Shown: piece after piece, positions 1 through 64,000 of the stretch
Numbering within the stretch: position 1 is the first letter of the stretch
Layout of the letters: the number at the start of each line of letters is the position of its first letter
DNA from: Rhizobiales bacterium 2SD
GTDB taxonomy: Bacteria > Pseudomonadota > Alphaproteobacteria > Rhizobiales > Beijerinckiaceae
Direction of reading: 5' to 3'
DNA: 64,000 nucleotides
Assembly: GCA_005502805.1 (NCBI GenBank)
Contig: SCMY01000009.1
Span: 1 to 64,000 of the forward strand
Position numbers and translations under genes: made by a program
The notes under the pieces: generated by a model
Told to the model about the DNA's origin: nothing
What the model saw: the letters and a program-made list of their open reading frames with translations, nothing else
Databases searched by the model: none

Positions 1-351
1 TCCTATGAAGCGCAGTAGAGCGGCCCCGCCAGCGGCGGCGCCGTCTCGATGGCCGGTATATAGGGCGACCCCGCTTCTCCTGTCAACACAGCAGATGAAA
101 GTTTTTCGACAAAAGTGGATTTTGATCGAGAAACACAGCGTTTCCAACGGCTTAGACTTTAACTGGCAAATGGACCCAGGCAAATCGGCTCTTTTCCCGG
201 CCAGATTGCAGCTATCGCCCTCCCGCTCCGTGCCTGCACCAACCGGCACGATCAGCCTGCTCCGGGCTTGTTCGTCGCGCTCCGCGTGCGCATACCCGAT
301 CATGATGGGCTTCCGGCCCAGGGCCCTGCCCGTCACGGAGCGGTTCGCGCG
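1..351. other. Non-coding leader before the first gene
   Basis: No convincing gene is seen in this stretch. Bases about 90-200 are clearly more AT-rich than the surroundings, which suits a promoter region for the rightward genes that follow. It contains a short inverted repeat GAAAC-N5-GTTTC at 130-144. The open frames across this stretch have arginine/proline-rich composition typical of unselected GC-rich sequence. Confidence 0.5.
130..144. promoter_or_regulatory. Candidate operator, inverted repeat GAAAC-N5-GTTTC
   Basis: GAAAC at 130-134 pairs with GTTTC at 140-144 in the AT-rich leader about 210 bases before the ornithine-cyclodeaminase-like gene. The position fits an operator for the 352-4469 genes. 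The repeat is short and could occur by chance, and no regulator gene is adjacent. Confidence 0.25.
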
Positions 352-1320
352 ATGAGCAATTCCCTCCTCTATCTCTCGCACGAGGACGTCCGCGCCTGTG
401 CGGCAACGCCAGGCGAGGCGCGCGAGGCCGTGCTGCGGGCCTTCCGTGACCATGCCGCCGGCCGAAACCGGAGCCTGCCAAAAAGCGCGCTCGCGCTCGG
501 CCCCGGCCATGCCTTCCAGGCGATGACGGCCGCTTCGGAGGCGCAAGCGATCGCCACGGTGAAATGGGTCGCCTCCGCGCCGTCGCAGGCGGGCAGCAGC
601 GTGCCGAGCGTGAGCGCGCTGATCTGCGTCAGCGACTATGCCACGGGCACTCCACTCGCGATCCTCGACGGCGACGAGATCACGCTGGTGCGGACCGCAG
701 CCATGTCGGCCGCCGCCGCCTCGCTGCTTGCGCCGCCGGATGCACGCACGATCGGCTTCGTCGGCTGCGGCCTGCAGGCCCATGCCCATCTTGCCGCCTT
801 CCACGATCTCTATCCCAATCTTTCGACGGCTCTGATGCTGAGCCGGAGCCGAAGTTCGGCCGAACGCCTGGCTGAGGCTGCCGCAGCACGGCGCCTCGCC
901 ACCGAGATCGTCGACGACGCCGATGCGCTCCTCGGCCGAGCCAACCTCGTCATCTCCATGGTGCCGGCAGCACCGGGCCTGCGCCCCTTCCTCGACGCCA
1001 GGCGGATGAAGGGCGCGGCCTTCGCCGCCGCCGTCGACACCGGCCGCAGCTGGCGGCCGGAGGCCCTGCCCGCCTTCGACCATCTGGTCACCGACAGCCT
1101 CGCCCAGTCGCAGGCTCCCTATGATGTCGACGGACAGCCGGTCACCGGCGTCCGCTTCAGCCATGATCTCGCCGGCCTTTCGCAGACGCCACTTGCCGAT
1201 GCCGGGGCGAAGCGTTCGCTGTTCTGCTTTCGTGGTTTTGCGCTCGCGGATCTCGCACTCGCGCATCTCGTCCTGAAAAAGGCGCATGCAGCCGGGATCG
1301 GAACACTCCTGCCACGCTAG
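352..1320 (+). CDS. Ornithine cyclodeaminase / mu-crystallin family protein
   Basis: Predicted cytosolic NAD(P)-dependent enzyme of 322 residues, the usual length of the ornithine cyclodeaminase/mu-crystallin family. A Rossmann segment with a glycine-rich turn is visible (IGFVGCGLQAHAHLAAF), preceded by the ITLVRTAAMSAAA stretch typical of the family. The ATG at 352 is chosen because the family N-terminus (LLYLSHEDV) follows at once; an upstream in-frame extension has no family character. Members act as cyclodeaminases, ketimine reductases or alanine/opine-type dehydrogenases, so the substrate cannot be named. It is followed 84 bases later by a TPP enzyme and then an aldehyde dehydrogenase, suggesting amino-acid or imino-acid catabolism. 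Family call is firm; substrate is unknown. Confidence 0.85.
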   Translation: MSNSLLYLSHEDVRACAATPGEAREAVLRAFRDHAAGRNRSLPKSALALGPGHAFQAMTAASEAQAIATVKWVASAPSQAGSSVPSVSALICVSDYATGTPLAILDGDEITLVRTAAMSAAAASLLAPPDARTIGFVGCGLQAHAHLAAFHDLYPNLSTALMLSRSRSSAERLAEAAAARRLATEIVDDADALLGRANLVISMVPAAPGLRPFLDARRMKGAAFAAAVDTGRSWRPEALPAFDHLVTDSLAQSQAPYDVDGQPVTGVRFSHDLAGLSQTPLADAGAKRSLFCFRGFALADLALAHLVLKKAHAAGIGTLLPR

Positions 1321-1404
1321 CAACCCTGCCATGCGCCGGCTTTCCCTTCGCGCACAGGAAGCCTACCTTCCCTGGTATCGCAGCGGTCCGGATAGGCGAA
1401 GACG

Positions 1405-3060
1405 ATGACGAAGGGTTCCGATCTCCTGGTGGCGGCCCTCGAAAATGAAGGCGTCGATCGTATTTTCGGCGTTCCCGGCGAGGAGAACCTTGACGTCGTC
1501 GAGTCGCTCCGGACCTCGAAGATCGAGCTCGTCCTGACCCGGCACGAGCAGGCCGCAGCCTTCATGGCGGCGACGCATGGCCGCCTGACGGGGCGCCCCG
1601 GCGTCTGCATCGCGACGCTCGGGCCGGGCGCACTCAACTTCTCGACCGGCGCGGCCTATGCCCATCTCGGGGCCATGCCGATGATCCTGATCACCGGCCA
1701 GAAGGCGATCATGAGCGCCAAGCAGGCGCGGTTCCAGATCGTCGACGTCGTCGCCTCGATGAAACCGCTGACCAAGATGACCCGGCAGATCGTCAGCGCC
1801 GCCAGCATCCCGGCGGTGGTGCGCGATGCCTTCCGCGTCGCGATGGAAGAGCGGCCCGGCCCGGTCCATCTCGAATTGCCGGAGGACATCGCCGGCGAAG
1901 AGATCGCCGATGTGCCGCTGATCCCGGTGCATCCGCTGGATCGGCCGATCGCCGATCCAAAGGCGGTCGCCCGCGCCGCCGAGATGATCCTCGCCGCCAA
2001 GCGGCCGCTGATCATGATCGGCGCCGCCGGCAACCGGCCGCGGCTGGTCGAGCCGCTCTCCGATTTCGTGCGGCGGGTGAAGCTGCCCTTCTTCAACACC
2101 CAGATGGGCAAGGGCGCCGTCACTGGTGGCTCGAACCTCTATATCGGCACAGCCGCCCTGTCCGAGGGCGACTATGTCCACCAGGCGGTCGAGCGGGCCG
2201 ACCTGATCATCGCTATCGGTCACGACACCGTCGAGAAGCCGCCCTTCCTGATGAAGAGCGCCGGCGGGCCGAAGGTGATCCATGTCAGCTACCAGTCGGC
2301 GACGGTCGAGCAGGTCTACCATCCCGATGCCGAGGTCGTCGGCGACATCGGCGCGACCGTCACCGCGCTGGCAGACCTGCTGGGCGGCCGGCTCGAAGCC
2401 GATCCGGTCATGCTGGAACTGCGCCAGAAGATCCTCGCCCATCTCAACGACCGGGCCGAGGAGGACCGTTTCCCGATCACGCCGCAGCGCATCGTCCATG
2501 ACATCCGCGCGGTGATGCCGGAGGACGGCATGGTCTGCCTCGACAACGGCATGTACAAGATCTGGTTCGCGCGGAACTACCGCACCCATGTCGCCAACAC
2601 GCTGCTGCTCGACAATGCGCTGGCGACGATGGGCGCCGGCCTGCCCTCGGCGATGATGGCGGCGATGCTGCATCCGAAGCGCCGGGTCATGGCGGTCTGC
2701 GGCGATGGCGGCTTCATGATGAACAGCCAGGAGATGGAGACCGCCGTCCGGCTCGGCCTCAGCCTCGTCGTCGTCGTCCTCAACGACAGCGCCTATGGCA
2801 TGATCCGCTGGAAGCAGGCAGTCGATGGCTTCCAGGACTATGGCATGAGCTTCGGCAACCCCGATTTCGTCGCCTATGCCAAGGCCTATGGCGCCAAGGG
2901 TTCGCGCGTCGGCTCGGCCGCCGAGCTGGTGCCGTCGCTGGAAGCCGCTTTCAAGGGCGGCGGCGTCCATCTCGTCGAGGTGCCGATCGACTATTCGGAG
3001 AACACCCGCGTGCTCGTCGAGGAGCTGCGCAACAAGACGCCGGATATCGAGCTGGCCTGA
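1405..3060 (+). CDS. TPP-dependent acetolactate synthase-like enzyme
   Basis: Thiamine-diphosphate enzyme of 551 residues with the acetohydroxyacid synthase large-subunit layout: N-terminal pyrimidine-binding domain with the catalytic glutamate in RHEQAAAF (E48), a central domain, and a C-terminal TPP domain with the GDG...LND metal/TPP motif (GDGG from residue 433). It most resembles the catabolic AlsS-type proteins that act without a regulatory subunit, and none is encoded nearby. The same scaffold also serves 2-oxo-acid decarboxylases and sulfoacetaldehyde acetyltransferases. Because an aldehyde dehydrogenase starts 27 bases downstream, decarboxylation of a 2-oxo acid to an aldehyde is a reasonable alternative to acetolactate formation. 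Family sure, reaction uncertain. Confidence 0.85.
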   Translation: MTKGSDLLVAALENEGVDRIFGVPGEENLDVVESLRTSKIELVLTRHEQAAAFMAATHGRLTGRPGVCIATLGPGALNFSTGAAYAHLGAMPMILITGQKAIMSAKQARFQIVDVVASMKPLTKMTRQIVSAASIPAVVRDAFRVAMEERPGPVHLELPEDIAGEEIADVPLIPVHPLDRPIADPKAVARAAEMILAAKRPLIMIGAAGNRPRLVEPLSDFVRRVKLPFFNTQMGKGAVTGGSNLYIGTAALSEGDYVHQAVERADLIIAIGHDTVEKPPFLMKSAGGPKVIHVSYQSATVEQVYHPDAEVVGDIGATVTALADLLGGRLEADPVMLELRQKILAHLNDRAEEDRFPITPQRIVHDIRAVMPEDGMVCLDNGMYKIWFARNYRTHVANTLLLDNALATMGAGLPSAMMAAMLHPKRRVMAVCGDGGFMMNSQEMETAVRLGLSLVVVVLNDSAYGMIRWKQAVDGFQDYGMSFGNPDFVAYAKAYGAKGSRVGSAAELVPSLEAAFKGGGVHLVEVPIDYSENTRVLVEELRNKTPDIELA

Positions 3061-3086
3061 CCCGAGACCAAGCGAAGGAGATCACC

Positions 3087-4469
3087 ATGCTGCAGGTCGT
3101 GCAGGCCTATGATCGCGCGCCGATCGAGGAGATCGCCACCGACGATGCCGCGGCGCTCGAAGCCAAATTGCAGGCGGCCGACAGGGTCTTCCGCGATCGC
3201 GATCACTGGCTGAAGCCCTATGAACGGATCGCGATCCTGCGCAGGCTTGCCGAACTGCTCTCGGCCAAGCGCGATCATTTCGCCCGCCAGATCGCACGCG
3301 AGGGCGGCAAGCCGCTGACCGACGCCATCATCGAGACGACGCGCGCCATCGACGGCATTCACAACGCCGCCGACGAACTCCGGAATTTCGGCGGACGCGA
3401 GATCCCGATGGGGCTGACCCCCGCCGCTGTGAACCGCTGGGCCTTCACCACCAAGGAGCCGATCGGCGTCGTTGCGGCGATCTCGGCCTTCAACCACCCG
3501 CTCAACCTGATCGTCCATCAGGTCGCGCCGGCAATCGCCGTCGGCTGCCCGGTGATCATCAAGCCGGCGAGCACGACGCCGCTCTGCTGCCGCGATTTCG
3601 TCGCGCTGGTGCATGAGGCAGGCCTGCCGGAGGCCTGGTGCCAGATGTTCATGCCGGAGACGAACGAGCTCGCCGAGGCGCTCGTGACCGACAAGCGCAT
3701 CGCCTTCCTCAGCTTCATCGGCTCGGCCAAGGTCGGCTGGTACCTGCATTCCAAGCTGGCGCATGGCGCGCGCTCTGCGCTGGAGCATGGCGGGGCCGCC
3801 CCGGCGATCGTCGATCGCAGCGCCGATCTCGACAGGATCATCGAGCCTTTGGTCAAGGGCGGCTACTACCATGCCGGCCAGGTCTGCGTGTCGACGCAGC
3901 GCATCTACGTGCATGAAGCGATCGCCACAGCCTTCACCGAGCAACTGGTGGCGCGCGTCGCCAAGTTACGGACCGGCGATCCCACCTTGAAGGAGACCGA
4001 AGTCGGCCCCCTGATCCTGCCCAAGGAAGCCGACCGGGTGGCGAGCTGGATCGACGAAGCCGTGAAGGGCGGCGCAACGCTGGCGATCGGCGGCAAGCGG
4101 CTCTCGGAGACGACGCTGGAGCCGGCCGTGCTGCTCGATCCCGCCGCCGACGCCAAGGTCTCGCAGCTCGAGGTCTTCGGCCCGCTGGTCTGCGTCTACA
4201 GCTACAGCAAGCTCGACGACGCGATCGCCCGGGCCAATTCGCTCAATGTCGCCTTCCAGGGCAGCGTCTTCGCCCAGGACATCGATATCGCCCTGCAGGT
4301 CGCAAACCGGCTCGACGCCTCCGCTGTGATGGTCAACGACCCGACCGCCTTCCGCACCGACTGGATGCCCTTCGCCGGGCGCAAGGAATCCGGCTACGGC
4401 ACCGGCGGCATCCCCTTCACCATGCGCGACATGACGCAGGAGAAGATGATCATCCTGAATCGGCGCTGA
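3087..4469 (+). CDS. NAD(P)-dependent aldehyde dehydrogenase
   Basis: Aldehyde dehydrogenase superfamily protein, 460 residues, cytosolic. The general-base glutamate lies in LEHGGAAPAIV (E233) and the catalytic cysteine in HAGQVCVSTQR (C267), with the usual 34-residue spacing; the cofactor loop reads FIGSAKVGW. A good Shine-Dalgarno sequence (GAAGGAG) precedes the ATG. The sequence resembles lactaldehyde/phosphonoacetaldehyde-type members more than betaine-aldehyde ones. Only 26 bases separate it from the TPP-enzyme gene, so the two are probably co-transcribed, and it may oxidise the aldehyde that enzyme releases. Substrate is inferred, not shown. Confidence 0.88.
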   Translation: MLQVVQAYDRAPIEEIATDDAAALEAKLQAADRVFRDRDHWLKPYERIAILRRLAELLSAKRDHFARQIAREGGKPLTDAIIETTRAIDGIHNAADELRNFGGREIPMGLTPAAVNRWAFTTKEPIGVVAAISAFNHPLNLIVHQVAPAIAVGCPVIIKPASTTPLCCRDFVALVHEAGLPEAWCQMFMPETNELAEALVTDKRIAFLSFIGSAKVGWYLHSKLAHGARSALEHGGAAPAIVDRSADLDRIIEPLVKGGYYHAGQVCVSTQRIYVHEAIATAFTEQLVARVAKLRTGDPTLKETEVGPLILPKEADRVASWIDEAVKGGATLAIGGKRLSETTLEPAVLLDPAADAKVSQLEVFGPLVCVYSYSKLDDAIARANSLNVAFQGSVFAQDIDIALQVANRLDASAVMVNDPTAFRTDWMPFAGRKESGYGTGGIPFTMRDMTQEKMIILNRR

Positions 4470-4477
4470 GGCGGCGC

Positions 4478-5101
4478 TCAGCGCTTCAGCAGCAGCCTGA
4501 CCTTGGCGAGCGCCGACTCCTGCTCCTCGTGATAGTCTATGAGGCTGCGGAAGCGACCTTCCGCATCCATCAGATAGACCGAGGCGGTGTGGTCCATGGT
4601 GTAGCCGTCCTGCGTCGGGATGCGCTTGGCATAGGCCTTGTACGCTTTCAGCGCCGCATCGACCTCGGCCTGCGTGCCGGAGAGCCCGACGATGCGCGGA
4701 TCGAAGGATTGCAGATAGAGCGCAAGCTGCGACGGCGTATCGCGCTCGGGATCGACCGAGACGAAGAGCACGTTGAGCTCGTCGGCCTCGGAGCCGAGCT
4801 TGCCGAGCAGGGTGGTGAGCTCGAACAGCGTGGTCGGGCAGACCTCGGGGCAATGGGTGAAGCCGAAGAAGACCAGCGTCGGCTTGCCGAGATAGTCGGC
4901 CTGCGAGACCTTGCGGCCGGTATGATCGGTCGAGGTGAAGGGACCGCCGACATCGGCCAACGGCGTCGAGACGGCCGCGCCGGAGCCGGGCCTGCCGGGA
5001 CCGTCGACGCGCCACCAGCCGAGCGTGATCGCAGCGGCAGCGAAGGCCACGAGGACGACGGCGGTCCAGGCGCCGTAACGGATGATCTTGAGGATCGGCA
5101 T
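4478..5101 (-). CDS. SCO1/SenC copper chaperone
   Basis: Membrane-anchored Sco1 protein of 207 residues: one N-terminal transmembrane helix (residues about 5-27), then a thioredoxin-fold domain. The copper ligands are present: CPEVCP and the later histidine in MDHTASVYL. Sco1 proteins deliver copper to the CuA site of cytochrome c oxidase or keep it reduced, on the periplasmic side. ATG at 5101 (MPILKI) is preferred over a TTG 36 bases upstream that would overlap the preceding gene. It sits with a DsbA-like protein and a small CoxF-like membrane protein, and next to metal-handling operons, which fits a role in copper supply. Confidence 0.93.
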   Translation of the reverse strand: MPILKIIRYGAWTAVVLVAFAAAAITLGWWRVDGPGRPGSGAAVSTPLADVGGPFTSTDHTGRKVSQADYLGKPTLVFFGFTHCPEVCPTTLFELTTLLGKLGSEADELNVLFVSVDPERDTPSQLALYLQSFDPRIVGLSGTQAEVDAALKAYKAYAKRIPTQDGYTMDHTASVYLMDAEGRFRSLIDYHEEQESALAKVRLLLKR

Positions 5102-5133
5102 GGCGCTTTGTCTGGCGGCCGGCTTGCCCGGCG

Positions 5134-6192
5134 TCAACGCGACAAGATCGACCCGGTCGCCGATGCCTGCTGCGGCTCATCGTCGCCACCGCCATAAGGA
5201 TCGGCCAGCGCCGCCTGCGGTGCACTGATCTCGACCTTGCCGGCGACCATGGTCTGCATCCGCTCCGGCCCGATATTGCGCAGGAGCTTGCGGAAGCTCT
5301 GGTGCATGCCGCCATCCATCAGCGCATAGCTCATCGCCGGCGTGCTGCCGGTGAGCTCGGCGATGCGAGCCTGATCGCGCTCGCTGCGAGCGGCGACCAG
5401 CGGCGCGACCTCGGGATCGGTCTCATAGGCCGGGCACGGCGCGCCGGGGACGAAAGCCGAGGCGTCCCCCGCCGGGTTGAAGACGTAGCGGCCGCCACAA
5501 GTGGCGAGCCGGGGCGGCTGGCGCGTCGCCTCGAAATGATCCGAGCCTTCCTTGAGATTGCGCCAGAAGGCGATGTTCGGATTGCTGCGATGGCGCGCCA
5601 TGTTCTCCGGCGTCATCCGGAACGGAAAAGCCTGGACTTGGAAACTGCGCTGTCCGCCGGCAAAGGCTTCGCGCGCGAGGCCGTAGAGCTCAGTGACGCC
5701 GTCATCGGTCATGGCGTAGCAACCGGCCGAGGTGCAGGCGCCATGGATCATCAGCGCCGAGCCGGTATAGCCCTGCGCCTTCTCCAGCGCGTTCGGGTAG
5801 CCGAGATTATAGGACAGATAGTACTGCGACTTCGGATTCATCAGCTCCGGCGTCACCGTATAGAAGCCCTCCGGCGCCTGCCGGTCGCCCTCGCGCTTCT
5901 TAGGGCCGAGCTGGCCGGACCAGCGGCACATCGGATAGGTCTTGAGCAGGGCGTATTGGCCGGAGCGGTTGCGCTTCCAGACCTCGAGCTCGCTCTCTTT
6001 CTTGTAGAGGCGCACCACGATCGGATCGGCCTGGCTCATGCCCTTGCTCGACATCTGCGAGACGAGTGCAGCCGGCAAAGGCTGGTTGCCGCGGCCATCA
6101 CCCTCCATGCCGACGCAGGACGACAGGGCAAGAGCAGCGACGCCGAGCAGGGCGAAGCGCCGGAGGCGCTGGAAGAGAGAGCGGTCGGACAT
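5134..6192 (-). CDS. YafK-type L,D-transpeptidase lipoprotein
   Basis: Predicted lipoprotein of 352 residues with a signal sequence and lipobox ending at C26 (ALSSC). The YkuD catalytic domain carries the signature H150-G...S-x-G-C158 (MIHGACTSAGCYAM), with the extra tyrosine-rich segment of the YafK/DpaA subgroup. That group includes amidases that remove lipoprotein or protein cross-links from peptidoglycan as well as transpeptidases. The C-terminal 100 residues are low-complexity. The gene precedes the Sco1 gene by about 32 bases on the same strand and may be co-transcribed. Family and catalytic residues are clear; exact reaction is open. Confidence 0.88.
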   Translation of the reverse strand: MSDRSLFQRLRRFALLGVAALALSSCVGMEGDGRGNQPLPAALVSQMSSKGMSQADPIVVRLYKKESELEVWKRNRSGQYALLKTYPMCRWSGQLGPKKREGDRQAPEGFYTVTPELMNPKSQYYLSYNLGYPNALEKAQGYTGSALMIHGACTSAGCYAMTDDGVTELYGLAREAFAGGQRSFQVQAFPFRMTPENMARHRSNPNIAFWRNLKEGSDHFEATRQPPRLATCGGRYVFNPAGDASAFVPGAPCPAYETDPEVAPLVAARSERDQARIAELTGSTPAMSYALMDGGMHQSFRKLLRNIGPERMQTMVAGKVEISAPQAALADPYGGGDDEPQQASATGSILSR

Positions 6193-6382
6193 GGCTAAAA
6201 TTATCGGCGTCTGGCGCTAACGACTCATGAACGGGCTTCGAGCCCGCGCGACCCTGCAACCTCAGGCCGGTCGAGGTTCAATTGACGTTTTCGTGAACGG
6301 CGCCCCTCGCTCCCCGTGCTCCCGGCCCTTGAAGCTCTAGTGGCTTCAGGTCGCAGAACGGCGGCGAAAGGGGAATCACGCC

Positions 6383-7006
6383 ATGCTCGACCGCCGCCTC
6401 GCTCTGCAATCCCTCGCCTTCGGGTTCGCCGGTTCATTGTCCCTGCCCGCGCTCGCACAGGCGCCGACTGCCCTGCTCGACCCCGGCCCGTTGCCGGAAA
6501 AGGTCTTCGGCGTGGCGGAGGCGCCGGTGACGGTGATCGAATACGCCTCGCTCACCTGCCATCACTGCATGAATTTCCACATGAAGACCTGGCCGGAGTT
6601 CAAGGCGAAGTACGTCGATACCGGCAAGGTGCGCTTCATCATCCGCGAATTCCCGCTCGATCCGCTGGCGATGGCCGGATTCATGCTCGCCCGCTGCGCC
6701 GGCGAGGACAAATGGTACCCGGTCGTCGACATGTTCTACCGGACGCAGGAAGGCTGGGCCCATTCCGACAAGCCGCTGGACGGGCTGACCCAGGCGATGC
6801 GCCAGGCCGGCATGGGCAAGGACGGCGTCGAGGCCTGCCTGAAGCGCGAGGACGTCTATCAGGGGATCAAACAGGTCTCGGAGCGCGGCAAGGGTTTCGG
6901 CGTCGACTCGACCCCGACCTTCTTCGTCAACGGCAAGAAGGAGGTTGGCGCGCTCTCGCTCGAACAGTTCGATGCGATCCTGACGCCGCTGCTGACCGGG
7001 CGGTGA
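6383..7006 (+). CDS. DsbA-like thiol:disulfide oxidoreductase
   Basis: Exported thioredoxin-fold protein of 207 residues. The N-terminus has a twin-arginine-like start followed by a hydrophobic stretch ending ALAQA. The redox motif is C59-H-H-C62 inside YASLTCHHCMNFH, and the cis-proline loop is DSTPTFFVNG. CHHC and the helical insertion match the DsbA/BdbD-like family of alphaproteobacteria. It probably oxidises or repairs periplasmic thiols, possibly of the nearby cuproproteins. A small membrane-protein gene begins 7 bases after its stop on the same strand. Confidence 0.88.
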   Translation: MLDRRLALQSLAFGFAGSLSLPALAQAPTALLDPGPLPEKVFGVAEAPVTVIEYASLTCHHCMNFHMKTWPEFKAKYVDTGKVRFIIREFPLDPLAMAGFMLARCAGEDKWYPVVDMFYRTQEGWAHSDKPLDGLTQAMRQAGMGKDGVEACLKREDVYQGIKQVSERGKGFGVDSTPTFFVNGKKEVGALSLEQFDAILTPLLTGR

Positions 7007-7013
7007 TACGGTC

Positions 7014-7178
7014 ATGGCGAGATCGCGAAACGTCGCGCTTGCAGTATCCCTGATCGCGCTGGCGATCCTGTTCTATGCCGTCACCGTCGTGCGGATGCGC
7101 GAGAGCGAGGATCGCCGGCATCAGAGCGATCCCCAGGCGCATTCGGCGCCGGCCGAGCCTGCCAGCCCGAAGCCCTGA
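7014..7178 (+). CDS. Small single-span membrane protein, CoxF-like
   Basis: A 54-residue protein with one transmembrane helix (about residues 6-24, VALAVSLIALAILFYAVTVV) and a short polar tail rich in Ala, Pro and His. It starts 7 bases after the DsbA-like gene. The helix with its FYAVT motif recalls the small proteins encoded beside ctaB and ctaG in alphaproteobacterial cytochrome oxidase clusters. No oxidase gene is in the window, so the link is by similarity of the helix and by the nearby Sco1 gene only. Codon use is like the neighbours. Function is not known. Confidence 0.55.
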   Translation: MARSRNVALAVSLIALAILFYAVTVVRMRESEDRRHQSDPQAHSAPAEPASPKP

Positions 7179-7182
7179 AGCG

Positions 7183-7485
7183 TCAGGCCGAGCGGCCGAT
7201 GGCGCGCTTGGCCGTCTCGACCGCGCCGGCGCATTGCGGTGCGATCTCGACCAGCACGACATCCGGGCTCGCCGTCCCCGTCCAGAAGCGAACGACCTGG
7301 ACCACGGCCCAGCCCGGGTTCTCACCAACGCGCGTCACGATCGTCGGCGCCGCAGCGCGGGCGCAGGTCGCGACCTTTTCGGCGCTGTCGCGGGGAATGC
7401 CGAGAGCCCCGAGCTGGCGGGTGATGGCTCCCTGGATCGGATCGAGGATCAAGAGCGAGACCAGAGCGGCGATGAACGATTCCAT
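7183..7485 (-). CDS. Conserved-looking hypothetical protein
   Basis: A 100-residue protein I do not recognise. It has a hydrophobic N-terminus (MESFIAALVSLLIL), which could be a signal anchor, followed by an amphipathic region with two cysteines (near residues 41 and 84). It lies 42 bases after the CDF exporter gene on the same strand and is probably the last gene of the zntA operon. Composition looks coding, with hydrophobic and charged residues well mixed. It ends 4 bases from the convergent small membrane-protein gene. Confidence 0.6.
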   Translation of the reverse strand: MESFIAALVSLLILDPIQGAITRQLGALGIPRDSAEKVATCARAAAPTIVTRVGENPGWAVVQVVRFWTGTASPDVVLVEIAPQCAGAVETAKRAIGRSA

Positions 7486-7527
7486 GGTTCGGCTTTCAGC
7501 TTCTGCCTGTGTCGGAATTGCGGTGGC

Positions 7528-8442
7528 TCAGAGGCGCTGCTCGTGACCGTCGGTGCGCCGGATCGTCTCGTCCTCAATCTGGATCGTGGTGTGCTTCAGC
7601 TCGAACTCGTCGGCGAGCAGCCGGTTGGCCGCAATAAGCGTCTCACGCCCCTGCGCCATGTCAGCGACGACAATATGCGCGCTCATCGCATCGAGGCCGG
7701 AGGTCAGCGTCCAGACATGCAGGTCGTGGACGGCGGTGACGCCGGGCAGCGCCAGCAGCGACTTCTCCAGCAGCGCGATATCGACCTCCGGCGGCGTGCC
7801 TTCCATCAGGATATGGACGGCCTGCTTCAGCAGGATCCAGGTTCGCGGCACGATAAACAGGCCGATGCCGGCGCCGACGATCGGGTCAGCGAGCCGCCAG
7901 CCGGTCGCCATCACGATCACGGCCGCGATGATGACGCCGAGCGAGCCGAGCATGTCGCTCAGCACCTCGAAATAGGCACCCTTGACGTTGAGGCTCTCGG
8001 AGGAGCCGCCGGCGAGCAGCTTCATGCTGATCAGGTTGACGATCAGCCCGACCACCGCGACGGCAAGCATCGGCCCGCCGAGGATCGGCGGCGGATTGAG
8101 GAAGCGCTGATAGGCCTCGTAGAGAATATAGAGCGTCAGCAGCAGCAGGACGACGGCGTTGGCGAGCGCCGACAATATCTCCATGCGGACATAGCCATAG
8201 GTCCGCTGCGGCGTCGCCGGCTTCTCGGCGAAGCGGATCGCAACCAGCGCCAGGGCAAGCCCCCCGGCATCGGTCAGCATATGCGCCGCGTCGGCGAGCA
8301 AAGCGAGGCTGCCGGTCCACAAACCGCCGATCACCTCGGCGAGCATGAAGGAGAAGGTGAGCCCGAAAGCCATGGCGAGCCGCGACTTGTGTCGCCCCGC
8401 CGCCGTGCCGGCGCTACCGCCATGCGAATGTCCGGCGCCCAT
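7528..8442 (-). CDS. Cation diffusion facilitator metal exporter (CzcD/ZitB-like)
   Basis: CDF family proton-coupled exporter of the inner membrane, 304 residues with six predicted helices and a cytosolic C-terminal domain of about 90 residues. The N-terminus carries a histidine-rich GHSHGG tag. The helix-2 metal site reads AHMLTD (HxxxD, as in zinc exporters), but the matching helix-5 site reads EVLSD, so glutamate replaces the usual histidine. ATG 8442 is chosen; a GTG at 8466 would add eight residues. It is in the zntA operon, so zinc, cadmium or lead is the likely substrate; the altered site may shift selectivity. Confidence 0.9.
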   Translation of the reverse strand: MGAGHSHGGSAGTAAGRHKSRLAMAFGLTFSFMLAEVIGGLWTGSLALLADAAHMLTDAGGLALALVAIRFAEKPATPQRTYGYVRMEILSALANAVVLLLLTLYILYEAYQRFLNPPPILGGPMLAVAVVGLIVNLISMKLLAGGSSESLNVKGAYFEVLSDMLGSLGVIIAAVIVMATGWRLADPIVGAGIGLFIVPRTWILLKQAVHILMEGTPPEVDIALLEKSLLALPGVTAVHDLHVWTLTSGLDAMSAHIVVADMAQGRETLIAANRLLADEFELKHTTIQIEDETIRRTDGHEQRL

Positions 8443-8477
8443 CAGGATGCTCCGCTCATCGCTCACCGCTCCCAGTG

Positions 8478-9035
8478 TCAGGCATGGTCGGCGTGCTCCG
8501 GCTGCCCCAGGTTTTCGATCTGCACATCGGCCCTGACCCGCCCGGCTCGCTCGAAGACGAAGATCACCGGGATCGCGGTCCCCGGCTCGACCGCCTGTCT
8601 CAGTCCGACCAGTGTGATCTGTCGCGCGCCCGGCCGGAACGAGACCTTGCTGTTGCCGGGAATGCCGAGTTCGTCGAGCTCGCGCGGCCGGACGATGCCG
8701 GAACTGGTGTCGAGCTCCTTCATCACCGCCTCCTGCGCCAACGGCGTCTCGATGGCGATCAACCGGTCGAACACCCGCCCGCCATTCTCGAAGCTGGCAT
8801 AGATCGGATACTGTTCGCCGGCCCGGGCCGCACCGCGGGCCCAGGGGTGGATCACGCCGATATCGGCCCGCTTCGCCACCGGCTCGACATGAGCGAGCCC
8901 GAAGGCCAGGAACAGTCCGAGCCCGATCGCCGCGACCACGCCGAGCCGAACCAGCGCACCACTCGACAGGAAACGCGGCACCGACGACGCCGCGCTCAGG
9001 CCTTGGCCCAGTCGTTTCAACCAGCGGCGGCTCAT
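8478..9035 (-). CDS. Membrane-anchored PCuAC-like protein without the copper motif
   Basis: A 185-residue protein with a transmembrane helix at about residues 30-50 followed by a PCuAC (DUF461) fold: IHPWARGAARAGEQYPIYASF is the usual start. The canonical His/Met copper ligands are missing; the corresponding stretches read VMKELDTSSGIVRP and ARQITLVGL. The C-terminus ends in a histidine-containing tail (QPEHADHA). ATG 9035 overlaps the lspA-like stop by the ATGA pattern, so translation is coupled. It probably has a structural or other metal-related role in the zntA operon rather than classic Cu(I) delivery. Fold assignment good, function inferred. Confidence 0.75.
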   Translation of the reverse strand: MSRRWLKRLGQGLSAASSVPRFLSSGALVRLGVVAAIGLGLFLAFGLAHVEPVAKRADIGVIHPWARGAARAGEQYPIYASFENGGRVFDRLIAIETPLAQEAVMKELDTSSGIVRPRELDELGIPGNSKVSFRPGARQITLVGLRQAVEPGTAIPVIFVFERAGRVRADVQIENLGQPEHADHA

Positions 9036-9541
9036 CGGGCGATCTCCGGCTGCTTGGCCGCATCCGTCCGGTTCATCATCGGCAGCGCAGCCAGCAGCAT
9101 CAGCACCACGCCGAAGGTCAGCGCGATGTCGGCGCCGTTGAAAGTCGGCCAATGCCAATCGCCCCAGTGCAGGTCGAGGAAATCGGTGACCGCGCCCTGG
9201 CGCCAGCGATCGAGCGCATTGCCGAAAGCTCCGCCCGCCATCAGGGCCAACCCGATCAGCTCCAGACGATGACCTGCGAACGTCGCCCAGGCCAGCAGGC
9301 CGAAGCCAGCCGCGAACTTGAACAGCCCGAGCAGGCCGGGCCAGGCTTCAAGCGTGTCGCGGAACAGGCCGAAGCTGACGCCGGTGTTGAAGCCGAGACG
9401 CAGGTTGAGGAAGGGCGTGAGCGCGATCGGCTCTGGCGGATTCAGGACGATCTCCAGCATCAGCCATTTGCTGGCCTGATCGAGCCCGGCAGCCGCCAGC
9501 GCGACGGCGGCAGCGAAGCTAAGTCTGCGTGACCAGCTCAT
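9032..9541 (-). CDS. lspA: Lipoprotein signal peptidase (LspA family)
   Basis: Integral-membrane aspartyl protease of 169 residues with four predicted helices. Both catalytic aspartates are visible in conserved context: GGAFGNALDR and WPTFNGADIAL (family consensus FNxAD). LspA removes the signal peptide from diacylated prolipoproteins. Its location inside a zntA operon, between an ICMT-like and a PCuAC-like gene, recalls PbrC of lead-resistance operons, so this is more likely an accessory copy than the housekeeping enzyme. It overlaps both neighbours by four bases. Confidence 0.88.
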   Translation of the reverse strand: MSWSRRLSFAAAVALAAAGLDQASKWLMLEIVLNPPEPIALTPFLNLRLGFNTGVSFGLFRDTLEAWPGLLGLFKFAAGFGLLAWATFAGHRLELIGLALMAGGAFGNALDRWRQGAVTDFLDLHWGDWHWPTFNGADIALTFGVVLMLLAALPMMNRTDAAKQPEIAR

Positions 9542-10155
9542 GCCGTTTCTCCTGCAACGCCGAGCCAGCGCCGGACACGGGCCTTGTAGGCGAGATAGGG
9601 CTGGCCGAGCGAAGCAGCGAGCACACGTTCCTCGATTCCGACCTGCAGCCTGATCGCGATCAGCAGCGCCAGCGTCAGCGCCGCCTGGATCAGGCTCGGC
9701 AAGACGATGAAGAGGCCGATGAAGAGCAGGGCCTGGCCGACGAAGACCGGGTTGCGCGAGATCGCGAAGGGGCCGCTATCGACGATCGAACCCTGCTCAC
9801 CCTGCGCCGCGCCGATGCGCCAGGAGGCGCCCATATAGCGTTGAGACAAAAGCGCGATGCAGGCGCCGATGACGACGAGCAGATGGCCGAGCACGTCGAA
9901 CCAGGGCCCGTCCAGAGCCACCGTCAGCGGGGCGTCCTTCACCGGATTGCCGAAGGCGGCGAGCCAGAGCGGCCAGAGCACCGCCCCGGCGAAGGCGAGG
10001 CGGAAGAGCAGCGCCGGCAACGTCTGCTTCTCCTTGCCCTTGCCGAACAGCCAGACCGGACGGCCAGCTTCCTTCGCCAGGATCGCCGACATGGCGAGGA
10101 AGCTGACGACATAGACCACGACCATCAGATAGCTGGCGATCTCCATGCCGGACAT
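9538..10155 (-). CDS. Isoprenylcysteine methyltransferase-like membrane protein
   Basis: A 205-residue polytopic membrane protein with five or so helices and the ICMT/PEMT signature GPFAISRNPVFVGQ followed by an EERVL segment near the C-terminus. Bacterial members of this family are often encoded beside heavy-metal exporters, with no proven substrate. ATG 10155 has AGGAG at a good distance; a second ATG lies at 10146. It starts 10 bases after zntA and overlaps lspA by four bases, so it belongs to the metal operon. A role in membrane or lipid modification is only inference. Confidence 0.8.
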   Translation of the reverse strand: MSGMEIASYLMVVVYVVSFLAMSAILAKEAGRPVWLFGKGKEKQTLPALLFRLAFAGAVLWPLWLAAFGNPVKDAPLTVALDGPWFDVLGHLLVVIGACIALLSQRYMGASWRIGAAQGEQGSIVDSGPFAISRNPVFVGQALLFIGLFIVLPSLIQAALTLALLIAIRLQVGIEERVLAASLGQPYLAYKARVRRWLGVAGETA

Positions 10156-10165
10156 GCGGCGCTCC

Positions 10166-12520
10166 TCAGCCGACCTTGCCGGCGTTGAAGCGCAGCAGGC
10201 GCAACGCGTTGGCGGTCACCAGCACGGTCGCGCCGGTATCGGCGAGGATCGCGACCCAAAGGCCGGTATAACCGAGCACGCTGGTGACGAGGAACACCGC
10301 CTTCAGGCCGAGCGCGATCACGATATTGGCGCGGATATTGCCCATCGCCGCCCGCGCCAGCCGGATCATTGCGGCGATATCGCGCACCCGGCTCTTCAGC
10401 ACCGCGCCATCGGCCGTCTCGAGCGCGACATCGGTCCCCGAGCCCATGGCGACGCCGATATTGGCGGCGGCCAGCGCCGGAGCGTCGTTGATGCCATCGC
10501 CGACCATCATCACCGGCGCCTGCTGCGAGAGCGCCTTGATGGCGGTGACCTTGTCGTCCGGCATCAATTCGGCCTTGTGCTCGAGGCCGAGCGAGCCGGC
10601 GATCGCGGCGCCGGTGCGGGCATTGTCGCCGGTCAGCATCACCGAGCGGACGCCGAGCGCCTTGAGCTCGACGATGGCAGCAGCAGCGTCTTCGCGCGGC
10701 TCGTCGCGCAGCGCGATCAGACCGGCGAGCTGGCCATCCGCGATAACAGCGGCAACCGTCTTGCCGGCGGTTTCGAGCCGCTCGACCGCCTCCAGCGCCA
10801 CAGCATCGAAGCTGGCGCGCTCCCTGGCATGGCGGGGCGCGCCGACGAAGATGGCGATGCCATCGAGCTCCCCGGTGACACCCTTGCCGGCCAGCGCCGC
10901 GGCATTGGAGGCGGCGCGTACGGGAATTGCGTGCGCCTTGGCGCGGGCGATGATGGCGAGCGCCAGCGGATGGCTGGACCCGGTCTCGACTGCAGCCGCC
11001 AACTCGACAACCTTGCGCTCCTCATAAGCGAGCGTGACCACCTCGGTGACACGCGGCTCGCCCGCAGTCAGCGTCCCGGTCTTGTCGAAGGCGACGACGC
11101 CGGTGCGGGCGGCGGCCTCGATCACTACGCCACCCTTGAGCAGCAGGCCTTGGCGCGCGCCGGTCGAGAGCGCCGCCGCGATCGAGGCCGGCACCGAGAT
11201 CACCAGCGCGCAGGGGCAGCCGATCAGCAGCAGCGCCAGCGCCCGGTAGATCCAGACCGACCACTCGCCACCAAACGCCAGCGGCGGCACCAGCGCCACC
11301 AGGATGGCGAGGCCGACGATCGCCGGCATATAGATGCGCGAGAAACGATCGATGAAGCGCTCGGTCGGGGCGCGGGCCTCCTGGGCTTCCTCGACCAGGC
11401 GGATGATGCGGGCGATGGTGTTGTCGGCAGCCGCCTTCTCGACGCGCACGCGCAACGCCGCCTCGCGGTTGACCGAACCGGCATAGACGGAATCGCCGAC
11501 GCCCTTGGTCTTCGGCACGGATTCACCGGTGACCGGGCTCTCGTCGATGCCGGAGACGCCGTCGCTGATCGCGCCGTCGGCCGGGATGCGGTCGCCTGGG
11601 CGGACCAGAACGACCTGGCCGACCTTGAGCTGGGCGGCATCGACCTGCCGGGTCTCGCCGTTCTCCTCGACCAGGGCCGTCTTGGGCACGAGATCGCCGA
11701 GCGCGCGGATCGAGGCGCGGGCCCGATCGGCAGCGACGCCCTCCAGCACCTCGCCGACGGCGAAGAGGAAGACAACCAGCGCCGCCTCCTCGGCCGCGCC
11801 GATGACGAGGGCGCCGGTCGCGGCAATCGTCATCAGCATCTCGATGGTGAAGGGCTGGCCGACCCTGGCCGCGGCGAAGGCGCGCCGCGCCACCGGCACG
11901 ACACCAATCACGCAGGCGGTGACGAAGGCCCAGTAGGCAGCCGCATCCGAGACGACGAACTTGGCCAGCCAAGCGCCGGCGAGCAGCGCGCCGGTCAGCA
12001 GGACGAGCCTGCCCTTGCCGGTCTGGTACCAGGAGACGCCGTCCGGCGTCGGCTCATGGATATGGCCGGGCAGGCCATGGCCATGGTCGGCGCCCTTGTC
12101 GGCCTTGCCATGGGCGTGGGCGTGGCCGCGATCGTGCTTGTGGTCATGAGGATGGTCGTGCCCGTGCCCGCCGCAGGTCGAATGGTCGTGAGCGTGGTCA
12201 TGATCATGCGCCTTCTGCGCCGGGCCGTGATCATGGCCGCAGCCACAGGCCGACGCCGGCTCGGGGGCAGCGGCACGCGGCGCGCTCGCGGGCGTCGTCG
12301 TGTAGCCGAGGCTGACGACACGCTTCTCGATCGCGTCACGCCTGGTCCGGCTTTCGTCGAGGGCCAGCGTCAGCGTCTCCGACATCACCGAAAGGCGCAC
12401 GTCGGAAACGCCGGGCAGCCGCTCGACCGCACCGCGAATCTTCGCCGCGCAGCTCGCGCAATCCATACCGCCAACCTTCCAGGACAGCGTTTCCGTTTCG
12501 GTTTTGGCGGCAGTGGCCAT
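10166..12520 (-). CDS. zntA: Zn/Cd/Pb-exporting P1B-type ATPase
   Basis: Heavy-metal P-type ATPase, 784 residues, inner membrane. An N-terminal HMA domain holds GMDCASCAA; residues 92-155 form an unusually long His/Cys-rich linker with 20 histidines and three cysteines. The core has the TGES actuator loop, the GCPCALV metal site in the membrane, the DKTGTLT phosphorylation site, and [11 protein letters not shown]. The CPC motif plus CadR-type divergent regulator indicate zinc, cadmium or lead export rather than copper, which has its own ATPase at 49967. It leads a leftward operon of six genes ending near 7183. Confidence 0.95.
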   Translation of the reverse strand: MATAAKTETETLSWKVGGMDCASCAAKIRGAVERLPGVSDVRLSVMSETLTLALDESRTRRDAIEKRVVSLGYTTTPASAPRAAAPEPASACGCGHDHGPAQKAHDHDHAHDHSTCGGHGHDHPHDHKHDRGHAHAHGKADKGADHGHGLPGHIHEPTPDGVSWYQTGKGRLVLLTGALLAGAWLAKFVVSDAAAYWAFVTACVIGVVPVARRAFAAARVGQPFTIEMLMTIAATGALVIGAAEEAALVVFLFAVGEVLEGVAADRARASIRALGDLVPKTALVEENGETRQVDAAQLKVGQVVLVRPGDRIPADGAISDGVSGIDESPVTGESVPKTKGVGDSVYAGSVNREAALRVRVEKAAADNTIARIIRLVEEAQEARAPTERFIDRFSRIYMPAIVGLAILVALVPPLAFGGEWSVWIYRALALLLIGCPCALVISVPASIAAALSTGARQGLLLKGGVVIEAAARTGVVAFDKTGTLTAGEPRVTEVVTLAYEERKVVELAAAVETGSSHPLALAIIARAKAHAIPVRAASNAAALAGKGVTGELDGIAIFVGAPRHARERASFDAVALEAVERLETAGKTVAAVIADGQLAGLIALRDEPREDAAAAIVELKALGVRSVMLTGDNARTGAAIAGSLGLEHKAELMPDDKVTAIKALSQQAPVMMVGDGINDAPALAAANIGVAMGSGTDVALETADGAVLKSRVRDIAAMIRLARAAMGNIRANIVIALGLKAVFLVTSVLGYTGLWVAILADTGATVLVTANALRLLRFNAGKVG

Positions 12521-12533
12521 GCGTCGTCTCCGC

Positions 12534-12565
12534 TTGACAGCATTGCGGGACCACCTACCTACAAC
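12534..12565 (+). promoter_or_regulatory. Candidate promoter of the CadR-like regulator
   Basis: TTGACA at 12534-12539 and TACAAC at 12560-12565, separated by 20 bases, face the MerR-family gene at 12598. The long spacer is like that of MerR-controlled promoters, and the -10 lies next to the operator, so the regulator probably controls its own transcription. The assignment is by pattern only. Confidence 0.4.
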
Positions 12566-12586
12566 CTGTAGCCACTACAGCTTCAA
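12556..12586 (-). promoter_or_regulatory. CadR-type operator and zntA promoter
   Basis: On the minus strand a TTGAAG -35 (12586-12581) and a TAGGTA -10 (12561-12556) are 19 bases apart, the long spacing that MerR-family activators correct by twisting DNA. Between them lies a perfect dyad, CTGTAG-TGG-CTACAG (12566-12580). This closely matches CadR/PbrR operators of known cadmium and lead systems. It faces zntA and lies only 12 bases before the regulator gene. Confidence 0.8.
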
Positions 12587-12597
12587 GAGGAAAAATC

Positions 12598-13044
12598 ATG
12601 CGGCCGGCAAAAACCTTGGAACGCGTGGTGCCGATCGGAACGCTGGCCGAGCGGACGGGGGTCAAGGTCGAGACGATCCGCTATTACGAGCAGGTCGGCC
12701 TGCTGCCGGAGCCCGAGCGCTCCGAGGGCAACCAGCGCCGCTATGGCCGCGCCCATGTCGAGCGGCTCGCCTTCATAAAACATGCGCGCGATCTCGGCTT
12801 CGCGGTCGAGAGCATCCGGACGCTGCTGCGGCTTTCGGACACACCCGGCATGGCCTGCGACGAGGCGCATGCGATCGCCGCCGAGCATCTCGAAGAGGTC
12901 CGCGACAAGATCGCGCGTTTGCGTTCGCTTGAAGCGGAACTTGCCCGGATCGCAACGGTTTGCTCGGGCGGCGTCGCCGCCAGCGACTGCGCCGTCATCG
13001 AGGCATTGGCCGATCACAGCCATTGCGAACACCATAGCCACTGA
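12598..13044 (+). CDS. cadR: MerR-family Cd/Pb/Zn-responsive regulator (CadR-like)
   Basis: MerR-family activator, 148 residues: winged HTH at 11-80 (IGTLAERTGVKVETIRYYEQVGLL), then the dimerisation helix and a metal-binding loop. C87 (in MACDEA) marks the divalent-metal subclass, and C122 and C131 complete a CadR/ZntR-type site. The C-terminal tail adds H140, H142, C143, H145, H146 and H148. An AGAGGA ribosome site precedes the ATG. It is divergent from zntA with the operator between them. Cadmium, lead or zinc are all possible inducers. Confidence 0.88.
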   Translation: MRPAKTLERVVPIGTLAERTGVKVETIRYYEQVGLLPEPERSEGNQRRYGRAHVERLAFIKHARDLGFAVESIRTLLRLSDTPGMACDEAHAIAAEHLEEVRDKIARLRSLEAELARIATVCSGGVAASDCAVIEALADHSHCEHHSH

Positions 13045-13105
13045 GACACTGACGCAAATTGACCCTGCCAGCAGCCATGCTATCGAAGCTGCAGGAGGGC
13101 CGGTT

Positions 13106-13498
13106 TTGTCCGCAAGACGCCGCACAGCAGGGATGAGACGCTGGGTCGCGCTGGCCGCCGCCTATCTCGTCGTGCTGCAGGCAATCTTCGCGGGCCTTGC
13201 CTCCGGCGCCAATGCGGTAAGCTTCAGCCTCGACCGCTCGCTGGCGATGACGCTCTGCGCCGGCGGCGATCAGCCGATGAGCCAAAGCGACGGCGCCGCC
13301 ACGCATGAGCTGATGAGCTGCTGCATGCTCGGCTGCGCCTTCACTGGCGCTGGCGCGCCAGCAGCCCCGACCAATTCACTGCCCGTAATCCATCGCGCCG
13401 TCGATCTCGTCGCCTTCCAGCGCCGGCTCGACCTGCCCTCCGGCTTCGTCGCCGGCCGCTCCCCAGCCAATCCGCGCGCACCGCCCGCCAGCGTCTGA
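13106..13498 (+). CDS. Small exported Cys-rich protein of a copper cluster (DUF2946-like)
   Basis: A 130-residue protein with an N-terminal hydrophobic segment (WVALAAAYLVVLQAIFAGLA) followed by a CAGG...SCCMLGC cysteine pattern and a low-complexity Pro/Ala tail. The start is a judgement: TTG at 13106 has a perfect AGGAGG seven bases upstream, whereas the ATG at 13133 lacks one. Short proteins of this type with paired cysteines are often encoded ahead of ycnI/copCD copper genes, as here. Periplasmic copper binding is possible but not demonstrable from sequence. Confidence 0.6.
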   Translation: MSARRRTAGMRRWVALAAAYLVVLQAIFAGLASGANAVSFSLDRSLAMTLCAGGDQPMSQSDGAATHELMSCCMLGCAFTGAGAPAAPTNSLPVIHRAVDLVAFQRRLDLPSGFVAGRSPANPRAPPASV

Positions 13499-13678
13499 TC
13501 AGGGCAGGCCTGCGCACTCGGTTGCGCCGCTTGCCCCTTGCTGACGGCCGCTAGCGGCCCTTTCCCATCGCATTCGCTCGCGACGGCAGCCTGCCGGCTG
13601 CGCGCTCCTTCCAGATCCACGCCGCCAAACGCGGCTGCCCCGGCCATGCCGGCGCCCTTTCCGCAGGGATTCCTGACG

Positions 13679-14197
13679 ATGAAATCGCTTTCGCTCGCCG
13701 CCCTCGTCGCGGCTTTCACGACCGCTCCCGCGCTCGCCCATGTCACGCTGGAGACCCAGCAGGCCCCGGTCGGCTCGACCTACAAGGCGGTGCTGCGCGT
13801 GCCGCATGGCTGCAAGGGCGCGGCCACGACCAAGGTCCGCGTCCGCATTCCCGAGGGGGTGATCGCGGTCAAGCCGATGCCCAAGCCCGGCTGGACGCTG
13901 GAGACGACCAAGGGCAAATACGAAAAGGCTTACGACTATTACGGCACGCCGACGGCCGAGGGCGTGACCGAGGTCAGCTGGAGCGGCGGCAAGTTGCTCG
14001 ACGAGCACTATGACGAATTCGTCCTGCGCGCCTATCTCACCGCCGACCTCAAGCCGGAGACGACGCTCTACGTGCCGGTGGTGCAGGAATGCGAGGGCGG
14101 CGCAGTCGAGCGCTGGATCGAGATCCCGGCGGCCGGCAAGGCGGCTGACGATTACAAGTTCCCGGCCCCCGGGCTGAAGCTGCTGCCGAAGAAGTGA
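13679..14197 (+). CDS. YcnI-like periplasmic copper-binding protein (DUF1775)
   Basis: Exported protein of 172 residues. The signal peptide ends ALA, leaving histidine as the first mature residue (HVTLETQQAPVGSTYKAVLRVPHGC), the feature YcnI proteins use to bind Cu(II). The rest is a beta-rich DUF1775 domain with the typical GWTLE and ITEVSW-like strands. ATG 13679 is chosen because the signal peptide starts there. Unlike Bacillus YcnI it lacks a C-terminal transmembrane anchor. It precedes the CopC-CopD fusion by 40 bases, the usual partner order. Confidence 0.88.
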   Translation: MKSLSLAALVAAFTTAPALAHVTLETQQAPVGSTYKAVLRVPHGCKGAATTKVRVRIPEGVIAVKPMPKPGWTLETTKGKYEKAYDYYGTPTAEGVTEVSWSGGKLLDEHYDEFVLRAYLTADLKPETTLYVPVVQECEGGAVERWIEIPAAGKAADDYKFPAPGLKLLPKK

Positions 14198-14237
14198 GTG
14201 AGCGCGGCTGGGTTCTGCTCCCGGCCTCGGCCCCGCC

Positions 14238-15824
14238 ATGAACCGACCGTTCCGCCTTCTCCTTGTCCTGCTCGGCCTCGCTATCGCCTCGCTCGCGATG
14301 GCCGGGCAGGCTCTGGCGCATGCCGCACTGACCAAGACCGTTCCGGCCGACGGGGCGATCGTCGCCAGCACCCCGACGGAATTCAGCCTGAGTTTCAGCG
14401 AGCCGGTCTCGCCGCTGGTGCTGAGCCTGATCGGTCCCGACGGAACAAGCCGCTCGTTGACGCGCTTTGTGCTCACGGATCGGATGCTCTCGATCATCGC
14501 GCCAGGCGACCTTGCCCATGGCACGCATGTGCTGAGCTGGCGCGTCGTCTCCGAGGACGGTCATCCGGTCGGCGGCTCGGTGCTATTCTCGATCGGCTCG
14601 CCGAGTGCGGCTCCAGTCGTGACGACGCAAAGCGAGCCCGCCGTTCGCTTCATGCTCTGGCTCGGCAAGCTCGGATTCTATCTTGGCCTCGCTTTCGGCA
14701 TTGGCGGCGCTGCCTTCATGGCTTGGGTCACCCCGCTGCCTGCTGTCGCGCGCGCGCCGATTGCGGGCTTTCTCGTGCTCGGGCTGCTGTCGGTGCCAAT
14801 CGCTTTCGCAGCGCAGGGGCTCGACGCGCTGGCGCTACCGCTCTCTGCGGCGCTTCAGCCTGCAGCCTGGCAGGCCGCCGCCGCGAGCAGCTTCGGCCGC
14901 ACGGCGCTGATCGCCGGTCTAGCTTTGCTCGTGGCGCTAATCGTACTCTTCGTGCCCAGCCGCAGCGGGCGCCTGCTCGCAGCCCTCGCCTGGCTCGGCA
15001 CGGGGGCGGCTCTCGCCGTCAGCGGCCACGCCAGCGCTGCCGAACCGCAACTCCTGACTCGCCCAGCCGTGTTTCTGCATGCGATCGGCATGGCCGGCTG
15101 GGCCGGCGCGCTGCTGCCCCTCGCTCTCGCCCTGCGGCAGCCCGATGGGGCACTGGCGCTGCAACGCTTCTCGCGCCGCATTCCCCTGCTGCTGCTCTTC
15201 ATCCTGCTCAGCGGCGCCGCGCTCGCGATCGTCCAGGTCGAGCGCCCGCAGGCCTTGCTGACTACGCCCTACGGCCTCGTCCTCACCGGCAAGCTCGCGC
15301 TGGTCGCGGCGCTGATCGGGCTCGGCGCCTTCAACCGCTACCGGCTGAGGGGTGCGGCCGCATCTGGGCGTGCGAACACCCGCTCGCTGCTGACCCGGAT
15401 CATCGCAGCCGAGATCGCGATTATCGTCGCCATCCTCGCCATCGTCGCGCTCTGGCGTTTCACGCCGCCGCCGCGCGCCCTCGCGGCTACTGCGGCGCAG
15501 CCGGCGAGCGTCCACATCCACACCGAGAAGGCGATGGCCGACATCAGCGTGACGCCGGGCCGCACCGGCCCGGTGACGATCACCGTCTCGCTGCTCGACG
15601 GCGAGTTCGGCCCACTCGCGGCGAAGGAATTGCGCCTTGCCCTGTCGCAGCCGGAGGCCGGCATCGAGCCGATCGAACGGCAGGCAATCAAGCAGGCGGA
15701 CGGCAATTGGCAGGTTAGCGACCTGACGCTTCCGATCGCCGGCCGCTGGACCATCGAGCTCGAAATCCTGGTCTCGGATTTCGAGATGACCCGTCTCAAG
15801 GAGACCGTGGAGATCAGGCCATGA
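14238..15824 (+). CDS. CopC-CopD fusion copper resistance/uptake protein (YcnJ-like)
   Basis: A 528-residue inner-membrane protein. After a signal peptide ending ALA, the mature N-terminus begins HAALTKTVPADG, the start of a CopC beta-barrel domain with the later ligand region SEDGHPVGGS (about residues 100-115). Eight hydrophobic helices of the CopD domain follow (about 130-420), then a periplasmic C-terminal domain of roughly 100 residues. CopCD proteins bind copper in the periplasm and move it across the inner membrane. The stop overlaps the next gene's start (ATGA), so the two are coupled. Confidence 0.92.
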   Translation: MNRPFRLLLVLLGLAIASLAMAGQALAHAALTKTVPADGAIVASTPTEFSLSFSEPVSPLVLSLIGPDGTSRSLTRFVLTDRMLSIIAPGDLAHGTHVLSWRVVSEDGHPVGGSVLFSIGSPSAAPVVTTQSEPAVRFMLWLGKLGFYLGLAFGIGGAAFMAWVTPLPAVARAPIAGFLVLGLLSVPIAFAAQGLDALALPLSAALQPAAWQAAAASSFGRTALIAGLALLVALIVLFVPSRSGRLLAALAWLGTGAALAVSGHASAAEPQLLTRPAVFLHAIGMAGWAGALLPLALALRQPDGALALQRFSRRIPLLLLFILLSGAALAIVQVERPQALLTTPYGLVLTGKLALVAALIGLGAFNRYRLRGAAASGRANTRSLLTRIIAAEIAIIVAILAIVALWRFTPPPRALAATAAQPASVHIHTEKAMADISVTPGRTGPVTITVSLLDGEFGPLAAKELRLALSQPEAGIEPIERQAIKQADGNWQVSDLTLPIAGRWTIELEILVSDFEMTRLKETVEIRP

Positions 15825-16618
15825 CAGGCGAACTCACAAGACGCGACTGGACGGGATTGGCGGCAGCCGGCGCATTGTCCGGATTGCTTGCCGGGCTGCC
15901 GCAAGCCGCGCTGGCCCAGTCCGCGGGAACGAGCGCGCCGCGGATCGCGATGCTGGTGCATCCCGACATGGTGATGCTCGATCTGGTCGGGCCGCTGACC
16001 GTGTTCTCTCTGCTGCGGGCCCAGCTGCATCTGGTCTGGAAGGATCGGCAGCCGGTCACGAACGATCTTGGCCTGCCAGTCACGCCGACGACGAGCTATG
16101 CCGGCTGCCCGGCCGAGCTCGACGTCCTGTTCATCCCTGGTGGACTGAAGGGTAGCGTCGCGCTGATGGAAGATGCTGAGACGCTCGCCTTCCTCGCCGA
16201 TCGCGGCGCCCGGGCCCGCTATGTCACGGCGGTCTGCACGGGCTCGCTGGTGCTCGGCGCGGCCGGCCTGCTCAAGGGCTATCGCGCCACCGGCCACTGG
16301 TACATCCGCGACCTCCTGGCAGCGATGGGAGCGAGCGTCGAGCACGGCCGCGTCGTCACCGACCGCAACCGCATCACCGGCGGCGGCGTCACCGCCGGGA
16401 TCGATTTTGGCCTGACGGTCGCCGCCAAATTGCGCGACGAGGAGACGGCGCGCCTGATCCAGCTCGTGCTGGAATATGATCCGCAGCCGCCCTTCGACGC
16501 CGGCTCGCCTGAACGCGCCGGCACCAGGCTTACCGGCGATGTGCTGGCGCGGCGCAAGCCCCTGATCGACGCCGCCCGGCGCAATGCCGACCTCGCCAAG
16601 ACCCGCCTCTCCCTTTGA
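15821..16618 (+). CDS. DJ-1/PfpI family protein, isonitrile hydratase-like
   Basis: A 265-residue protein of the DJ-1/PfpI superfamily with an N-terminal TRRDWTGLAAAG segment resembling a twin-arginine signal, and a cleavage-like AALAQS. The nucleophile elbow is AVCTGSLVLGAAGLL, with the cysteine in the position used by isonitrile hydratases and AraC-linked DJ-1 proteins. The preceding DVLFIPGG motif is also typical. Its place between copCD and a PCuAC gene is unusual; a periplasmic copper- or stress-related job is possible. Export and substrate are inferred. Confidence 0.8.
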   Translation: MTGELTRRDWTGLAAAGALSGLLAGLPQAALAQSAGTSAPRIAMLVHPDMVMLDLVGPLTVFSLLRAQLHLVWKDRQPVTNDLGLPVTPTTSYAGCPAELDVLFIPGGLKGSVALMEDAETLAFLADRGARARYVTAVCTGSLVLGAAGLLKGYRATGHWYIRDLLAAMGASVEHGRVVTDRNRITGGGVTAGIDFGLTVAAKLRDEETARLIQLVLEYDPQPPFDAGSPERAGTRLTGDVLARRKPLIDAARRNADLAKTRLSL

Positions 16619-16637
16619 TCACGCAAGGAGCATCGAC

Positions 16638-17117
16638 ATGATCAAACTTCGCCTTCCCCTCGCCGCCGCGGCCCTCGCGCTGAGCTGCGGCATCGCCCTC
16701 GCACAGGACTACACGGCCGGCCCGCTCAAGATCGAACAGCCCTGGACGCGCGCAACCCCGGCCGGCGCCAAGGTCGCCGGCGGCTATGTTGCGGTCACCA
16801 ACACTGGCAGCGCACCCGACCGCCTGCTCGGCGGCAGCAGCGAGATCGCCGGCAAGGTCGAGATCCACGAGATGGCGATGAACAACGGCGTGATGACCAT
16901 GCGCGGCCTGCCCGACGGCGTCGAGCTCAAGCCCGGCGCCAAGGTCGAGATGAAGCCCGGCGGCTACCACATCATGTTCATGGATCTGAAGCGCCAGCTC
17001 AAGGAAGGCGAAAAGGTCAAGGGCACGCTGACCTTCGAGAAGGCGGGTCCGGTTCCGGTCGAATTCTCCGTGCAGTCGGTCGGCGCCCGCGCCCCGGCCG
17101 AAGCCCACAAGCACTGA
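16638..17117 (+). CDS. Periplasmic copper chaperone PCuAC
   Basis: A 159-residue exported protein with a signal peptide ending ALAQ and a full PCuAC domain. The copper ligands are intact: HEM at H77, M86 and M88 in GVMTMRG, and GGYHIMFM with H111 and M113. PCuAC takes Cu(I) in the periplasm and passes it to Sco1 or to the CuA site of cytochrome oxidase. AAGGAG stands 7 bases before the ATG. It closes the 13.1-17.1 kb copper set and is followed by an intrinsic terminator. It contrasts with the motif-less paralogue at 8478. Confidence 0.93.
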   Translation: MIKLRLPLAAAALALSCGIALAQDYTAGPLKIEQPWTRATPAGAKVAGGYVAVTNTGSAPDRLLGGSSEIAGKVEIHEMAMNNGVMTMRGLPDGVELKPGAKVEMKPGGYHIMFMDLKRQLKEGEKVKGTLTFEKAGPVPVEFSVQSVGARAPAEAHKH

Positions 17118-17145
17118 CCGCCGCCAGAAGCTGCGAAATCATCGA

Positions 17146-17176
17146 AGCCGCCGGGTGCAGAGCCCGGCGGCTTTTT
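17146..17176 (+). terminator. Intrinsic terminator of the copper gene set
   Basis: A 10-base perfect stem (AGCCGCCGGG with CCCGGCGGCT) around a 7-base loop is followed by five T residues. It lies 28 bases after the PCuAC stop and before the sugar-acid operon. Confidence 0.9.
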
Positions 17177-17231
17177 CATGCGCGCTTGACGATCCGCGGC
17201 GTCAGAAGTACGGTCCATATTAGAAAACAAA

Positions 17232-17250
17232 TGATCCATTATATGGATCA
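17232..17250. promoter_or_regulatory. Operator palindrome before the sugar-acid operon
   Basis: TGATCCATTATATGGATCA is a perfect 8-3-8 palindrome ending 14 bases before the GTG start of the first gene. A related half-site GGTCCATAT occurs at 17212-17220. Binding here would block transcription or translation initiation. The IclR-type fusion at 24581 within the same operon is the obvious candidate ligand-responsive regulator, but this is inference. Confidence 0.7.
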
Positions 17251-17264
17251 ACTGGAGGAACGCA

Positions 17265-18191
17265 GTGCTGCAGGGCATGCTCCCGGTGTTGCCGACGCCG
17301 TTCACCGAAGCTGGCGCTGTCGACCCCGAGGCGATGGCGGGGATCGTCGACTTCGCCCTCGCCAGCGGCGTCGACGGCGTGGTGTTCCCGGGCTTCGCCA
17401 GCGAAGTGGACGAGCTCGCCGCGACGGAACGGACGACGCTGCTGAAGGTAGTAGTCGCGGGGGTCGGCAAGCGCGTCCCGATCGTCGCCGGGGCGAGCGC
17501 CCCGACTGCGGCTGAGGCGATCTCGCATTGCCGCGAGGCGCTCGCCAACGGCATCCGCCATGTGATGATCCAGGCGCCGAAGAGCATCGGCACCACGACG
17601 GAAGCGGTCTCGGCCTTCTATGGCGAGATCGCCGCGGCCGTGCCCGGCATCGAGATCGTATTGCAGAACGCGCCGGCGCCGCGCGGCTCCGACCTCAGGC
17701 CCGAGGCGATCCTGCAGATCGTCCGCGACAACCCGGCGATCACCTATGTCAAGGAGGAGACGCTGCCGTCGGGCCTCGCCATCTCGGCGATCGCCGCCGG
17801 CAAGCCGGCGCATCTGAAGGGCGTGATCGGCGGCGGCGGGGCGCGCTACCTGATCGACGAATATAATCGCGGCGCCTGCGGCGCGATGCCGGCAGTCGAG
17901 CTCGCCGACATCCATGTCGCGATGGACCGGGCCTATCGTGCCGGCGAGATCGAGCGCGCGCGCGAGCTCTATATGCGCACGCTGCCGCTGCTGGTGATCC
18001 AGTTCAATTTCCGCATGGCCTTCACCAAGCATGTGCTGACGCGGCGCGGCGTGCTGACCAACCAGGTCGTGCGGGCCAAAGTGTCGCCGATGGATGCACT
18101 CGATGTCGCCGAGATCGACGCCTGGCTCGACGCCTGCGCCGACCTCATGACGGTCGAGCCTCGCGAGCCCAGGCTCGGCGGAGGCGCCTGA
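17265..18191 (+). CDS. DapA/N-acetylneuraminate lyase family enzyme
   Basis: Class I aldolase or dehydratase of the dihydrodipicolinate synthase superfamily, 308 residues. The Schiff-base lysine is K163 in ITYVKEE. The canonical YNxP tyrosine is absent: the strand reads VLQNAPAPRG, a variant of a divergent subgroup. The gene starts at GTG with GGAGG upstream. It probably acts on a 2-keto-3-deoxy sugar acid, either cleaving it or dehydrating it, since the next gene encodes a sugar-acid dehydratase and overlaps it by one base. Lysine biosynthesis is unlikely. Confidence 0.85.
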   Translation: MLQGMLPVLPTPFTEAGAVDPEAMAGIVDFALASGVDGVVFPGFASEVDELAATERTTLLKVVVAGVGKRVPIVAGASAPTAAEAISHCREALANGIRHVMIQAPKSIGTTTEAVSAFYGEIAAAVPGIEIVLQNAPAPRGSDLRPEAILQIVRDNPAITYVKEETLPSGLAISAIAAGKPAHLKGVIGGGGARYLIDEYNRGACGAMPAVELADIHVAMDRAYRAGEIERARELYMRTLPLLVIQFNFRMAFTKHVLTRRGVLTNQVVRAKVSPMDALDVAEIDAWLDACADLMTVEPREPRLGGGA

Positions 18192-19360
18192 TGGCCGAGC
18201 GCGTCGCCCGCGTCGAGGTCTTCTCGATCACCATCCCGCGTGAGACGCCCTATCTCGGCGCGCTGCGCGAAGGCGAGCGCATCAACGATCACGGCTATAT
18301 CGTCCGCAGGGGCAACCGCACAGTCTACCCGACCGTCGATCGCACCGTGGTCGTCCGGATCGAGACGTCCGGCGGCGCGGTCGGCTGGGGCGAGACCTAT
18401 GGCATCGTCGCGCCCGGCGCCGCGATGGCGATCATCGACGATTTGCTCGGCCCCTTCGTCGTAGGGCGCGACCCGCGCGACGTCAGCGTCATCCATGACG
18501 ATCTCTATGATCTGATGCGGGTGCGCGGCTATACCGGCGGCTTCTATCTCGACGCGCTCGCGGCGATCGACATCGCGCTCTGGGACCTCTGCGGCAAGCT
18601 CTCCGGCCTGCCGCTGGTCAAGCTGCTCGGCGGGCAGAAGCACGAGCGTTTGCCGGCTTACATCTCCGGCCTGCCGAAGCCAACGCGGGCGGAGCGGGCG
18701 GATTTCGCCGCCGAGTGGCAGGACAAGGGCTTCGGCAGCTTCAAGTTCGCTGCGCCCGTCGCCGATGACGGCAATGTCGCGGAGATCAGGACGCTGCGCG
18801 AGCGGCTTGGGCCTGAGGCCCGCATCGCCTGCGACATGCACTGGGTCCATACCGGCGAAGAGGCCGTCGCAGCGATCCGGGCGATGGAGCCGCACGGTCT
18901 CTGGTTCGCCGAGGCTCCGGTGAAGCCGGAGGACCTCGACGGGCTCGCGCATGTGGCGGCGAAAGTCTCGACGCCGGTCGCGGCCGGCGAGGAATGGCGC
19001 ACCGTCTACGACCTCGTGCCGCGGGTCGCGCGCCGGGCCTGCGCGATCGTGCAGCCGGAGATGGGCCATAAGGGCGTGACCGAGTTCATGCGCATCGGGC
19101 TCTATGCGCAGGCGCATCATCTTCGGGTCATCCCGCATGCCACGATCGGCATCGGCCTGTTCCTGGCGGCGAGCCTGCATGCATCCTCGGCGCTCGCCGC
19201 GGTCGAGTGCCACGAGTTCCAGCATTCGATCTTCGAACCGAACCGGCGATTGCTCCTCGGCGACATGGATTGCAGTGCCGGCTTCTACCGTTTGCCGAGC
19301 GGGCCCGGCCTCGGGGTCGAGCCGTCGAAGGAAGCGCTCAAGCTGCTGAAGCGGCTATAG
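18191..19360 (+). CDS. Enolase-superfamily sugar-acid dehydratase (MR/MLE type)
   Basis: Mandelate racemase/muconate lactonizing enzyme fold, 389 residues: N-terminal capping domain, then a (beta/alpha)7 barrel. Metal-ligand acidic residues are seen at DMHW (second-strand pair region after SFKFAAP), AEAPVKPED, and GEEWRT; a catalytic-type histidine lies in RVIPHATIG. Barrel-strand 2 reads KFA, not the KxK of many racemases. The family dehydrates aldonates or aldarates to 2-keto-3-deoxy acids. Placement between a DapA-like lyase and a sugar ABC transporter supports that; galactonate- or galactarate-type substrates are possibilities only. Confidence 0.87.
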   Translation: MAERVARVEVFSITIPRETPYLGALREGERINDHGYIVRRGNRTVYPTVDRTVVVRIETSGGAVGWGETYGIVAPGAAMAIIDDLLGPFVVGRDPRDVSVIHDDLYDLMRVRGYTGGFYLDALAAIDIALWDLCGKLSGLPLVKLLGGQKHERLPAYISGLPKPTRAERADFAAEWQDKGFGSFKFAAPVADDGNVAEIRTLRERLGPEARIACDMHWVHTGEEAVAAIRAMEPHGLWFAEAPVKPEDLDGLAHVAAKVSTPVAAGEEWRTVYDLVPRVARRACAIVQPEMGHKGVTEFMRIGLYAQAHHLRVIPHATIGIGLFLAASLHASSALAAVECHEFQHSIFEPNRRLLLGDMDCSAGFYRLPSGPGLGVEPSKEALKLLKRL

Positions 19361-19387
19361 CGACAATAACCAAGGGAGGAGGAGACC

Positions 19388-20659
19388 ATGACGAGGACAA
19401 GGCTTGCATTCTCCGCGGCTGCGCTCGCGCTCGCCGCCGGCTTTCTCCCCGGCGCCGCATGGGCGCAGGGCAAGGTGCTGAAGTTCGTCTCCTGGCAGAA
19501 GGACGAGCGCGGCGTCGGCGACTGGTGGGGCTCGGTGATCAAGGAGTTCGAGGCGAGCCATCCGGGCGTCAAGATCGAATGGACCAAGGTCGAGCGCGGT
19601 GCCTATGCCGACACGATGACGACGCTGTTTGCCGGCGGCAAGCCGCCGGACATCGTCCACCTCGCCTCCTTCGAGTTCCAGAAATTCGCCGATAATGGCT
19701 GGCTGGAACCGCTCGACAGCTACATCAAGGACGCCAAGCTCGATCTCAAGGGCTGGGCCGGCCAGGACACCTGCAGCTGGAACAAGCAGACCGTCTGCAC
19801 GATGATGCTCTATTTCGGCTACATCTTCGCCTACAACGAAGAATTGCTGAAGAAGGAAGGTCTCGCCGTCCCGAAGACCTATGCCGAGTTCCTCGCAGCG
19901 GCGCAAAAGCTGACCAAGGACCTCAACGGCGACGGCATCACCGACCAGTTCGGCACCGGCCATGAGACCAAGGGCGGTGGCGGCCAGTATATGAGCGAGA
20001 TGATGAACTACACGCTCGATGCCGGCGGGCGCTGGACCAATGATGCCGGCAAGGTGACGATCAATACGCCCGAGATGATCGAAGGCCTGTCGCGCTGGAA
20101 GACCATCGTCAAGAGCAGCCTAACCCCGCGCGACCTGGCGGCCGGCGAAGTCCGCCAGATGTTCGCCGACGGCAAGATCGCGATGAAGACGGACGGGCCC
20201 TGGCTCTATCCGATCATCCAGAAGGGCAAGGCCAAGGACCAGATCAAGCTCGGCATGGTGCCGTTCAAGCCGCCGGTCGGCGGCTCCTCCAATGTGCTCG
20301 GCATCGCCGCCGATGCGCCGAAGGAGAACAAGAAGCTGGTCTGGGATTTCATCGCGCTCGCGACCTCCGACAAGTTCCAGTCGAGCTATGCGACGCTCGG
20401 CGCCTCGCCACCGCCCTCGCCCCGCGCCGACACCTCGGCCGCGACCAAGGACACACCGCATTTCGACCTGCTGGTGCAGGCCACGAAGGCGGCGGCCGAC
20501 GCCAAGGTCGATCGCATTCCGAAGGGGCTGGAGCTGCAGTTCAACGAGTTCGCCAAGATGGTCATGGAAGAGTCCCAGCGCATGATCATCCAGGACCTCG
20601 ACCCGAAGGCCGTCGCAGCGACGATGCAGGCCAAGGCCGAAGCGCTGCAGAAGCAGTGA
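19388..20659 (+). CDS. Sugar ABC transporter substrate-binding protein (CUT1)
   Basis: Periplasmic extracellular solute-binding protein family 1, 423 residues, with a signal peptide ending AAWAQG. Conserved features include VKIEWTKVERGAYADTMTTLFAGGKPPDIVHL near the front and the NSDGxxxxWLxP-like FADGKIAMKTDGPW later. A GGGAGGAG ribosome site lies before the ATG. It binds the sugar or sugar derivative imported by the permeases and ATPase that follow. A potential CGTCATG palindromic element separates it from the first permease gene. Confidence 0.92.
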   Translation: MTRTRLAFSAAALALAAGFLPGAAWAQGKVLKFVSWQKDERGVGDWWGSVIKEFEASHPGVKIEWTKVERGAYADTMTTLFAGGKPPDIVHLASFEFQKFADNGWLEPLDSYIKDAKLDLKGWAGQDTCSWNKQTVCTMMLYFGYIFAYNEELLKKEGLAVPKTYAEFLAAAQKLTKDLNGDGITDQFGTGHETKGGGGQYMSEMMNYTLDAGGRWTNDAGKVTINTPEMIEGLSRWKTIVKSSLTPRDLAAGEVRQMFADGKIAMKTDGPWLYPIIQKGKAKDQIKLGMVPFKPPVGGSSNVLGIAADAPKENKKLVWDFIALATSDKFQSSYATLGASPPPSPRADTSAATKDTPHFDLLVQATKAAADAKVDRIPKGLELQFNEFAKMVMEESQRMIIQDLDPKAVAATMQAKAEALQKQ

Positions 20660-20668
20660 CCTGAGTGC

Positions 20669-20762
20669 CGTCATGGCCGAGCTTGACCCGGCCATCTCGG
20701 AAACCAGCGCCCTCTCGTCATGAGATTCTCGGGTCTGCGCTTCGCTCCGCCCGAGAATGACG
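20669..20762. repeat. Intergenic palindromic element, copy A (94 bp)
   Basis: Starts CGTCAT and ends ATGACG, with internal self-complementary parts: GGCC...GGCC near the front and TCTCGGG...CCCGAGA near the end. A second element at 37962-38054 has the same termini and nearly the same length, but different inner sequence. Both lie between ABC transporter genes. This resembles the mosaic palindromic repeats common between genes in Rhizobiales. Confidence 0.7.
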
Positions 20763-20782
20763 AGCTTCGGCAAGGAGGCCCC

Positions 20783-21688
20783 ATGCCCCGATCAGCCTTC
20801 CTCGACCTCGCTCGCCCGAGCCGGCGGCACTGGCTCGGCTATCTCCTGCTCGCGCCGGCGGTGCTGCTGATCGCGCTGATCATCGTCTATCCGCTCTTCG
20901 TCTCGGTCGACCTCTCCTTCCAGAACGTCAACATCGCCCGGCTCGACCAGCCGCGCCGGCCCTTCACCACCGCCAATTACGAACGGCTTTTCGCCTCCGA
21001 GGATTTCTGGAACGCCTGCTGGGTGACGTTCAAGCTCGTCACCATCGTCTCCTTCTTCTGCTTCCTGCTCGGTCTCGGCACGGCGCTCCTCGTCAACAAC
21101 CGCTTCAAGGGCCAGGCGCTGGCACGGCTGCTCGTCGCCCTGCCCTGGGCCATCCCTGAGGTGATCGCGGTCGTGATCTTCGCCTGGCTGTTCGATTCTT
21201 CCTTCGGCCTGATGAACTGGCTCTTCATCAAGGTCGGCCTGGTCGACCAGACGATCAACTGGTTCTCCTCACCCGACGCCGCCTTCGCCGTGGTCTGCAC
21301 GGTGATGGTCTGGAAGGGCTATCCCTTCGTCTCAATCATGATGCTGGCCGGTTTGCAGTCGATTCCCGAGGACTTTTACAACGCCGCCAAGGTCGACGGC
21401 GCCCGGGCCTGGCAGCGCCTCATCCATATCACCATCCCCTCGCTGATGCCGGTGATCGGGGTCACCCTCGTGCTGGTGATGCTCTGGGTCTTCCGCGACT
21501 TCTCGATCATCTACGTGCTGACCGGCGGCGGCCCGCTCAAGGCAACGCAGTCGCTTTCGATCATGACCTACGAGCAGGCCTTCGGCTTCTTCAAGATGGG
21601 CTACGCCTCGGCCATCGGCGTCATCACCCTGATCGTCTGCGTGATCGCGAGCCGGCTGATGATCGCCCGCGCGCCGGACAACATCTGA
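20783..21688 (+). CDS. Sugar ABC transporter permease 1 (MalF-like)
   Basis: Binding-protein-dependent transport permease, 301 residues with six predicted transmembrane helices. The EAA loop that contacts the ATPase reads EDFYNAAKVDGARAWQRLIHITIP. ATG 20783 follows AAGGAGG at an ideal distance; the first helix begins about 18 residues in. It pairs with the next gene to form the membrane channel of a CUT1 importer. Confidence 0.93.
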   Translation: MPRSAFLDLARPSRRHWLGYLLLAPAVLLIALIIVYPLFVSVDLSFQNVNIARLDQPRRPFTTANYERLFASEDFWNACWVTFKLVTIVSFFCFLLGLGTALLVNNRFKGQALARLLVALPWAIPEVIAVVIFAWLFDSSFGLMNWLFIKVGLVDQTINWFSSPDAAFAVVCTVMVWKGYPFVSIMMLAGLQSIPEDFYNAAKVDGARAWQRLIHITIPSLMPVIGVTLVLVMLWVFRDFSIIYVLTGGGPLKATQSLSIMTYEQAFGFFKMGYASAIGVITLIVCVIASRLMIARAPDNI

Positions 21689-21698
21689 GGAGGCGGCG

Positions 21699-22529
21699 AT
21701 GAAACGAAAAACCACACGTCACGCCCTGCTCTATGCCGGCGTCGTCCTGACCTGCGCCATCCTGGTCTTCCCGATCTACTGGCTCGTCGTCACCGCGCTC
21801 TCCGAGCCAAGCCTGCTCAGGCAATTGCCGCCGAGCTTCTGGCCGAGCGAGCCGCGCTGGGGCGTGTTCGGGCAGATCATGGCGGAGAAGCCGATCCTGC
21901 TCTGGCTCGGCAATTCGGCACTGGCGGCGATCGGGGCGGTGAGCCTGTCCATGGTCGTCTCGGTGCTCGCTGGCTACAGCCTATCGCGCTTTCGGGTCCG
22001 CGGCGGCCAGTCGCTCGGGCTCTTCATCCTGACGGCCAAGATGCTGCCGGCGACGCTGCTGGTGATCCCGCTCTTCGGCATCTTCCGCAATCTCGAGCTG
22101 ATCGGCAGCCTGTGGTCGATCATCCTCGCCCACGCCACGCTGATCATCCCGTTCACCACCTGGATGCTGAAAGGCTATTTCGACACGATCCCGCGCGAGC
22201 TCGAGCATGCGGCGATGGTCGACGGCTGCTCGCCGCTCGGCGCGATGGTCCGGGTGATCCTGCCGGTCTCGGCGCCGGGGCTCGCGGCAACCGCGCTCTA
22301 CGGTTTCGTGCTGTCCTGGTCGGACTATGCCTATGCCCGCACCTTCCTGACCAACGCCCAGGGCAACTGGACCGCCAATCTCGGCATCACCACGATGAAG
22401 GGCGAGTACATCTCGAACTGGAGCGACATTTCCGCCGCCTCCATCCTCGTCGCCCTGCCGATCCTCGCGATCTACCTTGTCCTCGAACGCTATCTCGTCG
22501 GCGGCCTGACGGCCGGCGCCGAGAAGTAA
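21699..22529 (+). CDS. Sugar ABC transporter permease 2 (MalG-like)
   Basis: Second permease of the CUT1 importer, 276 residues and six helices. The EAA loop reads RELEHAAMVDGCSPLGAMVRVILP. It begins 10 bases after permease 1 with a GGAGG ribosome site, and the ATPase gene follows 10 bases after its stop. Together the two permeases, the binding protein and the ATPase make a complete transporter. Confidence 0.93.
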   Translation: MKRKTTRHALLYAGVVLTCAILVFPIYWLVVTALSEPSLLRQLPPSFWPSEPRWGVFGQIMAEKPILLWLGNSALAAIGAVSLSMVVSVLAGYSLSRFRVRGGQSLGLFILTAKMLPATLLVIPLFGIFRNLELIGSLWSIILAHATLIIPFTTWMLKGYFDTIPRELEHAAMVDGCSPLGAMVRVILPVSAPGLAATALYGFVLSWSDYAYARTFLTNAQGNWTANLGITTMKGEYISNWSDISAASILVALPILAIYLVLERYLVGGLTAGAEK

Positions 22530-22539
22530 GAGAACCCGC

Positions 22540-23661
22540 ATGGCTGGAATCCGCATCGACAGCGTCACCAAATCCTATGGCGGGCTCACCGTCCTCAAGG
22601 CGTTCTCGCTCGACATCGCCGATGGCGAGTTCGTCGTCCTCGTCGGCCCATCCGGCTGCGGCAAGTCGACGATGCTGAAAATCCTCGCCGGGCTGGAGGA
22701 GGCCTCCTCCGGCACGATCGCGATCGGCGAACGGGATGTGACCGACCTCGCCCCGGGCGATCGCGACATCGCCATGGTCTTCCAGAACTATGCGCTCTAC
22801 CCGCATCTCACGGTCGCCAGGAACATGGGCTTCGGCCTGAAGATGCGCGGCACCGATGCCGCCGAGATCGACCGGCGCGTCAACGAGGCCGCAAAAATCC
22901 TCGGCATCGGCCATCTGCTCGAGCGGCGGCCACGCGCCCTCTCCGGCGGCCAGCGCCAGCGCGTCGCACTGGGACGGGCGATCGTGCGCGAGCCGCAGGC
23001 ATTCCTGATGGACGAGCCGCTCTCCAATCTCGACGCCAAACTGCGCGTCCACACCCGCGCCGAGATCAGCGCCCTGCACAAGAGGCTGCGCGTCACCACG
23101 ATCTACGTCACCCACGACCAGACCGAGGCGATGACGATGGCCGACCGTATCGTCATCATGAAGGATGGCGTGATCCAGCAGATCGCCTCGCCCGACGTGA
23201 TGTTTCGCGAGCCGGCCAACCTCTTCGTCGCCGGCTTCATCGGCTCGCCCGGCATGAACTTTTTGAAGACGAAGGCACAGGCCGTTGGCGGCGGCGTGAC
23301 CGCGAAGCTGTTCGGCCATGATGTAAAGCTGCCAATCGCGAACGCCGCCGCGCTCGCCGGCAGGGAGATCGTCGTTGGCCTCAGGCCCGAGCACATCGCC
23401 GCCGGAGCCGGACAGGTCTCCTTCACCGTCACCCCAAGACTGATCGAGAGCCTGGGCAGCGAGCAATATGTCTATGTCGACCTCCCCGAGGAGCACCGTC
23501 GCGATGCGGGTTCCGGCGGCGAGGACGAGTCGCGGCGGACCTCATTGATCGCGCGGCTGATCAACCCGGAGCCGCGGCCGCCCGAGGCAACGCTGACGCT
23601 CTCCTTCGATCCGGCACGACTGCATGTCTTCGATGCCGCCAGCGGCGAGGCGATCCGATGA
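22540..23661 (+). CDS. Sugar ABC transporter ATP-binding protein (UgpC/MsmK-like)
   Basis: CUT1 ATPase of 373 residues. Walker A is GPSGCGKST, the signature LSGGQRQRVALGRA, Walker B FLMDEPLSNLD, and the switch histidine lies in VTHDQ. After residue 240 comes the regulatory OB-fold (MalK/TOBE-type) domain, which includes a serine/glutamate-rich insert. The stop overlaps the next gene's ATG by four bases, so the epimerase-like protein is translated in step with the transporter. Confidence 0.94.
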   Translation: MAGIRIDSVTKSYGGLTVLKAFSLDIADGEFVVLVGPSGCGKSTMLKILAGLEEASSGTIAIGERDVTDLAPGDRDIAMVFQNYALYPHLTVARNMGFGLKMRGTDAAEIDRRVNEAAKILGIGHLLERRPRALSGGQRQRVALGRAIVREPQAFLMDEPLSNLDAKLRVHTRAEISALHKRLRVTTIYVTHDQTEAMTMADRIVIMKDGVIQQIASPDVMFREPANLFVAGFIGSPGMNFLKTKAQAVGGGVTAKLFGHDVKLPIANAAALAGREIVVGLRPEHIAAGAGQVSFTVTPRLIESLGSEQYVYVDLPEEHRRDAGSGGEDESRRTSLIARLINPEPRPPEATLTLSFDPARLHVFDAASGEAIR

Positions 23662-24641
23662 GCACGATCCTGGTCACCGGCAGCGCCGGGCGCGTCGGCT
23701 CACGCGTGGCGCGGCAGCTTCTCGAAGCCGGCCATCGTGTCACCGGCTTCGACCTGCGCGCTAGCGGCATCGACCATCCCGCTTTTCGCGAGGTGCTCGG
23801 CGGTTTCGACGATCGCGCCGCCGCAAGGGACGCCGTGCAGGGCGCCGAGGCGATCCTGCATCTCGGCGCGTTCATGTCCTGGTTGCCGGCCGATCGCGAC
23901 AAGCTGTTCTCGGCGAATGTCGAGGGTACGCGTGTGCTGCTGGAGGAGGCCGCGGCGGCGGCGCCGAAGCGCCTCGTCTTCGCCTCCTCCGGCGAGGTCT
24001 ATCCGGAGAACATGCCGGACTATCAGCCGATCGACGAAGTGCATCCGCTGAAGCCGCGCTCGCCCTATGGACTGAGCAAGCTGCTCGGCGAAGAGATCGT
24101 GCGCTTCTTCGAGCGGACGAGCGGTGTGCCAGCGACAATCCTGCGCTTTTCGCACACTCAGGATGCGAGCGAACTGCTCGATCCCGGCAGCTTCTTCTCC
24201 GGCCCGCGCTTCTTCCTGCAGCCGAAGATCCGCCAGCAGGACGGCTTCGGCAATGCCGCTGCCGTCGCGGCCCTGCGGGCCATCGACGACGGGCGCGAAA
24301 CCTTGGTGCTGTCGCGCAACGAGGCCGGCCGGCCCTTCCGCATGCACATCACCGACACCCGCGACATGGTCGCCGGCATCCTGCTCGCTCTGTCGGACGA
24401 GCGCGCTGCCGGCCGCACCTATAATCTGGGGGCGACCGAGCCGGTCGACTTCGCCGTGGCGCTGCCGATGATGGCGCAGTTGACGGGACTGCCGTTGAAG
24501 ACCATCGACCTGCCGGGCGCCGGCGTCTTCTACGAGACGTCGAACGCCAGGATCCGGACCGAACTGGGATACGAGCCGCAATGGACCTTCGAGCGCATGA
24601 TCGGCGAGGCGGCGCAGGCGCGGGTGAAGCGCGCGTCCTGA
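23658..24641 (+). CDS. NAD-dependent epimerase/dehydratase family protein (uronate dehydrogenase-like)
   Basis: Extended SDR of 327 residues: Rossmann motif TGSAGRVGSRVA at residue 7, and the catalytic pattern FASSGEVY...SPYGLSKLLGEE containing YxxxK. Such proteins are UDP-sugar epimerases or, when found in sugar-acid catabolic operons, uronate or aldose dehydrogenases producing a lactone. The neighbouring lactonase domain makes the dehydrogenase role attractive. Its 3' end overlaps the proposed start of the IclR-SMP30 gene. Confidence 0.85.
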   Translation: MSTILVTGSAGRVGSRVARQLLEAGHRVTGFDLRASGIDHPAFREVLGGFDDRAAARDAVQGAEAILHLGAFMSWLPADRDKLFSANVEGTRVLLEEAAAAAPKRLVFASSGEVYPENMPDYQPIDEVHPLKPRSPYGLSKLLGEEIVRFFERTSGVPATILRFSHTQDASELLDPGSFFSGPRFFLQPKIRQQDGFGNAAAVAALRAIDDGRETLVLSRNEAGRPFRMHITDTRDMVAGILLALSDERAAGRTYNLGATEPVDFAVALPMMAQLTGLPLKTIDLPGAGVFYETSNARIRTELGYEPQWTFERMIGEAAQARVKRAS

Positions 24642-26320
24642 CGCCGGACGAGCGCGACGTCCCGACCGGCGCAGCCGCCCTCGCCAAGGGCCTCTACCTG
24701 CTCGACGTGATCGGCGAGGCATCGGCGCCGCCGCGTTTCCGTGACCTGCAGGCCGCGACCGGCCTGCCCAAGGGCACGCTGGCGCGCATGCTCAACACGC
24801 TGCTGACCTTCCGCCTGATCCGGCATGAGGAGAGCGACAACACCTACCGGCTCGGCCATCGTCTGTTCGAGCTCGCCCATCGCGTCTGGGAATCCTTCGA
24901 CCTGCGCGGCGCCGGCGCGCCGGCGCTCGACCGGCTCGCCGAGGAGACCCGCGAGACAGCCGCCCTCTGTGCCATCGACAATGGCGAAGTCCTCTATATC
25001 GACCAGCGCAGCCGTGGCGGCCCCTATGGCTTTCGCATCGAGATCGGCCGGCGCGCGCCGCTACATTGCACCGCCGGCGGCAAGGCTTTGCTCGCCTTCG
25101 TCCAGCCGCATGAGCAGCGCGCCCTCGTCGACCGGCTGAAGCTCGAACGCTTCACCGACACCACCATCACCGAGGAGGAGGCGCTCGCTGCCGACCTCGC
25201 CCTGACCCGGGCGCGCGGCTATGCCGTCTCGCAGGAGGAGCATGTCGCCGGCGTCGCCTCGGTCGCGGCGCCGATCTTCGACCATACCAGCCGGGCCGTG
25301 GCGGCGATCGGCGTGTTCGGCCCGTCCTCGCGGCTGACGCGCGAGCGGCTGCACACCACCGGCCGCGACCTGATGGCGGCCGCCAGGCAGATCTCCGGCA
25401 ATGTCGGCGCGACGCAGATGAACATTTCTCCGGCGCCGCGCTCGGCCCGCCCGGTCGATCCGAACGTGCAATGCGTCCTGCCCTGGGGCGCCCATCTCGC
25501 CGAGGGACCGTACTGGTCGGCCGGCGAGCAGCGGCTCTACTGGGTCGACATCCTCGCGCCTTCGGTCAACCGCTTCGATCCGGCCACCAGCAACAATGAG
25601 GAGGTCACGCTGCCGCGCCTGGTCAGCGCTGTGCTAGGCCGCCGCGGCGGCGGGCTGGTGGTGTTGACGCAAGAGGGGCTAGAGGCCTTCGATTTCGCCA
25701 GCGGCCGGCTGACGCCGCTCATCGATCCCGAGGCCGACATTCCCGACAACCGCTTCAACGACGGCAAATGCGACCGGCAGGGCCGGCTCTGGGCCGGGAC
25801 GATGCGGCTCGACGCCAGCCGCGCCTCCGGCTCGCTCTATGCGATCGCGCCGGACCTCAGCTGGCAGCGGCAGGAGAGCGGGCTCACCGTCGCCAACGGG
25901 CTCGACTGGAGCCCGGATGGCCGGAGCTTCTACTTCGTCGATTCCGCTCATAGCCGCATCTACGCCTACGCCTTCGACGCCAAGGCCGGCACGCTCGCCA
26001 ATCGCCGCGTCTTCGCCGAGGTCGCCGGCCGGCCGGACGGGCTCGCGGTCGATGCCGAGGGCTTCGTCTGGTGCGCGATCTGGGATGGCTGGTGCCTGCA
26101 CCGCTATACCCCGGACGGCCAGCTCGATCGCGAGGTCTGGCTGCCGGTGCCGCGCCCGACCAGCCTCGCCTTCGGCGGGCCGGATCTAAAGACGCTGTTC
26201 ATCACCACGGCGCGCATCCGCCTGCCCTCGCGGGTGCTGGCAGAGGCGCCGTTCTCGGGCGGTCTCTTCACCTTGCCGGTCGACGTGCCCGGATTGCCGG
26301 CGGCGGAGTTCGGCGGGTGA
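24581..26320 (+). CDS. IclR regulator fused to an SMP-30/gluconolactonase domain
   Basis: Single 579-residue chain with no internal stop. Residues about 30-95 are an IclR winged HTH (ALAKGLYLLDVIGEAS...GLPKGTLARMLNTLL), about 105-280 the IclR effector domain (HCTAGGKALLAF), and about 294-579 an SMP-30 six-bladed propeller. The propeller keeps its metal ligands: E308 (HLAEGPYW), N439 (VANGLDW) and D486 (RPDGLAVD). It should hydrolyse a sugar lactone while sensing the pathway metabolite. The start is uncertain: ATG 24581 lies 61 bases inside the previous gene; the HTH allows little room for a later start. Confidence 0.85.
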   Translation: MDLRAHDRRGGAGAGEARVLTPDERDVPTGAAALAKGLYLLDVIGEASAPPRFRDLQAATGLPKGTLARMLNTLLTFRLIRHEESDNTYRLGHRLFELAHRVWESFDLRGAGAPALDRLAEETRETAALCAIDNGEVLYIDQRSRGGPYGFRIEIGRRAPLHCTAGGKALLAFVQPHEQRALVDRLKLERFTDTTITEEEALAADLALTRARGYAVSQEEHVAGVASVAAPIFDHTSRAVAAIGVFGPSSRLTRERLHTTGRDLMAAARQISGNVGATQMNISPAPRSARPVDPNVQCVLPWGAHLAEGPYWSAGEQRLYWVDILAPSVNRFDPATSNNEEVTLPRLVSAVLGRRGGGLVVLTQEGLEAFDFASGRLTPLIDPEADIPDNRFNDGKCDRQGRLWAGTMRLDASRASGSLYAIAPDLSWQRQESGLTVANGLDWSPDGRSFYFVDSAHSRIYAYAFDAKAGTLANRRVFAEVAGRPDGLAVDAEGFVWCAIWDGWCLHRYTPDGQLDREVWLPVPRPTSLAFGGPDLKTLFITTARIRLPSRVLAEAPFSGGLFTLPVDVPGLPAAEFGG

Positions 26321-27081
26321 GGATCGAAGCCAGCTATCCCGACCTCGCCGGCAAGGCGGCGCTGGTCACCGGCGGCGCCGACGGCATCGGCCGCGCCATC
26401 GTCGAGGCTTTGGCACGGCAGGGCGCCAAGGTCGCCTTCCTTGATGTCGATGCCGGGCGCGGCGGGCGGCTCGCAGCCGAACTTGCGGCGGCTGGCGGAA
26501 CGGCTTCGTTCCATCAGGTCGACCTGCGCGACATCCCGGCGACGCAAGCCGCGATCGTGGCGGCGCGCAGCCTGCACGGCCCTTTCGCCATCGGCGTCAA
26601 CAATGCCGGCCATGACGAGCGGCACGATTTCGACGCGGTGACCGAAGCCTATTGGGACGACCGTCTCGCCGTGAACCTCAGGCCGATGATGTTCGTCGCG
26701 CAGGCATTGGCGCCGGACATGCGCGGCCTCGGTGGCGGCGCTCTGGTCAATCTGTCCTCGACCTCGTGGATGAGGGGCTCGCCGCACATGATCGCCTACA
26801 CCACGGCGAAATCGGCGGTGATCGGCTTCACCCGCTCGCTGGCGCGGGCGCTCGGGCCCGACGGCATCCGGGTGAATTGTGTCACGCCGGGCTGGGTGAT
26901 GACCGAGCGCCAGCGGACGCAATGGTGGACGCCGGAGAAGGGCGCGGCCAACCAGGCCGCGCAGGCGCTGAAGGGCGAGATCCTGCCGGAGGACATCGCT
27001 CAGATGGTGCTGTTCCTCTGCTCCGATGTCTCGCGGATGTGCGCCGGCCAGAACTTCATCGTCGATGCCGGCACGGTCTAG
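26317..27081 (+). CDS. Short-chain dehydrogenase/reductase
   Basis: Classical SDR, 254 residues: cofactor motif TGGADGIGRAIV, NNAG motif (NNAGHDER), and catalytic S...YTTAK (MIAYTTAKSAVIGF). Acidic residues after beta-2 (LDVDAG) suggest NAD rather than NADP. GTG 26317 overlaps the previous stop as GTGA, giving coupled translation. In this operon it is a likely sugar 1-dehydrogenase that would feed the lactonase, or an oxidase of a downstream hydroxy acid. Confidence 0.88.
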   Translation: MRIEASYPDLAGKAALVTGGADGIGRAIVEALARQGAKVAFLDVDAGRGGRLAAELAAAGGTASFHQVDLRDIPATQAAIVAARSLHGPFAIGVNNAGHDERHDFDAVTEAYWDDRLAVNLRPMMFVAQALAPDMRGLGGGALVNLSSTSWMRGSPHMIAYTTAKSAVIGFTRSLARALGPDGIRVNCVTPGWVMTERQRTQWWTPEKGAANQAAQALKGEILPEDIAQMVLFLCSDVSRMCAGQNFIVDAGTV

Positions 27082-27085
27082 CGCG

Positions 27086-28498
27086 ATGAGTTCGCTCGAC
27101 GGCTTGCGCGCTCTGATCGACCCGGCCGCCATCGTCACCGATCCGCAGACGCTGGCGCCGCATCTGACCGATTGGCGCGGCAAGCATTGTGGCGCGGCGC
27201 TCGCATTGCTCCGCCCGCGCAGCGTCGAGGAGGTCTCGACCATCCTGCGCTGGGCGAGCGCGACACGCACACCAGTCGTGCCGCAGGGCGGCAATACCGG
27301 CCTGTCCGGCGGGGCGACGCCGGACGGCTCCGGCAAAGCCGTCCTGCTCTCGCTGGCGCGCCTCAACCGGATCAGGGCGATCGACACCGAGGGCGACACG
27401 CTGACCGCCGAGGCCGGCTGCATCCTCGCCGATGTGCAGCAGGCCGCCTCTGCCAGCGACCGGCTCTTCCCGCTCAGCCTCGGCAGCGAGGGCTCATGTC
27501 AGATCGGTGGCGTGGTCGCGACCAATGCCGGCGGCATCAATGTCATTCGCTACGGCACGGTGCGCGATCTCGTGCTCGGTCTCGAATACGTTCGCGCCGA
27601 TGGCGCCGTGATCCATGGCCTGAAGCCGCTGCGCAAGGATAATGCCGGCTATGCGCTGAAGGAGCTGGTGATCGGCTCGGAAGGCACGCTCGCGGTCGTG
27701 ACGGCGGCGACCTTCAGGCTGTTTCCCAAGCCGCGTGCGAGCGCGACGGCGCTGTGCGGCCTCGCCAGCCCGGCGGACGCGTTGCGGCTGCTGTCCCTGC
27801 TGAGACAGAGCGCCGGCGAGCGCATCTCCAGCTTCGAGCTGATGTGCGACGGCGAGATGGGCCTCACCCTCGACCTCGTGCCCGGAACGACCCTGCCGCT
27901 TGAAAGCCGGCACCGCTGGTACGCCTTCATCGAGCTCGGCGACAGTGATCCGGACAACCTCCTCGGCGAGCTGCTGACGCGAGTTCTCGCCACCGCGCTC
28001 GATCACGGGACGCTCCAGGACGCAGCCATCGCGCAAAGCGAGGCGCAAGCCAGGACGATCTGGCATCTGCGCTTCGCCGTCGCGGAAGCGAACCGCCGGG
28101 CTGGCTTCAGCGTCTCGCACGACACCAGCGTCGCGGTCGCCGATGTCCCGGCCTTCATCTCGGCGATCGAAGCGATGGCTGCCGAACGCTTCGCGGAAGC
28201 GCGCGCTCTCTTCGTCGGCCATGTCGGCGACGGCAACATCCATGTCGTCATGCTGGTTCCGCGGGATCTTCCAGCGGAGCGGCGCGCGGATCTCGGCCAT
28301 GCCGTGAATGCAGAGGTCTTCGCGATCGTCAGCGCTTTCGGCGGCAGCGTCACTGCAGAGCACGGCATCGGCCGCAGCCTGACCGGCGCGCTGACCCTGC
28401 ACGCCCAGCCGGAAGCGCTCGACCTGATGCGAGCGGTCAAGCAGGCCTTCGACCCGCTCGGCATCCTCAATCCCGGCGCGGTCCTCGCGCAAAGGTGA
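27086..28498 (+). CDS. FAD-linked oxidase, GlcD/D-2-hydroxyacid dehydrogenase-like
   Basis: A 470-residue flavoprotein of the vanillyl-alcohol-oxidase type. The PCMH FAD domain has PQGGNTGLSGGATP and the later GSEGSCQIGGVVATNAGG; the C-terminal FAD-oxidase domain ends HGIGRSL...DPLGILNPGAVL. Relatives oxidise glycolate, D-lactate or D-2-hydroxyglutarate. ATG 27086 lies four bases after the SDR stop, so the gene belongs to the operon. Glycolate produced from glycolaldehyde after aldol cleavage of a keto-deoxy pentonate would be a logical substrate; this is inference. Confidence 0.88.
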   Translation: MSSLDGLRALIDPAAIVTDPQTLAPHLTDWRGKHCGAALALLRPRSVEEVSTILRWASATRTPVVPQGGNTGLSGGATPDGSGKAVLLSLARLNRIRAIDTEGDTLTAEAGCILADVQQAASASDRLFPLSLGSEGSCQIGGVVATNAGGINVIRYGTVRDLVLGLEYVRADGAVIHGLKPLRKDNAGYALKELVIGSEGTLAVVTAATFRLFPKPRASATALCGLASPADALRLLSLLRQSAGERISSFELMCDGEMGLTLDLVPGTTLPLESRHRWYAFIELGDSDPDNLLGELLTRVLATALDHGTLQDAAIAQSEAQARTIWHLRFAVAEANRRAGFSVSHDTSVAVADVPAFISAIEAMAAERFAEARALFVGHVGDGNIHVVMLVPRDLPAERRADLGHAVNAEVFAIVSAFGGSVTAEHGIGRSLTGALTLHAQPEALDLMRAVKQAFDPLGILNPGAVLAQR

Positions 28499-28559
28499 AG
28501 CAAACCGACCTTCGGGCCAAGCATTCGGAATACTTGAACTGTTCCGGGCGGAGAGCAGC

Positions 28560-28625
28560 GGAAGCCTTACTTTAGAATACGTATAAACTATTGTATTTGC
28601 TAACCAATTCGCTCTGGTTTAACTG
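28560..28625 (+). promoter_or_regulatory. AT-rich promoter region of exbB-exbD-tonB
   Basis: The 260-base gap before exbB has a clearly AT-rich core at about 28567-28620, unlike its neighbourhood. It contains TTTAGAA at 28571-28577, which matches a half-site of the iron control element recognised by Irr in Rhizobiales, followed by TATAAAC. No full palindrome is seen, so iron control is a suggestion only. Confidence 0.35.
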
Positions 28626-28757
28626 CTGGAGACGATCGCGGAGGCAACGCCTGTCAGGGCGTCTCCCGTGGTCATCGGCAGCCGCTCCACGGACGCGGCT
28701 CCGTTCCGGAAGCGCTCCCGCCAAGGAGGGGCGCCAAAAGACCACGGACCTTATTCG

Positions 28758-29864
28758 ATGCAGCGTTTGATCGGCACAGTCCTGCTTGCGACGGCCATTG
28801 CCGCCACTCCCGTGGCGAGCGTCGTCACGCTCGCCCAGACCACTCCTGCCGAGACAGCCCCGGTGCAGCAGCAGACGAGCCCTTCCGGCGCGCATGGCGG
28901 CGCGGTGCCGGCGCCAGCCGCTTCGACGCCAGCCCCCACCACGTCCGCTCCGGCAGGTCAGGCGGCACCCGTTTCCCCGGGCACCGCTGCGTCGACAGCT
29001 GCCGCGCCGACCCAAGCCGCCCCCGCGGCTACACCCGGAGCCGGCGCCTCGCAGACCGCCGTACCTGCAGCCGTCCCAGCCCCGCCGCCTGTCGCGGGGC
29101 AGGCGACCCTGCCGCATGACCTATCGCCCTGGGGCATGTTCATGGCCGCCGACATCGTCGTGAAGGCGGTGATGCTCGGCCTCGCCTTCGCCTCGCTGGT
29201 GACCTGGACGATCTGGCTCGCCAAGGCGCTCGAACTCGCCGCCGCCAAGGCCCGCGCAGGCCGCGCCGTGCGCCGCCTGGAAGAATCGATCAGCCTTGAC
29301 GAAGCTGCGCGGGCGATCGCCGGCCGCAAGGGACAGGCACGAGGCACTGTCGCGGAACTGGTCGGCGCCGCCCAGAGCGAGCGTGAGCGCTCCGATGATC
29401 TCGGCGAGGATGGGATCAAGGAGCGCGTTGCGATCGCGCTGTCGCGCATCGAGGCACGCGCCGGCCGCAACATGGCGCGCGGCACCGGCCTGCTCGCCAC
29501 CATCGGTTCGACCGCCCCCTTCGTCGGTCTGTTCGGCACGGTCTGGGGCATCATGAATTCGTTCATCGGCATCAGCCAGTCGAAGACGACCAACCTCGCC
29601 GTGGTCGCCCCCGGCATCGCCGAGGCGCTGCTGGCGACGGCGATCGGTCTTGTCGCGGCTATTCCCGCGGTCATCATCTACAATGTCTTCGCCCGTGCCA
29701 TCGCCGGCTATCGCGCGACGCTCTCGGACGCTTCCGGCGAGGTGCTGCGCCACCTCTCGCGCGATCTCGAGCGGCTGCGCCGCCAGGCCGCGCAGCAGGT
29801 CCGCGCCAACCTCCATGCGGTTCCGCCCCAGCCGGCTGCGATGCCGCGCGTTCCGGCGGAGTAA
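28758..29864 (+). CDS. exbB: ExbB biopolymer transport proton channel subunit
   Basis: MotA/TolQ/ExbB family, 368 residues, inner membrane. A signal-like N-terminus is followed by about 90 periplasmic residues rich in Ala, Pro and Thr (28-117), then helix 1 (about 125-150) and the conserved GLLATIGSTAPFVGLFGTVWGI block with two further helices. The Pro/Ala extension makes it longer than E. coli ExbB (244). With ExbD and TonB it converts proton motive force into outer-membrane receptor energy. The first of three coupled genes. Confidence 0.93.
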   Translation: MQRLIGTVLLATAIAATPVASVVTLAQTTPAETAPVQQQTSPSGAHGGAVPAPAASTPAPTTSAPAGQAAPVSPGTAASTAAAPTQAAPAATPGAGASQTAVPAAVPAPPPVAGQATLPHDLSPWGMFMAADIVVKAVMLGLAFASLVTWTIWLAKALELAAAKARAGRAVRRLEESISLDEAARAIAGRKGQARGTVAELVGAAQSERERSDDLGEDGIKERVAIALSRIEARAGRNMARGTGLLATIGSTAPFVGLFGTVWGIMNSFIGISQSKTTNLAVVAPGIAEALLATAIGLVAAIPAVIIYNVFARAIAGYRATLSDASGEVLRHLSRDLERLRRQAAQQVRANLHAVPPQPAAMPRVPAE

Positions 29865-29867
29865 GCC

Positions 29868-30320
29868 ATGGCGGTTTCGCTCAAGGAGCCGCAGGACGGC
29901 GATCTCGGCGAGGTCAGCGAGATCAACGTCACGCCGTTCATCGACGTGATCCTCGTGTTGCTGATCATCTTCATGGTCGCGGCGCCGCTCTCGACCGTCG
30001 ACGTCGCCGTCGACCTGCCGGTCTCGAACGCGCAGCCGCAGCCGCGGCCGGAGAAGCCGGTTTTTTTGACCGTGAAGCAGGACCTCTCGCTGGCGCTCGG
30101 CAACGACACCGTGCCGCGCGAACAGCTGCAGGCTGTGCTGGACCAGCAGACCAATCATGATCGCGAGCAGCGCGTCTTCCTGCGCGCCGACGGGGCCGTG
30201 GCCTATCGCGAGCTGATGGAGGTCATGAACAAGCTGCGGCAGGCTGGCTATCTCAAGATCGCACTGGTCGGGCTCGAAGACACCGGCCAGGGCGCGGCGC
30301 AGGGAGCGGGTAAGCCGTGA
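29868..30320 (+). CDS. exbD: ExbD biopolymer transport protein
   Basis: A 150-residue protein with one N-terminal transmembrane helix (about 22-42) carrying the essential aspartate in TPFIDVILVLLIIFM, followed by a periplasmic domain (FLTVKQDLSLALGND). It starts three bases after exbB. The C-terminus overlaps tonB by four bases (GTGA). It is the proton-path partner of ExbB. Confidence 0.93.
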   Translation: MAVSLKEPQDGDLGEVSEINVTPFIDVILVLLIIFMVAAPLSTVDVAVDLPVSNAQPQPRPEKPVFLTVKQDLSLALGNDTVPREQLQAVLDQQTNHDREQRVFLRADGAVAYRELMEVMNKLRQAGYLKIALVGLEDTGQGAAQGAGKP

Positions 30321-31180
30321 TCACGACTGCCCCGCATCGCCGCTGGCTCACCGCACTGCGCTGGGGCGTCGCCGCGGTCGCCGTTGCAGCCGCTCATGGC
30401 GGGCTCGCCTGGGTCGGCGTGAACTGGCGCCCGACGGAAGCCGCTGCCGGCGCACCCGAGCCGGCGGTGATGATCGAGCTCGCCGCCCTGTCGGTCGCGC
30501 CCGAGGCGCCACCAGAGGAGCTACCGGTCGCGCAGGAGCGGGCCGCACCGGAGCCCCCTCCGCCGGAGCCGGTCAAAGAAGAGCCTCCTCCGCCGGAGCC
30601 CGAACCAGAGCCGCTTCCCGAGCCGACGCCGGTCGAACAGCCGGAGATCAAGCTGCCGGAGCTGCCGCAGATCCCGAAGCTCGACGCCGTGCTGCTGCCG
30701 CCTCCGCCCGAGCCTAAGCCGGTCGAGAAGAAGCCGCCGCCGAAGCCGAAGATCGTCGAGAAAAAAGAAAAGCCGAAGCCCAAGGTCGTCGATCGCAAGC
30801 CGGTCGAACGGCGAGCCAGGGAAGCCGTCGCGCCGAAGCCCTCGGAGCAGCGCGCCTCGGCCCCAACCAGCGCCGCGCAGGGCACCGCCAGCCAGCCGAC
30901 GGTCTCGACCGCCTCCTGGCGCGGCTCGCTGATCGCCCATCTCAACCGCTACAAGCGCTTCCCGGGTGGGGCGAGCCCCGGCACGGTCCAGGTCGCCTTC
31001 GCTATCGACCGCAGCGGCAATGTGCTGTCCTCGCGCGTCGTCGGCTCGTCGGGCGATTCCGCGCTGGACGCCGAAGCGGCGGCGATGATCCGCCGCGCCA
31101 GCCCGGTTCCTGCTCCACCGGCCGGCGTCGGTGGCGGCGGGGCGATCTCGCTCTCGGTGCCGGTGCGCTTCAGCCGATAA
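30317..31180 (+). CDS. tonB: TonB energy-transducing protein
   Basis: TonB family, 287 residues, GTG start. An N-terminal membrane helix (about 11-33) is followed by a long rigid region of Pro-Glu then Pro-Lys repeats (about 60-165) that can span the periplasm, and a C-terminal TonB domain (HLNRYKRFPGGASPG through VPVRFSR). The domain contacts TonB boxes of outer-membrane receptors. No receptor gene is adjacent, so this appears to be a general-purpose set. Confidence 0.93.
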   Translation: MITTAPHRRWLTALRWGVAAVAVAAAHGGLAWVGVNWRPTEAAAGAPEPAVMIELAALSVAPEAPPEELPVAQERAAPEPPPPEPVKEEPPPPEPEPEPLPEPTPVEQPEIKLPELPQIPKLDAVLLPPPPEPKPVEKKPPPKPKIVEKKEKPKPKVVDRKPVERRAREAVAPKPSEQRASAPTSAAQGTASQPTVSTASWRGSLIAHLNRYKRFPGGASPGTVQVAFAIDRSGNVLSSRVVGSSGDSALDAEAAAMIRRASPVPAPPAGVGGGGAISLSVPVRFSR

Positions 31181-31215
31181 GGGCTGCCGATCAGGGCTGC
31201 CGATCAGGGCTGCCG
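31181..31215. repeat. Short tandem repeat, 13-base unit
   Basis: GGGCTGCCGATCA occurs at 31181-31193 and 31194-31206, with a truncated third copy (GGGCTGCCG) to 31215. It begins right after the tonB stop and contains the stop codon of the convergent hydrolase gene, so slippage here could alter the hydrolase C-terminus. Confidence 0.8.
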
Positions 31216-32505
31216 GCCGGGGTTCTGGAACGGCGTCGTCACGGTGTCGCCGACAGCGGAGCCGGTATCCTGCAGATTGTTGCCGAGATGCTCGAACCTG
31301 TCGCCGAGGTTGCGACGGGCCTGGGGGTCGACCACCGCGACCGGCGCCGATACGACGATGCCGGCGGCAGTGCCGACCGCAGCCGCGGCGCTGCCGGTCA
31401 CCTCGATCAAGCGATCGCCAAGACCGACACGGGAATCGGTGATCGGCTGGCCGTCGACCAGACGCGTCCCGATCAGCTTCACCACTTCAGGGCTCTCGGC
31501 GAACTTGCCATGGTTGAGCTTGTCGCCGGTCCGCAGCTTGGTCAGGTTCAGGACCGTGATCTTGTCCTTCTCGAACTCGGTCTTATAGGGCTCGACATCG
31601 GGATCGACGGCGCCGAGACGGTCCTTGTTGCCCCAGACCCGGCGCGAGACCGCGAGCGCGCGGTCATCCTGCGAGACGAAGAGGGTGAATTTCGGCCGCC
31701 GTCCCGTCATCTCCGCGATCTGCGTGCGGAAGACGTCGGCATCGACGTCGGGCGAGGCGAGCATGACATTGGCTATCTTCGGCGGGATGCCGCGATTGCG
31801 CACCGCCATCTGAGTCAATGACTCCAGCGCGACCCAGTTGCCCATCGAGTGCGCGAGCAGCGAGACTTCGCCGACAGCCGGATCGCGCGCGAGTTCCTGC
31901 AGCAGGTTTTCCAGCGCATTGCGCGAATAGGTCGCGCTCTCGCGGTCGTAGCCATAGGCGAAAAGCGAGCCGCGCGACGGCCAGGTGAACAGCACCGGCA
32001 CGACATTCGCGTCGGAATCGTGGACGATCTGGGCGAAGCGGTAGACCGCGTCCTCGAAGCGGTTGTTGAAGCCGTGGACGAAGACCATGACGCGGCGCTT
32101 CGGCACGCGCGAAACCCGCTCATGCAGGCGCGCCAACCCGGTCTTGGCATCGAGTTTGTCGACCTTGAGCGTGACGAAGTCGGTCTCGGGATTGCCCGGC
32201 AAACGGCTCGGCCACTGCACCTCGCCGACCTTGCGGCGAGCGTCGGGCGGCAGCGAGATCGTCATCTCGACATAGGACGGCTTGCCGCGCTCGCCCGAGA
32301 ACAACACGCCGGCATCGGGATCGGCCGCCCGGGTCGTCGCGACCAGCATGGTGACCTTGCTGGCGCCCGGCACGGTCGAGGCGACCGGCGTCAGCACGCC
32401 CTTCACGTCGCCGGCACAGCCGGCGACGAAAATGCTGACAGTCGCCGCTGCGACGATCCGTCGAGCAGCCGATGTCGGCAGGTCTTTGCGGCTGATCGGC
32501 ATCAC
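31204..32505 (-). CDS. Lipoprotein alpha/beta hydrolase (DUF900)
   Basis: A 433-residue predicted lipoprotein; the signal sequence ends at FVAGC. The alpha/beta-hydrolase fold shows the strand MVFVHGFNNRFEDAVYR and the nucleophile elbow LLAHSMGNWVALE, both typical of DUF900 esterases. The last 100 residues contain Ala/Val-rich stretches. The substrate is unknown. It converges on tonB with a 24-base gap containing a tandem repeat. Confidence 0.85.
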   Translation of the reverse strand: MMPISRKDLPTSAARRIVAAATVSIFVAGCAGDVKGVLTPVASTVPGASKVTMLVATTRAADPDAGVLFSGERGKPSYVEMTISLPPDARRKVGEVQWPSRLPGNPETDFVTLKVDKLDAKTGLARLHERVSRVPKRRVMVFVHGFNNRFEDAVYRFAQIVHDSDANVVPVLFTWPSRGSLFAYGYDRESATYSRNALENLLQELARDPAVGEVSLLAHSMGNWVALESLTQMAVRNRGIPPKIANVMLASPDVDADVFRTQIAEMTGRRPKFTLFVSQDDRALAVSRRVWGNKDRLGAVDPDVEPYKTEFEKDKITVLNLTKLRTGDKLNHGKFAESPEVVKLIGTRLVDGQPITDSRVGLGDRLIEVTGSAAAAVGTAAGIVVSAPVAVVDPQARRNLGDRFEHLGNNLQDTGSAVGDTVTTPFQNPGRQP

Positions 32506-32587
32506 TGGCTATCCGAGGTCCGGCGGTCGCTCGGACCTTGCTAGGCGATGGCGACCCCCGTCAAGGACAGCAAAGCCACAGTCTCGG

Positions 32588-33358
32588 TCAGACCATGTAC
32601 TGGCCGCCATTCACCTCGATGGTCTGGCCGGTGATGTAGCCGCTCATCGCCGGGCTGGCGAGAAAGAGGAAGACGCCGACATTGTCCTGCGGCGTGCCGA
32701 CGCGCTCCATCGGCACCGTCCTGCGCATCGCCTCGATCTGCTCGGCCGTCGAATAGCGCTCATGGAACGGCGTCATGATCACGCCGGGCGAGACGCCGTT
32801 GACGCGGATGCCGAAGGGCACGAATTCCTTGGCCATGCCACGGGTCAGGTTGAGCACGAAGGCCTTGGAGCTGGCATAGAGCGAGGAGCCGGGCCCGCCG
32901 CCATTGCGCGCGGCGATCGAGCTCAGATTGATCACGCTCGCCCTGCCGCCGGACTTCTTCAGATAGGGCAGCGCCGCCTTCGAGGCCATCACGACCGAGC
33001 GGACATTGAGATCGACGACGCTGTCGAAGAACTCGTCCTCGATCTCGGCGATCGGCGTGCGCTTGACCAACGCGCCGGCATTGTTGACTAGCACGTCCAG
33101 CCCGCCGAGCTTTTCCGCGGCCTTGTCGACGAGATCGACCGCCTGCCTGCTGTCGGCGACATCGGCCTGCAGCACATGCGCCTCGCCGCCGGCCGCCCTG
33201 ATCTCGGCGGCAACGGCATTCGCCTCGGCCTCACTCGACTTGTAGTGCACCACGACACGCATGCCGTTCGCCGCATAGGCCTTGGCCACAGCAGCGCCGA
33301 TGCCGGTGCTGGAGCCGGTGACCAGGGCGCGCAGCCCCTTGAGATCGTCGAGCATCAT
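32588..33358 (-). CDS. Short-chain dehydrogenase/reductase
   Basis: A 256-residue SDR with TGSSTGIGAAVA at the cofactor site, NNAGAL, and S...YASSK (SSLYASSKAFVLNLTRG). The pattern after beta-2 (HYKSSEAEAN) suggests NADP preference, as in 3-oxoacyl-ACP-reductase-like members. It stands alone between the hydrolase and the metal regulator, so its substrate cannot be guessed. Two adjacent ATG codons (33358, 33355) are possible starts. Confidence 0.85.
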   Translation of the reverse strand: MMLDDLKGLRALVTGSSTGIGAAVAKAYAANGMRVVVHYKSSEAEANAVAAEIRAAGGEAHVLQADVADSRQAVDLVDKAAEKLGGLDVLVNNAGALVKRTPIAEIEDEFFDSVVDLNVRSVVMASKAALPYLKKSGGRASVINLSSIAARNGGGPGSSLYASSKAFVLNLTRGMAKEFVPFGIRVNGVSPGVIMTPFHERYSTAEQIEAMRRTVPMERVGTPQDNVGVFLFLASPAMSGYITGQTIEVNGGQYMV

Positions 33359-33464
33359 TCCTCCCTTGGGATGCAGACTTAAATCGTTTCAGAGATGATC
33401 TTGCGCGACGCGATGCCGAACCGCCAGCACCAGTTCGGCAACCCGGCCATTCCCGAACGGCCGT

Positions 33465-33770
33465 TCAAAGGAACTTGGTCATCGCCTTGAACTCGGCGAG
33501 CAGCCCGCGCGCCTCGGCCGGGAGACTGCCGGCCGCTTCCTCCAGGCAATGGCCGATATGCTCCTGGATCAGGATCTTGCGGGCGTTGGCGATCGCGCCT
33601 TCCACGGCCTGCAATTGCTGGGCGATCTCCAGGCAGGAGCGGACATTGGCGACCATCTCGATGGTCGAGCGCAGATGTCCCTCCGCCCGCTTCAACCGCG
33701 TGATGATCTCAGGGTGCCGATGATGGTGGATCCGGGCGTGTTCCTCGTCCTGCATCCCCTGCTCCCACAT
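33465..33770 (-). CDS. CsoR/RcnR-family metal-sensing repressor, InrS-like
   Basis: DUF156 four-helix repressor of 101 residues. The metal ligands appear as C46 (RSCLEIAQ), H71 and C75 (EHIGHCLEE), the CsoR spacing, plus an N-terminal cluster HARIHHHRHP whose H19 matches the extra histidine of the nickel sensor InrS. The divergent neighbour encodes an RcnA-type nickel/cobalt exporter. Nickel or cobalt sensing is therefore more likely than copper. The ATG is only 8 bases from a palindrome that would serve both genes. Confidence 0.87.
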   Translation of the reverse strand: MWEQGMQDEEHARIHHHRHPEIITRLKRAEGHLRSTIEMVANVRSCLEIAQQLQAVEGAIANARKILIQEHIGHCLEEAAGSLPAEARGLLAEFKAMTKFL

Positions 33771-33777
33771 CTTGATC

Positions 33778-33800
33778 CTATCCTCCCCGGGAGGTTATAG
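33778..33800. promoter_or_regulatory. G/C-tract operator between metal repressor and rcnA
   Basis: The perfect palindrome CCTCCC-C-GGGAGG (33782-33794) is flanked by CTAT (33778-33781) and TTATAG (33795-33800), making a nearly complete dyad. A GC-rich inverted repeat bordered by AT bases is the general form of CsoR/RcnR/InrS operators. Its GGGGAGG arm could also act as the ribosome site of the repressor gene on the minus strand. Confidence 0.65.
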
Positions 33801-33970
33801 ACCGAGGCATCCGCTGAGCAAGCGGCACCCGATCAGGCAGGCGCCGGCGCGAGACCGGGCGCATCCCGGCGATCGGGCGGGCGAGGACGAGACGGGCGCC
33901 CCCGACCAGCTCCGGCAAGACCGGACGGCACGGCAGCGCGCGATCCGTTCCGGATCCGGAGCACCATGTC

Positions 33971-34870
33971 GTGCCGAGCTTCACCGAAATGCTGGCGCAG
34001 GGCGCCGGCCATGCCTGGCTGTTCATTCCGAGCGCGATCCTGCTCGGTGCATTGCACGGGCTCGAACCCGGCCACTCCAAGACGATGATGGCGGCCTTCA
34101 TCGTCGCCATCCGCGGCTCGGTCATGCAGGCGCTGCTGCTCGGCCTCGCCGCGACGCTCTCGCACACGCTCGTCGTCTGGGGCGTGGTCCTCGGCGGCCT
34201 CTATCTGGCGCGCGACTTCAGCGCCGAGACAACCGAGCCGTATTTCCAGCTTGCCTCCGGCGTGCTGATCATCGCGATCGCACTCTGGATGCTGTGGCGG
34301 ACCTGGGCGGAGCAGCGGGCGCTGCGCCCGACCAGCCATGGGCATAGTCATAGCCACGGCCACTCCCATGGTCATGGCCACAGCCACGGGCATTCCCATG
34401 GCCATTCGCACAGGCACGACCAAGGAAAGACGGCTGCCGACGAGCCGATGGACGCGCATCAGCGCGCCCATGCGCAGGATATCCGCAAGCGTTTCGCCGA
34501 CCGGCCGGTGACGACCTGGCAGATCGTGCTGTTCGGGCTGACAGGCGGGCTGATCCCCTGCCCCGCAGCGATCACCGTGCTGCTGATCTGCATGCAGCTG
34601 CGCGAGATCACGCTCGGCGCCGTGCTCGTGCTGTGCTTCTCGATCGGCCTCGCGATCACGCTGGTCGCGGTCGGGGTCGCGGCTTCGCTCAGCCTGCGCG
34701 CCGTCGAGAAGCGCTCCAATTGGCTGTCGACCGTCGCGGCGCGGGCGCCCTATTTTTCCGGTGTGCTGATCGTCCTGGTCGGGCTCTACACGACCTGGCA
34801 CGGCTGGAACGGGCTGCAGGCGCAAGCTCCCCGCTCCACGGCGATGCCAGTCAGCCCATCGCCTGGTTGA
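33971..34870 (+). CDS. Nickel/cobalt efflux protein (RcnA/NicO-like)
   Basis: A 299-residue inner-membrane protein of the RcnA/NicO family. Helix 1-2 carries LLGALHGLEPGHSKTMMAAF, the family hallmark HGxxPGHSK. A cytosolic loop (about residues 118-145) holds a dense Ser-His-Gly-His repeat, and the conserved GLTGGLIPCPAAITVLL follows. GTG is the start. It exports nickel and/or cobalt. Divergent from the CsoR/InrS-like repressor, and its 3' end overlaps the convergent GNAT gene by 20 bases. Confidence 0.9.
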   Translation: MPSFTEMLAQGAGHAWLFIPSAILLGALHGLEPGHSKTMMAAFIVAIRGSVMQALLLGLAATLSHTLVVWGVVLGGLYLARDFSAETTEPYFQLASGVLIIAIALWMLWRTWAEQRALRPTSHGHSHSHGHSHGHGHSHGHSHGHSHRHDQGKTAADEPMDAHQRAHAQDIRKRFADRPVTTWQIVLFGLTGGLIPCPAAITVLLICMQLREITLGAVLVLCFSIGLAITLVAVGVAASLSLRAVEKRSNWLSTVAARAPYFSGVLIVLVGLYTTWHGWNGLQAQAPRSTAMPVSPSPG

Positions 34871-35699
34871 CCAGGGCGAAGCGATGCGCCGGGCCGGATG
34901 CGACCGGCGCAGCGCCGCGCTCCATCACGACGCCGGAAGCGACGAGCGGCAGGCCGCGCTCGCTCAGCCAGGCGCCGAGGCCGGTCCGAGCCGGTACGTC
35001 GATGCGGACGAAGTCGCCGCGGCGGGCGGCGAGCAGCGCTGCGATCAGATTGCAGGCCGCCGCATCGTCGAGCGCCACGATCGGGCCGATCAGCCAGCCA
35101 CGGCCGTGCCGGCGCAAGAAGCCGAAACCGGCCGGCGCACCATTGCGCTCGATCAGGATGGCATGACCACGCGCCAGCAGTTCTTCGAGCACGGGCGCGC
35201 GCGGCAGCCCCGTCGCCTCGCCGTCGAGCTGCGCCAGCAGCGGCAGATCGGCTGTGATGGCCGGGCGCATCACCTCGTTGGCAGCAAGGACCGGCGCGGC
35301 CAGTTCCGGCCAGTCGCCCTGATGCTGGCGGACCTCGTCAACGGCGACGAAGCCATAGCGGGCATAGAGCGGCTCGCCCTGCGGTGTCGCGACAAGGCCA
35401 AGTGTCCTGCCCTCCGTCGCCGCGATCAACTGCTCGGTCAGCAGCTTGCCGATGCCCTGTCCCTGGCGATCCGGCGCAACGATGATGGTGCCGAGCGTGG
35501 CGTGGGTTGCGCCAAAGCCCCACCAGAGCCCGACAGCGACGACCTCGTCCTCGATCGACAAAATGAAGCCCTGGCCGAGCGACAGCGCGAACTCCCAATC
35601 CTCGCGCCGATGCGGCCATCCGATCGCGGCCGAAAGCCTCTGGCAGGAATCGGCATCGGACAGACCGGCCGGGCGAAGGGTGAGCTGAAGCGGCTGCAT
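34851..35699 (-). CDS. GNAT N-acetyltransferase, two-domain
   Basis: A 282-residue acetyltransferase. The N-terminal GNAT domain (about 5-130) shows the acetyl-CoA loop DRQGQGIGKLL after strand TLGTIIVAP; the second half (about 150-280) looks like the divergent C-terminal GNAT domain of the YitI/RimI-like two-domain group. Target unknown. ATG 35699 begins MQPLQLTLRPA. It is the last gene of the long leftward series and its end overlaps rcnA. Confidence 0.85.
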   Translation of the reverse strand: MQPLQLTLRPAGLSDADSCQRLSAAIGWPHRREDWEFALSLGQGFILSIEDEVVAVGLWWGFGATHATLGTIIVAPDRQGQGIGKLLTEQLIAATEGRTLGLVATPQGEPLYARYGFVAVDEVRQHQGDWPELAAPVLAANEVMRPAITADLPLLAQLDGEATGLPRAPVLEELLARGHAILIERNGAPAGFGFLRRHGRGWLIGPIVALDDAAACNLIAALLAARRGDFVRIDVPARTGLGAWLSERGLPLVASGVVMERGAAPVASGPAHRFALVNQAMG

Positions 35700-35709
35700 C
35701 GGCCGGTCC

Positions 35710-36237
35710 TCAGCGACAGAATTCGGCGCAGCCGGACTGCCAGAACGGCGCCTCAGTATCGAGCACCGGCACCGAGGGGCGCGGCTTGGCACCCGGGAGA
35801 TTGGTGGGCACCGGCACGACCAGCTCCCACCAGCGATGGGCGCATTGCGAGCGGAAGGCCATCTGGTCGCTGATCGAGGTGTTCTCGCGCGCCAGCACCG
35901 CATCGAGCGCATCGCAGGCGCGGCGGAGCGCGGCATCGTTCGCGTCACCGGGCTCGTTGGCGTAGTCATGGAAGGCGGCGGTGAAGGCCTCCATCTCGCG
36001 AGCGATATGCGGCCAGTCCTGGCGGCCGAGATTCCAGGCGTCCATCCATTCGCGCACCACCGTCTCGACCGCCTCGGCCTTCGGCTTGCCGGCGACCTTG
36101 CGGGCGGTGGTCAGCATATGGCGCATCAGTTCGGCGCGGGCATGGAGCTGGCGGGCGGCGAGCGCGGCCGTCTGCATCGCCAGAATCGCGCGCTCGGCCT
36201 CGAGCTGCAGCTCCTCGACGAAATGGGCCATCTCCAC
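35710..36237 (-). CDS. Hypothetical helical protein
   Basis: A 175-residue soluble protein I do not recognise. It is mostly helical with several Trp residues and ends in a segment with two cysteines (SGCAEFCR). It begins 6 bases after the nucleoside hydrolase gene and ends 10 bases before the GNAT gene, all on the minus strand, so it is probably co-transcribed with both. No signal peptide or membrane helix is seen. Function is not inferable. Confidence 0.65.
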   Translation of the reverse strand: MEMAHFVEELQLEAERAILAMQTAALAARQLHARAELMRHMLTTARKVAGKPKAEAVETVVREWMDAWNLGRQDWPHIAREMEAFTAAFHDYANEPGDANDAALRRACDALDAVLARENTSISDQMAFRSQCAHRWWELVVPVPTNLPGAKPRPSVPVLDTEAPFWQSGCAEFCR

Positions 36238-36243
36238 CTCCAG

Positions 36244-37173
36244 TCACGGCAACGTCGCGAGCCGGTCGAACAGGCGCTGGAACAGCGCTTCCGCCTCGAC
36301 GCTCGCGACGACATGGGCATTGGCCGGCCGCTTGAGCCGGCCGTTCCAGTCGATCGTGGTGCGGCCCCGCACGGGGCCGTCGCCGGTCTCGATCTCGACA
36401 CAACAGTCGCGCCCTGAAAAGAGTTCCGGCCAGAGCAGGAAAGCGATCACGCAGGGGTCGTGCATGGGATGACCGGCAGTGCCGAGCCCGCCGGGGCGTG
36501 GACGGGTCAGCATGCCATGCACCGCCCTGCCCGCCGCATTGCCGAAGGTGAGAAGACGCGCGACCTGTTCGTGCGAGGCGATCGCCTGATGGGTGACGCC
36601 GAGGCCGAACATCACGATCGGCCGCTCCGACGCGAAGACGATCGCGGCGGCGTGCGGATCGACATGGACGTTGAACTCGGCTGCAGGGGTGATGTTGCCG
36701 AGCGCCAGCGCCCCGCCCATCAGCACGATACGCTTCACCTTAGGCAGCACATCCGGCGCCAGTCGGAACGCCAGAGCGAGATTGGTCAGCGGTCCGAGTG
36801 GACAGAGCGTGACGCTGTCATCCGGCGCGGCGCGCAGGATGACGATGAGAGCTTCGACGGCATGCGTCGCACTAGCCGTGCCACGGGCCGGCGGCAGATC
36901 GGCGCCGGCCAGCCCATCGGGACCGCAAACGAACTCGGCGGTCGAGAGCGGGAAGAGGAGCGGCCGGTCGGCCCCGGCATGGACTGGCACGTCCTCGCGC
37001 CCGGCGAGCTCGCGTATGCGCAGCGCGTTGGCGGTGGTCAGCGCCAGCGGGACATTGCCGGCGACGGTGGTGATCGCCCGGAGGTCGAGCTCCGGGCTGG
37101 CGAAGGCGAGCAGCAGGGCAACCGCGTCGTCCTGCCCCGGATCGGTGTCGATGACGATCATTTCGCTGATCAT
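36244..37173 (-). CDS. Inosine-uridine-preferring nucleoside hydrolase
   Basis: A 309-residue nucleoside hydrolase. The calcium-binding motif DTDPGQDDAVALLLA stands near the N-terminus, and ITPAAEFNVHVDPHAAAIVF matches the substrate-binding block. The enzyme splits ribonucleosides to base and ribose. It starts two bases before the ABC ATPase stop region on the same strand and follows a CUT2 ribose-type transporter, which suggests that the imported solute may be a nucleoside. Confidence 0.92.
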   Translation of the reverse strand: MISEMIVIDTDPGQDDAVALLLAFASPELDLRAITTVAGNVPLALTTANALRIRELAGREDVPVHAGADRPLLFPLSTAEFVCGPDGLAGADLPPARGTASATHAVEALIVILRAAPDDSVTLCPLGPLTNLALAFRLAPDVLPKVKRIVLMGGALALGNITPAAEFNVHVDPHAAAIVFASERPIVMFGLGVTHQAIASHEQVARLLTFGNAAGRAVHGMLTRPRPGGLGTAGHPMHDPCVIAFLLWPELFSGRDCCVEIETGDGPVRGRTTIDWNGRLKRPANAHVVASVEAEALFQRLFDRLATLP

Positions 37174-37174
37174 C

Positions 37175-37936
37175 TCAAGCCGCCCTGGCGTTGCCGGCCA
37201 TGATCATGTGGCTGAGATCGTCGGCGGTGAGGTCGCCGAGCGCCTGATCGACGTATTTCCGGCCGGCGCCCATGATCACCACCCGGTCGGCGAGTGCGAC
37301 GACGTCGCGCATATTGTGGCTGATCAGCAGCACCGTCCTGCCATCGGCCTTGAGCCTACGGATCAGATCGAGCACGAGCGCCGTCTCCTTGACGCCGAGC
37401 GCCGCCGTCGGCTCGTCCATGATGATGATCTCGGCCTTCCAGCGCAGCGCGCGCGAGATCGCGACCGCCTGGCGCTGGCCGCCCGAGAGCCGCTCGACCG
37501 GGCGATCCATGTCCTCGACCGTGACCGAGAGCTGCTTGAGGAAGCCGCGCGCCTCCTGCGCCATCCGCTTCTTGTCGAGCACGCGCAGGAAGGGCAGCAG
37601 CAGCGGCCGCGTCAGCTCCGAGCCCATGAAGACGTTCTGGGCGATGGAGAGGCGCGGGGCGAGCGCGAGGTCCTGGTAGATCGTCGCGACGCCGTGGCTC
37701 AGCGCATCATGCGGCGAGGCGAAGATGACCTCCTTGCCGCGCATCTGAAGCGTGCCCGAGGTCGCCTCCTCGGCGCCGGAGATCACCTTGATCAGACTCG
37801 ACTTGCCGGCGCCGTTGTCACCGCAGATGGCGACGACCTCGCCGGCAAAGATGTCGAGATCGACCTCGCGCACCGCCACGACCGGGCCGTAAGCCTTGCC
37901 GATGCCGCGGAGCGACAGGAGGGGTGTGGCGGTCAT
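37175..37936 (-). CDS. Sugar ABC transporter ATP-binding protein (CUT2, single-domain)
   Basis: A 253-residue ATPase with a single nucleotide-binding domain: Walker A GDNGAGKSS, signature LSGGQRQAVAISRA, Walker B IIMDEPTAAL. Most ribose-type importers use a double-length ATPase (about 500 residues); the single-domain form is like FrcA of fructose/mannose uptake and must work as a homodimer. ATG 37936 is chosen over a GTG 21 bases upstream. Its partners are the permease (39051) and binding protein (38076) genes. Confidence 0.92.
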   Translation of the reverse strand: MTATPLLSLRGIGKAYGPVVAVREVDLDIFAGEVVAICGDNGAGKSSLIKVISGAEEATSGTLQMRGKEVIFASPHDALSHGVATIYQDLALAPRLSIAQNVFMGSELTRPLLLPFLRVLDKKRMAQEARGFLKQLSVTVEDMDRPVERLSGGQRQAVAISRALRWKAEIIIMDEPTAALGVKETALVLDLIRRLKADGRTVLLISHNMRDVVALADRVVIMGAGRKYVDQALGDLTADDLSHMIMAGNARAA

Positions 37937-37961
37937 CGCAGATGGCTCCGGAAGCACAGCC

Positions 37962-38054
37962 CGTCATGCTCGCCCTTGTGGCGAGCATCCACGTCTTGAA
38001 CACGGCCTTCGTCCAACGAAGACGTGGATGGTCGGGACAAGCCCGACCATGACG
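37962..38054. repeat. Intergenic palindromic element, copy B (93 bp)
   Basis: Starts CGTCAT and ends ATGACG like copy A. It folds into three nested or adjacent stems: GCTCGC...GCGAGC, CCACGTCTT...AAGACGTGG (with an interruption), and CGGG...CCCG. It occupies the gap between the ATPase and binding-protein genes of the CUT2 transporter. RNA hairpins here could set relative expression of the two genes. Confidence 0.7.
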
Positions 38055-38075
38055 GCGAAGGGCTCGTCCTTATCC

Positions 38076-39017
38076 TCACTTCAGGAACTGCTGGACGTTG
38101 TTCTTGTCGACCAGCACGGCGTCGGTGAAGAGATAGGGGCCGGAGGTGATCGTCTCCTTCGGCTTCTTGTCAACGACGATGGTCTGGATCGCGTCGACCG
38201 CCTGCTTGCCCATTTCCTCGAACGGGATCGAGACGGTGGCGGTGAAGGTCGAGGCCGGGTCGGCGATACGGGCATAGGTCTCCTTGCCGCCATCGACCGA
38301 GACCAGCGGGATCTGGCCCTTCTTCACGCCCTGCGCCTGCAAGAGGTCGTCGATGATGTAGGCCTGGCCGTCGAACGAGGCCCAGATGCCGTTGATCTTG
38401 CCCTGGTTCTGCAGCAGCAGCGCCTGCATGCCGGCGCGGACATCGTCGCGCCAACTCTGGGTGCGGGCCATCGAGAACTTGCCGAGCTCCTTCACCGCCT
38501 GGTTCTCGGAGAGCACGTTGTCGAGCAGCTTGCCGCGGATGCGCGAGGCGACGTTGAGGTCGAAGCGGGCGGTGATGATGTTGCCCTGATAGCCGAGCTG
38601 GCCGAGCAGGTAGAGCGCGGCCTCGGCGCCGACCTTGTATTCATTGGTCTGGATGTCGAAGAGCGCGTGCGGGCTCGCGCCCGACTGCACGGTGATCACC
38701 GGGATCTTGGCATCCTTGGCCGCCTTGAACTGCACGTCGGCCTCGACCGGCTTGCCCATGGCGATGATGATCGCATCGACCTTCTTGGCGATCAGCGCGT
38801 CGAACTGCTCGGCATGCTTGGGCAGCGCGCCTTCCGAATTCAGCAGCGTGACGTTCCAGCCCTTGGCCTTGGCTGCGGCGGCCGCAGCATTGGCGACGCG
38901 GGCATGCGTCTCCGAGGAGAACTGGAAACCGATGACACCGAGCTCGAAGGCCTGTGCCCCCTGAGCCATCCCCACCACCGCGGCGGCGGCCAGCAGAACC
39001 TTCCTCAAACCGACCAT
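38076..39017 (-). CDS. Sugar ABC transporter substrate-binding protein (CUT2, ribose-type)
   Basis: Periplasmic-binding-protein family 4, 313 residues, with a signal peptide ending AQAFE. Conserved stretches include FDALIAKKVDAIIIAMGKP and VSVDGGKETYARIADP. Ligand-contacting positions cannot be used to name the sugar by eye. It is 33 bases downstream of the permease gene. With the nucleoside hydrolase and FGGY kinase nearby, pentoses, polyols or nucleosides are plausible. Confidence 0.92.
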   Translation of the reverse strand: MVGLRKVLLAAAAVVGMAQGAQAFELGVIGFQFSSETHARVANAAAAAAKAKGWNVTLLNSEGALPKHAEQFDALIAKKVDAIIIAMGKPVEADVQFKAAKDAKIPVITVQSGASPHALFDIQTNEYKVGAEAALYLLGQLGYQGNIITARFDLNVASRIRGKLLDNVLSENQAVKELGKFSMARTQSWRDDVRAGMQALLLQNQGKINGIWASFDGQAYIIDDLLQAQGVKKGQIPLVSVDGGKETYARIADPASTFTATVSIPFEEMGKQAVDAIQTIVVDKKPKETITSGPYLFTDAVLVDKNNVQQFLK

Positions 39018-39050
39018 GACGACCTCTCCCCTCGTTGTCGTTGTGAACTG

Positions 39051-39992
39051 TCAGACCTTGAACGCCGCCTTCTTCAACGCGCTGGCCGAGAAGGCGACCG
39101 AGCCGATGATGATGACGCCGAGAACGATGTCCTGAACGTAATAGGCCGCGCCCATGAGCACCAAGCCGTTGCCGAGCACCTTCAGCACCAGCGCCGCGAA
39201 GACGGTGCCGGGAATGTTGGGCTTGCCGGGCTCGAACATGGTCATCCCCAGCAGCACGGCGGCGATGGCGTAGAGCAGATAGTCGCCGGCCATGTTCGGC
39301 GCGGCCGAGGACAGGTTGGCGGCGAGCAGCACCGCGGTGATGCCGGCGCAGAGCCCGGTCAGCAGCAGGCCGATGCGCTTCATCCTGGCGGTGGCGATGC
39401 CGGAAAGCCGGGCCGCCTCGTCAGCCTCGCCGGTCGCGACCATGTGGGCGCCGGTGCGGGTCCATTTGATCAGGCCATAGGTCAGGAGCGTGACAGCGGT
39501 GAGCCAGAGCACGAGATTGGGGATGCCGAAGCTGTAGCCGCGCGCCAGCCCGGTGAAACCGGTCGGCCAGCGGCCGACGAAGGCGACGCCCTGCGTGATC
39601 ATGAAGGCGAAGCCCTTGGCGATCGCCGCGATGCCGAGCGTCATGATCAGCGAGGGCACGCGCAGCACCGTGACGCCATAGCCATTGGCCGCGCCGCAGA
39701 GAAGGCCGACCAGCAACCCCGCCGTAACCGCGAGCGCGGGATGCTGCTGACCCTGGATCAGCCAGCCGGTGACGACGGCCGACAGGCTGGCGACTTCCGC
39801 GATCGAGAGGTCGAGCTCGGAGACGATCAGAGCGAGTGTGAAGCCGATCGCCAGGATGGCGAGGAAGCTCGTATCCTTCAGCACGTTGACGATGTTCATC
39901 GTCGTCGCGAAGTTCGGCGCGAAGGCGACGAAGAAGACGATCAGGGTAAGGCCGGCGAGCGCGGTGCCGTAGCGGCCGATGATCTCGCGCAT
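39051..39992 (-). CDS. Sugar ABC transporter permease (RbsC-like)
   Basis: A 313-residue permease of the branched-chain/ribose type with about eight to ten helices. The conserved ATPase-contact region reads ATGEADEAARLSGIATARMK. It starts two bases before the SDR stop and is probably coupled to it. It forms the channel with the single-domain ATPase at 37175. Confidence 0.92.
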   Translation of the reverse strand: MREIIGRYGTALAGLTLIVFFVAFAPNFATTMNIVNVLKDTSFLAILAIGFTLALIVSELDLSIAEVASLSAVVTGWLIQGQQHPALAVTAGLLVGLLCGAANGYGVTVLRVPSLIMTLGIAAIAKGFAFMITQGVAFVGRWPTGFTGLARGYSFGIPNLVLWLTAVTLLTYGLIKWTRTGAHMVATGEADEAARLSGIATARMKRIGLLLTGLCAGITAVLLAANLSSAAPNMAGDYLLYAIAAVLLGMTMFEPGKPNIPGTVFAALVLKVLGNGLVLMGAAYYVQDIVLGVIIIGSVAFSASALKKAAFKV

Positions 39993-39994
39993 CG

Positions 39995-40774
39995 TCAGGC
40001 GTTTCCCTTGGCGATCGCCGAGATCGGCGAGAGGATCTCGATGCCGCCGGTGACCGGGATCAGCGCGCCGGTGACGAAGGCCGCGGCCGGCGAGAGCAGG
40101 AAGGCGATGACCCCGGCGACATCCTCCGGTCGGCCGAGCCGCCCGAGCGGGGTGCGCTGCGAGGCGCCTTCGACCAGCGCGTTGAATTGCTTGGCGAAGC
40201 CGCCGCGCACCATCGGCGTGTCGATGATCCCCGGCGCGACCGCGTTGACGCGAATGGCGTGACGGCCGAGCTGCTGGGCCATGCCATAGGTCAATGTCGC
40301 GACGCCGCCCTTGGCCGAGCCATAGGCGAGGTTCGCCCCACCGTTGCTATGGGCGATCGAGGAGATGTGGACGATGGCGCCGCCCTCGCCCTGCTCGATC
40401 ATCCGCCGCGCGGCGGACTTGGAGACGCGGAAGACAGCCGAGAGATTGATGTCGACGAGCTTGTCCCATTCCTCGTCCTCCATCTCGACCATCGGAACCG
40501 GGCGAGAGGCGCCAGCGCCGGTCACGAGATTGTCGAGCCGGCCGAAGCGCTCTACGGCCAGCTCGACCAGCGCGCCGGCGAGATCACGGTCGCGGACATC
40601 GCCGGTCATGGCGGCGACCTCGGCGCCTTCGGCCTGCAAGCGGTCGGCGAGCTCGACCAGCGGGCCTGCCTCCAGCCCGGAGAGGACGAGCCTGTGTGCC
40701 GGAGCCAGCGTCATTGCGAGCGTGCCGCCGATGCCGCCGGAGGCGCCGGTGATGAGGGTGACGGGCTTCGGCAT
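39995..40774 (-). CDS. Short-chain dehydrogenase/reductase
   Basis: A 259-residue SDR: TGASGGIGGTLA cofactor motif, VTGAGASRPV in place of NNAG, and S...YGSAK catalytic residues (ISSIAHSNGGANLAYGSAK). ATG 40774 starts MPKPVTLITGAS. Lying between a FGGY kinase and a CUT2 transporter, it probably oxidises a polyol or sugar acid so that the product can be phosphorylated. The missing NNAG motif is a minor variant. Confidence 0.87.
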   Translation of the reverse strand: MPKPVTLITGASGGIGGTLAMTLAPAHRLVLSGLEAGPLVELADRLQAEGAEVAAMTGDVRDRDLAGALVELAVERFGRLDNLVTGAGASRPVPMVEMEDEEWDKLVDINLSAVFRVSKSAARRMIEQGEGGAIVHISSIAHSNGGANLAYGSAKGGVATLTYGMAQQLGRHAIRVNAVAPGIIDTPMVRGGFAKQFNALVEGASQRTPLGRLGRPEDVAGVIAFLLSPAAAFVTGALIPVTGGIEILSPISAIAKGNA

Positions 40775-40892
40775 CAGCCGGCCCCGCCGACGACGGAGAG
40801 ACAAAACGCTACGGCGCGGCAGGAACGCGACATGGACCTCTCTCTGGAGATTGGTTCCATCTGGGTAAGGTGCAAGCGCCTCAGCCGCAACG

Positions 40893-42437
40893 TCAATCGG
40901 CGTGCAGGTTCGCGGTCGCAGACGCATGGCGCGCGAGGCCGAGAAGCAGCCCATCCGCCTGCGCGGCGGCGACGAGATCCCGCGAGATCGGCGCCAGCGC
41001 CTTCTCGGCCCGGCGGAACAGCGCGAAGAGTGCGTCATAGGCCGGCTTGCGAGCCGGATCGGGCTCGAAGCGACATGCGACCGTAACGAGCGCCTCCTGC
41101 GCCTCAGCGAGGGAGGCAAAACGACCGAGCCCTGCGAAGGCGATGATCGCCGCGCCGAGCAGGCCGGGCTCCTTCGAAGCCGTGACCACGACCGGCCGGC
41201 CGCTGAGATCGGCCTTGATCTGGCTCCAGACCGGATTGGCCGCAGCCCCGCCGCCGAAGCGGATTTCGCTCGCCTCCCGGCCGAGCGCTGCTTCAGCCCG
41301 CTCCAGCACGACCCGGTTGAGGCAGGCGACGCCCTCCAGCACGGCGAAGGCAAGGTCGGTCGGCCCGTGCCGGCGGTTCAAGCCGATGAACGCACCACGC
41401 AGGGACGGGTCCCAGTAGGGGACGCGCTCGCCCTGGAGATAGGGAAGGAAGAGCGGCGGCTGCGGCTGGCGCTGCCTCGAGAGGAGCGCATCGATCTCCT
41501 GTCCCACCGCCGCGCCGTCGCGGCGGAGCAGCGCCAGCAGCCAGGAGACGGTGTCGGCGCCGGTCTGGCTGGGGCCGCCGAGCTGGAACAGGCCGCGCCA
41601 GTCGACCGTAAGCAGCCCCTCCGCCTGCGCCGGCTCCCGGCCGACAACGCCGAGCACCTCGGTGGTGCCGGAGATATTGTAGGCGAAGCCGTCGCGCATG
41701 GCGCCGAGGCCGACCACCGCCGCCCAGGTATCGTTCGAGGCACAGAACACCGGCTTGCCGGCCAGACGATCGAGCGGCGCAGGCAAGCCGGGCTGAATCG
41801 GGCCAACCTGCTCCCAAGGCTCCAGCATCTCGGGTAGGATCGCAGCGGGAACGCCTGCCGCGCTTAGCAGATCGCGACCTTCATGCGGGCTCGCCGCGGC
41901 CAGCAAGCGCGCCATCGAGACAGGGTCGCTGGCGCGCCGGCCGGTCAGGCGGAAATTCAGGAAATCCTTGGGTTCGAGCAGGCAGGCGAGCTCGCCGAAG
42001 ACATCCGACTCCTGCTCGCGCAGCCATGCCAGGCGGGCGAGCGGATGAAAGGCATTCACCGCGGCGCTTTCGGGATGAGCCGGGTCGAGCCTTCCCTGCA
42101 AACGCACTGCGAGCCCGTCGGCGCGCGTATCCTTCCAGGTCATCGCCGGGCGTAAGGGGCGGCCGTCCCGGTCGAGAAAGATTTGCGTGCGGGTAACGCC
42201 GCAGATCGCGACGGCCTCGACCGTATCGAACAGCGCCGGCGCCTCGGCTGCCAGCCCGGCACAGGTTTCGACCAGCAGGCTCCACCATGCTTCCGGCTCG
42301 ATCTCGGAACGGCCCGAGGCATTGTCGCGGCTCGCCGGCCCGGCAATTGCGTGCTGGGCGCGGATGGCGCCGGTGTCATCGACGAGGGCAGCACGGAAGG
42401 AGGTGCCGCCGAGATCGCAGGCGAGGACGATGCTCAT
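40893..42437 (-). CDS. FGGY-family carbohydrate kinase
   Basis: A 514-residue sugar kinase. The N-terminal phosphate loop is DLGGTSFRAALVD, the catalytic-domain block TWKDTRADGL holds the base, and the C-terminal half shows GGGAAANPVWSQIKADLSGRPV. The family covers xylulose, ribulose, glycerol and gluconate kinases, and the overall look is xylulokinase-like. It lies about 119 bases upstream of the SDR start. The two together suggest polyol to ketose to ketose-phosphate chemistry. Confidence 0.9.
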   Translation of the reverse strand: MSIVLACDLGGTSFRAALVDDTGAIRAQHAIAGPASRDNASGRSEIEPEAWWSLLVETCAGLAAEAPALFDTVEAVAICGVTRTQIFLDRDGRPLRPAMTWKDTRADGLAVRLQGRLDPAHPESAAVNAFHPLARLAWLREQESDVFGELACLLEPKDFLNFRLTGRRASDPVSMARLLAAASPHEGRDLLSAAGVPAAILPEMLEPWEQVGPIQPGLPAPLDRLAGKPVFCASNDTWAAVVGLGAMRDGFAYNISGTTEVLGVVGREPAQAEGLLTVDWRGLFQLGGPSQTGADTVSWLLALLRRDGAAVGQEIDALLSRQRQPQPPLFLPYLQGERVPYWDPSLRGAFIGLNRRHGPTDLAFAVLEGVACLNRVVLERAEAALGREASEIRFGGGAAANPVWSQIKADLSGRPVVVTASKEPGLLGAAIIAFAGLGRFASLAEAQEALVTVACRFEPDPARKPAYDALFALFRRAEKALAPISRDLVAAAQADGLLLGLARHASATANLHAD

Positions 42438-42468
42438 GTCCTCGCCCTGCGTCAGGAACCGACGCTGG

Positions 42469-43770
42469 TCAAGCGGCGCGGTCCTTCATGCCGCCATCCG
42501 TCAGGCGATACCAGGCGATGATCGCCGAGACATAGAGCTCATTCAGCGCGTGCAGCGGCAGTGGCGCGATCGAGGTCACGGGGAAAGGCAGGCTCGCTTT
42601 GTCGCCGGTCGAGAGATACTGCGCCATCGCCTTGCCCATCGCCGTCTGCAGCCCGACGCCGCGGCCCATGCAGCCGATGTCGACGAGCAGGCCAGGCTCA
42701 GGCTCGTGCAGATGCGGCAGGAAGTCGCGGGTGAGCGCGACGCGACCGCACCAGCGATAGTCGATGCGCAGATCCTTGGCCTGCGGATACATCTTGCCGA
42801 CGACACGTTCGAGATGAGCCCAGTCGGCGGCCCCCTGCGGCTCGCGGAAGGGCCCGCGCCCGCCCATCAGCAGGCGGTTGGTGTGATCCTTGCGGAAATA
42901 GAGCAGGAGCTGGCGCGTATCTGAGGTGACCTGTCCCTCGGGCAGAATGGTGCCGGCGAGGTTGTCGGAGAGCGGCTCAGTCGCGACGATGAACGAATTC
43001 GGCCGGATCACCGTCTGGCGCAGTTTCGGAATCAGGTCGCCAGTATAGCCATTGGTCGCGATCACCACGCGCGGTGCGGTGACGCTGGCGCCCTGCGCTG
43101 TGCGCACGATCCAGTTGCCGCCGTCGCGCCGCAGTCCGGTCACCGGGCTCTGGCCGCAGATCGCGACGCCGGCGTTTTGCGCGGCGCGGGCGAGGCCGCG
43201 GGCATAGGCGAGCGGCTGGACCCCGCCGCCGCGCGGGTCGAGCCAGCCACCAAGATAGCGGTCGGTACCGAGCAGGCGAGCGGCTGCATCGGCGTCGAGA
43301 TAGCGGGCGGCGACGCCGCGGCTTGCCCATTCCTCGGCGCGCCGCTTCACCGTCTCGACCATGGCTGGCGTATGGGCGCCCTGAATCCAGCCCGCCCGGC
43401 GATGCGGCACCTCCATGCCGTGCTTCTCGATCAGCCCGAAGACGAGATTGGCCGTCGAGCCGACGAAGGAGACCAGTGCTGCGCCGGCCTCGGGCCCATA
43501 TTTGGAGACGATCTCGCTGGGATCGTATTTGATGCCGGGGATGACCTGCCCGCCATTGCGGCCGGACGCCCCCCAACCCGGCTCGCGCGCTTCCAGCACG
43601 ACGACGGAGACGCCGGCCTCGGCGAGATGCAGCGCGGTCGAGAGACCGGCATAGCCGGCGCCGACGATGCAGACATCCGCGCGGGCATCGCTTGCGAGCG
43701 GCGGCGTCTCGGCTGCGGCCGGGGCGGTGGCGTGCCAGAGCGAGGGCTGGAGCGGGAAGGGTTCGGCCAT
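42469..43770 (-). CDS. FAD-dependent amine oxidase (DadA/PuuB-like)
   Basis: A 433-residue flavoprotein of the D-amino-acid dehydrogenase/gamma-glutamylputrescine oxidase type. The FAD motif is VCIVGAGYAGLSTALHL, and WGASGRNGGQVIPG follows as in PuuB. The C-terminal GCMGRGVGLQTAMGK closes the FAD site. It lies 12 bases after the amino-acid ABC ATPase gene on the same strand, suggesting that the imported compound is an amine or amino acid oxidised here. Confidence 0.9.
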   Translation of the reverse strand: MAEPFPLQPSLWHATAPAAAETPPLASDARADVCIVGAGYAGLSTALHLAEAGVSVVVLEAREPGWGASGRNGGQVIPGIKYDPSEIVSKYGPEAGAALVSFVGSTANLVFGLIEKHGMEVPHRRAGWIQGAHTPAMVETVKRRAEEWASRGVAARYLDADAAARLLGTDRYLGGWLDPRGGGVQPLAYARGLARAAQNAGVAICGQSPVTGLRRDGGNWIVRTAQGASVTAPRVVIATNGYTGDLIPKLRQTVIRPNSFIVATEPLSDNLAGTILPEGQVTSDTRQLLLYFRKDHTNRLLMGGRGPFREPQGAADWAHLERVVGKMYPQAKDLRIDYRWCGRVALTRDFLPHLHEPEPGLLVDIGCMGRGVGLQTAMGKAMAQYLSTGDKASLPFPVTSIAPLPLHALNELYVSAIIAWYRLTDGGMKDRAA

Positions 43771-43781
43771 GTCGATATCCC

Positions 43782-44513
43782 TCAGATCGGTTTGAGCACG
43801 CGGCGCAAAAAGTCCTGCGTGCGCGGATTGCGCGGCGCGCTCAGCACCTCACGGGCAGCCCCCTCCTCGACGATGACACCGCCATCGAGGAAAAGGACGC
43901 GGTCGGCGACTTCGCGGGCAAAACCCATTTCATGGGTGACGACCAGCATGGTCATGCCTTCCTCGGCGAGGCTCTTCATCACGCCGAGCACCTCGCCTAC
44001 CAATTCGGGATCGAGCGCCGAAGTCGGCTCGTCGAACAGGATCGCCTTGGGCTGCATGGCCAGCGCGCGGGCAATGGCGACGCGCTGCATCTGGCCGCCG
44101 GAGAGTTGCGCCGGATAAGAGCCGAATTTGTCGGCGAGGCCGACGCGGGCGAGCAGATCGCGGCCTCGAGCCAGCGCCTCAGCAGGCGGCTCCTTCTTCA
44201 CATGGATCGGCCCTTCGACGACGTTCTCGAGCGCGGTCCGGTGCGGGAACAGGTTGAAGCGCTGGAACACCATCGCCATGGCGGTGCGAATGCCGACGAT
44301 CGAGCGGTCGGCCCGGTCGACCTTCGCCCCATCGACCGTGATCGCGCCGCCATCATAGGATTCGAGCCCGTTGATGCAGCGCAGGATGGTCGACTTGCCC
44401 GAGCCGGACGGGCCGATCAGGCAGACGACTTCGCCGCGCTGGACACTGCCGGTGATGCCCTTCAGCACCTGATGGCTGCCGAAGCTCTTGGTGACCTTGG
44501 ATAGCTCGATCAT
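43782..44513 (-). CDS. Polar amino-acid ABC transporter ATP-binding protein
   Basis: A 243-residue ATPase of the GlnQ/HisP type: Walker [11 protein letters not shown]-loop [10 protein letters not shown], signature [14 protein letters not shown], Walker [12 protein letters not shown]. The start overlaps the permease stop as ATGA. It energises the import system made with the permease (44510) and the binding protein (45259). Confidence 0.93.
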
Positions 44514-45172
44514 CGCCTGGCTCCCTTGCCGAAGCGGCGTTCGAGCCAGCCGACGAAGGCGATCAGCGGCAGGCTCATCGAGAGATAGAGCAGCGCCACC
44601 AGCGTGTAGACCGTCATGTTCTTGAAGGTCGAGGAGGCCAGGATCTGGCCCTGCAGCGTCAGCTCGGCGACGGTGATGGTCGAGGCTTGCGAGGAATCCT
44701 TCAGCATCATGATCATGATGTTGCCGTAGGGCGGCAGGATCACCTTGATCGCCTGCGGCAGGATCACCCGGCGCATCATCATGAACCAGCCCATGCCGAT
44801 CGACTGCGCCGCCTCGATCTGGCCGTGGTCGATCGCCTCGATGCCGGCCCGGAAGTTCTCGGAGTGATAGGCCGAATAGGCGATGCCGAGGCCGATGATC
44901 GAGGCCTGCAGCGCCGTCAGCGCCACGCCGAATTCGGGGAAGACGAAGTAGATGTAGAAGAGCTGCACCAGGATCGGGATGCCGCGCAACGTGTTGACGA
45001 TCATCTTGGCGACGAAGGCGAGCCAGGCGATGCCGGAGACGCGCATCAGCGCCCAAACCAGCCCCAGGACGGTGGAGAGCGCCAGCGAGCCCAGCGTCAC
45101 CAGGACGGTGAACTTCAGGCCCTGGAGCAGGATCGGCAGGAAGGTGCCGGCATCGCGCAGGACGGTCTGCAT
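44510..45172 (-). CDS. Polar amino-acid ABC transporter permease
   Basis: A 220-residue permease of the His/Glu/Gln/Arg/opine family with about five helices and the EAA loop [22 protein letters not shown]. Only one permease gene is present, so the channel should be a homodimer. It is followed by the overlapping ATPase gene and preceded 86 bases upstream by the binding-protein gene. Confidence 0.93.
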
Positions 45173-45258
45173 GAAAGCTCGAACTGTCTGGACGGGCGGC
45201 GCACCCGGCGCCGCCTCATGATGACGATGAAGAGTGCTTCAGCGCGCCGGGCGCGGCC

Positions 45259-46014
45259 TCACTCGAGGCCCCATTTGGCGAGGATCTTGGCGAGGCTGCC
45301 ATCGGCCTTGAGCTTGGCGAGCGCGGTGTTCACCTTCTTGAGCAGCTCGCCGTCGCTCTTGCGCACGCCGATGCCGACCGAGCCGGTGAACATCGGCTTA
45401 TACGACTTCACCAGCCTCACCTGTGGGAACAGGCCCTGCTGCAAATTATAGGCGACGATCGGCCCGTCGGCGAAGCCGGCCTGGATGCGGCCGGCGTTCA
45501 CATCGGCGAGGATGTCGGGGATGGTCTTGTAGATCTTGACCTCGGAGACGATGCCACCCTTCTGCAGCGGTTCGACATAGGCAGTGCCGACCTGGGCGCC
45601 GACGACATAGCCTTTGAGCTCGTCGACGGATTTGTAATCCTTGGCGTCCGATTTCGGCACCATCAGGCCTTCGCCATAGGTGTAGATCGGATCGGAGAAG
45701 TCGATCGCCTCCTTGCGCGCCGGGGTGATGTACATGGCGGCGGCGATCAGATCGATCTTGTTGCTGGTCAGGCCGGCGATCAGGGTGGAGAACTGCATGC
45801 CCTCGACCTCGACCTTGAAACCGGCCTCCTTGCCGACCTCCTTGATCAGGTCGACCATCACGCCTTCGATCATGCTGGTCTTGGTGTCGAGGAACGTGAA
45901 GGGAATGCCGGTCGGGGTCGAGCCGACCTTGAGCACGGACTGGGCGGCAGCCGGCGAGATCGACGCGGCGACGGCGCCTCCGGCCAGCAGGGTCAGGAAG
46001 GTCCGGCGTTCCAT
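45259..46014 (-). CDS. Amino-acid ABC transporter substrate-binding protein
   Basis: Family 3 solute-binding protein, 251 residues. The signal peptide has a twin-arginine-like MERRTFLTLLAGG and ends PAAAQS. The mature protein shows the typical GSTPTGIPFTF opening and the DLIAAAMYITPARKEAIDFS stretch. Ligand is a polar amino acid or related amine. It is divergent from a cupin-HTH regulator gene, with two matching palindromes between them. Confidence 0.92.
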   Translation of the reverse strand: MERRTFLTLLAGGAVAASISPAAAQSVLKVGSTPTGIPFTFLDTKTSMIEGVMVDLIKEVGKEAGFKVEVEGMQFSTLIAGLTSNKIDLIAAAMYITPARKEAIDFSDPIYTYGEGLMVPKSDAKDYKSVDELKGYVVGAQVGTAYVEPLQKGGIVSEVKIYKTIPDILADVNAGRIQAGFADGPIVAYNLQQGLFPQVRLVKSYKPMFTGSVGIGVRKSDGELLKKVNTALAKLKADGSLAKILAKWGLE

Positions 46015-46064
46015 GGCAATCTCCCCTCATTTGTCCGTCCGCCCCGAAGAGGCGCCAGCTCGAA

Positions 46065-46082
46065 TTTTCATGAGCATGAAGA
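46065..46082. promoter_or_regulatory. Operator 1 of the cupin-HTH regulator
   Basis: TTTTCATGAGCATGAAGA, a palindrome matching 7 of 8 arm positions of operator 2. It is 51 bases in front of the binding-protein gene start on the minus strand. The core CATG-N2-CATG is shared by both sites. Confidence 0.75.
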
Positions 46083-46114
46083 TACGAGCATAGGACGATC
46101 TTGCCGGCAAGTGA

Positions 46115-46132
46115 TTTTCATGCACATGAAAA
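46115..46132. promoter_or_regulatory. Operator 2 of the cupin-HTH regulator
   Basis: TTTTCATGCACATGAAAA, a perfect 8-2-8 palindrome 20 bases before the regulator start. Its centre is exactly 50 bases from operator 1, close to five turns of DNA, so two dimers would sit on one face and could act together or loop DNA. Confidence 0.8.
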
Positions 46133-46151
46133 AGATGGAGAAGGAATCGCG

Positions 46152-46739
46152 ATGAGCCTGCCTGCCGCCGACCTGCCGCATCTGCATGTCGATCGCGAGA
46201 TCGGGGCGCGGCTGCGCCTGCTCAGACGCGCGCGGCGGCTGTCGCTGGAGGAGCTCGCGAGCCGCACCGGCCTGTCGATCGGCTTCCTCAGCCAGATCGA
46301 GCGCGGCCTGTCCTCGCCGACGCTGCGCGTGCTCGCCGCCGTCGCCGATGCGCTGGGGACCGCGATCTCGGACCTCTTCCCCGCCGACCAGCGACAGGCG
46401 GACCCGACTGCAACCATCGTGCGCCAATCGGACCGCGGCGAATTGCAGCTCTGGCGCTCCGGCATCCGCAAGCAATTGCTCACCCCGCAGGCGGAAGGCG
46501 CCAAGCTCAACCTCTTCATCGTCGAGATGGAGCCCGGCGCCAGCACCGGCGACGAACACTACATCCACAATGGCGAGGAAGCCGGCCTCGTGCTCAGCGG
46601 CAGCATGCTGCTCAATGTCGAGAACGAGAGCTGGGTCATGCACGAGGGCGACAGCTTCCGCTTCCTGTCCTCGCGGCCGCATCGCTTCGCCAACCAGCAT
46701 GACGGCGTCACCCGCGTGCTCTGGGTCAACTGCCTGTAG
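46152..46739 (+). CDS. XRE-cupin transcriptional regulator (PuuR-like)
   Basis: A 195-residue regulator: N-terminal XRE helix-turn-helix (about 18-72, LEELASRTGLSIGFLSQIERG) and a C-terminal cupin domain (about 115-190, EPGASTGDEHYIHNGEEAGLVLSG) that should bind the effector. This design is shared by PuuR and other amine or amino-acid catabolic repressors. It is divergent from the amino-acid ABC operon containing a PuuB-like oxidase. ATG 46152 follows GGAATCG; in-frame upstream codons run through operator 2, so they are not used. Confidence 0.88.
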   Translation: MSLPAADLPHLHVDREIGARLRLLRRARRLSLEELASRTGLSIGFLSQIERGLSSPTLRVLAAVADALGTAISDLFPADQRQADPTATIVRQSDRGELQLWRSGIRKQLLTPQAEGAKLNLFIVEMEPGASTGDEHYIHNGEEAGLVLSGSMLLNVENESWVMHEGDSFRFLSSRPHRFANQHDGVTRVLWVNCL

Positions 46740-46889
46740 CGGGCACAGCTCCGCGCTTTTTGCATAACAAAGCCCTTTCCAGATAGCCCGCCCTGCGTTT
46801 AGGCCAATGCCGCCATGAACAAAGGCGGCTGGACAACACCGCCTCCCCCGGAGCGATCATTCGCGAGGGGAAACGCTAGGGAGGTCGGC

Positions 46890-47063
46890 ATGGCAGGACA
46901 AGCCGCCAGCAGCACCGCCCCGTTCGGCTCCGTCTGCGAGCCGCAGCGGCGCGGCAGTCAGGTGATCCAGATCGCGGTGCTGGTCGAACGCCCGTCGAGC
47001 GCTCACGTCCCGTCCTCCGGACAATCAGTCGGCCTTACCGCGCAAGAGGACAAGCAGCCATGA
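46890..47063 (+). CDS. Candidate small protein coupled to a hydrolase gene
   Basis: A possible 57-residue protein. ATG 46890 has AGGGAGG with 5 bases spacing, and the stop overlaps the next gene's ATG by four bases. The sequence (QRRGSQVIQIAVLVER in the middle) has no domain that I recognise and is partly low-complexity. It might instead be a leader or just a translated spacer. Low certainty. Confidence 0.35.
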   Translation: MAGQAASSTAPFGSVCEPQRRGSQVIQIAVLVERPSSAHVPSSGQSVGLTAQEDKQP

Positions 47064-47929
47064 CACAAGCGCGACGGCAGCAGCATGATCATTCCGACGC
47101 AGCGTCGGGCGCGAGCGGAGGGGTCACCGTCAACGGCGAATTCCGGGTGAAGCTGCCTGATGGCGCCGTGCTACGTGCGCTGTCGCAGGGGCAGGGCCGG
47201 CCGTTGCTGCTGGTCAGCGGGCTCGCTGGCAGCGCGGCCTTCTGGGACGACAACGCCGCAACGCTCGCTCGTTCCTTCCAGGTCCTGCGCTTCGACCAGC
47301 GCGGCATCGGCGCCAGCGACCGCGGCAGCGCGCCCTGCACGATAGACCAGTTGGCGCGCGACTGCCTTGCGGTGCTCGACGCCGCCGGCATCGAGCGCGC
47401 CGCCGTTCTGGGACACTCCACCGGCGGCTGCATCGGCCTGTCCCTGGCACGCCAGGCGCCCGAGCGGCTCGACGGGCTGATCGTCAGCGGCGGCTGGCTG
47501 AAGCAGAACCGCTACATGACCGCGCTGTTCGAGACCCGCCTCGCCATCCTCGACCAGCATCCACGCGCCTATGCGGCGACAGCGACGCTGATGACCTACC
47601 CGCCGACTTGGCTCGAGGCTCATTGGAACGTCTACGAGGCGGCGGTCGCGGCCGCGCCCGATACCCCCGAGACGAAACAGGTGATGCGCGAGCGCATCCA
47701 CGCGCTGCGGGCTTTCGACGCGTCGGATTGGGCGGGCGAGATCATCGTACCGACGCTGATCCTCGGCGCGCGCGACGACATGATCGTGCCCGCCTTCCTG
47801 CAGGAGGAACTCGCCGTCGCCATGCCCGGCGCCCGCAAGACGCTGCTCGATTCGGGCGGGCACTTCTTCCCGGTCTCCCGCCCCGACGCCTTCACCGCCA
47901 ATGTCGCTGAATGGATCGGCGCCCTGTAA
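47060..47929 (+). CDS. Alpha/beta hydrolase (RutD-like)
   Basis: A 289-residue alpha/beta hydrolase. The oxyanion strand LLLVSGLAGSAAFW, nucleophile elbow LGHSTGGCIG, acid GARDDMIVP and histidine SGGHFFPVSR form a full triad. The overall pattern is like RutD of pyrimidine degradation and related carboxyl-ester or carbamate hydrolases. No other rut gene is present, so the function is open. It overlaps the small candidate gene upstream. Confidence 0.87.
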   Translation: MTQARRQQHDHSDAASGASGGVTVNGEFRVKLPDGAVLRALSQGQGRPLLLVSGLAGSAAFWDDNAATLARSFQVLRFDQRGIGASDRGSAPCTIDQLARDCLAVLDAAGIERAAVLGHSTGGCIGLSLARQAPERLDGLIVSGGWLKQNRYMTALFETRLAILDQHPRAYAATATLMTYPPTWLEAHWNVYEAAVAAAPDTPETKQVMRERIHALRAFDASDWAGEIIVPTLILGARDDMIVPAFLQEELAVAMPGARKTLLDSGGHFFPVSRPDAFTANVAEWIGAL

Positions 47930-48013
47930 TCACGACCGCGACGAACTGCCCTGTATTCAAAGGAGCAGGCTGCGCTATCTCAGAAGGAGTCTAAGCTGAG
48001 GAGAGACGACCCG

Positions 48014-48415
48014 ATGAGACTGCCGATGAGACTGATCGCCAGCGCTGCCCTGCTTTCCCTCGCCACGATGGCCACATCCCCCGCCTCGGCGCAGGACGTC
48101 TCGGCCGGCGAGCGCTCCTGGAACAAGTGCCGCGCCTGCCACCAGATCGGCGAAGGCGCCAAGAACCTGGTCGGTCCGCAGCTCAACGGCCTGTTCGGCC
48201 GGCATACCGGCGCGGTCGAGGGCTACAGCTACTCGACCGCCAACAAGGGCGCCAACATCACCTGGGACGAGGCGGTCTTCGCCGAATACATCAAGGACCC
48301 GAAGGCCAAGATCCCCGGCACCAAAATGGTCTTCGCCGGCATCAAGAACGACAAGGAAATCGCCGACCTCACCGCCTTCCTCAAGCAGTTCGACAAGGAC
48401 GGCAAGAAGCTCTGA
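48014..48415 (+). CDS. Class I cytochrome c
   Basis: A 133-residue exported mono-heme cytochrome. The signal peptide ends ASAQD. Heme is bound at CRACH, with the axial methionine in GTKMVFAG. The layout (GPQLNGLFGR, YSYSTANK) is that of alphaproteobacterial soluble cytochromes c2/c550. A periplasmic electron carrier to an oxidase or nitrite/other reductase is expected. It stands alone. Confidence 0.93.
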   Translation: MRLPMRLIASAALLSLATMATSPASAQDVSAGERSWNKCRACHQIGEGAKNLVGPQLNGLFGRHTGAVEGYSYSTANKGANITWDEAVFAEYIKDPKAKIPGTKMVFAGIKNDKEIADLTAFLKQFDKDGKKL

Positions 48416-48459
48416 GGCGACTGAAGTGCCCGCTCGTTAGTTTGCCAGGTCACCCTACC

Positions 48460-48488
48460 GGATTGCGGCACGCACTCGGCCGCAATCC
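48460..48488. terminator. Possible hairpin after cytochrome c
   Basis: GGATTGCGG (48460-48468) pairs with CCGCAATCC (48480-48488) around an 11-base loop. No T run follows on the plus strand, so it may be a weak terminator or an RNA-stabilising hairpin. Confidence 0.35.
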
Positions 48489-48545
48489 GCGGAAAAGAAT
48501 TGCCGGCTACGGAATCCACTGGCGAGCTCACATGCGAATCACCAT

Positions 48546-49031
48546 ATGCTGCCGCTCGGGCAGGAGATGTGGAGGTTGGCAAGAGTGGCAAAGGCGGCAG
48601 CCGGCAAACGGGCGGCAGAGCCGAAAGTGCAGATCGGCGCAATACCGTACCGGCACAGGCCGGACGGCGCCGTCGAGATCATGCTGGTGACAACGCGCGA
48701 GACCCAGCGCTGGATCGTGCCGAAAGGCTGGCCGATCCGCGGGCTGAAGGGGCATGAGGCGGCCGCGCGCGAAGCCATGGAAGAGGCCGGCCTGCTCGGA
48801 GAAATCGGCAAGAAGCCCGTCGGCCGCTACACGTATTGGAAGCGGCGGACACGCGACTTCGTGCTGTGCAAGGTCCGGCTCTATCTGCTCGCGGTGAGGG
48901 AGCAGCTAGCGACATGGCCCGAGCAGGATCAGCGGCGCTGCCAATGGTTCACCCAGGCCGACGCGGCCGATCTCGTGGACGAGCCCGCGCTCGGCGCGAT
49001 CATTCGCAGCCTGACGCCGAGCAAGGCCTGA
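48546..49031 (+). CDS. Nudix hydrolase
   Basis: A 161-residue Nudix protein resembling diphosphoinositol-polyphosphate/diadenosine-polyphosphate hydrolases (IVPKGWPIRGLKGHEAAARE). The Nudix box keeps R-E-x-x-E-E-x-G (REAMEEAGL), but the first glutamate of the G-x5-E part is a leucine. Catalysis uses the REUxEE glutamates, so activity is still possible. ATG 48546 or 48567 could start it. Convergent with the 2OG oxygenase gene 12 bases away. Confidence 0.85.
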   Translation: MLPLGQEMWRLARVAKAAAGKRAAEPKVQIGAIPYRHRPDGAVEIMLVTTRETQRWIVPKGWPIRGLKGHEAAAREAMEEAGLLGEIGKKPVGRYTYWKRRTRDFVLCKVRLYLLAVREQLATWPEQDQRRCQWFTQADAADLVDEPALGAIIRSLTPSKA

Positions 49032-49042
49032 CACCGCTCCGT

Positions 49043-49786
49043 TCAGCGCGCATCGTGGAAGATCAGCCCCGTCGTGTAGCGTTCGCCTGAACGCACCCGG
49101 CTAACACCGTGGCGCAGGTTGACACGATAAGGCCCGCGCGCGCCCTGCACCGGCCGGTGCTGCACGGCGAAGATCGCGGCCTCGCCCTGCCGGAGCGGCA
49201 CCACCTCGGGCCGCGACTGCATGCGCGGGCGCTGCTCGACCAAGGTGAATTCGCCCCCGATGAAGTCCCGACCCGGCTCGGAGAGCAGGACCACCATCTG
49301 GAATGGGAAGAACAGGTCGCCATAGAGGTCCTGGTGCAGGCAGTTGTAGTCGCCGGCACCGTATTTCAGCAGCAAGGGCGTGGGCCGTTCCTGCCCTCGC
49401 GCATGACAGAGCGCAAGGAAGTCGTCGAGCCTCTCCGGATAGCGCTGAGCGATGTCGAGCGTGGCATTCCAGCGATTGGCGATCGGTGCAAGCCGCGAGT
49501 AGATCAGCGGCCGCAGCGCCGCGATCGCCTCCGGCAGCGGATGAGCGAAGTACTGATATTCGCCGCGACCGAAGCCGTGCCGGGCCATGACGATCCGACT
49601 ACGGAAATGCCGGGGCTCGGCGTAGAGCGCCCTTAGCGCGGCGCAGGCGTCGGCATCGAGCAGAGGCCCGGTCAAGCCGACTCCATGCTCGTCGAGTTCG
49701 CTCTCGATCCCCGGCCAGTCGAGCTCGGCAACACGCTCTGCCATCGTCTGCGCTTTCGTGTTGCGAACTGCCGTCGTCGCCATCAT
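49043..49786 (-). CDS. 2OG-Fe(II) oxygenase (prolyl hydroxylase-like)
   Basis: A 247-residue double-stranded beta-helix oxygenase. The iron triad is seen as H-x-D in CLHQDLYGD and the distal histidine in VNLRHGVS, with the 2-oxoglutarate arginine following. FPFQMVVLLSEPG is a typical barrel strand. Relatives hydroxylate proteins or nucleic acids. It lies alone, divergent from the copA-cueR unit, so the substrate is unknown. Confidence 0.82.
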   Translation of the reverse strand: MMATTAVRNTKAQTMAERVAELDWPGIESELDEHGVGLTGPLLDADACAALRALYAEPRHFRSRIVMARHGFGRGEYQYFAHPLPEAIAALRPLIYSRLAPIANRWNATLDIAQRYPERLDDFLALCHARGQERPTPLLLKYGAGDYNCLHQDLYGDLFFPFQMVVLLSEPGRDFIGGEFTLVEQRPRMQSRPEVVPLRQGEAAIFAVQHRPVQGARGPYRVNLRHGVSRVRSGERYTTGLIFHDAR

Positions 49787-49904
49787 CCGCTTCCTTCATC
49801 GGCCTCATGGCGGCGATAAAGCGCTCGGCGGCCGGCTCGCGACACCCGGTTTCTGTCTCGCCAGCCACCGGGCGAAGCTGCTGGCCCTTCCGAAAAACGA
49901 CCGC

Positions 49905-49935
49905 TTGACCTTCCCATGATGGGAAGGTGTAGCCA
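49905..49935 (+). promoter_or_regulatory. CueR-type operator and copA promoter
   Basis: A -35 TTGACC (49905-49910) and -10 TAGCCA (49930-49935) are 19 bases apart. The dyad ACCTTCCC-N5-GGGAAGGT (49908-49928) is the standard CueR box. It is 32 bases before the copA start. Confidence 0.9.
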
Positions 49936-49966
49936 TCTTCCAACAGATGAAGGAAGGTGATGCGTC

Positions 49967-52510
49967 ATGACGATGCATGCGAAGCATGAAGCGCCCGCGA
50001 GCGGGCCGGGCACGATCGATATTCCGGTCGACGGGATGACCTGCGCGTCCTGCGTCGGGCGCGTGGAAAAGGCGATCTCAGCTGTTCCCGGCGTCAGCGC
50101 AGCCGCGGTCAACCTTGCGACCGGCAAGGCGCGGGTGACGCTAGCCGGCGCTGAAACCAGCGCGATCGCCGATGCGATCCGCAGCGCCGGTTACGAGCCC
50201 GGCGCGACGACGATCGCGCTGGCGATCTCGGGCATGACCTGCGCGTCCTGCGTCGGGCGGGTCGAGAAGGCGCTGCGCGCTGTACCCGGTGTCTTGAGCG
50301 CCGAGGTGAATCTCGCAACCGAGCGGGCGACGATCGGGGTCGCGGATGGCTCCATCACGCCGGCGCTTGTCGCCGCCGTCGTGGCCGCCGGCTACGAGGC
50401 CAAGCCCCTCGACGAGGGATGCAACGATGATGGCGATGCGGCCGCCGCCCGCCGCGAGGCCGAGCAGAGCGCACTCTTCCGTGCCGTCGTCGTCGCCGCT
50501 CTCGCCACCTTGCCGCTGCTGGTGCTCGAAATGGGGCCGCATCTGAGCGAGGCCTTCCATCACTGGCTCTATGCCCGCATCGACGCCTTCGTGCTGAAGC
50601 TCATCGCCTTCGGCCTCACCACGATCGTGCTGTTCGGGCCGGGCCTGCGCTTCTTCCTGAAGGGCTGGCCGGCGCTCATGCGCGGCGCGCCCGACATGAA
50701 CGCGCTGGTCATGCTCGGCGCCGGCGCCGCCTATGCCTATTCGGTGGTCGCGACCTTCGCGCCGGGCTGGCTGCCGGCCGGCACCGACTACACCTATTTC
50801 GAGACCGGGGCGGTGATCGTCACTCTGATCCTGCTCGGGCGCTGGTTCGAGGCCCGCGCCAAGGGCCGGACCAGCGAGGCGATCAAGCGGTTGGTCCAGT
50901 TGCAGGCGCGCTCGGCGCGGGTGCTGCGCGACGGCGTCGAGAGCGAGATCGCGATCGAGCATGTCCGCGTCGGCGATCTCGTTCTGGTCCGGCCGGGCGA
51001 GAAGATCCCGGTCGACGGCGAAGTCGTCGACGGCGCCTCCTATGTCGACGAAGCCATGGTGACCGGCGAGCCAGCCCCCGCTCACAAGAGTGTCGGCTCG
51101 GCCGTGATCGGCGGCACGATCAACCGCAACGGCGCCTTGCGCTTCCGGGCGGAGAAGGTCGGCGCCGATACCTTGCTCGCCCAGATCCTGCGCATGGTCG
51201 AGCAGGCGCAGGGCGCCAAGCTGCCGATCCAGGCGCTGGTCGACCGTGTCACCAACTGGTTCGTGCCGGCGGTGATCGCCGTCGCACTGGCGACTTTCGC
51301 GGCGTGGCTCGCCTTCGGCCCCTCGCCAGCACTAACCTATGCGCTGGTCAACGCGGTCGCGGTGCTGATCGTCGCCTGCCCCTGCGCCATGGGCCTGGCG
51401 ACCCCGACCTCGATCATGGTCGGCACCGGCCGCGCCGCCGAGCTCGGCATCCTGTTCCGCCAGGGCGCAGCGCTGCAGGGCCTGAGCGAGGTCGGGACCA
51501 TCGCCTTCGACAAGACGGGAACGCTGACCAAGGGCCGGCCCGAGGTGACGCGCTTCATCGCCGCCGAGGGTTTCGCCGAGCAGGACGCGCTGCGCCTCGC
51601 CGCCTCGGCGGAGAGCGCCTCGGAACACCCTTCCGCTGAGGCGATCGTCGCCGAGGCGAAGCGGCGCGGCCTTGCGCTCGCTCCGGCCGCCGACTTCACG
51701 GCCGAGCCCGGCCTCGGCATTTCCGCTCGGGTCGAAGGCCGCGACATCCTGGTCGGCTCGCAGAAGCTGATGGCCCAACGGAAGGTCGCTCTCGGCGACC
51801 TGGCCGACAAGGCCGCCGCTTTCGCCCGCGACGGCGAGAGCCCGCTCTACGTCGCCGTTGACGGCAAGCTCGCCGGCCTCGTCACCGTGGCCGATCAGGT
51901 CAAGCCGGGCTCATCGGCCGCGATCGCGGCGCTGAAGGCGCTCGGCCTGCGCATCGTCATGGTGACCGGCGACAACCGCGCCACCGCCGAGGCGATCGCG
52001 GCCCGGCTCGGCATCGATGCGGTCGAGGCCGAGGTGCTGCCGACAGACAAGGCGGCGATCGTCCAGCGGCTGCAGGCGGATGGAGCCAAGGTCGCCTTCG
52101 TCGGTGACGGCATCAACGACGCTCCCGCCCTGGCCCAGGCCGATATCGGCATCGCCATGGGCGCCGGCACCGACATAGCGATCGAGAGCGCCGACATCGT
52201 GCTGATCTCCGGCGATCTGCGTCACGTGCCGGAAGCGATCGGTCTGTCCAAGGCGACGATGACCAATATCCGTCAGAATCTCGGCTGGGCCTTCGGCTAT
52301 AATGTACTGCTGATCCCGGTTGCGGCCGGCGCGCTCTACCCGCTCTGGGGCGTGCTGATGTCGCCGGTCTTCGCCAGCTTCGCCATGGCCTTCTCCAGCG
52401 TCAGCGTTCTGGCCAACGCACTCAGGCTGCGCCGCTTCTCAGCGCGACAGGACACCATCGCCGCGACGCCGAACTCGGCCCCGGCAACTGCCTTCGGGAG
52501 GATGGGATGA
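49967..52510 (+). CDS. copA: Copper-exporting P1B-type ATPase
   Basis: An 847-residue Cu(I) exporter of the inner membrane. Two N-terminal HMA domains each carry [14 protein letters not shown] (about residues 23-36 and 89-102). The membrane copper site is [11 protein letters not shown], phosphorylation DKTGTLT, and the hinge [11 protein letters not shown]. Helices are eight in number. It is controlled by the CueR box upstream and overlaps cueR by four bases, so the exporter and its sensor are translated together. Confidence 0.96.
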
Positions 52511-52899
52511 ATATCGGACAGGCCGCCGAAGCCTCCGGCGTCAGCGCCAAGATGATCCGCTACTACGAGCAGATCGGGCTGATCGAGCCGCCGGCGCGCT
52601 CGCAATCGGGCTACCGGGTCTATGCCGAGCCGAACGTGCACACGCTGCGCTTCGTGCGCCGTGCCCGCAGCCTCGGCTTCTCGGTCGAGGAGACCGGAGC
52701 GCTGCTGGCGCTCTGGCGCGACCGCTCGCGGGCGAGCGCCGATGTGAAGACGCTGGCGCTGAAGCATGTCGCCGAGCTGGAAGAGAAGGCGGCGGCGTTG
52801 CAGGCGATGGCGGCGACGCTGCGCCACCTCGCCAGCCATTGCCATGGCGACAAGCGGCCGGACTGCCCGATCCTCGACAAGATCGGCTCGCCGAACTGA
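52507..52899 (+). CDS. cueR: Copper-responsive MerR-family regulator CueR
   Basis: A 130-residue CueR. The winged HTH ([23 protein letters not shown]) precedes the dimer helix. The Cu(I) loop has C112 and C120 ([12 protein letters not shown]), and residue 77 is serine, as in monovalent-metal sensors; the same positions occur in E. coli CueR. It activates copA at the box 49905-49935. An inverted repeat after it may end transcription. Confidence 0.95.
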
Positions 52900-52914
52900 G
52901 ACGCTGTAAAGCAA

Positions 52915-52946
52915 AACGCCGGAGGCCTTTCCAGGCCCCCGGCGTT
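52915..52946 (-). terminator. Intrinsic terminator between cueR and the 93-residue gene
   Basis: A strong hairpin pairs AACGCCGGAGGCCT (from 52915) with the region to 52946 around a short loop. On the minus strand it is followed by TTTTGC, so it best serves the leftward hypothetical gene; it may also stop cueR transcripts. Confidence 0.75.
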
Positions 52947-52984
52947 CGACAATACAATGAAGAATGCGGTGTCGGCAGCGCCGC

Positions 52985-53266
52985 TCAGCGCCGCATCGCC
53001 TCGGCAAGGCGCGGCGAAAAGGTGCGGGCCGGCCGGCGGACGACCACGACAGACCGGTTCGGCGTCATCACCGTGGTGCGGTGCGCAGCCTTGCGGATCA
53101 GCGGCACGACTTCGGCGACGGGCACGCCCATCAGCTGAGCGGCGAGCTCGGCCTGGTGCTCCGGCGAATCGCTCATGCACTGCGCCGCCGTCACCGCCTC
53201 TTCGAGGGTCGGCAGCTCTTTGCGCGGGCGCAGGATGCGCGGCGGGGGATTCTTGTAGTCGGGCAT
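52985..53266 (-). CDS. Small hypothetical protein
   Basis: A 93-residue basic soluble protein that I do not recognise. It starts MPDYKNPPPRILRPRKEL and ends with Arg-rich segments; a helical middle (LEEAVTAAQCMSDSPEHQAELAAQLMG) contains its only cysteine. AAGGAG precedes the ATG by five bases. Upstream on the minus strand lies a perfect TTGTGCA-C-TGCACAA palindrome. Function unknown; a DNA- or granule-associated regulator is only a guess. Confidence 0.65.
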   Translation of the reverse strand: MPDYKNPPPRILRPRKELPTLEEAVTAAQCMSDSPEHQAELAAQLMGVPVAEVVPLIRKAAHRTTVMTPNRSVVVVRRPARTFSPRLAEAMRR

Positions 53267-53301
53267 CTCGATGGCTCCTTGGATGCCTAAAATAGCACTT
53301 A

Positions 53302-53316
53302 TTGTGCACTGCACAA
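53302..53316. promoter_or_regulatory. TGCA-type palindrome before the 93-residue gene
   Basis: TTGTGCA-C-TGCACAA is a perfect 7-1-7 palindrome 36 bases in front of the small gene, in an AT-rich gap shared with the divergent P450 gene. A further TGCA-rich stretch lies near 53335-53352. It looks like a regulator binding site of unknown identity. Confidence 0.55.
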
Positions 53317-53468
53317 GATTGCGTGGATTATTCTCTGCAATGCAACAATCGCAGAGCGGACTGGCACGCGGCTTGCGCCTTTGGAATGCCTAAAACCGGC
53401 AGGAGATTGTCGGCTTCAGAGCCGGTTCCGACCGGCTGGCTCGATTCGTCTCCATAGGGAGAGACTTC

Positions 53469-54890
53469 ATGAGCGTAGCGGATACGGCCATGCCAGCCGC
53501 GCAGGCCCGTCGGCGTCGCCCTCCGGCCCCCGAGCCGGAAGAGCGCGAGTTCGGCCGGCTCGAATTGCTGCTGCGCCTGCGCCGCAACCCGCTGACGATC
53601 TGGCGGGCGCGCCATTTCCGCGAGCCGATCGTCGCCGGCGAGGGCCTGTTCGGCTATGGCGTCGTCGTTTCCGATCCTGAGGTCGTGCGGCACGTGCTGG
53701 TCGAGAACGCAGCGAACTACCGCAAGGACGACCTGCAGCGCACCGTCCTCGCGCCCGGGCTCGGCGAAGGGCTGCTGACGGCGGAAGGCGAGGCCTGGAA
53801 GCGGGCACGGCGGACCCTGGCGCCGCTGTTCACGCCACGCTCGGTCGCAACGCTGGCGCAACGCATGACGGAGCCGGCGGAGCGCACGGCCATGCGGATG
53901 GCGCGCCGCCGCAGCGGCCGCATCGTCGACATCTCAGCCGACATGACGCGCGTCACCTACGACATTCTGGCCGAGACGATGTTCTCGAACGCGATCGCCG
54001 GCGGCGCCGACGCCTTCGGCAAGGCGCTGACCCGCTATTTCGAGACGCAGGGGCGGATCGATCCGCTCGACGTGCTCGGCGCACCGACCTGGTTGCCGCG
54101 CATCGGCCGCTGGATGGCCCGGCCCGCGATCTCGTTCTTCGAGGCTCAGGTCAAGACGATCATCGCCGAGCGGCAGCGCCTGCATGCCGACGGTGCCTGG
54201 AAGACGGAGAAGCCGGACCTGCTCGACGCCCTGCTCGCGGCGCGCGATCCCGAGACGGGAACAGGGCTCAGCGAGGCCGAGGTCGGCGCCAACATCGTCA
54301 CCTTCATCGGTGCCGGCCATGAGACCACCGCCAACGCCCTGACCTGGTCGCTCTACCTCATCTCGCTGGCGCCCGATATGCGCGACGCGCTCGAAACCGA
54401 GATCGATTCCGCCGGCGATGATCTCGCAGCCGCGGCGCTGTCCGGCGACCGCCTCGCGCTCACCCGCGCCGTCATCGAAGAGGCGATGCGGCTCTATCCG
54501 CCGGTGCCGTCACTGTCGCGGACGGCCCTGGCCGACGACGTGGCGGGCGCGTGCGTCATCCCCGAGGGCGCACTGGTGGTGATCTCGCCCTATCTGCTGC
54601 ACAGGCACCAGACGCTTTGGCAGGCGCCGGATCAGTTCCGGCCGGAGCGCTTCCTGCCAGGGGCCCGTGAAGCGATCTCCCGTTACGCCTATCTGCCCTT
54701 CGGAGCCGGACCGAGGATCTGCATCGGTCAGCAATTCGCGATGGTCGAAGCGGTGATCGTACTGGCCGTACTGTTGCGGCGGCTACGTTTCGACTATGCC
54801 GGGAGTGACGCACCCATGCCGGTCCAACGCATCACACTGCGTCCAGGCCAGGGCATGCCGATGCGGGTCACGGTACGGCGCACCAGGTGA
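53469..54890 (+). CDS. Cytochrome P450
   Basis: A 473-residue P450, soluble. The I-helix oxygen motif is GAGHETTA, the ExxR motif lies in EEAMRLYPP, and the heme loop is FGAGPRICIGQQF, with cysteine as the iron ligand. The N-terminal 20 residues are disordered and Arg/Pro-rich. It resembles CYP102/CYP110-like fatty-acid-type P450s in overall pattern. No redox partner gene is adjacent, so it likely uses a shared ferredoxin system. Substrate unknown. Confidence 0.93.
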   Translation: MSVADTAMPAAQARRRRPPAPEPEEREFGRLELLLRLRRNPLTIWRARHFREPIVAGEGLFGYGVVVSDPEVVRHVLVENAANYRKDDLQRTVLAPGLGEGLLTAEGEAWKRARRTLAPLFTPRSVATLAQRMTEPAERTAMRMARRRSGRIVDISADMTRVTYDILAETMFSNAIAGGADAFGKALTRYFETQGRIDPLDVLGAPTWLPRIGRWMARPAISFFEAQVKTIIAERQRLHADGAWKTEKPDLLDALLAARDPETGTGLSEAEVGANIVTFIGAGHETTANALTWSLYLISLAPDMRDALETEIDSAGDDLAAAALSGDRLALTRAVIEEAMRLYPPVPSLSRTALADDVAGACVIPEGALVVISPYLLHRHQTLWQAPDQFRPERFLPGAREAISRYAYLPFGAGPRICIGQQFAMVEAVIVLAVLLRRLRFDYAGSDAPMPVQRITLRPGQGMPMRVTVRRTR

Positions 54891-55259
54891 TGATGCGCGC
54901 AACCCACCGAGGCGAATTAACCACAGCTGCCGGAAAAGCGTTAAAGATGAACGCCGTGTTTTTAAAGATGTCGCACCGGCGAGGCTCGATGCGGCCGAAC
55001 AGCCCGGACACGAAACCCCGCGAAGCCCCGCCATTCTTGGCTCCTCGGGCCGCCGCGAGCATGCAAACATTTTAAAACTTGGCAAAATCGTGACAAACTA
55101 CGCCGGGCCTTGCCCAAAAAAGGCCAATATGGAACAGATGCCAGGTGTGGTGCCGTGTGGTTCCGCCCGCATCTGCGAAACTGGCTCTGCCAGCTGCAAG
55201 GGCTACCAGATTGTTGGCACCATCCATTTTGGAAGCAACTTTTTTACTGGGGTGACGTG
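54891..55259 (+). other. Non-coding stretch before a lipoprotein gene
   Basis: No gene is supported here. The 369 bases are less GC-rich than the genes on either side, with T/A runs near 54955-54970, 55070-55090 and 55235-55250 that could hold promoter elements for the lipoprotein gene. Frames that stay open in this stretch lack coding character. No clear inverted repeat or known motif is visible to me. Confidence 0.5.
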
Positions 55260-55715
55260 ATGCATGCCAAGACCTTGAAGGCCGGAACCATCCTCGTCGC
55301 GGGCGCGCTCGCGCTTGGCGGCTGCACCCAGTCGCAGGAACGCGTTGCGGCTGGTGGCGCACTCGGCGCCGGCGCCGGCGCCCTGATCGGCGGCGCGGCC
55401 GGCGGCTGGCGCGGCGCGGCGATCGGCGCCCTGATCGGCGGTGTCGCCGGCCTCGTCATCGCCGACGCGATCGAGAAGGAGCGCGCTCGCGAGGCGGCCT
55501 ATATCGCCGCGCGCTCGGGTGGCTCGAACGTTCAGAGCTTCCGCAATTCGAGCGGCCAGGCCGTCGTCGTGCGCGCCCGCACCGTGCGCACCTACAACAA
55601 CAGCCAGGGCCAGCGCATCCGCGTCGTCGAGCGTAGCGTGACCCGCGAAGGCAAGGCCGCCGGCACCGACCAGGTCGAGGTCAATCTGGCCACGAACGAA
55701 GCCTCCGGCATCTGA
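55260..55715 (+). CDS. Glycine-zipper lipoprotein
   Basis: A 151-residue predicted outer-membrane lipoprotein. The signal sequence ends at the lipobox LALGGC. Residues about 33-70 form a glycine-zipper membrane hairpin (GGALGAGAGALIGGAAGGW...IGALIGGVAGLVIADAI), as in SlyB and the Rickettsia 17-kDa antigen. The C-terminal part is a small beta-rich domain (VVVRARTVRTYNN). ATG 55260 is chosen at the signal-peptide start. It may maintain envelope integrity. Confidence 0.85.
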   Translation: MHAKTLKAGTILVAGALALGGCTQSQERVAAGGALGAGAGALIGGAAGGWRGAAIGALIGGVAGLVIADAIEKERAREAAYIAARSGGSNVQSFRNSSGQAVVVRARTVRTYNNSQGQRIRVVERSVTREGKAAGTDQVEVNLATNEASGI

Positions 55716-55735
55716 GCCGTAGGCAATCGAGAATC

Positions 55736-55763
55736 GGTCCCCCCTCGCTTGCGAGGGGGGACC
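55736..55763. terminator. Perfect 13-base hairpin without a T tract
   Basis: GGTCCCCCCTCGC and GCGAGGGGGGACC are fully complementary around a TT centre, which gives a very stable hairpin between the lipoprotein stop and the next start. No T run follows; it could end transcripts, block read-through translation, or be a protein-binding dyad. Confidence 0.6.
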
Positions 55764-55782
55764 CCATGAGTACCGAACCGAG

Positions 55783-57612
55783 ATGACTGCGCGCGCGCTG
55801 ACGAAACGAGCCCTTTGCCTGACGGTTGCCTGCCTCACGGCGGCGTCGCCGGTGGCGGCTACGGCGCAGACGCAGATGATGCAGGGATTCGATCCCTACA
55901 ACCCGTTCGGATCCGCCGCTCAGATCCTCTGGCAGCGCATCCAGCAGCAATGCCCCCAGCTCAAGCTGCCGGTCACCATCGGCATCGCCTCGCGCCCCGC
56001 GACGCGCGACGCCTTCACGACCGACCAGGGCAACAACATCATGCAGCAGATCCGGGCTGCATTCTCGAACATCCCGGGCATCACGATGGCGCCCTGGCTC
56101 GACATCGACCCGATCAAGGGCATCGTCGACACCGGCGTCCTCGACAATCCTCTGGCCGGCGACAACAAGGAACAGCTCAGCAAGATCCAGCTCGAGGTCC
56201 GGGCATCCGGCTACAAGGTCGGCGCAGCGACGCGCTTCAACCTGTCGGCGCATGGCTGGAACGGCTATGAGAGCTGCTCGCCGAGTCTCGACCCGTTCCC
56301 TGTTTCCCAGGATTTCATCGGCGAGGAATACAGCTCGACCGACGAGCTCTTCAACAAGGTCGCCGCCGGGGTCTGGGCAGCCTCGGTCGACACCGCCAAC
56401 CCGATGACCCTGTCGGTCAGGATGCTGAGCGGGTTGCCGGTCAGCCCCGGCTGGCAGGAATTCTTCTCCGACAAGCTCCGGCGCGCGCTGAGCAAGCAGA
56501 ACGCCGAGGAGAAGGAGACCAAGATCCGGGCCGAGCGCCATGTCTCGCTCGTGATCGCCCACGACCCGGCCGGCGCCGAGGACAAGCGCTGGGAAGGCAT
56601 GGTCACCGTCGATCCGCGCCCGCTCGGCTACCGGATCTCGGTCAGCGTCAACCGCCGCAACACGACGCCGATCTCCGAGGACGGGCTGGTCACGCTCGAC
56701 GAATTGCCGACCATGCAGCAATGGGCCGCGCTCGGCCCCGAGGCGCAGACGCCGCGGCTCGACCAGACGCCGATGCGGGTCAACGCACGCATCGAAGGCG
56801 GCCGTGCCCTGCAGCAATACCCCTTCCTGGTCGCGCAGGAATCTTATGTCGAGGTCGATATCCCGACCGGCAGCGTCCGTGGCCCGCACCCCGCCGTGCC
56901 CGTCGATGTCCTCGGCCGCAACAACGCCCCGATGAAGACCATCCACATCGCCAATCCGAGCCGGCCGAATCTGCGGCGCTACAAGCTCGGCCCCGGCGAG
57001 TACACGATCCGGGTCGCGAGCGCCGGCCCCGTCGCGCAGGACTTCCAGCTGCGCGCGCGCGCCGTCGACACCAACGAGATGCTGATGCCGGAAGCGCCGG
57101 GCAGGCTGCTCCGCCGCTATCAGGACTGGTACGCCAGCGTCGTTGAAGATCCGCGCACCGGCCAGCGCACCTGCTTCGCCTATACCGCCGCACAGGAAGC
57201 CGGGCCGCGCTACTGGCGCGAACAGGCGCCGTTCATCCTGCTGCAGGCGAGCAGCGGCGGTAACGGCGATCTCCAGCACCTGATCGAGGACAAGCGCTAC
57301 TACAAGCCGAACACGCCGTTCGAGGCGGTGATCCGGGAAGGTGGCGGCATGGCGCGCCGGCTCAATGCGGCTCCCACCGCGGCAGGCAACTTCATTCGTC
57401 CGATGAAGCAGGGCTCGAACGGCCAGCCGATCCTGGATATGGACGCGGTCGCCGGCTACAATCGGGGCACGACGCTCGAGATCAGGGGCACTGCGCCTGA
57501 CGGGCGCCCGGCCCATGTGATCTACTCGCTGCAGGGCTACCGCGCCGCCGTCAACGCCATGTCGCTCGAATGCGGCCGGCGCGACCTCGCCAACGCCCTG
57601 GTCTGGAAGTAA
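55783..57612 (+). CDS. Exported protein of unknown function
   Basis: A 609-residue protein with a signal peptide (ending AATAQ). I recognise no domain. The N-terminal third (LKLPVTIGIASRPATRD...PGITMAPWLDIDP...LEVRASGYKVG) reads like an alternating alpha/beta fold; the rest is beta-rich, with five or more cysteines, including SCSP and TCFAY. It lies 68 bases after the lipoprotein gene and heads the 55.8-64 kb group. The composition is that of a secreted or periplasmic protein. No catalytic motif is apparent. Confidence 0.75.
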   Translation: MTARALTKRALCLTVACLTAASPVAATAQTQMMQGFDPYNPFGSAAQILWQRIQQQCPQLKLPVTIGIASRPATRDAFTTDQGNNIMQQIRAAFSNIPGITMAPWLDIDPIKGIVDTGVLDNPLAGDNKEQLSKIQLEVRASGYKVGAATRFNLSAHGWNGYESCSPSLDPFPVSQDFIGEEYSSTDELFNKVAAGVWAASVDTANPMTLSVRMLSGLPVSPGWQEFFSDKLRRALSKQNAEEKETKIRAERHVSLVIAHDPAGAEDKRWEGMVTVDPRPLGYRISVSVNRRNTTPISEDGLVTLDELPTMQQWAALGPEAQTPRLDQTPMRVNARIEGGRALQQYPFLVAQESYVEVDIPTGSVRGPHPAVPVDVLGRNNAPMKTIHIANPSRPNLRRYKLGPGEYTIRVASAGPVAQDFQLRARAVDTNEMLMPEAPGRLLRRYQDWYASVVEDPRTGQRTCFAYTAAQEAGPRYWREQAPFILLQASSGGNGDLQHLIEDKRYYKPNTPFEAVIREGGGMARRLNAAPTAAGNFIRPMKQGSNGQPILDMDAVAGYNRGTTLEIRGTAPDGRPAHVIYSLQGYRAAVNAMSLECGRRDLANALVWK

Positions 57613-57629
57613 TCGGCCGACCCATGCGC

Positions 57630-58202
57630 TCAGGCCAGCGCCAGCGCCGCCTGCGTCGCCTGCATGTCTCCGGCCGGCTCAAAACGGATCAGCCCCCGCC
57701 GAACACCGGTTACCGTGTCGAGCACCGCCGGAAGCGAGCGGGCGGAGCGTTCGAGCACGCCGAGCATGGCGGGAGCCAGGCGCGGATCGTTCCAGACTTC
57801 CTGGGCACGACGGCCGAATGGCGCGAGGAAGGGCTCGATCCCGCTCCAGGCGAGGATGATCTCGCGTGGGCGGGTCGCCGCCGCCTGGAGGCCCGACAGG
57901 ATGCGTTCGATGATCGGAGCCCAGACGCCGTCGTCATAGCGTCCCGCGGGCAGGAGGACGATCAACCGCCCCGCCTCCAGCAGGGCCGCCTGGGCCTGCG
58001 AGGCGGCCTGAGCCGGATCGCGGAAAACCCGCGGCAGCAGGCGCGGCGCGACAAAGCTCGCCTCGACCTCGCGAGCTTCGGCCCCGAGGGCTTCCGACAG
58101 CAGCATTCGGCGCGACGCAACGTCCTCGCCGACGGCCGTCATGCCGAGCGCCGCCGGCAAAGCGGCCGGCAGCGCCGCGAAGCAAACCGATTCTGCCGCC
58201 AT
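57630..58202 (-). CDS. Hypothetical protein, divergent from the SrfB-like pair
   Basis: A 190-residue protein with a small-hydrophobic and charged composition (RLIVLLPAGRYDDGVW, REIILAWSGIEPFLAPFG). It has no signal peptide or known motif. ATG 58202 (MAAESV) is preferred; earlier in-frame codons up to 58364 would overlap the region in front of the divergent gene. It converges on the 609-residue protein gene with an 17-base gap. Coding character is better than the opposite strand. I cannot assign a function. Confidence 0.5.
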   Translation of the reverse strand: MAAESVCFAALPAALPAALGMTAVGEDVASRRMLLSEALGAEAREVEASFVAPRLLPRVFRDPAQAASQAQAALLEAGRLIVLLPAGRYDDGVWAPIIERILSGLQAAATRPREIILAWSGIEPFLAPFGRRAQEVWNDPRLAPAMLGVLERSARSLPAVLDTVTGVRRGLIRFEPAGDMQATQAALALA

Positions 58203-58326
58203 CGCATTCCGCTCCGTTCGAACCATCGCCATGCCGTACCCGATGTCCCGGGCAGGCAGGTTTCCGCAGAGGCGGCCAACCGGCCGCAAGATCAGGCCCG
58301 AGCGACGAAAGTCGAGCCCGTGGCAT

Positions 58327-58338
58327 GTCTTGCAAGAC
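58327..58338. promoter_or_regulatory. Candidate dyad GTCTTGCAAGAC
   Basis: A perfect 12-base palindrome in the 200-base divergent region between the 190-residue gene and the 794-residue gene. It may be a regulator site, but such short palindromes also occur by chance. Confidence 0.3.
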
Positions 58339-58405
58339 GGCGGGCCATCGCGCAAGGTCCGCACACATTGTTCCGCTCAGCCCGACTTCTCCGGAGCCCG
58401 TTTCC

Positions 58406-60790
58406 GTGACTTCCTCCGTGGCGCCGGTCGCCATCATCTGGGACGGCTCACGTCATGTCGCCGCGCTCTGGCGGCACAGCGCACCAGTCCGTTTCCTCGC
58501 GGCCGAAGATGCCGGCGGCCGGATCAGCCTGATCGCTGCGGCCGATGACGGGACAGCACCGTTGCTCGCCACTCTGCCAGCGGGAAGCCGCGCCCTCCAC
58601 GCCGTGACAGTGGAGAGCAATGGCGGCCTGACCACGATCCCCGTGCAACTCGACGAGAAGCTGTCGCTGGCCGAGGCCGACCGGGGCGCTGCGGGTCTTT
58701 CGCTGATTCAGGCCTATAGCGACGATCAGGGTGGGCTCGCACAGCTGACCGAGCCGAGCGCGCCCCCGGCAGCGGACGCCGATCTTCTGGCCTCCGGCCT
58801 CAATCGCGCCAGCGGCTCGGAGGCCGAAGGCTACCGGCTCCTGGTCGGCCCGTTCCTTCACCCAGAGGACGAGCGCGCCACCACGACCACCATCACGGCG
58901 CGCCGCGCCGAGACCGGCGGGCTGACCCTCGCCTTCGCCGGCAACGGCGATGACGCGACGCCGGACGGGCTGCTTGTGGCGCACCTTCCGGCGGCCATGC
59001 GCGAGGCCAGACAGGTGCTGGCGCAGATCGACCAGGACCTCCGGCTCGCCCTTGAAGCCGAGCTCGACACGCTGGCCGCGGCGCCTGCCGACCAGCGCGA
59101 CGTCGACGCGACGGGCCTTGGCCGCGTCGCCGCGCTCCGGCGCGGTTTTCGCCTGCTCCGGCCTCGCGCCGAGACCGAAGGCAGCCTGCTCTCGCTTCCC
59201 GACTGGGTCGAAGCGGACGACATCGTCGTCTTCGCCGAGCCGCGTCGCCAACTCCTCTGGAACGGGGATGGCGAGACGGTCGGTGGCAACCCGATGACAT
59301 TGCGCTGGCAGGACGGCGCGTTCGCGGCATTCCCGCACGGGGCACGCTACAGCGCGTCCGTCGCAACCGGTCTGACAGTCGGCCAAGGCGGCGGCAATGC
59401 CCTTGTGGTCACGACGGCAGGCACGGCCGCGCCGTTGCACGATGATCTCGTGCTCACCGCCGGCCGGCTGGCCGAAGGATTATGGCGAATGACGAGCGCA
59501 AGCCGGCCGGCTCGCCTCGGGGCCCTGCTGGACGAACTCGCCATCCGCGCCGCCCAGGCGCCGGCCGGCCCGCTCGCCCGGCTCGACGCATGGACCAAGA
59601 TTTCCACGACGAAGCCCTCCGCCACTCCAGCCGGCCTGCTCGAAGCAGCGGCGACAGTGACCGGAATCGACGCAGGCCGGATCGACGAGCTTAGCGAACG
59701 CGCACTTGGCGAGCAGATCGCCATGCTGCTGCGGACGTGCTCGCAGCCGGCCCTCGCGGCCCGCGCCTGTGCGGTAAGGCTGCTCCTGCCGCTGCCCGGG
59801 GCGGATCGATCGGAAGCTGAGCTGGCGCGGCTTCTCGCCTGGTATGAAGATCCTGCGCTTCCGCAGACGCTCGCCCGCGAGGCGATGGCTCTCGCCGGGC
59901 ATGATCGGCGGGCGATGCGGCTGCTGCACGACATCGCCGCGAGCGCCCATCAAAGCTGGATCGAGCCCGAGCTCGCCGCCGAGGTCGAGCAGGCCATGGC
60001 GGATGCCGCCACGCGCAGCGGGCAACGCCGGCTCTCGCCTCTCGATGCCTTGTTGCTCGATCTGCGCCGGCAGCCGCAGCGGCAGCCTGCTCCCGGCCTT
60101 GAGGCCGTCGCCCGGATGCGTAGCGAGCTCGGTGAGGCGGCGCGGCAGGCGAGCCAGCCGGCGGCGATCACGGATGAGCTGACGCGCCGGCTCGGTGAAC
60201 TCACTCCCGGCGAGATCGTCCTCCTGCACGGGCACTTCGCCGCCTTGCGGCGTGAGGTGGAACAGGCGGCCGCCGCGGCAGACCTCATCCGCGGTTGGGA
60301 GGAGGCGGCCGGATATCCAGGCCTCGCCGCCCGGGCTCATCGTGGCGGCGATCCCGTCAGGGGCGCCGCACGACTCACCGCGACGAGCCGCCAGTTCGCC
60401 GGCTCGTTGTCACATATCGAAAGCCTTGGCGCGGCCCTGACCGGCCTATCGACGCAGATCGACGCGTTGCTTGGCCCTGCCGATGGCGCGACGGAACGTA
60501 GCCGAGCGCTGCGTGCGACCCTGGAAAGCTATGGCCGCCTGCTACTGGCGCAGCTGGTGGTCCGAGAGGCGGATGCCGCTTTCGCCAGCGTGCCCTTTGC
60601 CGGAAAAGCGCTCGCCGACCCACAGGATACCGGCTTCGGCGCCGCCTATCGCCGGCTCAGAGCCGGGACCGGCGACATGCTGCCGCGCTACCTCGCCGCC
60701 GCCGCTGCGCTGACGGGCCTCGATCATCACTGGGGCACCGGGCTTTCCGGGCCAACCTCTGCGGACACCGCTCCGAGGCAGGACGCATGA
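58406..60790 (+). CDS. Large protein of unknown family, partner of the SrfB-like ATPase
   Basis: A 794-residue soluble protein that I do not recognise. It begins VTSSVAPVAIIWDGSRHVAALW, suggesting a beta-rich N-terminal half (to about 380), and then becomes strongly helical, with Ala/Leu/Glu-rich stretches to the C-terminus. No Walker A, signal peptide or transmembrane segment is seen, so it is not the GTPase SrfC. GTG 58406 is chosen because earlier frame codons run into the divergent region; an ATG at 58325 would add 27 residues. Its stop overlaps the SrfB-like start (ATGA), so the two products are probably made in fixed ratio. Confidence 0.75.
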   Translation: MTSSVAPVAIIWDGSRHVAALWRHSAPVRFLAAEDAGGRISLIAAADDGTAPLLATLPAGSRALHAVTVESNGGLTTIPVQLDEKLSLAEADRGAAGLSLIQAYSDDQGGLAQLTEPSAPPAADADLLASGLNRASGSEAEGYRLLVGPFLHPEDERATTTTITARRAETGGLTLAFAGNGDDATPDGLLVAHLPAAMREARQVLAQIDQDLRLALEAELDTLAAAPADQRDVDATGLGRVAALRRGFRLLRPRAETEGSLLSLPDWVEADDIVVFAEPRRQLLWNGDGETVGGNPMTLRWQDGAFAAFPHGARYSASVATGLTVGQGGGNALVVTTAGTAAPLHDDLVLTAGRLAEGLWRMTSASRPARLGALLDELAIRAAQAPAGPLARLDAWTKISTTKPSATPAGLLEAAATVTGIDAGRIDELSERALGEQIAMLLRTCSQPALAARACAVRLLLPLPGADRSEAELARLLAWYEDPALPQTLAREAMALAGHDRRAMRLLHDIAASAHQSWIEPELAAEVEQAMADAATRSGQRRLSPLDALLLDLRRQPQRQPAPGLEAVARMRSELGEAARQASQPAAITDELTRRLGELTPGEIVLLHGHFAALRREVEQAAAAADLIRGWEEAAGYPGLAARAHRGGDPVRGAARLTATSRQFAGSLSHIESLGAALTGLSTQIDALLGPADGATERSRALRATLESYGRLLLAQLVVREADAAFASVPFAGKALADPQDTGFGAAYRRLRAGTGDMLPRYLAAAAALTGLDHHWGTGLSGPTSADTAPRQDA

Positions 60791-63700
60791 CCACTTTGCC
60801 CTGCTACAATCTCGAGACCCGGCTCGGGAGCTTTGCCGCGACCATTGCGCTAGACCGCAGCGGCGAACTGATCGACCTCCTCTCCTTCGAGGCGCCGGAG
60901 GATATGGTCAAAGCGGTGACAGTCTCGCTCGTCTCGCATGCGCCAAGTCTCACCAGCGGTGTCGATATCGGCTGGCTTCAGGGCAATGCCCTGCTCGACA
61001 AGGCCGCGATCCGTGCAGGCGAGCGGCTGGTACTCGGACTGAAGCGCGATGCGGTGATGCGCGCGGTCGCCAATCACCGGGCCCAGGCCGATGCCGACAG
61101 CGACGCCAGCCTCGAAATCGCCTTCTCCACGATCGTCGAGACAGCCGGCGGCACCCGCGCCTCGCCGCGCCGCCTCCTCAAGATCGCGGCGCTGGCCGGC
61201 GCCTCGCAGCCGGAATGGCGCATCGAGCCGGTCGAAATCGACCTCGACTCGCTGCAGGCCGGCAAGCAACTCGCGGTCGGTCAGATCGCGATCGACATTC
61301 CCCGAGACATCGTGCTCGAAGGCCGGCGCGGTCTGACCATCGAGGCCAGTTGTTTCGGTATCAAGGCACAGCATCTCTCGCTCAGCGTCGCTGCGCCCAT
61401 GGATCATTCGGTCTCGCTCAGGCGCTTCCCGGATACCGGCACCGCGACGAGCCGGCACCTGGTCTGGCTCGCCGACGCTCCGGCGCTGGCCGGCCAGGAG
61501 GTGCGCCTCGACGTGACGCTGACGCGCGACGCTGTGCTCGACTTCGTCGACGAGACGATCCAGGCCAATCCGAAGGCAGCGCTGCAGGTCCGGCTCACCG
61601 CCAAGCTCGGCGGCTGGGTCGGCCAGGACGGCGCCGGCCATGATCCGGATGGCCCGGCCAAACCCTGGTCGAGTGCGCTCGAAGCCCGCTCGGTGCCGGT
61701 CCGCAGCCAGAATCGCGGTGAGGTCGCGCTGACCATCGCCGGTCAGCATTTCGCCTGCCCGCTCGGCGGCGGCGCCCAGTTCGAGATCGCGGGCGGCCTC
61801 AATGCCGAAGTCGACCCGGACGACGAGACCTCGATCGTGCGCTGCGGCGGACTGGTGATCGATCTGCGACGCTGGCCGCTGACCCGGACCGCGCCGCTGA
61901 CCGTCGAGGTCAGCAGCCGGATGGGCGAAAGCGAAATCGGCGAGCCGCCGACGCCCTTCCCGCTCGAGATCGTGCGCGAGGGCGATTTTGGCCGGCGCGG
62001 CCGCGTCGTCGTGCCGATGCAGAACCTGACGACGACGTTGTCGCGCGCGGTTCGCACCGGCGGCGCAAACGTGCTGCGCGGGCCGATCACCGTTTCGCTC
62101 GCGATCAAGGCCGGCGACGAGGGCGGCAAGGCCTTCGCACAGGCGAGCCTGCCGCTGCGCTATAGCCGCCGCGTCCACCGCCTGCCTATCTGTATCGACC
62201 TCGGCGCCTCCGCCACCTCGATCTGGTCCGGTGCGCCACGCGCCGCCGGCCGGGCGACCGAGATCAAGCCGCTGGCGCTCGGCACCTGGCTTGCCGCCCA
62301 TGTCGATCCGCGCCATGGCGAGGCCGCCTTGCAGGACACCGGCGCCGCGCCGTTGATCCCGAGCCATATCGGGCTCGATTCGGGCAATCATCTGCGGGCA
62401 GACCATGCTCCGCACAGCCTGCCGGACCTGGCTCTGATCGGATCCGACCGCGCCAGCGTGGCGCGCCGGCTGAAAGCATTCGCGCGACGCTACGACGTCT
62501 CCGCTCCGGCTCCGCCACCGCAATCCGGCCTGCCCGAAAACGGTCGGAGGATCGACTCGCTCAAGCATGCGCTGACCTCCGGCGCCGTCTCCTTGACGCT
62601 GAACGAGCAGGTCCATCGCTACGACGCCGCGACCGACCGCGTCGTCGCCACCAATACGGTCGAGATCGCGCCTTTGGTCGCGGACGTGCTCGACGAATTG
62701 GTCGACCTCTATGTATTGCGGCTCGGCGAGGATCGCCTGCGCGTCGAGGATCATGCGCCGCCGCCGGTGGTGCCGCGCATCCTGGTCTCCTGCCCGAGCG
62801 GCATCGGCGACGAGATCGCCTCGCGCTATCGCGCTGCGCTCGAGCTCTTCGCGCAGCGCCTGGAACGGCTCTTTCCCGGCGCCACCAGCTTCCCCGACGC
62901 GGCCGTGACCGTACCCGAGGCGGTCGCGGCGGCGCGCTATGTCGCCAGCCTGCCGGAAGTCCGCGCCGCCGTGCCGGACCAGAGCGAAGCGCTGCTGGTC
63001 ACACTCGACATCGGCGGCGGCACCAGCGACGTCGCGCTCGCTTCCCTACGCCGCGACGGCGACCGGCTGAACCATCAGACGCTCGCCACCTTCGGCCTCC
63101 CGGTCGGTGGCGACCTGATCGACGAGGCGCTGACCGGCATCGCCGCGACCCTGATCGACCGGGCCATGGACGGACAGGACACGCATTGGCAGCCGGCTTT
63201 CGCGGAAGCCTCGCTCGCCCGCGCCATCCAGCGCGAGGACGCCGCCGCACTGGCGGCCCGCAGCTGGCTGCGTAACGCGGTGAAGCAGGCCAAGGCGCGC
63301 CTTGCCACCCGCCTCAGCGAGAAGGCGCAGAGTTCCGGCGCGGCTTATCGCTGGGATGCCGATGCGGCCGACGAGACCTTCGACCTGGTGCTCACCGAAG
63401 TGAAGTCGGGCGGCGACCCCGCCGGCCTCTACATCGCCCAGAATGAGCCCAGGCTGGCGGATGTCACGCAGCGACCCGGCCTGCAGCTCGCGCTCGACGA
63501 GCCCGACAAGGCCGGCACGCGCCGGCTCATCCTGAAGATATCTCGGGCAACGCTGGAAAAGGGCGCCGGCGAAGCCTCGCAACGCCTGGCCGAGATCGGC
63601 GCCGTGCTCGGCGGCATGCTCCCGCGGCTGGCCCGCGCCGCCGGCCCGAACCCGCTGCGCCGTCCGACCGTGATCATGGTGCCGACCGGACGCGCCGCGC

Positions 63701-64000
63701 TCTGGCCGCCGATCTTCGAGGCGATCGCGGCTGAAGCCGACGCCAGCCGCGCCGCTTTCCCGTTCGAGCGCCCATTCTCGCCAGCAGCGATGAAGAAGGC
63801 GGTGATCGCGGGAGCCGCGATCCTCGGCATCGAGGGCGACATGGCCGGCAGCGCCGTGCAGCACAAGAACCCGCTCGGCATCGCCGCCATGGCGGTGCAG
63901 ATGCGCGATCTCGGCGCGACCGGCCTGCGCACCGAATTCGCCGCCGAGCGCATCCATTATCTCGGCTACGACATCGCTTCCGGCGCGCGCGTCCATGCCG
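60787..64000 (+). CDS. Hsp70/actin-fold ATPase protein, SrfB-like (partial)
   Basis: The gene continues beyond the window; 1071 codons are visible. Residues 1-460 are a beta-rich region of unknown nature (three immunoglobulin-like repeats seem possible). From residue 466 an actin/Hsp70-type ATPase appears: phosphate-1 LPICIDLGASATSIW, phosphate-2 LDIGGGTSDVAL with D741, and an adenosine-like motif TVIMVPTGRAALW near 960. This order resembles SrfB, a family named from a Salmonella virulence locus. It is coupled to the 794-residue gene. Placement in SrfB is tentative; the ATPase fold is fairly certain. Confidence 0.65.
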   Translation, partial: MTTLPCYNLETRLGSFAATIALDRSGELIDLLSFEAPEDMVKAVTVSLVSHAPSLTSGVDIGWLQGNALLDKAAIRAGERLVLGLKRDAVMRAVANHRAQADADSDASLEIAFSTIVETAGGTRASPRRLLKIAALAGASQPEWRIEPVEIDLDSLQAGKQLAVGQIAIDIPRDIVLEGRRGLTIEASCFGIKAQHLSLSVAAPMDHSVSLRRFPDTGTATSRHLVWLADAPALAGQEVRLDVTLTRDAVLDFVDETIQANPKAALQVRLTAKLGGWVGQDGAGHDPDGPAKPWSSALEARSVPVRSQNRGEVALTIAGQHFACPLGGGAQFEIAGGLNAEVDPDDETSIVRCGGLVIDLRRWPLTRTAPLTVEVSSRMGESEIGEPPTPFPLEIVREGDFGRRGRVVVPMQNLTTTLSRAVRTGGANVLRGPITVSLAIKAGDEGGKAFAQASLPLRYSRRVHRLPICIDLGASATSIWSGAPRAAGRATEIKPLALGTWLAAHVDPRHGEAALQDTGAAPLIPSHIGLDSGNHLRADHAPHSLPDLALIGSDRASVARRLKAFARRYDVSAPAPPPQSGLPENGRRIDSLKHALTSGAVSLTLNEQVHRYDAATDRVVATNTVEIAPLVADVLDELVDLYVLRLGEDRLRVEDHAPPPVVPRILVSCPSGIGDEIASRYRAALELFAQRLERLFPGATSFPDAAVTVPEAVAAARYVASLPEVRAAVPDQSEALLVTLDIGGGTSDVALASLRRDGDRLNHQTLATFGLPVGGDLIDEALTGIAATLIDRAMDGQDTHWQPAFAEASLARAIQREDAAALAARSWLRNAVKQAKARLATRLSEKAQSSGAAYRWDADAADETFDLVLTEVKSGGDPAGLYIAQNEPRLADVTQRPGLQLALDEPDKAGTRRLILKISRATLEKGAGEASQRLAEIGAVLGGMLPRLARAAGPNPLRRPTVIMVPTGRAALWPPIFEAIAAEADASRAAFPFERPFSPAAMKKAVIAGAAILGIEGDMAGSAVQHKNPLGIAAMAVQMRDLGATGLRTEFAAERIHYLGYDIASGARVHA

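Follow-up and report, generated by a model that had tools for sequence, protein, structure and literature searches.

In the present study, a gene set that probably encodes an accessory peptidoglycan-synthase machine was observed in a bacterium of the genus Bosea. The window, that is the whole stretch of 64,000 nucleotides that was analysed, shows the front half of this set, which continues past base 64000, and we propose that a giant protein (E) and its neighbour (F) steer a dedicated pair of wall enzymes (G and H). The original prediction had described five genes at the end of the window as an undescribed system around an actin/Hsp70-fold, SrfB-like ATPase. All five open reading frames lie where it placed them, the giant one being cut by the window end, and its proposal of a conserved gene set spanning cytosol and envelope is supported. 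The set is also apparently undescribed; neither Pfam nor NCBIfam holds a family for D, E or F. The actin/Hsp70 part of the label has been upheld and the SrfB part has not.

On the forward strand, the window carries a glycine-zipper lipoprotein of 151 aa (A, 55260..55715; PF13488 match with an E-value of 4e-7 in the Pfam scan) and an exported protein of 609 aa (B, 55783..57612; no Pfam match at E<=1), two flanking genes that, as far as seen, are found in Bosea only and there accompany E in 12/12 loci. A 190-aa protein (C, 57630..58202, reverse strand) is divergent from D; its start was set after L008 and L009, with which homology begins at residue 55 of a longer 244-aa frame. The 794-aa protein D (58406..60790, forward strand), with no transmembrane segment by hydropathy, lies directly upstream of E (60787..64000 in the window, forward strand), and the predicted ATGA overlap of the two genes was found at 60787-60790. 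Because the window end cuts its frame, E was completed from the full contig (G000:C29, 242158 bp), in which it ends at 64326 and comprises 1179 aa. Outside the window, in contig numbering, the forward strand continues with F (64453-65940, 495 aa, FHA-like C-terminus), the class B PBP G (65937-68594, 885 aa) and the SEDS-like protein H (68591-71626, 1011 aa); frames overlap within the Bosea cluster, which is apparently one operon. The convergent flank on the reverse strand comprises I (71809-73311), J (73379-73936) and K (73933-75489), and the OmpA-domain gene N (76679-77302, reverse strand) is of uncertain membership. For frames B to H, the substitutions between this genome and L005 fall mostly on third codon positions, with dN/dS of 0.05-0.20 (B 0.05, D 0.20), and dN/dS is 0.18-0.43 against the more distant L008 (B 0.43). 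Therefore, these frames are taken to be genuine genes on which purifying selection acts.

Protein E consists of a mostly beta N-terminal region (about residues 1-460), an Hsp70/actin-type nucleotide-binding core (about 464-1020) and a mostly beta C-terminal region. The phosphate-1, phosphate-2 and adenosine-type motifs noticed in the original prediction are indeed present, as DLGAS at 471, DIGGGTSD at 741-748 and PTGRAALWPP at 966-975, and occur in 12/12 Bosea. Residues D471, G473, S475, A476, D741, G743 and D748, together with G968, R969, A971, L972, W973, P974 and P975, are invariant both in an alignment of 18 rows and in one of 14 rows that includes two relatives just 20-21% identical; therefore, these motifs are not chance matches. 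The predicted fold contains the nucleotide-binding fold of the Hsp70/actin superfamily, with Hsp70 and MreB tying as matches, and alignment of the E profile with three DnaK proteins using hhalign, against a thin target profile, gave a probability of 95%. The view that E is an Hsp70/actin-fold, ATPase-like protein is thus supported by its predicted fold. Membership in the MreB or DnaK families was considered and rejected, and both are kept as fold relatives: PF00012 (Hsp70) was not reached by E in this genome (E-value 0.2 in the G546 relative), the four matches listed for PF06723 (MreB) in this genome lie elsewhere than at E, and E as a single sequence found nothing among PDB sequences at E<=1. 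E resembles DnaK in the nucleotide-binding domain by predicted fold, and by sequence around phosphate 2, whereas its N-terminal 460 residues are without a DnaK counterpart and neither DnaJ nor GrpE was found among the neighbours scanned.

The genes beyond base 64000 point to the cell wall. Protein G scores 47.7 bits against PF00905 (cut-off 22.1), which is its sole Pfam family listed at E<=1, lacks a glycosyltransferase 51 domain and carries the SxxK, SxN and KTG motifs in 4/4 lineages and 12/12 Bosea, as befits a class B PBP; its putative catalytic Ser lies in PGSTFK. SEDS proteins carry QPxExxK and a catalytic Asp motif, and in H both align with those of FtsW, the Asp lying in NDFI. Because the PF01098 score of H (21.8 bits, and 19.6 in a second search) lies under the curated cut-off of 26.4, the protein is termed divergent and SEDS-like; its profile matched no PDB chain at E<=0.1. 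Several results speak against the reading of a wall-synthase machine. Both enzymes stay far below the equivalog cut-offs, with 55 bits for G against PBP2/MrdA (TIGR03423, cut-off 455) and 26.8 bits for H against RodA (TIGR02210, cut-off 336.7). The FHA match at the C-terminus of F has a middling Z and comes from a model with a pLDDT of 68, and A to D have no counterpart recognisable by sequence in the distant clusters.

The distribution of E is patchy. A match was found in 12/61 Bosea genomes, this one counted and several drafts being among the others, and the set is therefore accessory and not a general growth machine. B. lupini (L004) is one of the carriers. Relatives occur in 1/20 genomes of the family of G256 and in 3/149 of the family of G546, one of these three, G1085, being without F-G-H. 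Among the genomes of the order, 20/297 match E at E<=1e-3; two of them count as relatives, namely this genome and G256 (1195-aa frame), and 18 match near phosphate 2 in frames of 418-728 aa. In another genome set (22/398), this genome, G735 and G546 hold full relatives and the remaining 19 are short matches in frames of 453-685 aa, where the starts of L054-L056 are DnaK-like; in a further set, 2/385 match (this genome and G546). At least 14 relatives near 40% identity (P0016-P0029) were found, ten listed from JGI only and four with NCBI; the protein-search lists are lower bounds, in which scoring took in 8000 (7998) candidates sharing most words. As to the suggested survey of neighbours, the collinearity of E with F-G-H persists in other families, at identities as low as about 25%.

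The best-known SEDS-class B PBP synthases are coupled with either MreB or FtsA. Herein, we propose that G and H would form an inner-membrane pair, in which the SEDS glycosyltransferase polymerises lipid II and the class B transpeptidase crosslinks the product. E may act as a cytosolic ATPase that hydrolyses ATP and, in a complex with its partners, switches, clusters or positions the G-H pair, control presumably running from E to the enzymes as from MreB to RodA-PBP2 or from FtsA to FtsW-FtsI. F could be a soluble FHA-like protein that connects E with the membrane-bound enzymes or with a phosphorylated partner, D might be an additional cytosolic partner, and in Bosea a role as outer-envelope anchors is possible for A, B and the OmpA protein N. 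The set differs from the Rod complex in that E, unlike MreB, carries extensive regions on both sides of its core, in that no MreC, MreD or RodZ was recognised among the proteins scanned, and in its accessory nature. Moreover, it occurs both in genomes with MreB (1.6e-142 or better in G546 and G1132, and also in G1085, which has an E relative) and in those where none was found (Bosea and G256), MreB having been searched in this genome and nine others and RodA in this genome only. The divisome core likewise combines SEDS and class B PBP enzymes with a protein of actin fold; however, FtsA-, FtsW- and FtsI-type proteins are encoded separately in this genome, and E resembles FtsA neither in length nor in family.

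Rhizobiales are described as lacking PBP2, RodA and MreBCD (PMC8546619). Judging from the sequences, some Bosea do appear to have a second SEDS-class B PBP pair, whose operon is accessory and should be deletable. The gene set hints at a separate steering of wall growth in a group reported without MreB. Here, a conserved operon joins a third, highly divergent pair to an ATPase-like protein whose core is of the Hsp70/MreB kind, which raises the question of whether actin/Hsp70-fold control of SEDS proteins arose repeatedly or whether the pairing is general. We tentatively speculate, with more doubt than conviction, that the giant ATPase E, together with F as its FHA-like adaptor and the G-H pair, constitutes a self-contained third type of actin/Hsp70-directed wall growth, next to those of MreB-RodA-PBP2 and FtsA-FtsW-FtsI, and that it would let some strains of Rhizobiales turn on ATPase-guided, SEDS-driven wall synthesis at sites or times out of reach of polar growth. 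The motif and synteny data name concrete targets for point mutants and pull-downs. In the open-access literature searched, no report was found that joins SEDS, RodA or PBP with SrfB, Hsp70-like ATPases or FHA in such a setting.

An unlikely alternative is a phospho-regulated system of wall repair or stress response. In it, the signal of a Ser/Thr kinase would be read by FHA-like parts, namely F and the N-terminal end of H, which then activate the pair, with E serving as an assembling chaperone that forms no filament. The FHA-like end of F and the nearness of E to Hsp70 agree with this reading, as do the weak N-terminal match of FHA_2 in the SEDS protein of G1132 (E 0.0027, below the cut-off) and a GR..L.Q..A...H stretch at the N-terminus of H in 4/4 lineages. 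FHA domains usually have a Ser three residues ahead of the His; the stretch in H is without it, and the Pfam scan did not report FHA_2 for Bosea H. VWA, PP2C and kinase genes lie upstream of the G256 cluster; however, about 6.6 kb separate that kinase from E, and this interval contains a CHAT gene as well as a frame that, judged by eye, resembles an integrase. The scan of genes beside the Bosea cluster turned up no known kinase or phosphatase family, and none was noticed when the frames flanking the clusters of G546 and G1132 were inspected by eye. An actinobacterial locus is built in a comparable way, with FHA genes (compare the putatively FHA-like F) next to those of a SEDS protein and a class B PBP; the seven genes named for it are fhaA, fhaB, pstP, rodA, pbpA, pknA and pknB, with no Hsp70/actin ATPase among them (PMC6554272). 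Of the clusters compared, a PP2C and a Ser/Thr kinase gene were found upstream of that of G256 only.

Other readings weigh less than that of a wall-synthase machine. It is very unlikely that the locus is a conflict or defence island, in which wall enzymes and ATPase answer an attack by phage or by toxins that act on the wall, with the sensors encoded by the GTPase, VWA, kinase and CHAT genes in the vicinity of distant clusters. The patchy spread, the genes around the G256 cluster and a P-loop gene of G546 weakly similar to DO-GTPase2 (E 0.012, below the cut-off) would fit such an island, but PADLOC gave no meaningful match for nine proteins (best E 0.0038), the scan of Bosea proteins revealed no family of nucleases, toxins or sensors, tblastn at E<=1e-5 found no plasmid match, and the P450 flank is constant in 11/12 Bosea loci, unlike that of a mobile island. 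A chance neighbourhood, with E-D and F-G-H serving separate functions and kept together by operon inertia, is highly improbable given the collinearity across families and the overlapping frames. In its favour, G1085 has an E relative that matches over the Hsp70 core only, on a 33.9-kb contig without F-G-H, and E-like proteins can therefore act elsewhere. The exported or cytotoxic SrfABC-like complex suggested by the original label is the most improbable of all. E and the SrfB of srfABC operons are both large proteins of general Hsp70/actin character with such motifs, and hhalign against two SrfB proteins (22%, thin target profile) aligned the phosphate-2 region only. In the PF07520 check that had been suggested, neither E nor any other protein of this genome matched (cut-off 27.1 bits), and E had no Pfam hit at E<=1, while the same search placed SrfB over the cut-off in 7/200 genomes of the phylum; the suggested SrfC family (PF10139) was absent from the flanking proteins scanned, including those beyond base 64000, where the conserved partners are wall enzymes.

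The upstream and flanking proteins add some minor observations. I was rejected as a P-loop protein: it has a GxxxxGKS stretch, but G725 has lost the first Gly of this stretch, and the DxxG further on is not conserved. The claim that the 794-aa partner has no P-loop was borne out, as no Walker A motif occurs in D, nor in C, in 12/12 Bosea orthologues. In G1132, an 832-aa gene lies directly upstream of E; homology of D to this and the other 825-850-aa genes of distant clusters was rejected, as there was no sequence signal. C, which shows no significant similarity, may by position be the counterpart of a P-loop, GTPase-like gene of the distant clusters. Its best profile partner is the GTPase set, with an hhalign probability of only 0.5-3%, and a degenerate GTPase therefore stays a lead; in three distant clusters, the P-loop gene sits divergently, as C does beside D.

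Herein, we propose that the gene set around the giant protein E, which carries an Hsp70/actin-type nucleotide-binding core, is probably an accessory peptidoglycan-synthase machine, with the class B PBP G and the SEDS-like protein H as a pair and E as its controlling ATPase. The five genes named in the original prediction (the glycine-zipper lipoprotein A, the 609-residue exported protein B, the divergent 190-residue protein C, the 794-residue protein D, and E) were all recovered among the frames of the window, which covers bases 1-64000 of the 242158-bp contig C29 in a genome of 6.27 Mb and 29 contigs; positions beyond 64000 are contig positions continuing the window numbering. E (plus strand, 1179 residues) runs past the window end to 64326, and its closest named relatives among the matches listed, at 94% identity, are from Bosea, a genus of Rhizobiales. 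Directly 3' of E on the same strand lie F (64453-65940, 495 aa), G (65937-68594, 885 aa) and H (68591-71626, 1011 aa), with four-base overlaps at D/E, F/G and G/H, followed on the opposite, minus strand by I (71809-73311), J (73379-73936) and K (73933-75489). Past K, exported and OmpA-type genes precede cobalamin genes (the latter recognised by eye). Three apparently exported genes at 75676-78553 (374 aa, 207 aa with an OmpA domain, and 347 aa) also occur in genome G690 and are possible envelope partners of the set.

The assignment of G and H is based on domain matches and retained motifs. G scored 47.7 bits against the transpeptidase domain PF00905, above the cut-off of 22.1; its best NCBIfam name was pbp2_mrdA (E 5e-15, far under that model's cut-off), and PGS[TS]FK, SSNL and KTGTA were retained in an alignment across four lineages and in 12/12 Bosea copies. 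H gave weak matches to FTSW_RODA_SPOVE and rodA_shape, both under cut-off. The motif QPSExxK is typical of SEDS proteins, and H retains QPVE[LFV]GK together with an Asp-Phe motif, its Asp presumably catalytic, that aligns with TDFIFA of the same genome's own FtsW. H also bears an unusual N-terminal extension with a stretch [IVL]GR..L.Q....A...H in all four lineages, accompanied in G1132 by a weak FHA_2 match (E 0.0027, under cut-off) that the same domain scan did not give for Bosea H.

The set is conserved within and beyond Bosea. E was found in 12 of the 61 Bosea genomes sampled, all 12 with an identical D-E-F-G-H order and with A, B, C and I, and J and K were present wherever the compared stretch reaches that far. 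For frames B to H, dN/dS was 0.05-0.20 against Bosea locus L005 and 0.18-0.43 against L008. In the Bosea genome G705, the final part of E lies in another frame, with a stop, and C is split across two frames; the remainder is intact. Three non-Bosea genomes share the E-F-G-H gene order: G256, from the same taxonomic order as the Bosea host, and G546 and G1132, which both belong to a different family of the class. Among the matches listed, the G546 protein has 88% identity to one labelled Gymnodinialimonas sp. Identity to the Bosea proteins is 23-27% in G256 and G546 and 28% for H of G1132, whose cluster was matched by phmmer; profile comparison of Bosea with G256 and G546 gave probabilities of 100% for H and G, 99.6% for E and 98.2% for F. 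By a home-made hydropathy scan, the sole estimate of membrane topology, a 265-281-aa protein between E and F in these three clusters has predicted TM segments (2/2 tested), and a 775-820-aa protein 3' of H, coiled-coil in character by eye, has four predicted (2/2 tested). The rest of the distant set comprises a D-sized gene, a P-loop gene and its 324-329-aa partner gene. The P-loop gene, GTPase-like and conserved next to the cluster (L047, L049 and L083), contains GxxxxGK[ST] in 3/3 and is possibly a new GTPase family; the G546 member matched DO-GTPase2 at E 0.012, under cut-off, a similarity that is weak at most. In G1085, by contrast, a 1284-aa relative of E (L084 2490-6344), matching only in the Hsp70 core, follows a 635-aa unknown gene, and F, G and H are absent from its 33.9-kb contig. 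The E-type family may thus be wider than this system.

The PF01098 search of this genome gave H and one canonical SEDS protein, best named FtsW (327 bits, slightly under the cut-off of 337.5). The PF00905 domain was found at eight places: G itself, a class B type that is FtsI by context (it lies about 8 kb away from ftsW), five whose nearest counterparts are class A types, and one nearest to D-Ala-D-Ala carboxypeptidases. The PF06723 search yielded no MreB: its four hits are two DnaK and one FtsA by NCBIfam naming, and L091, best named 'molecular chaperone' under its cut-off. This inventory agrees with the absence of PBP2, RodA and MreBCD reported for Rhizobiales in PMC8546619. No strong MreB match was seen in five further Bosea genomes and G256 (best 6e-17), and G546, G1132 and G1085 each gave 1.6e-142 or better. 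The gene set thus occurs both with and without MreB and is an addition, not simply a replacement. A bolder reading, a third, self-contained actin/Hsp70-directed wall-growth machine, is somewhat doubtful.

In the accessory-synthase reading, G and H would produce and crosslink glycan strands, judging from their motifs and the known role of SEDS-bPBP pairs. E, without TM segments in the hydropathy scan, would bind ATP, given its motifs and fold, and could control or position G-H, like MreB and FtsA with their own pairs, with F as a putative mediator. Each part belongs, as a divergent member, to a superfamily already known, and the set is a variant of an established kind, in which an actin/Hsp70-fold protein partners a synthase made of a SEDS protein and a class B PBP; no description of this combination was found in open-access papers. 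Upstream of the G256 cluster (L046 190-6876) lie VWA, PP2C, kinase and CHAT genes, separated from it by a stretch that includes a frame resembling an integrase by eye; the kinase contains a stretch that is FHA-like by eye. The VWA, PP2C and kinase genes, with the FHA-like parts of the set, suggest control by phosphorylation resembling that of the actinobacterial fhaA-fhaB-pstP-rodA-pbpA-pknA-pknB locus (PMC6554272), although a kinase was recognised beside none of the other clusters.

On the other flank, a cytochrome P450-like gene (by eye; 53469-54890) borders the set in 11 of the 12 E-carrying Bosea loci and was not seen in the stretch examined beside the G725 copy of E. At 49967-52899, a heavy-metal P-type ATPase gene (two metal-binding domains of CxxC type) precedes one for a MerR/CueR-type regulator; by eye, the two look like an ordinary copper-export pair.
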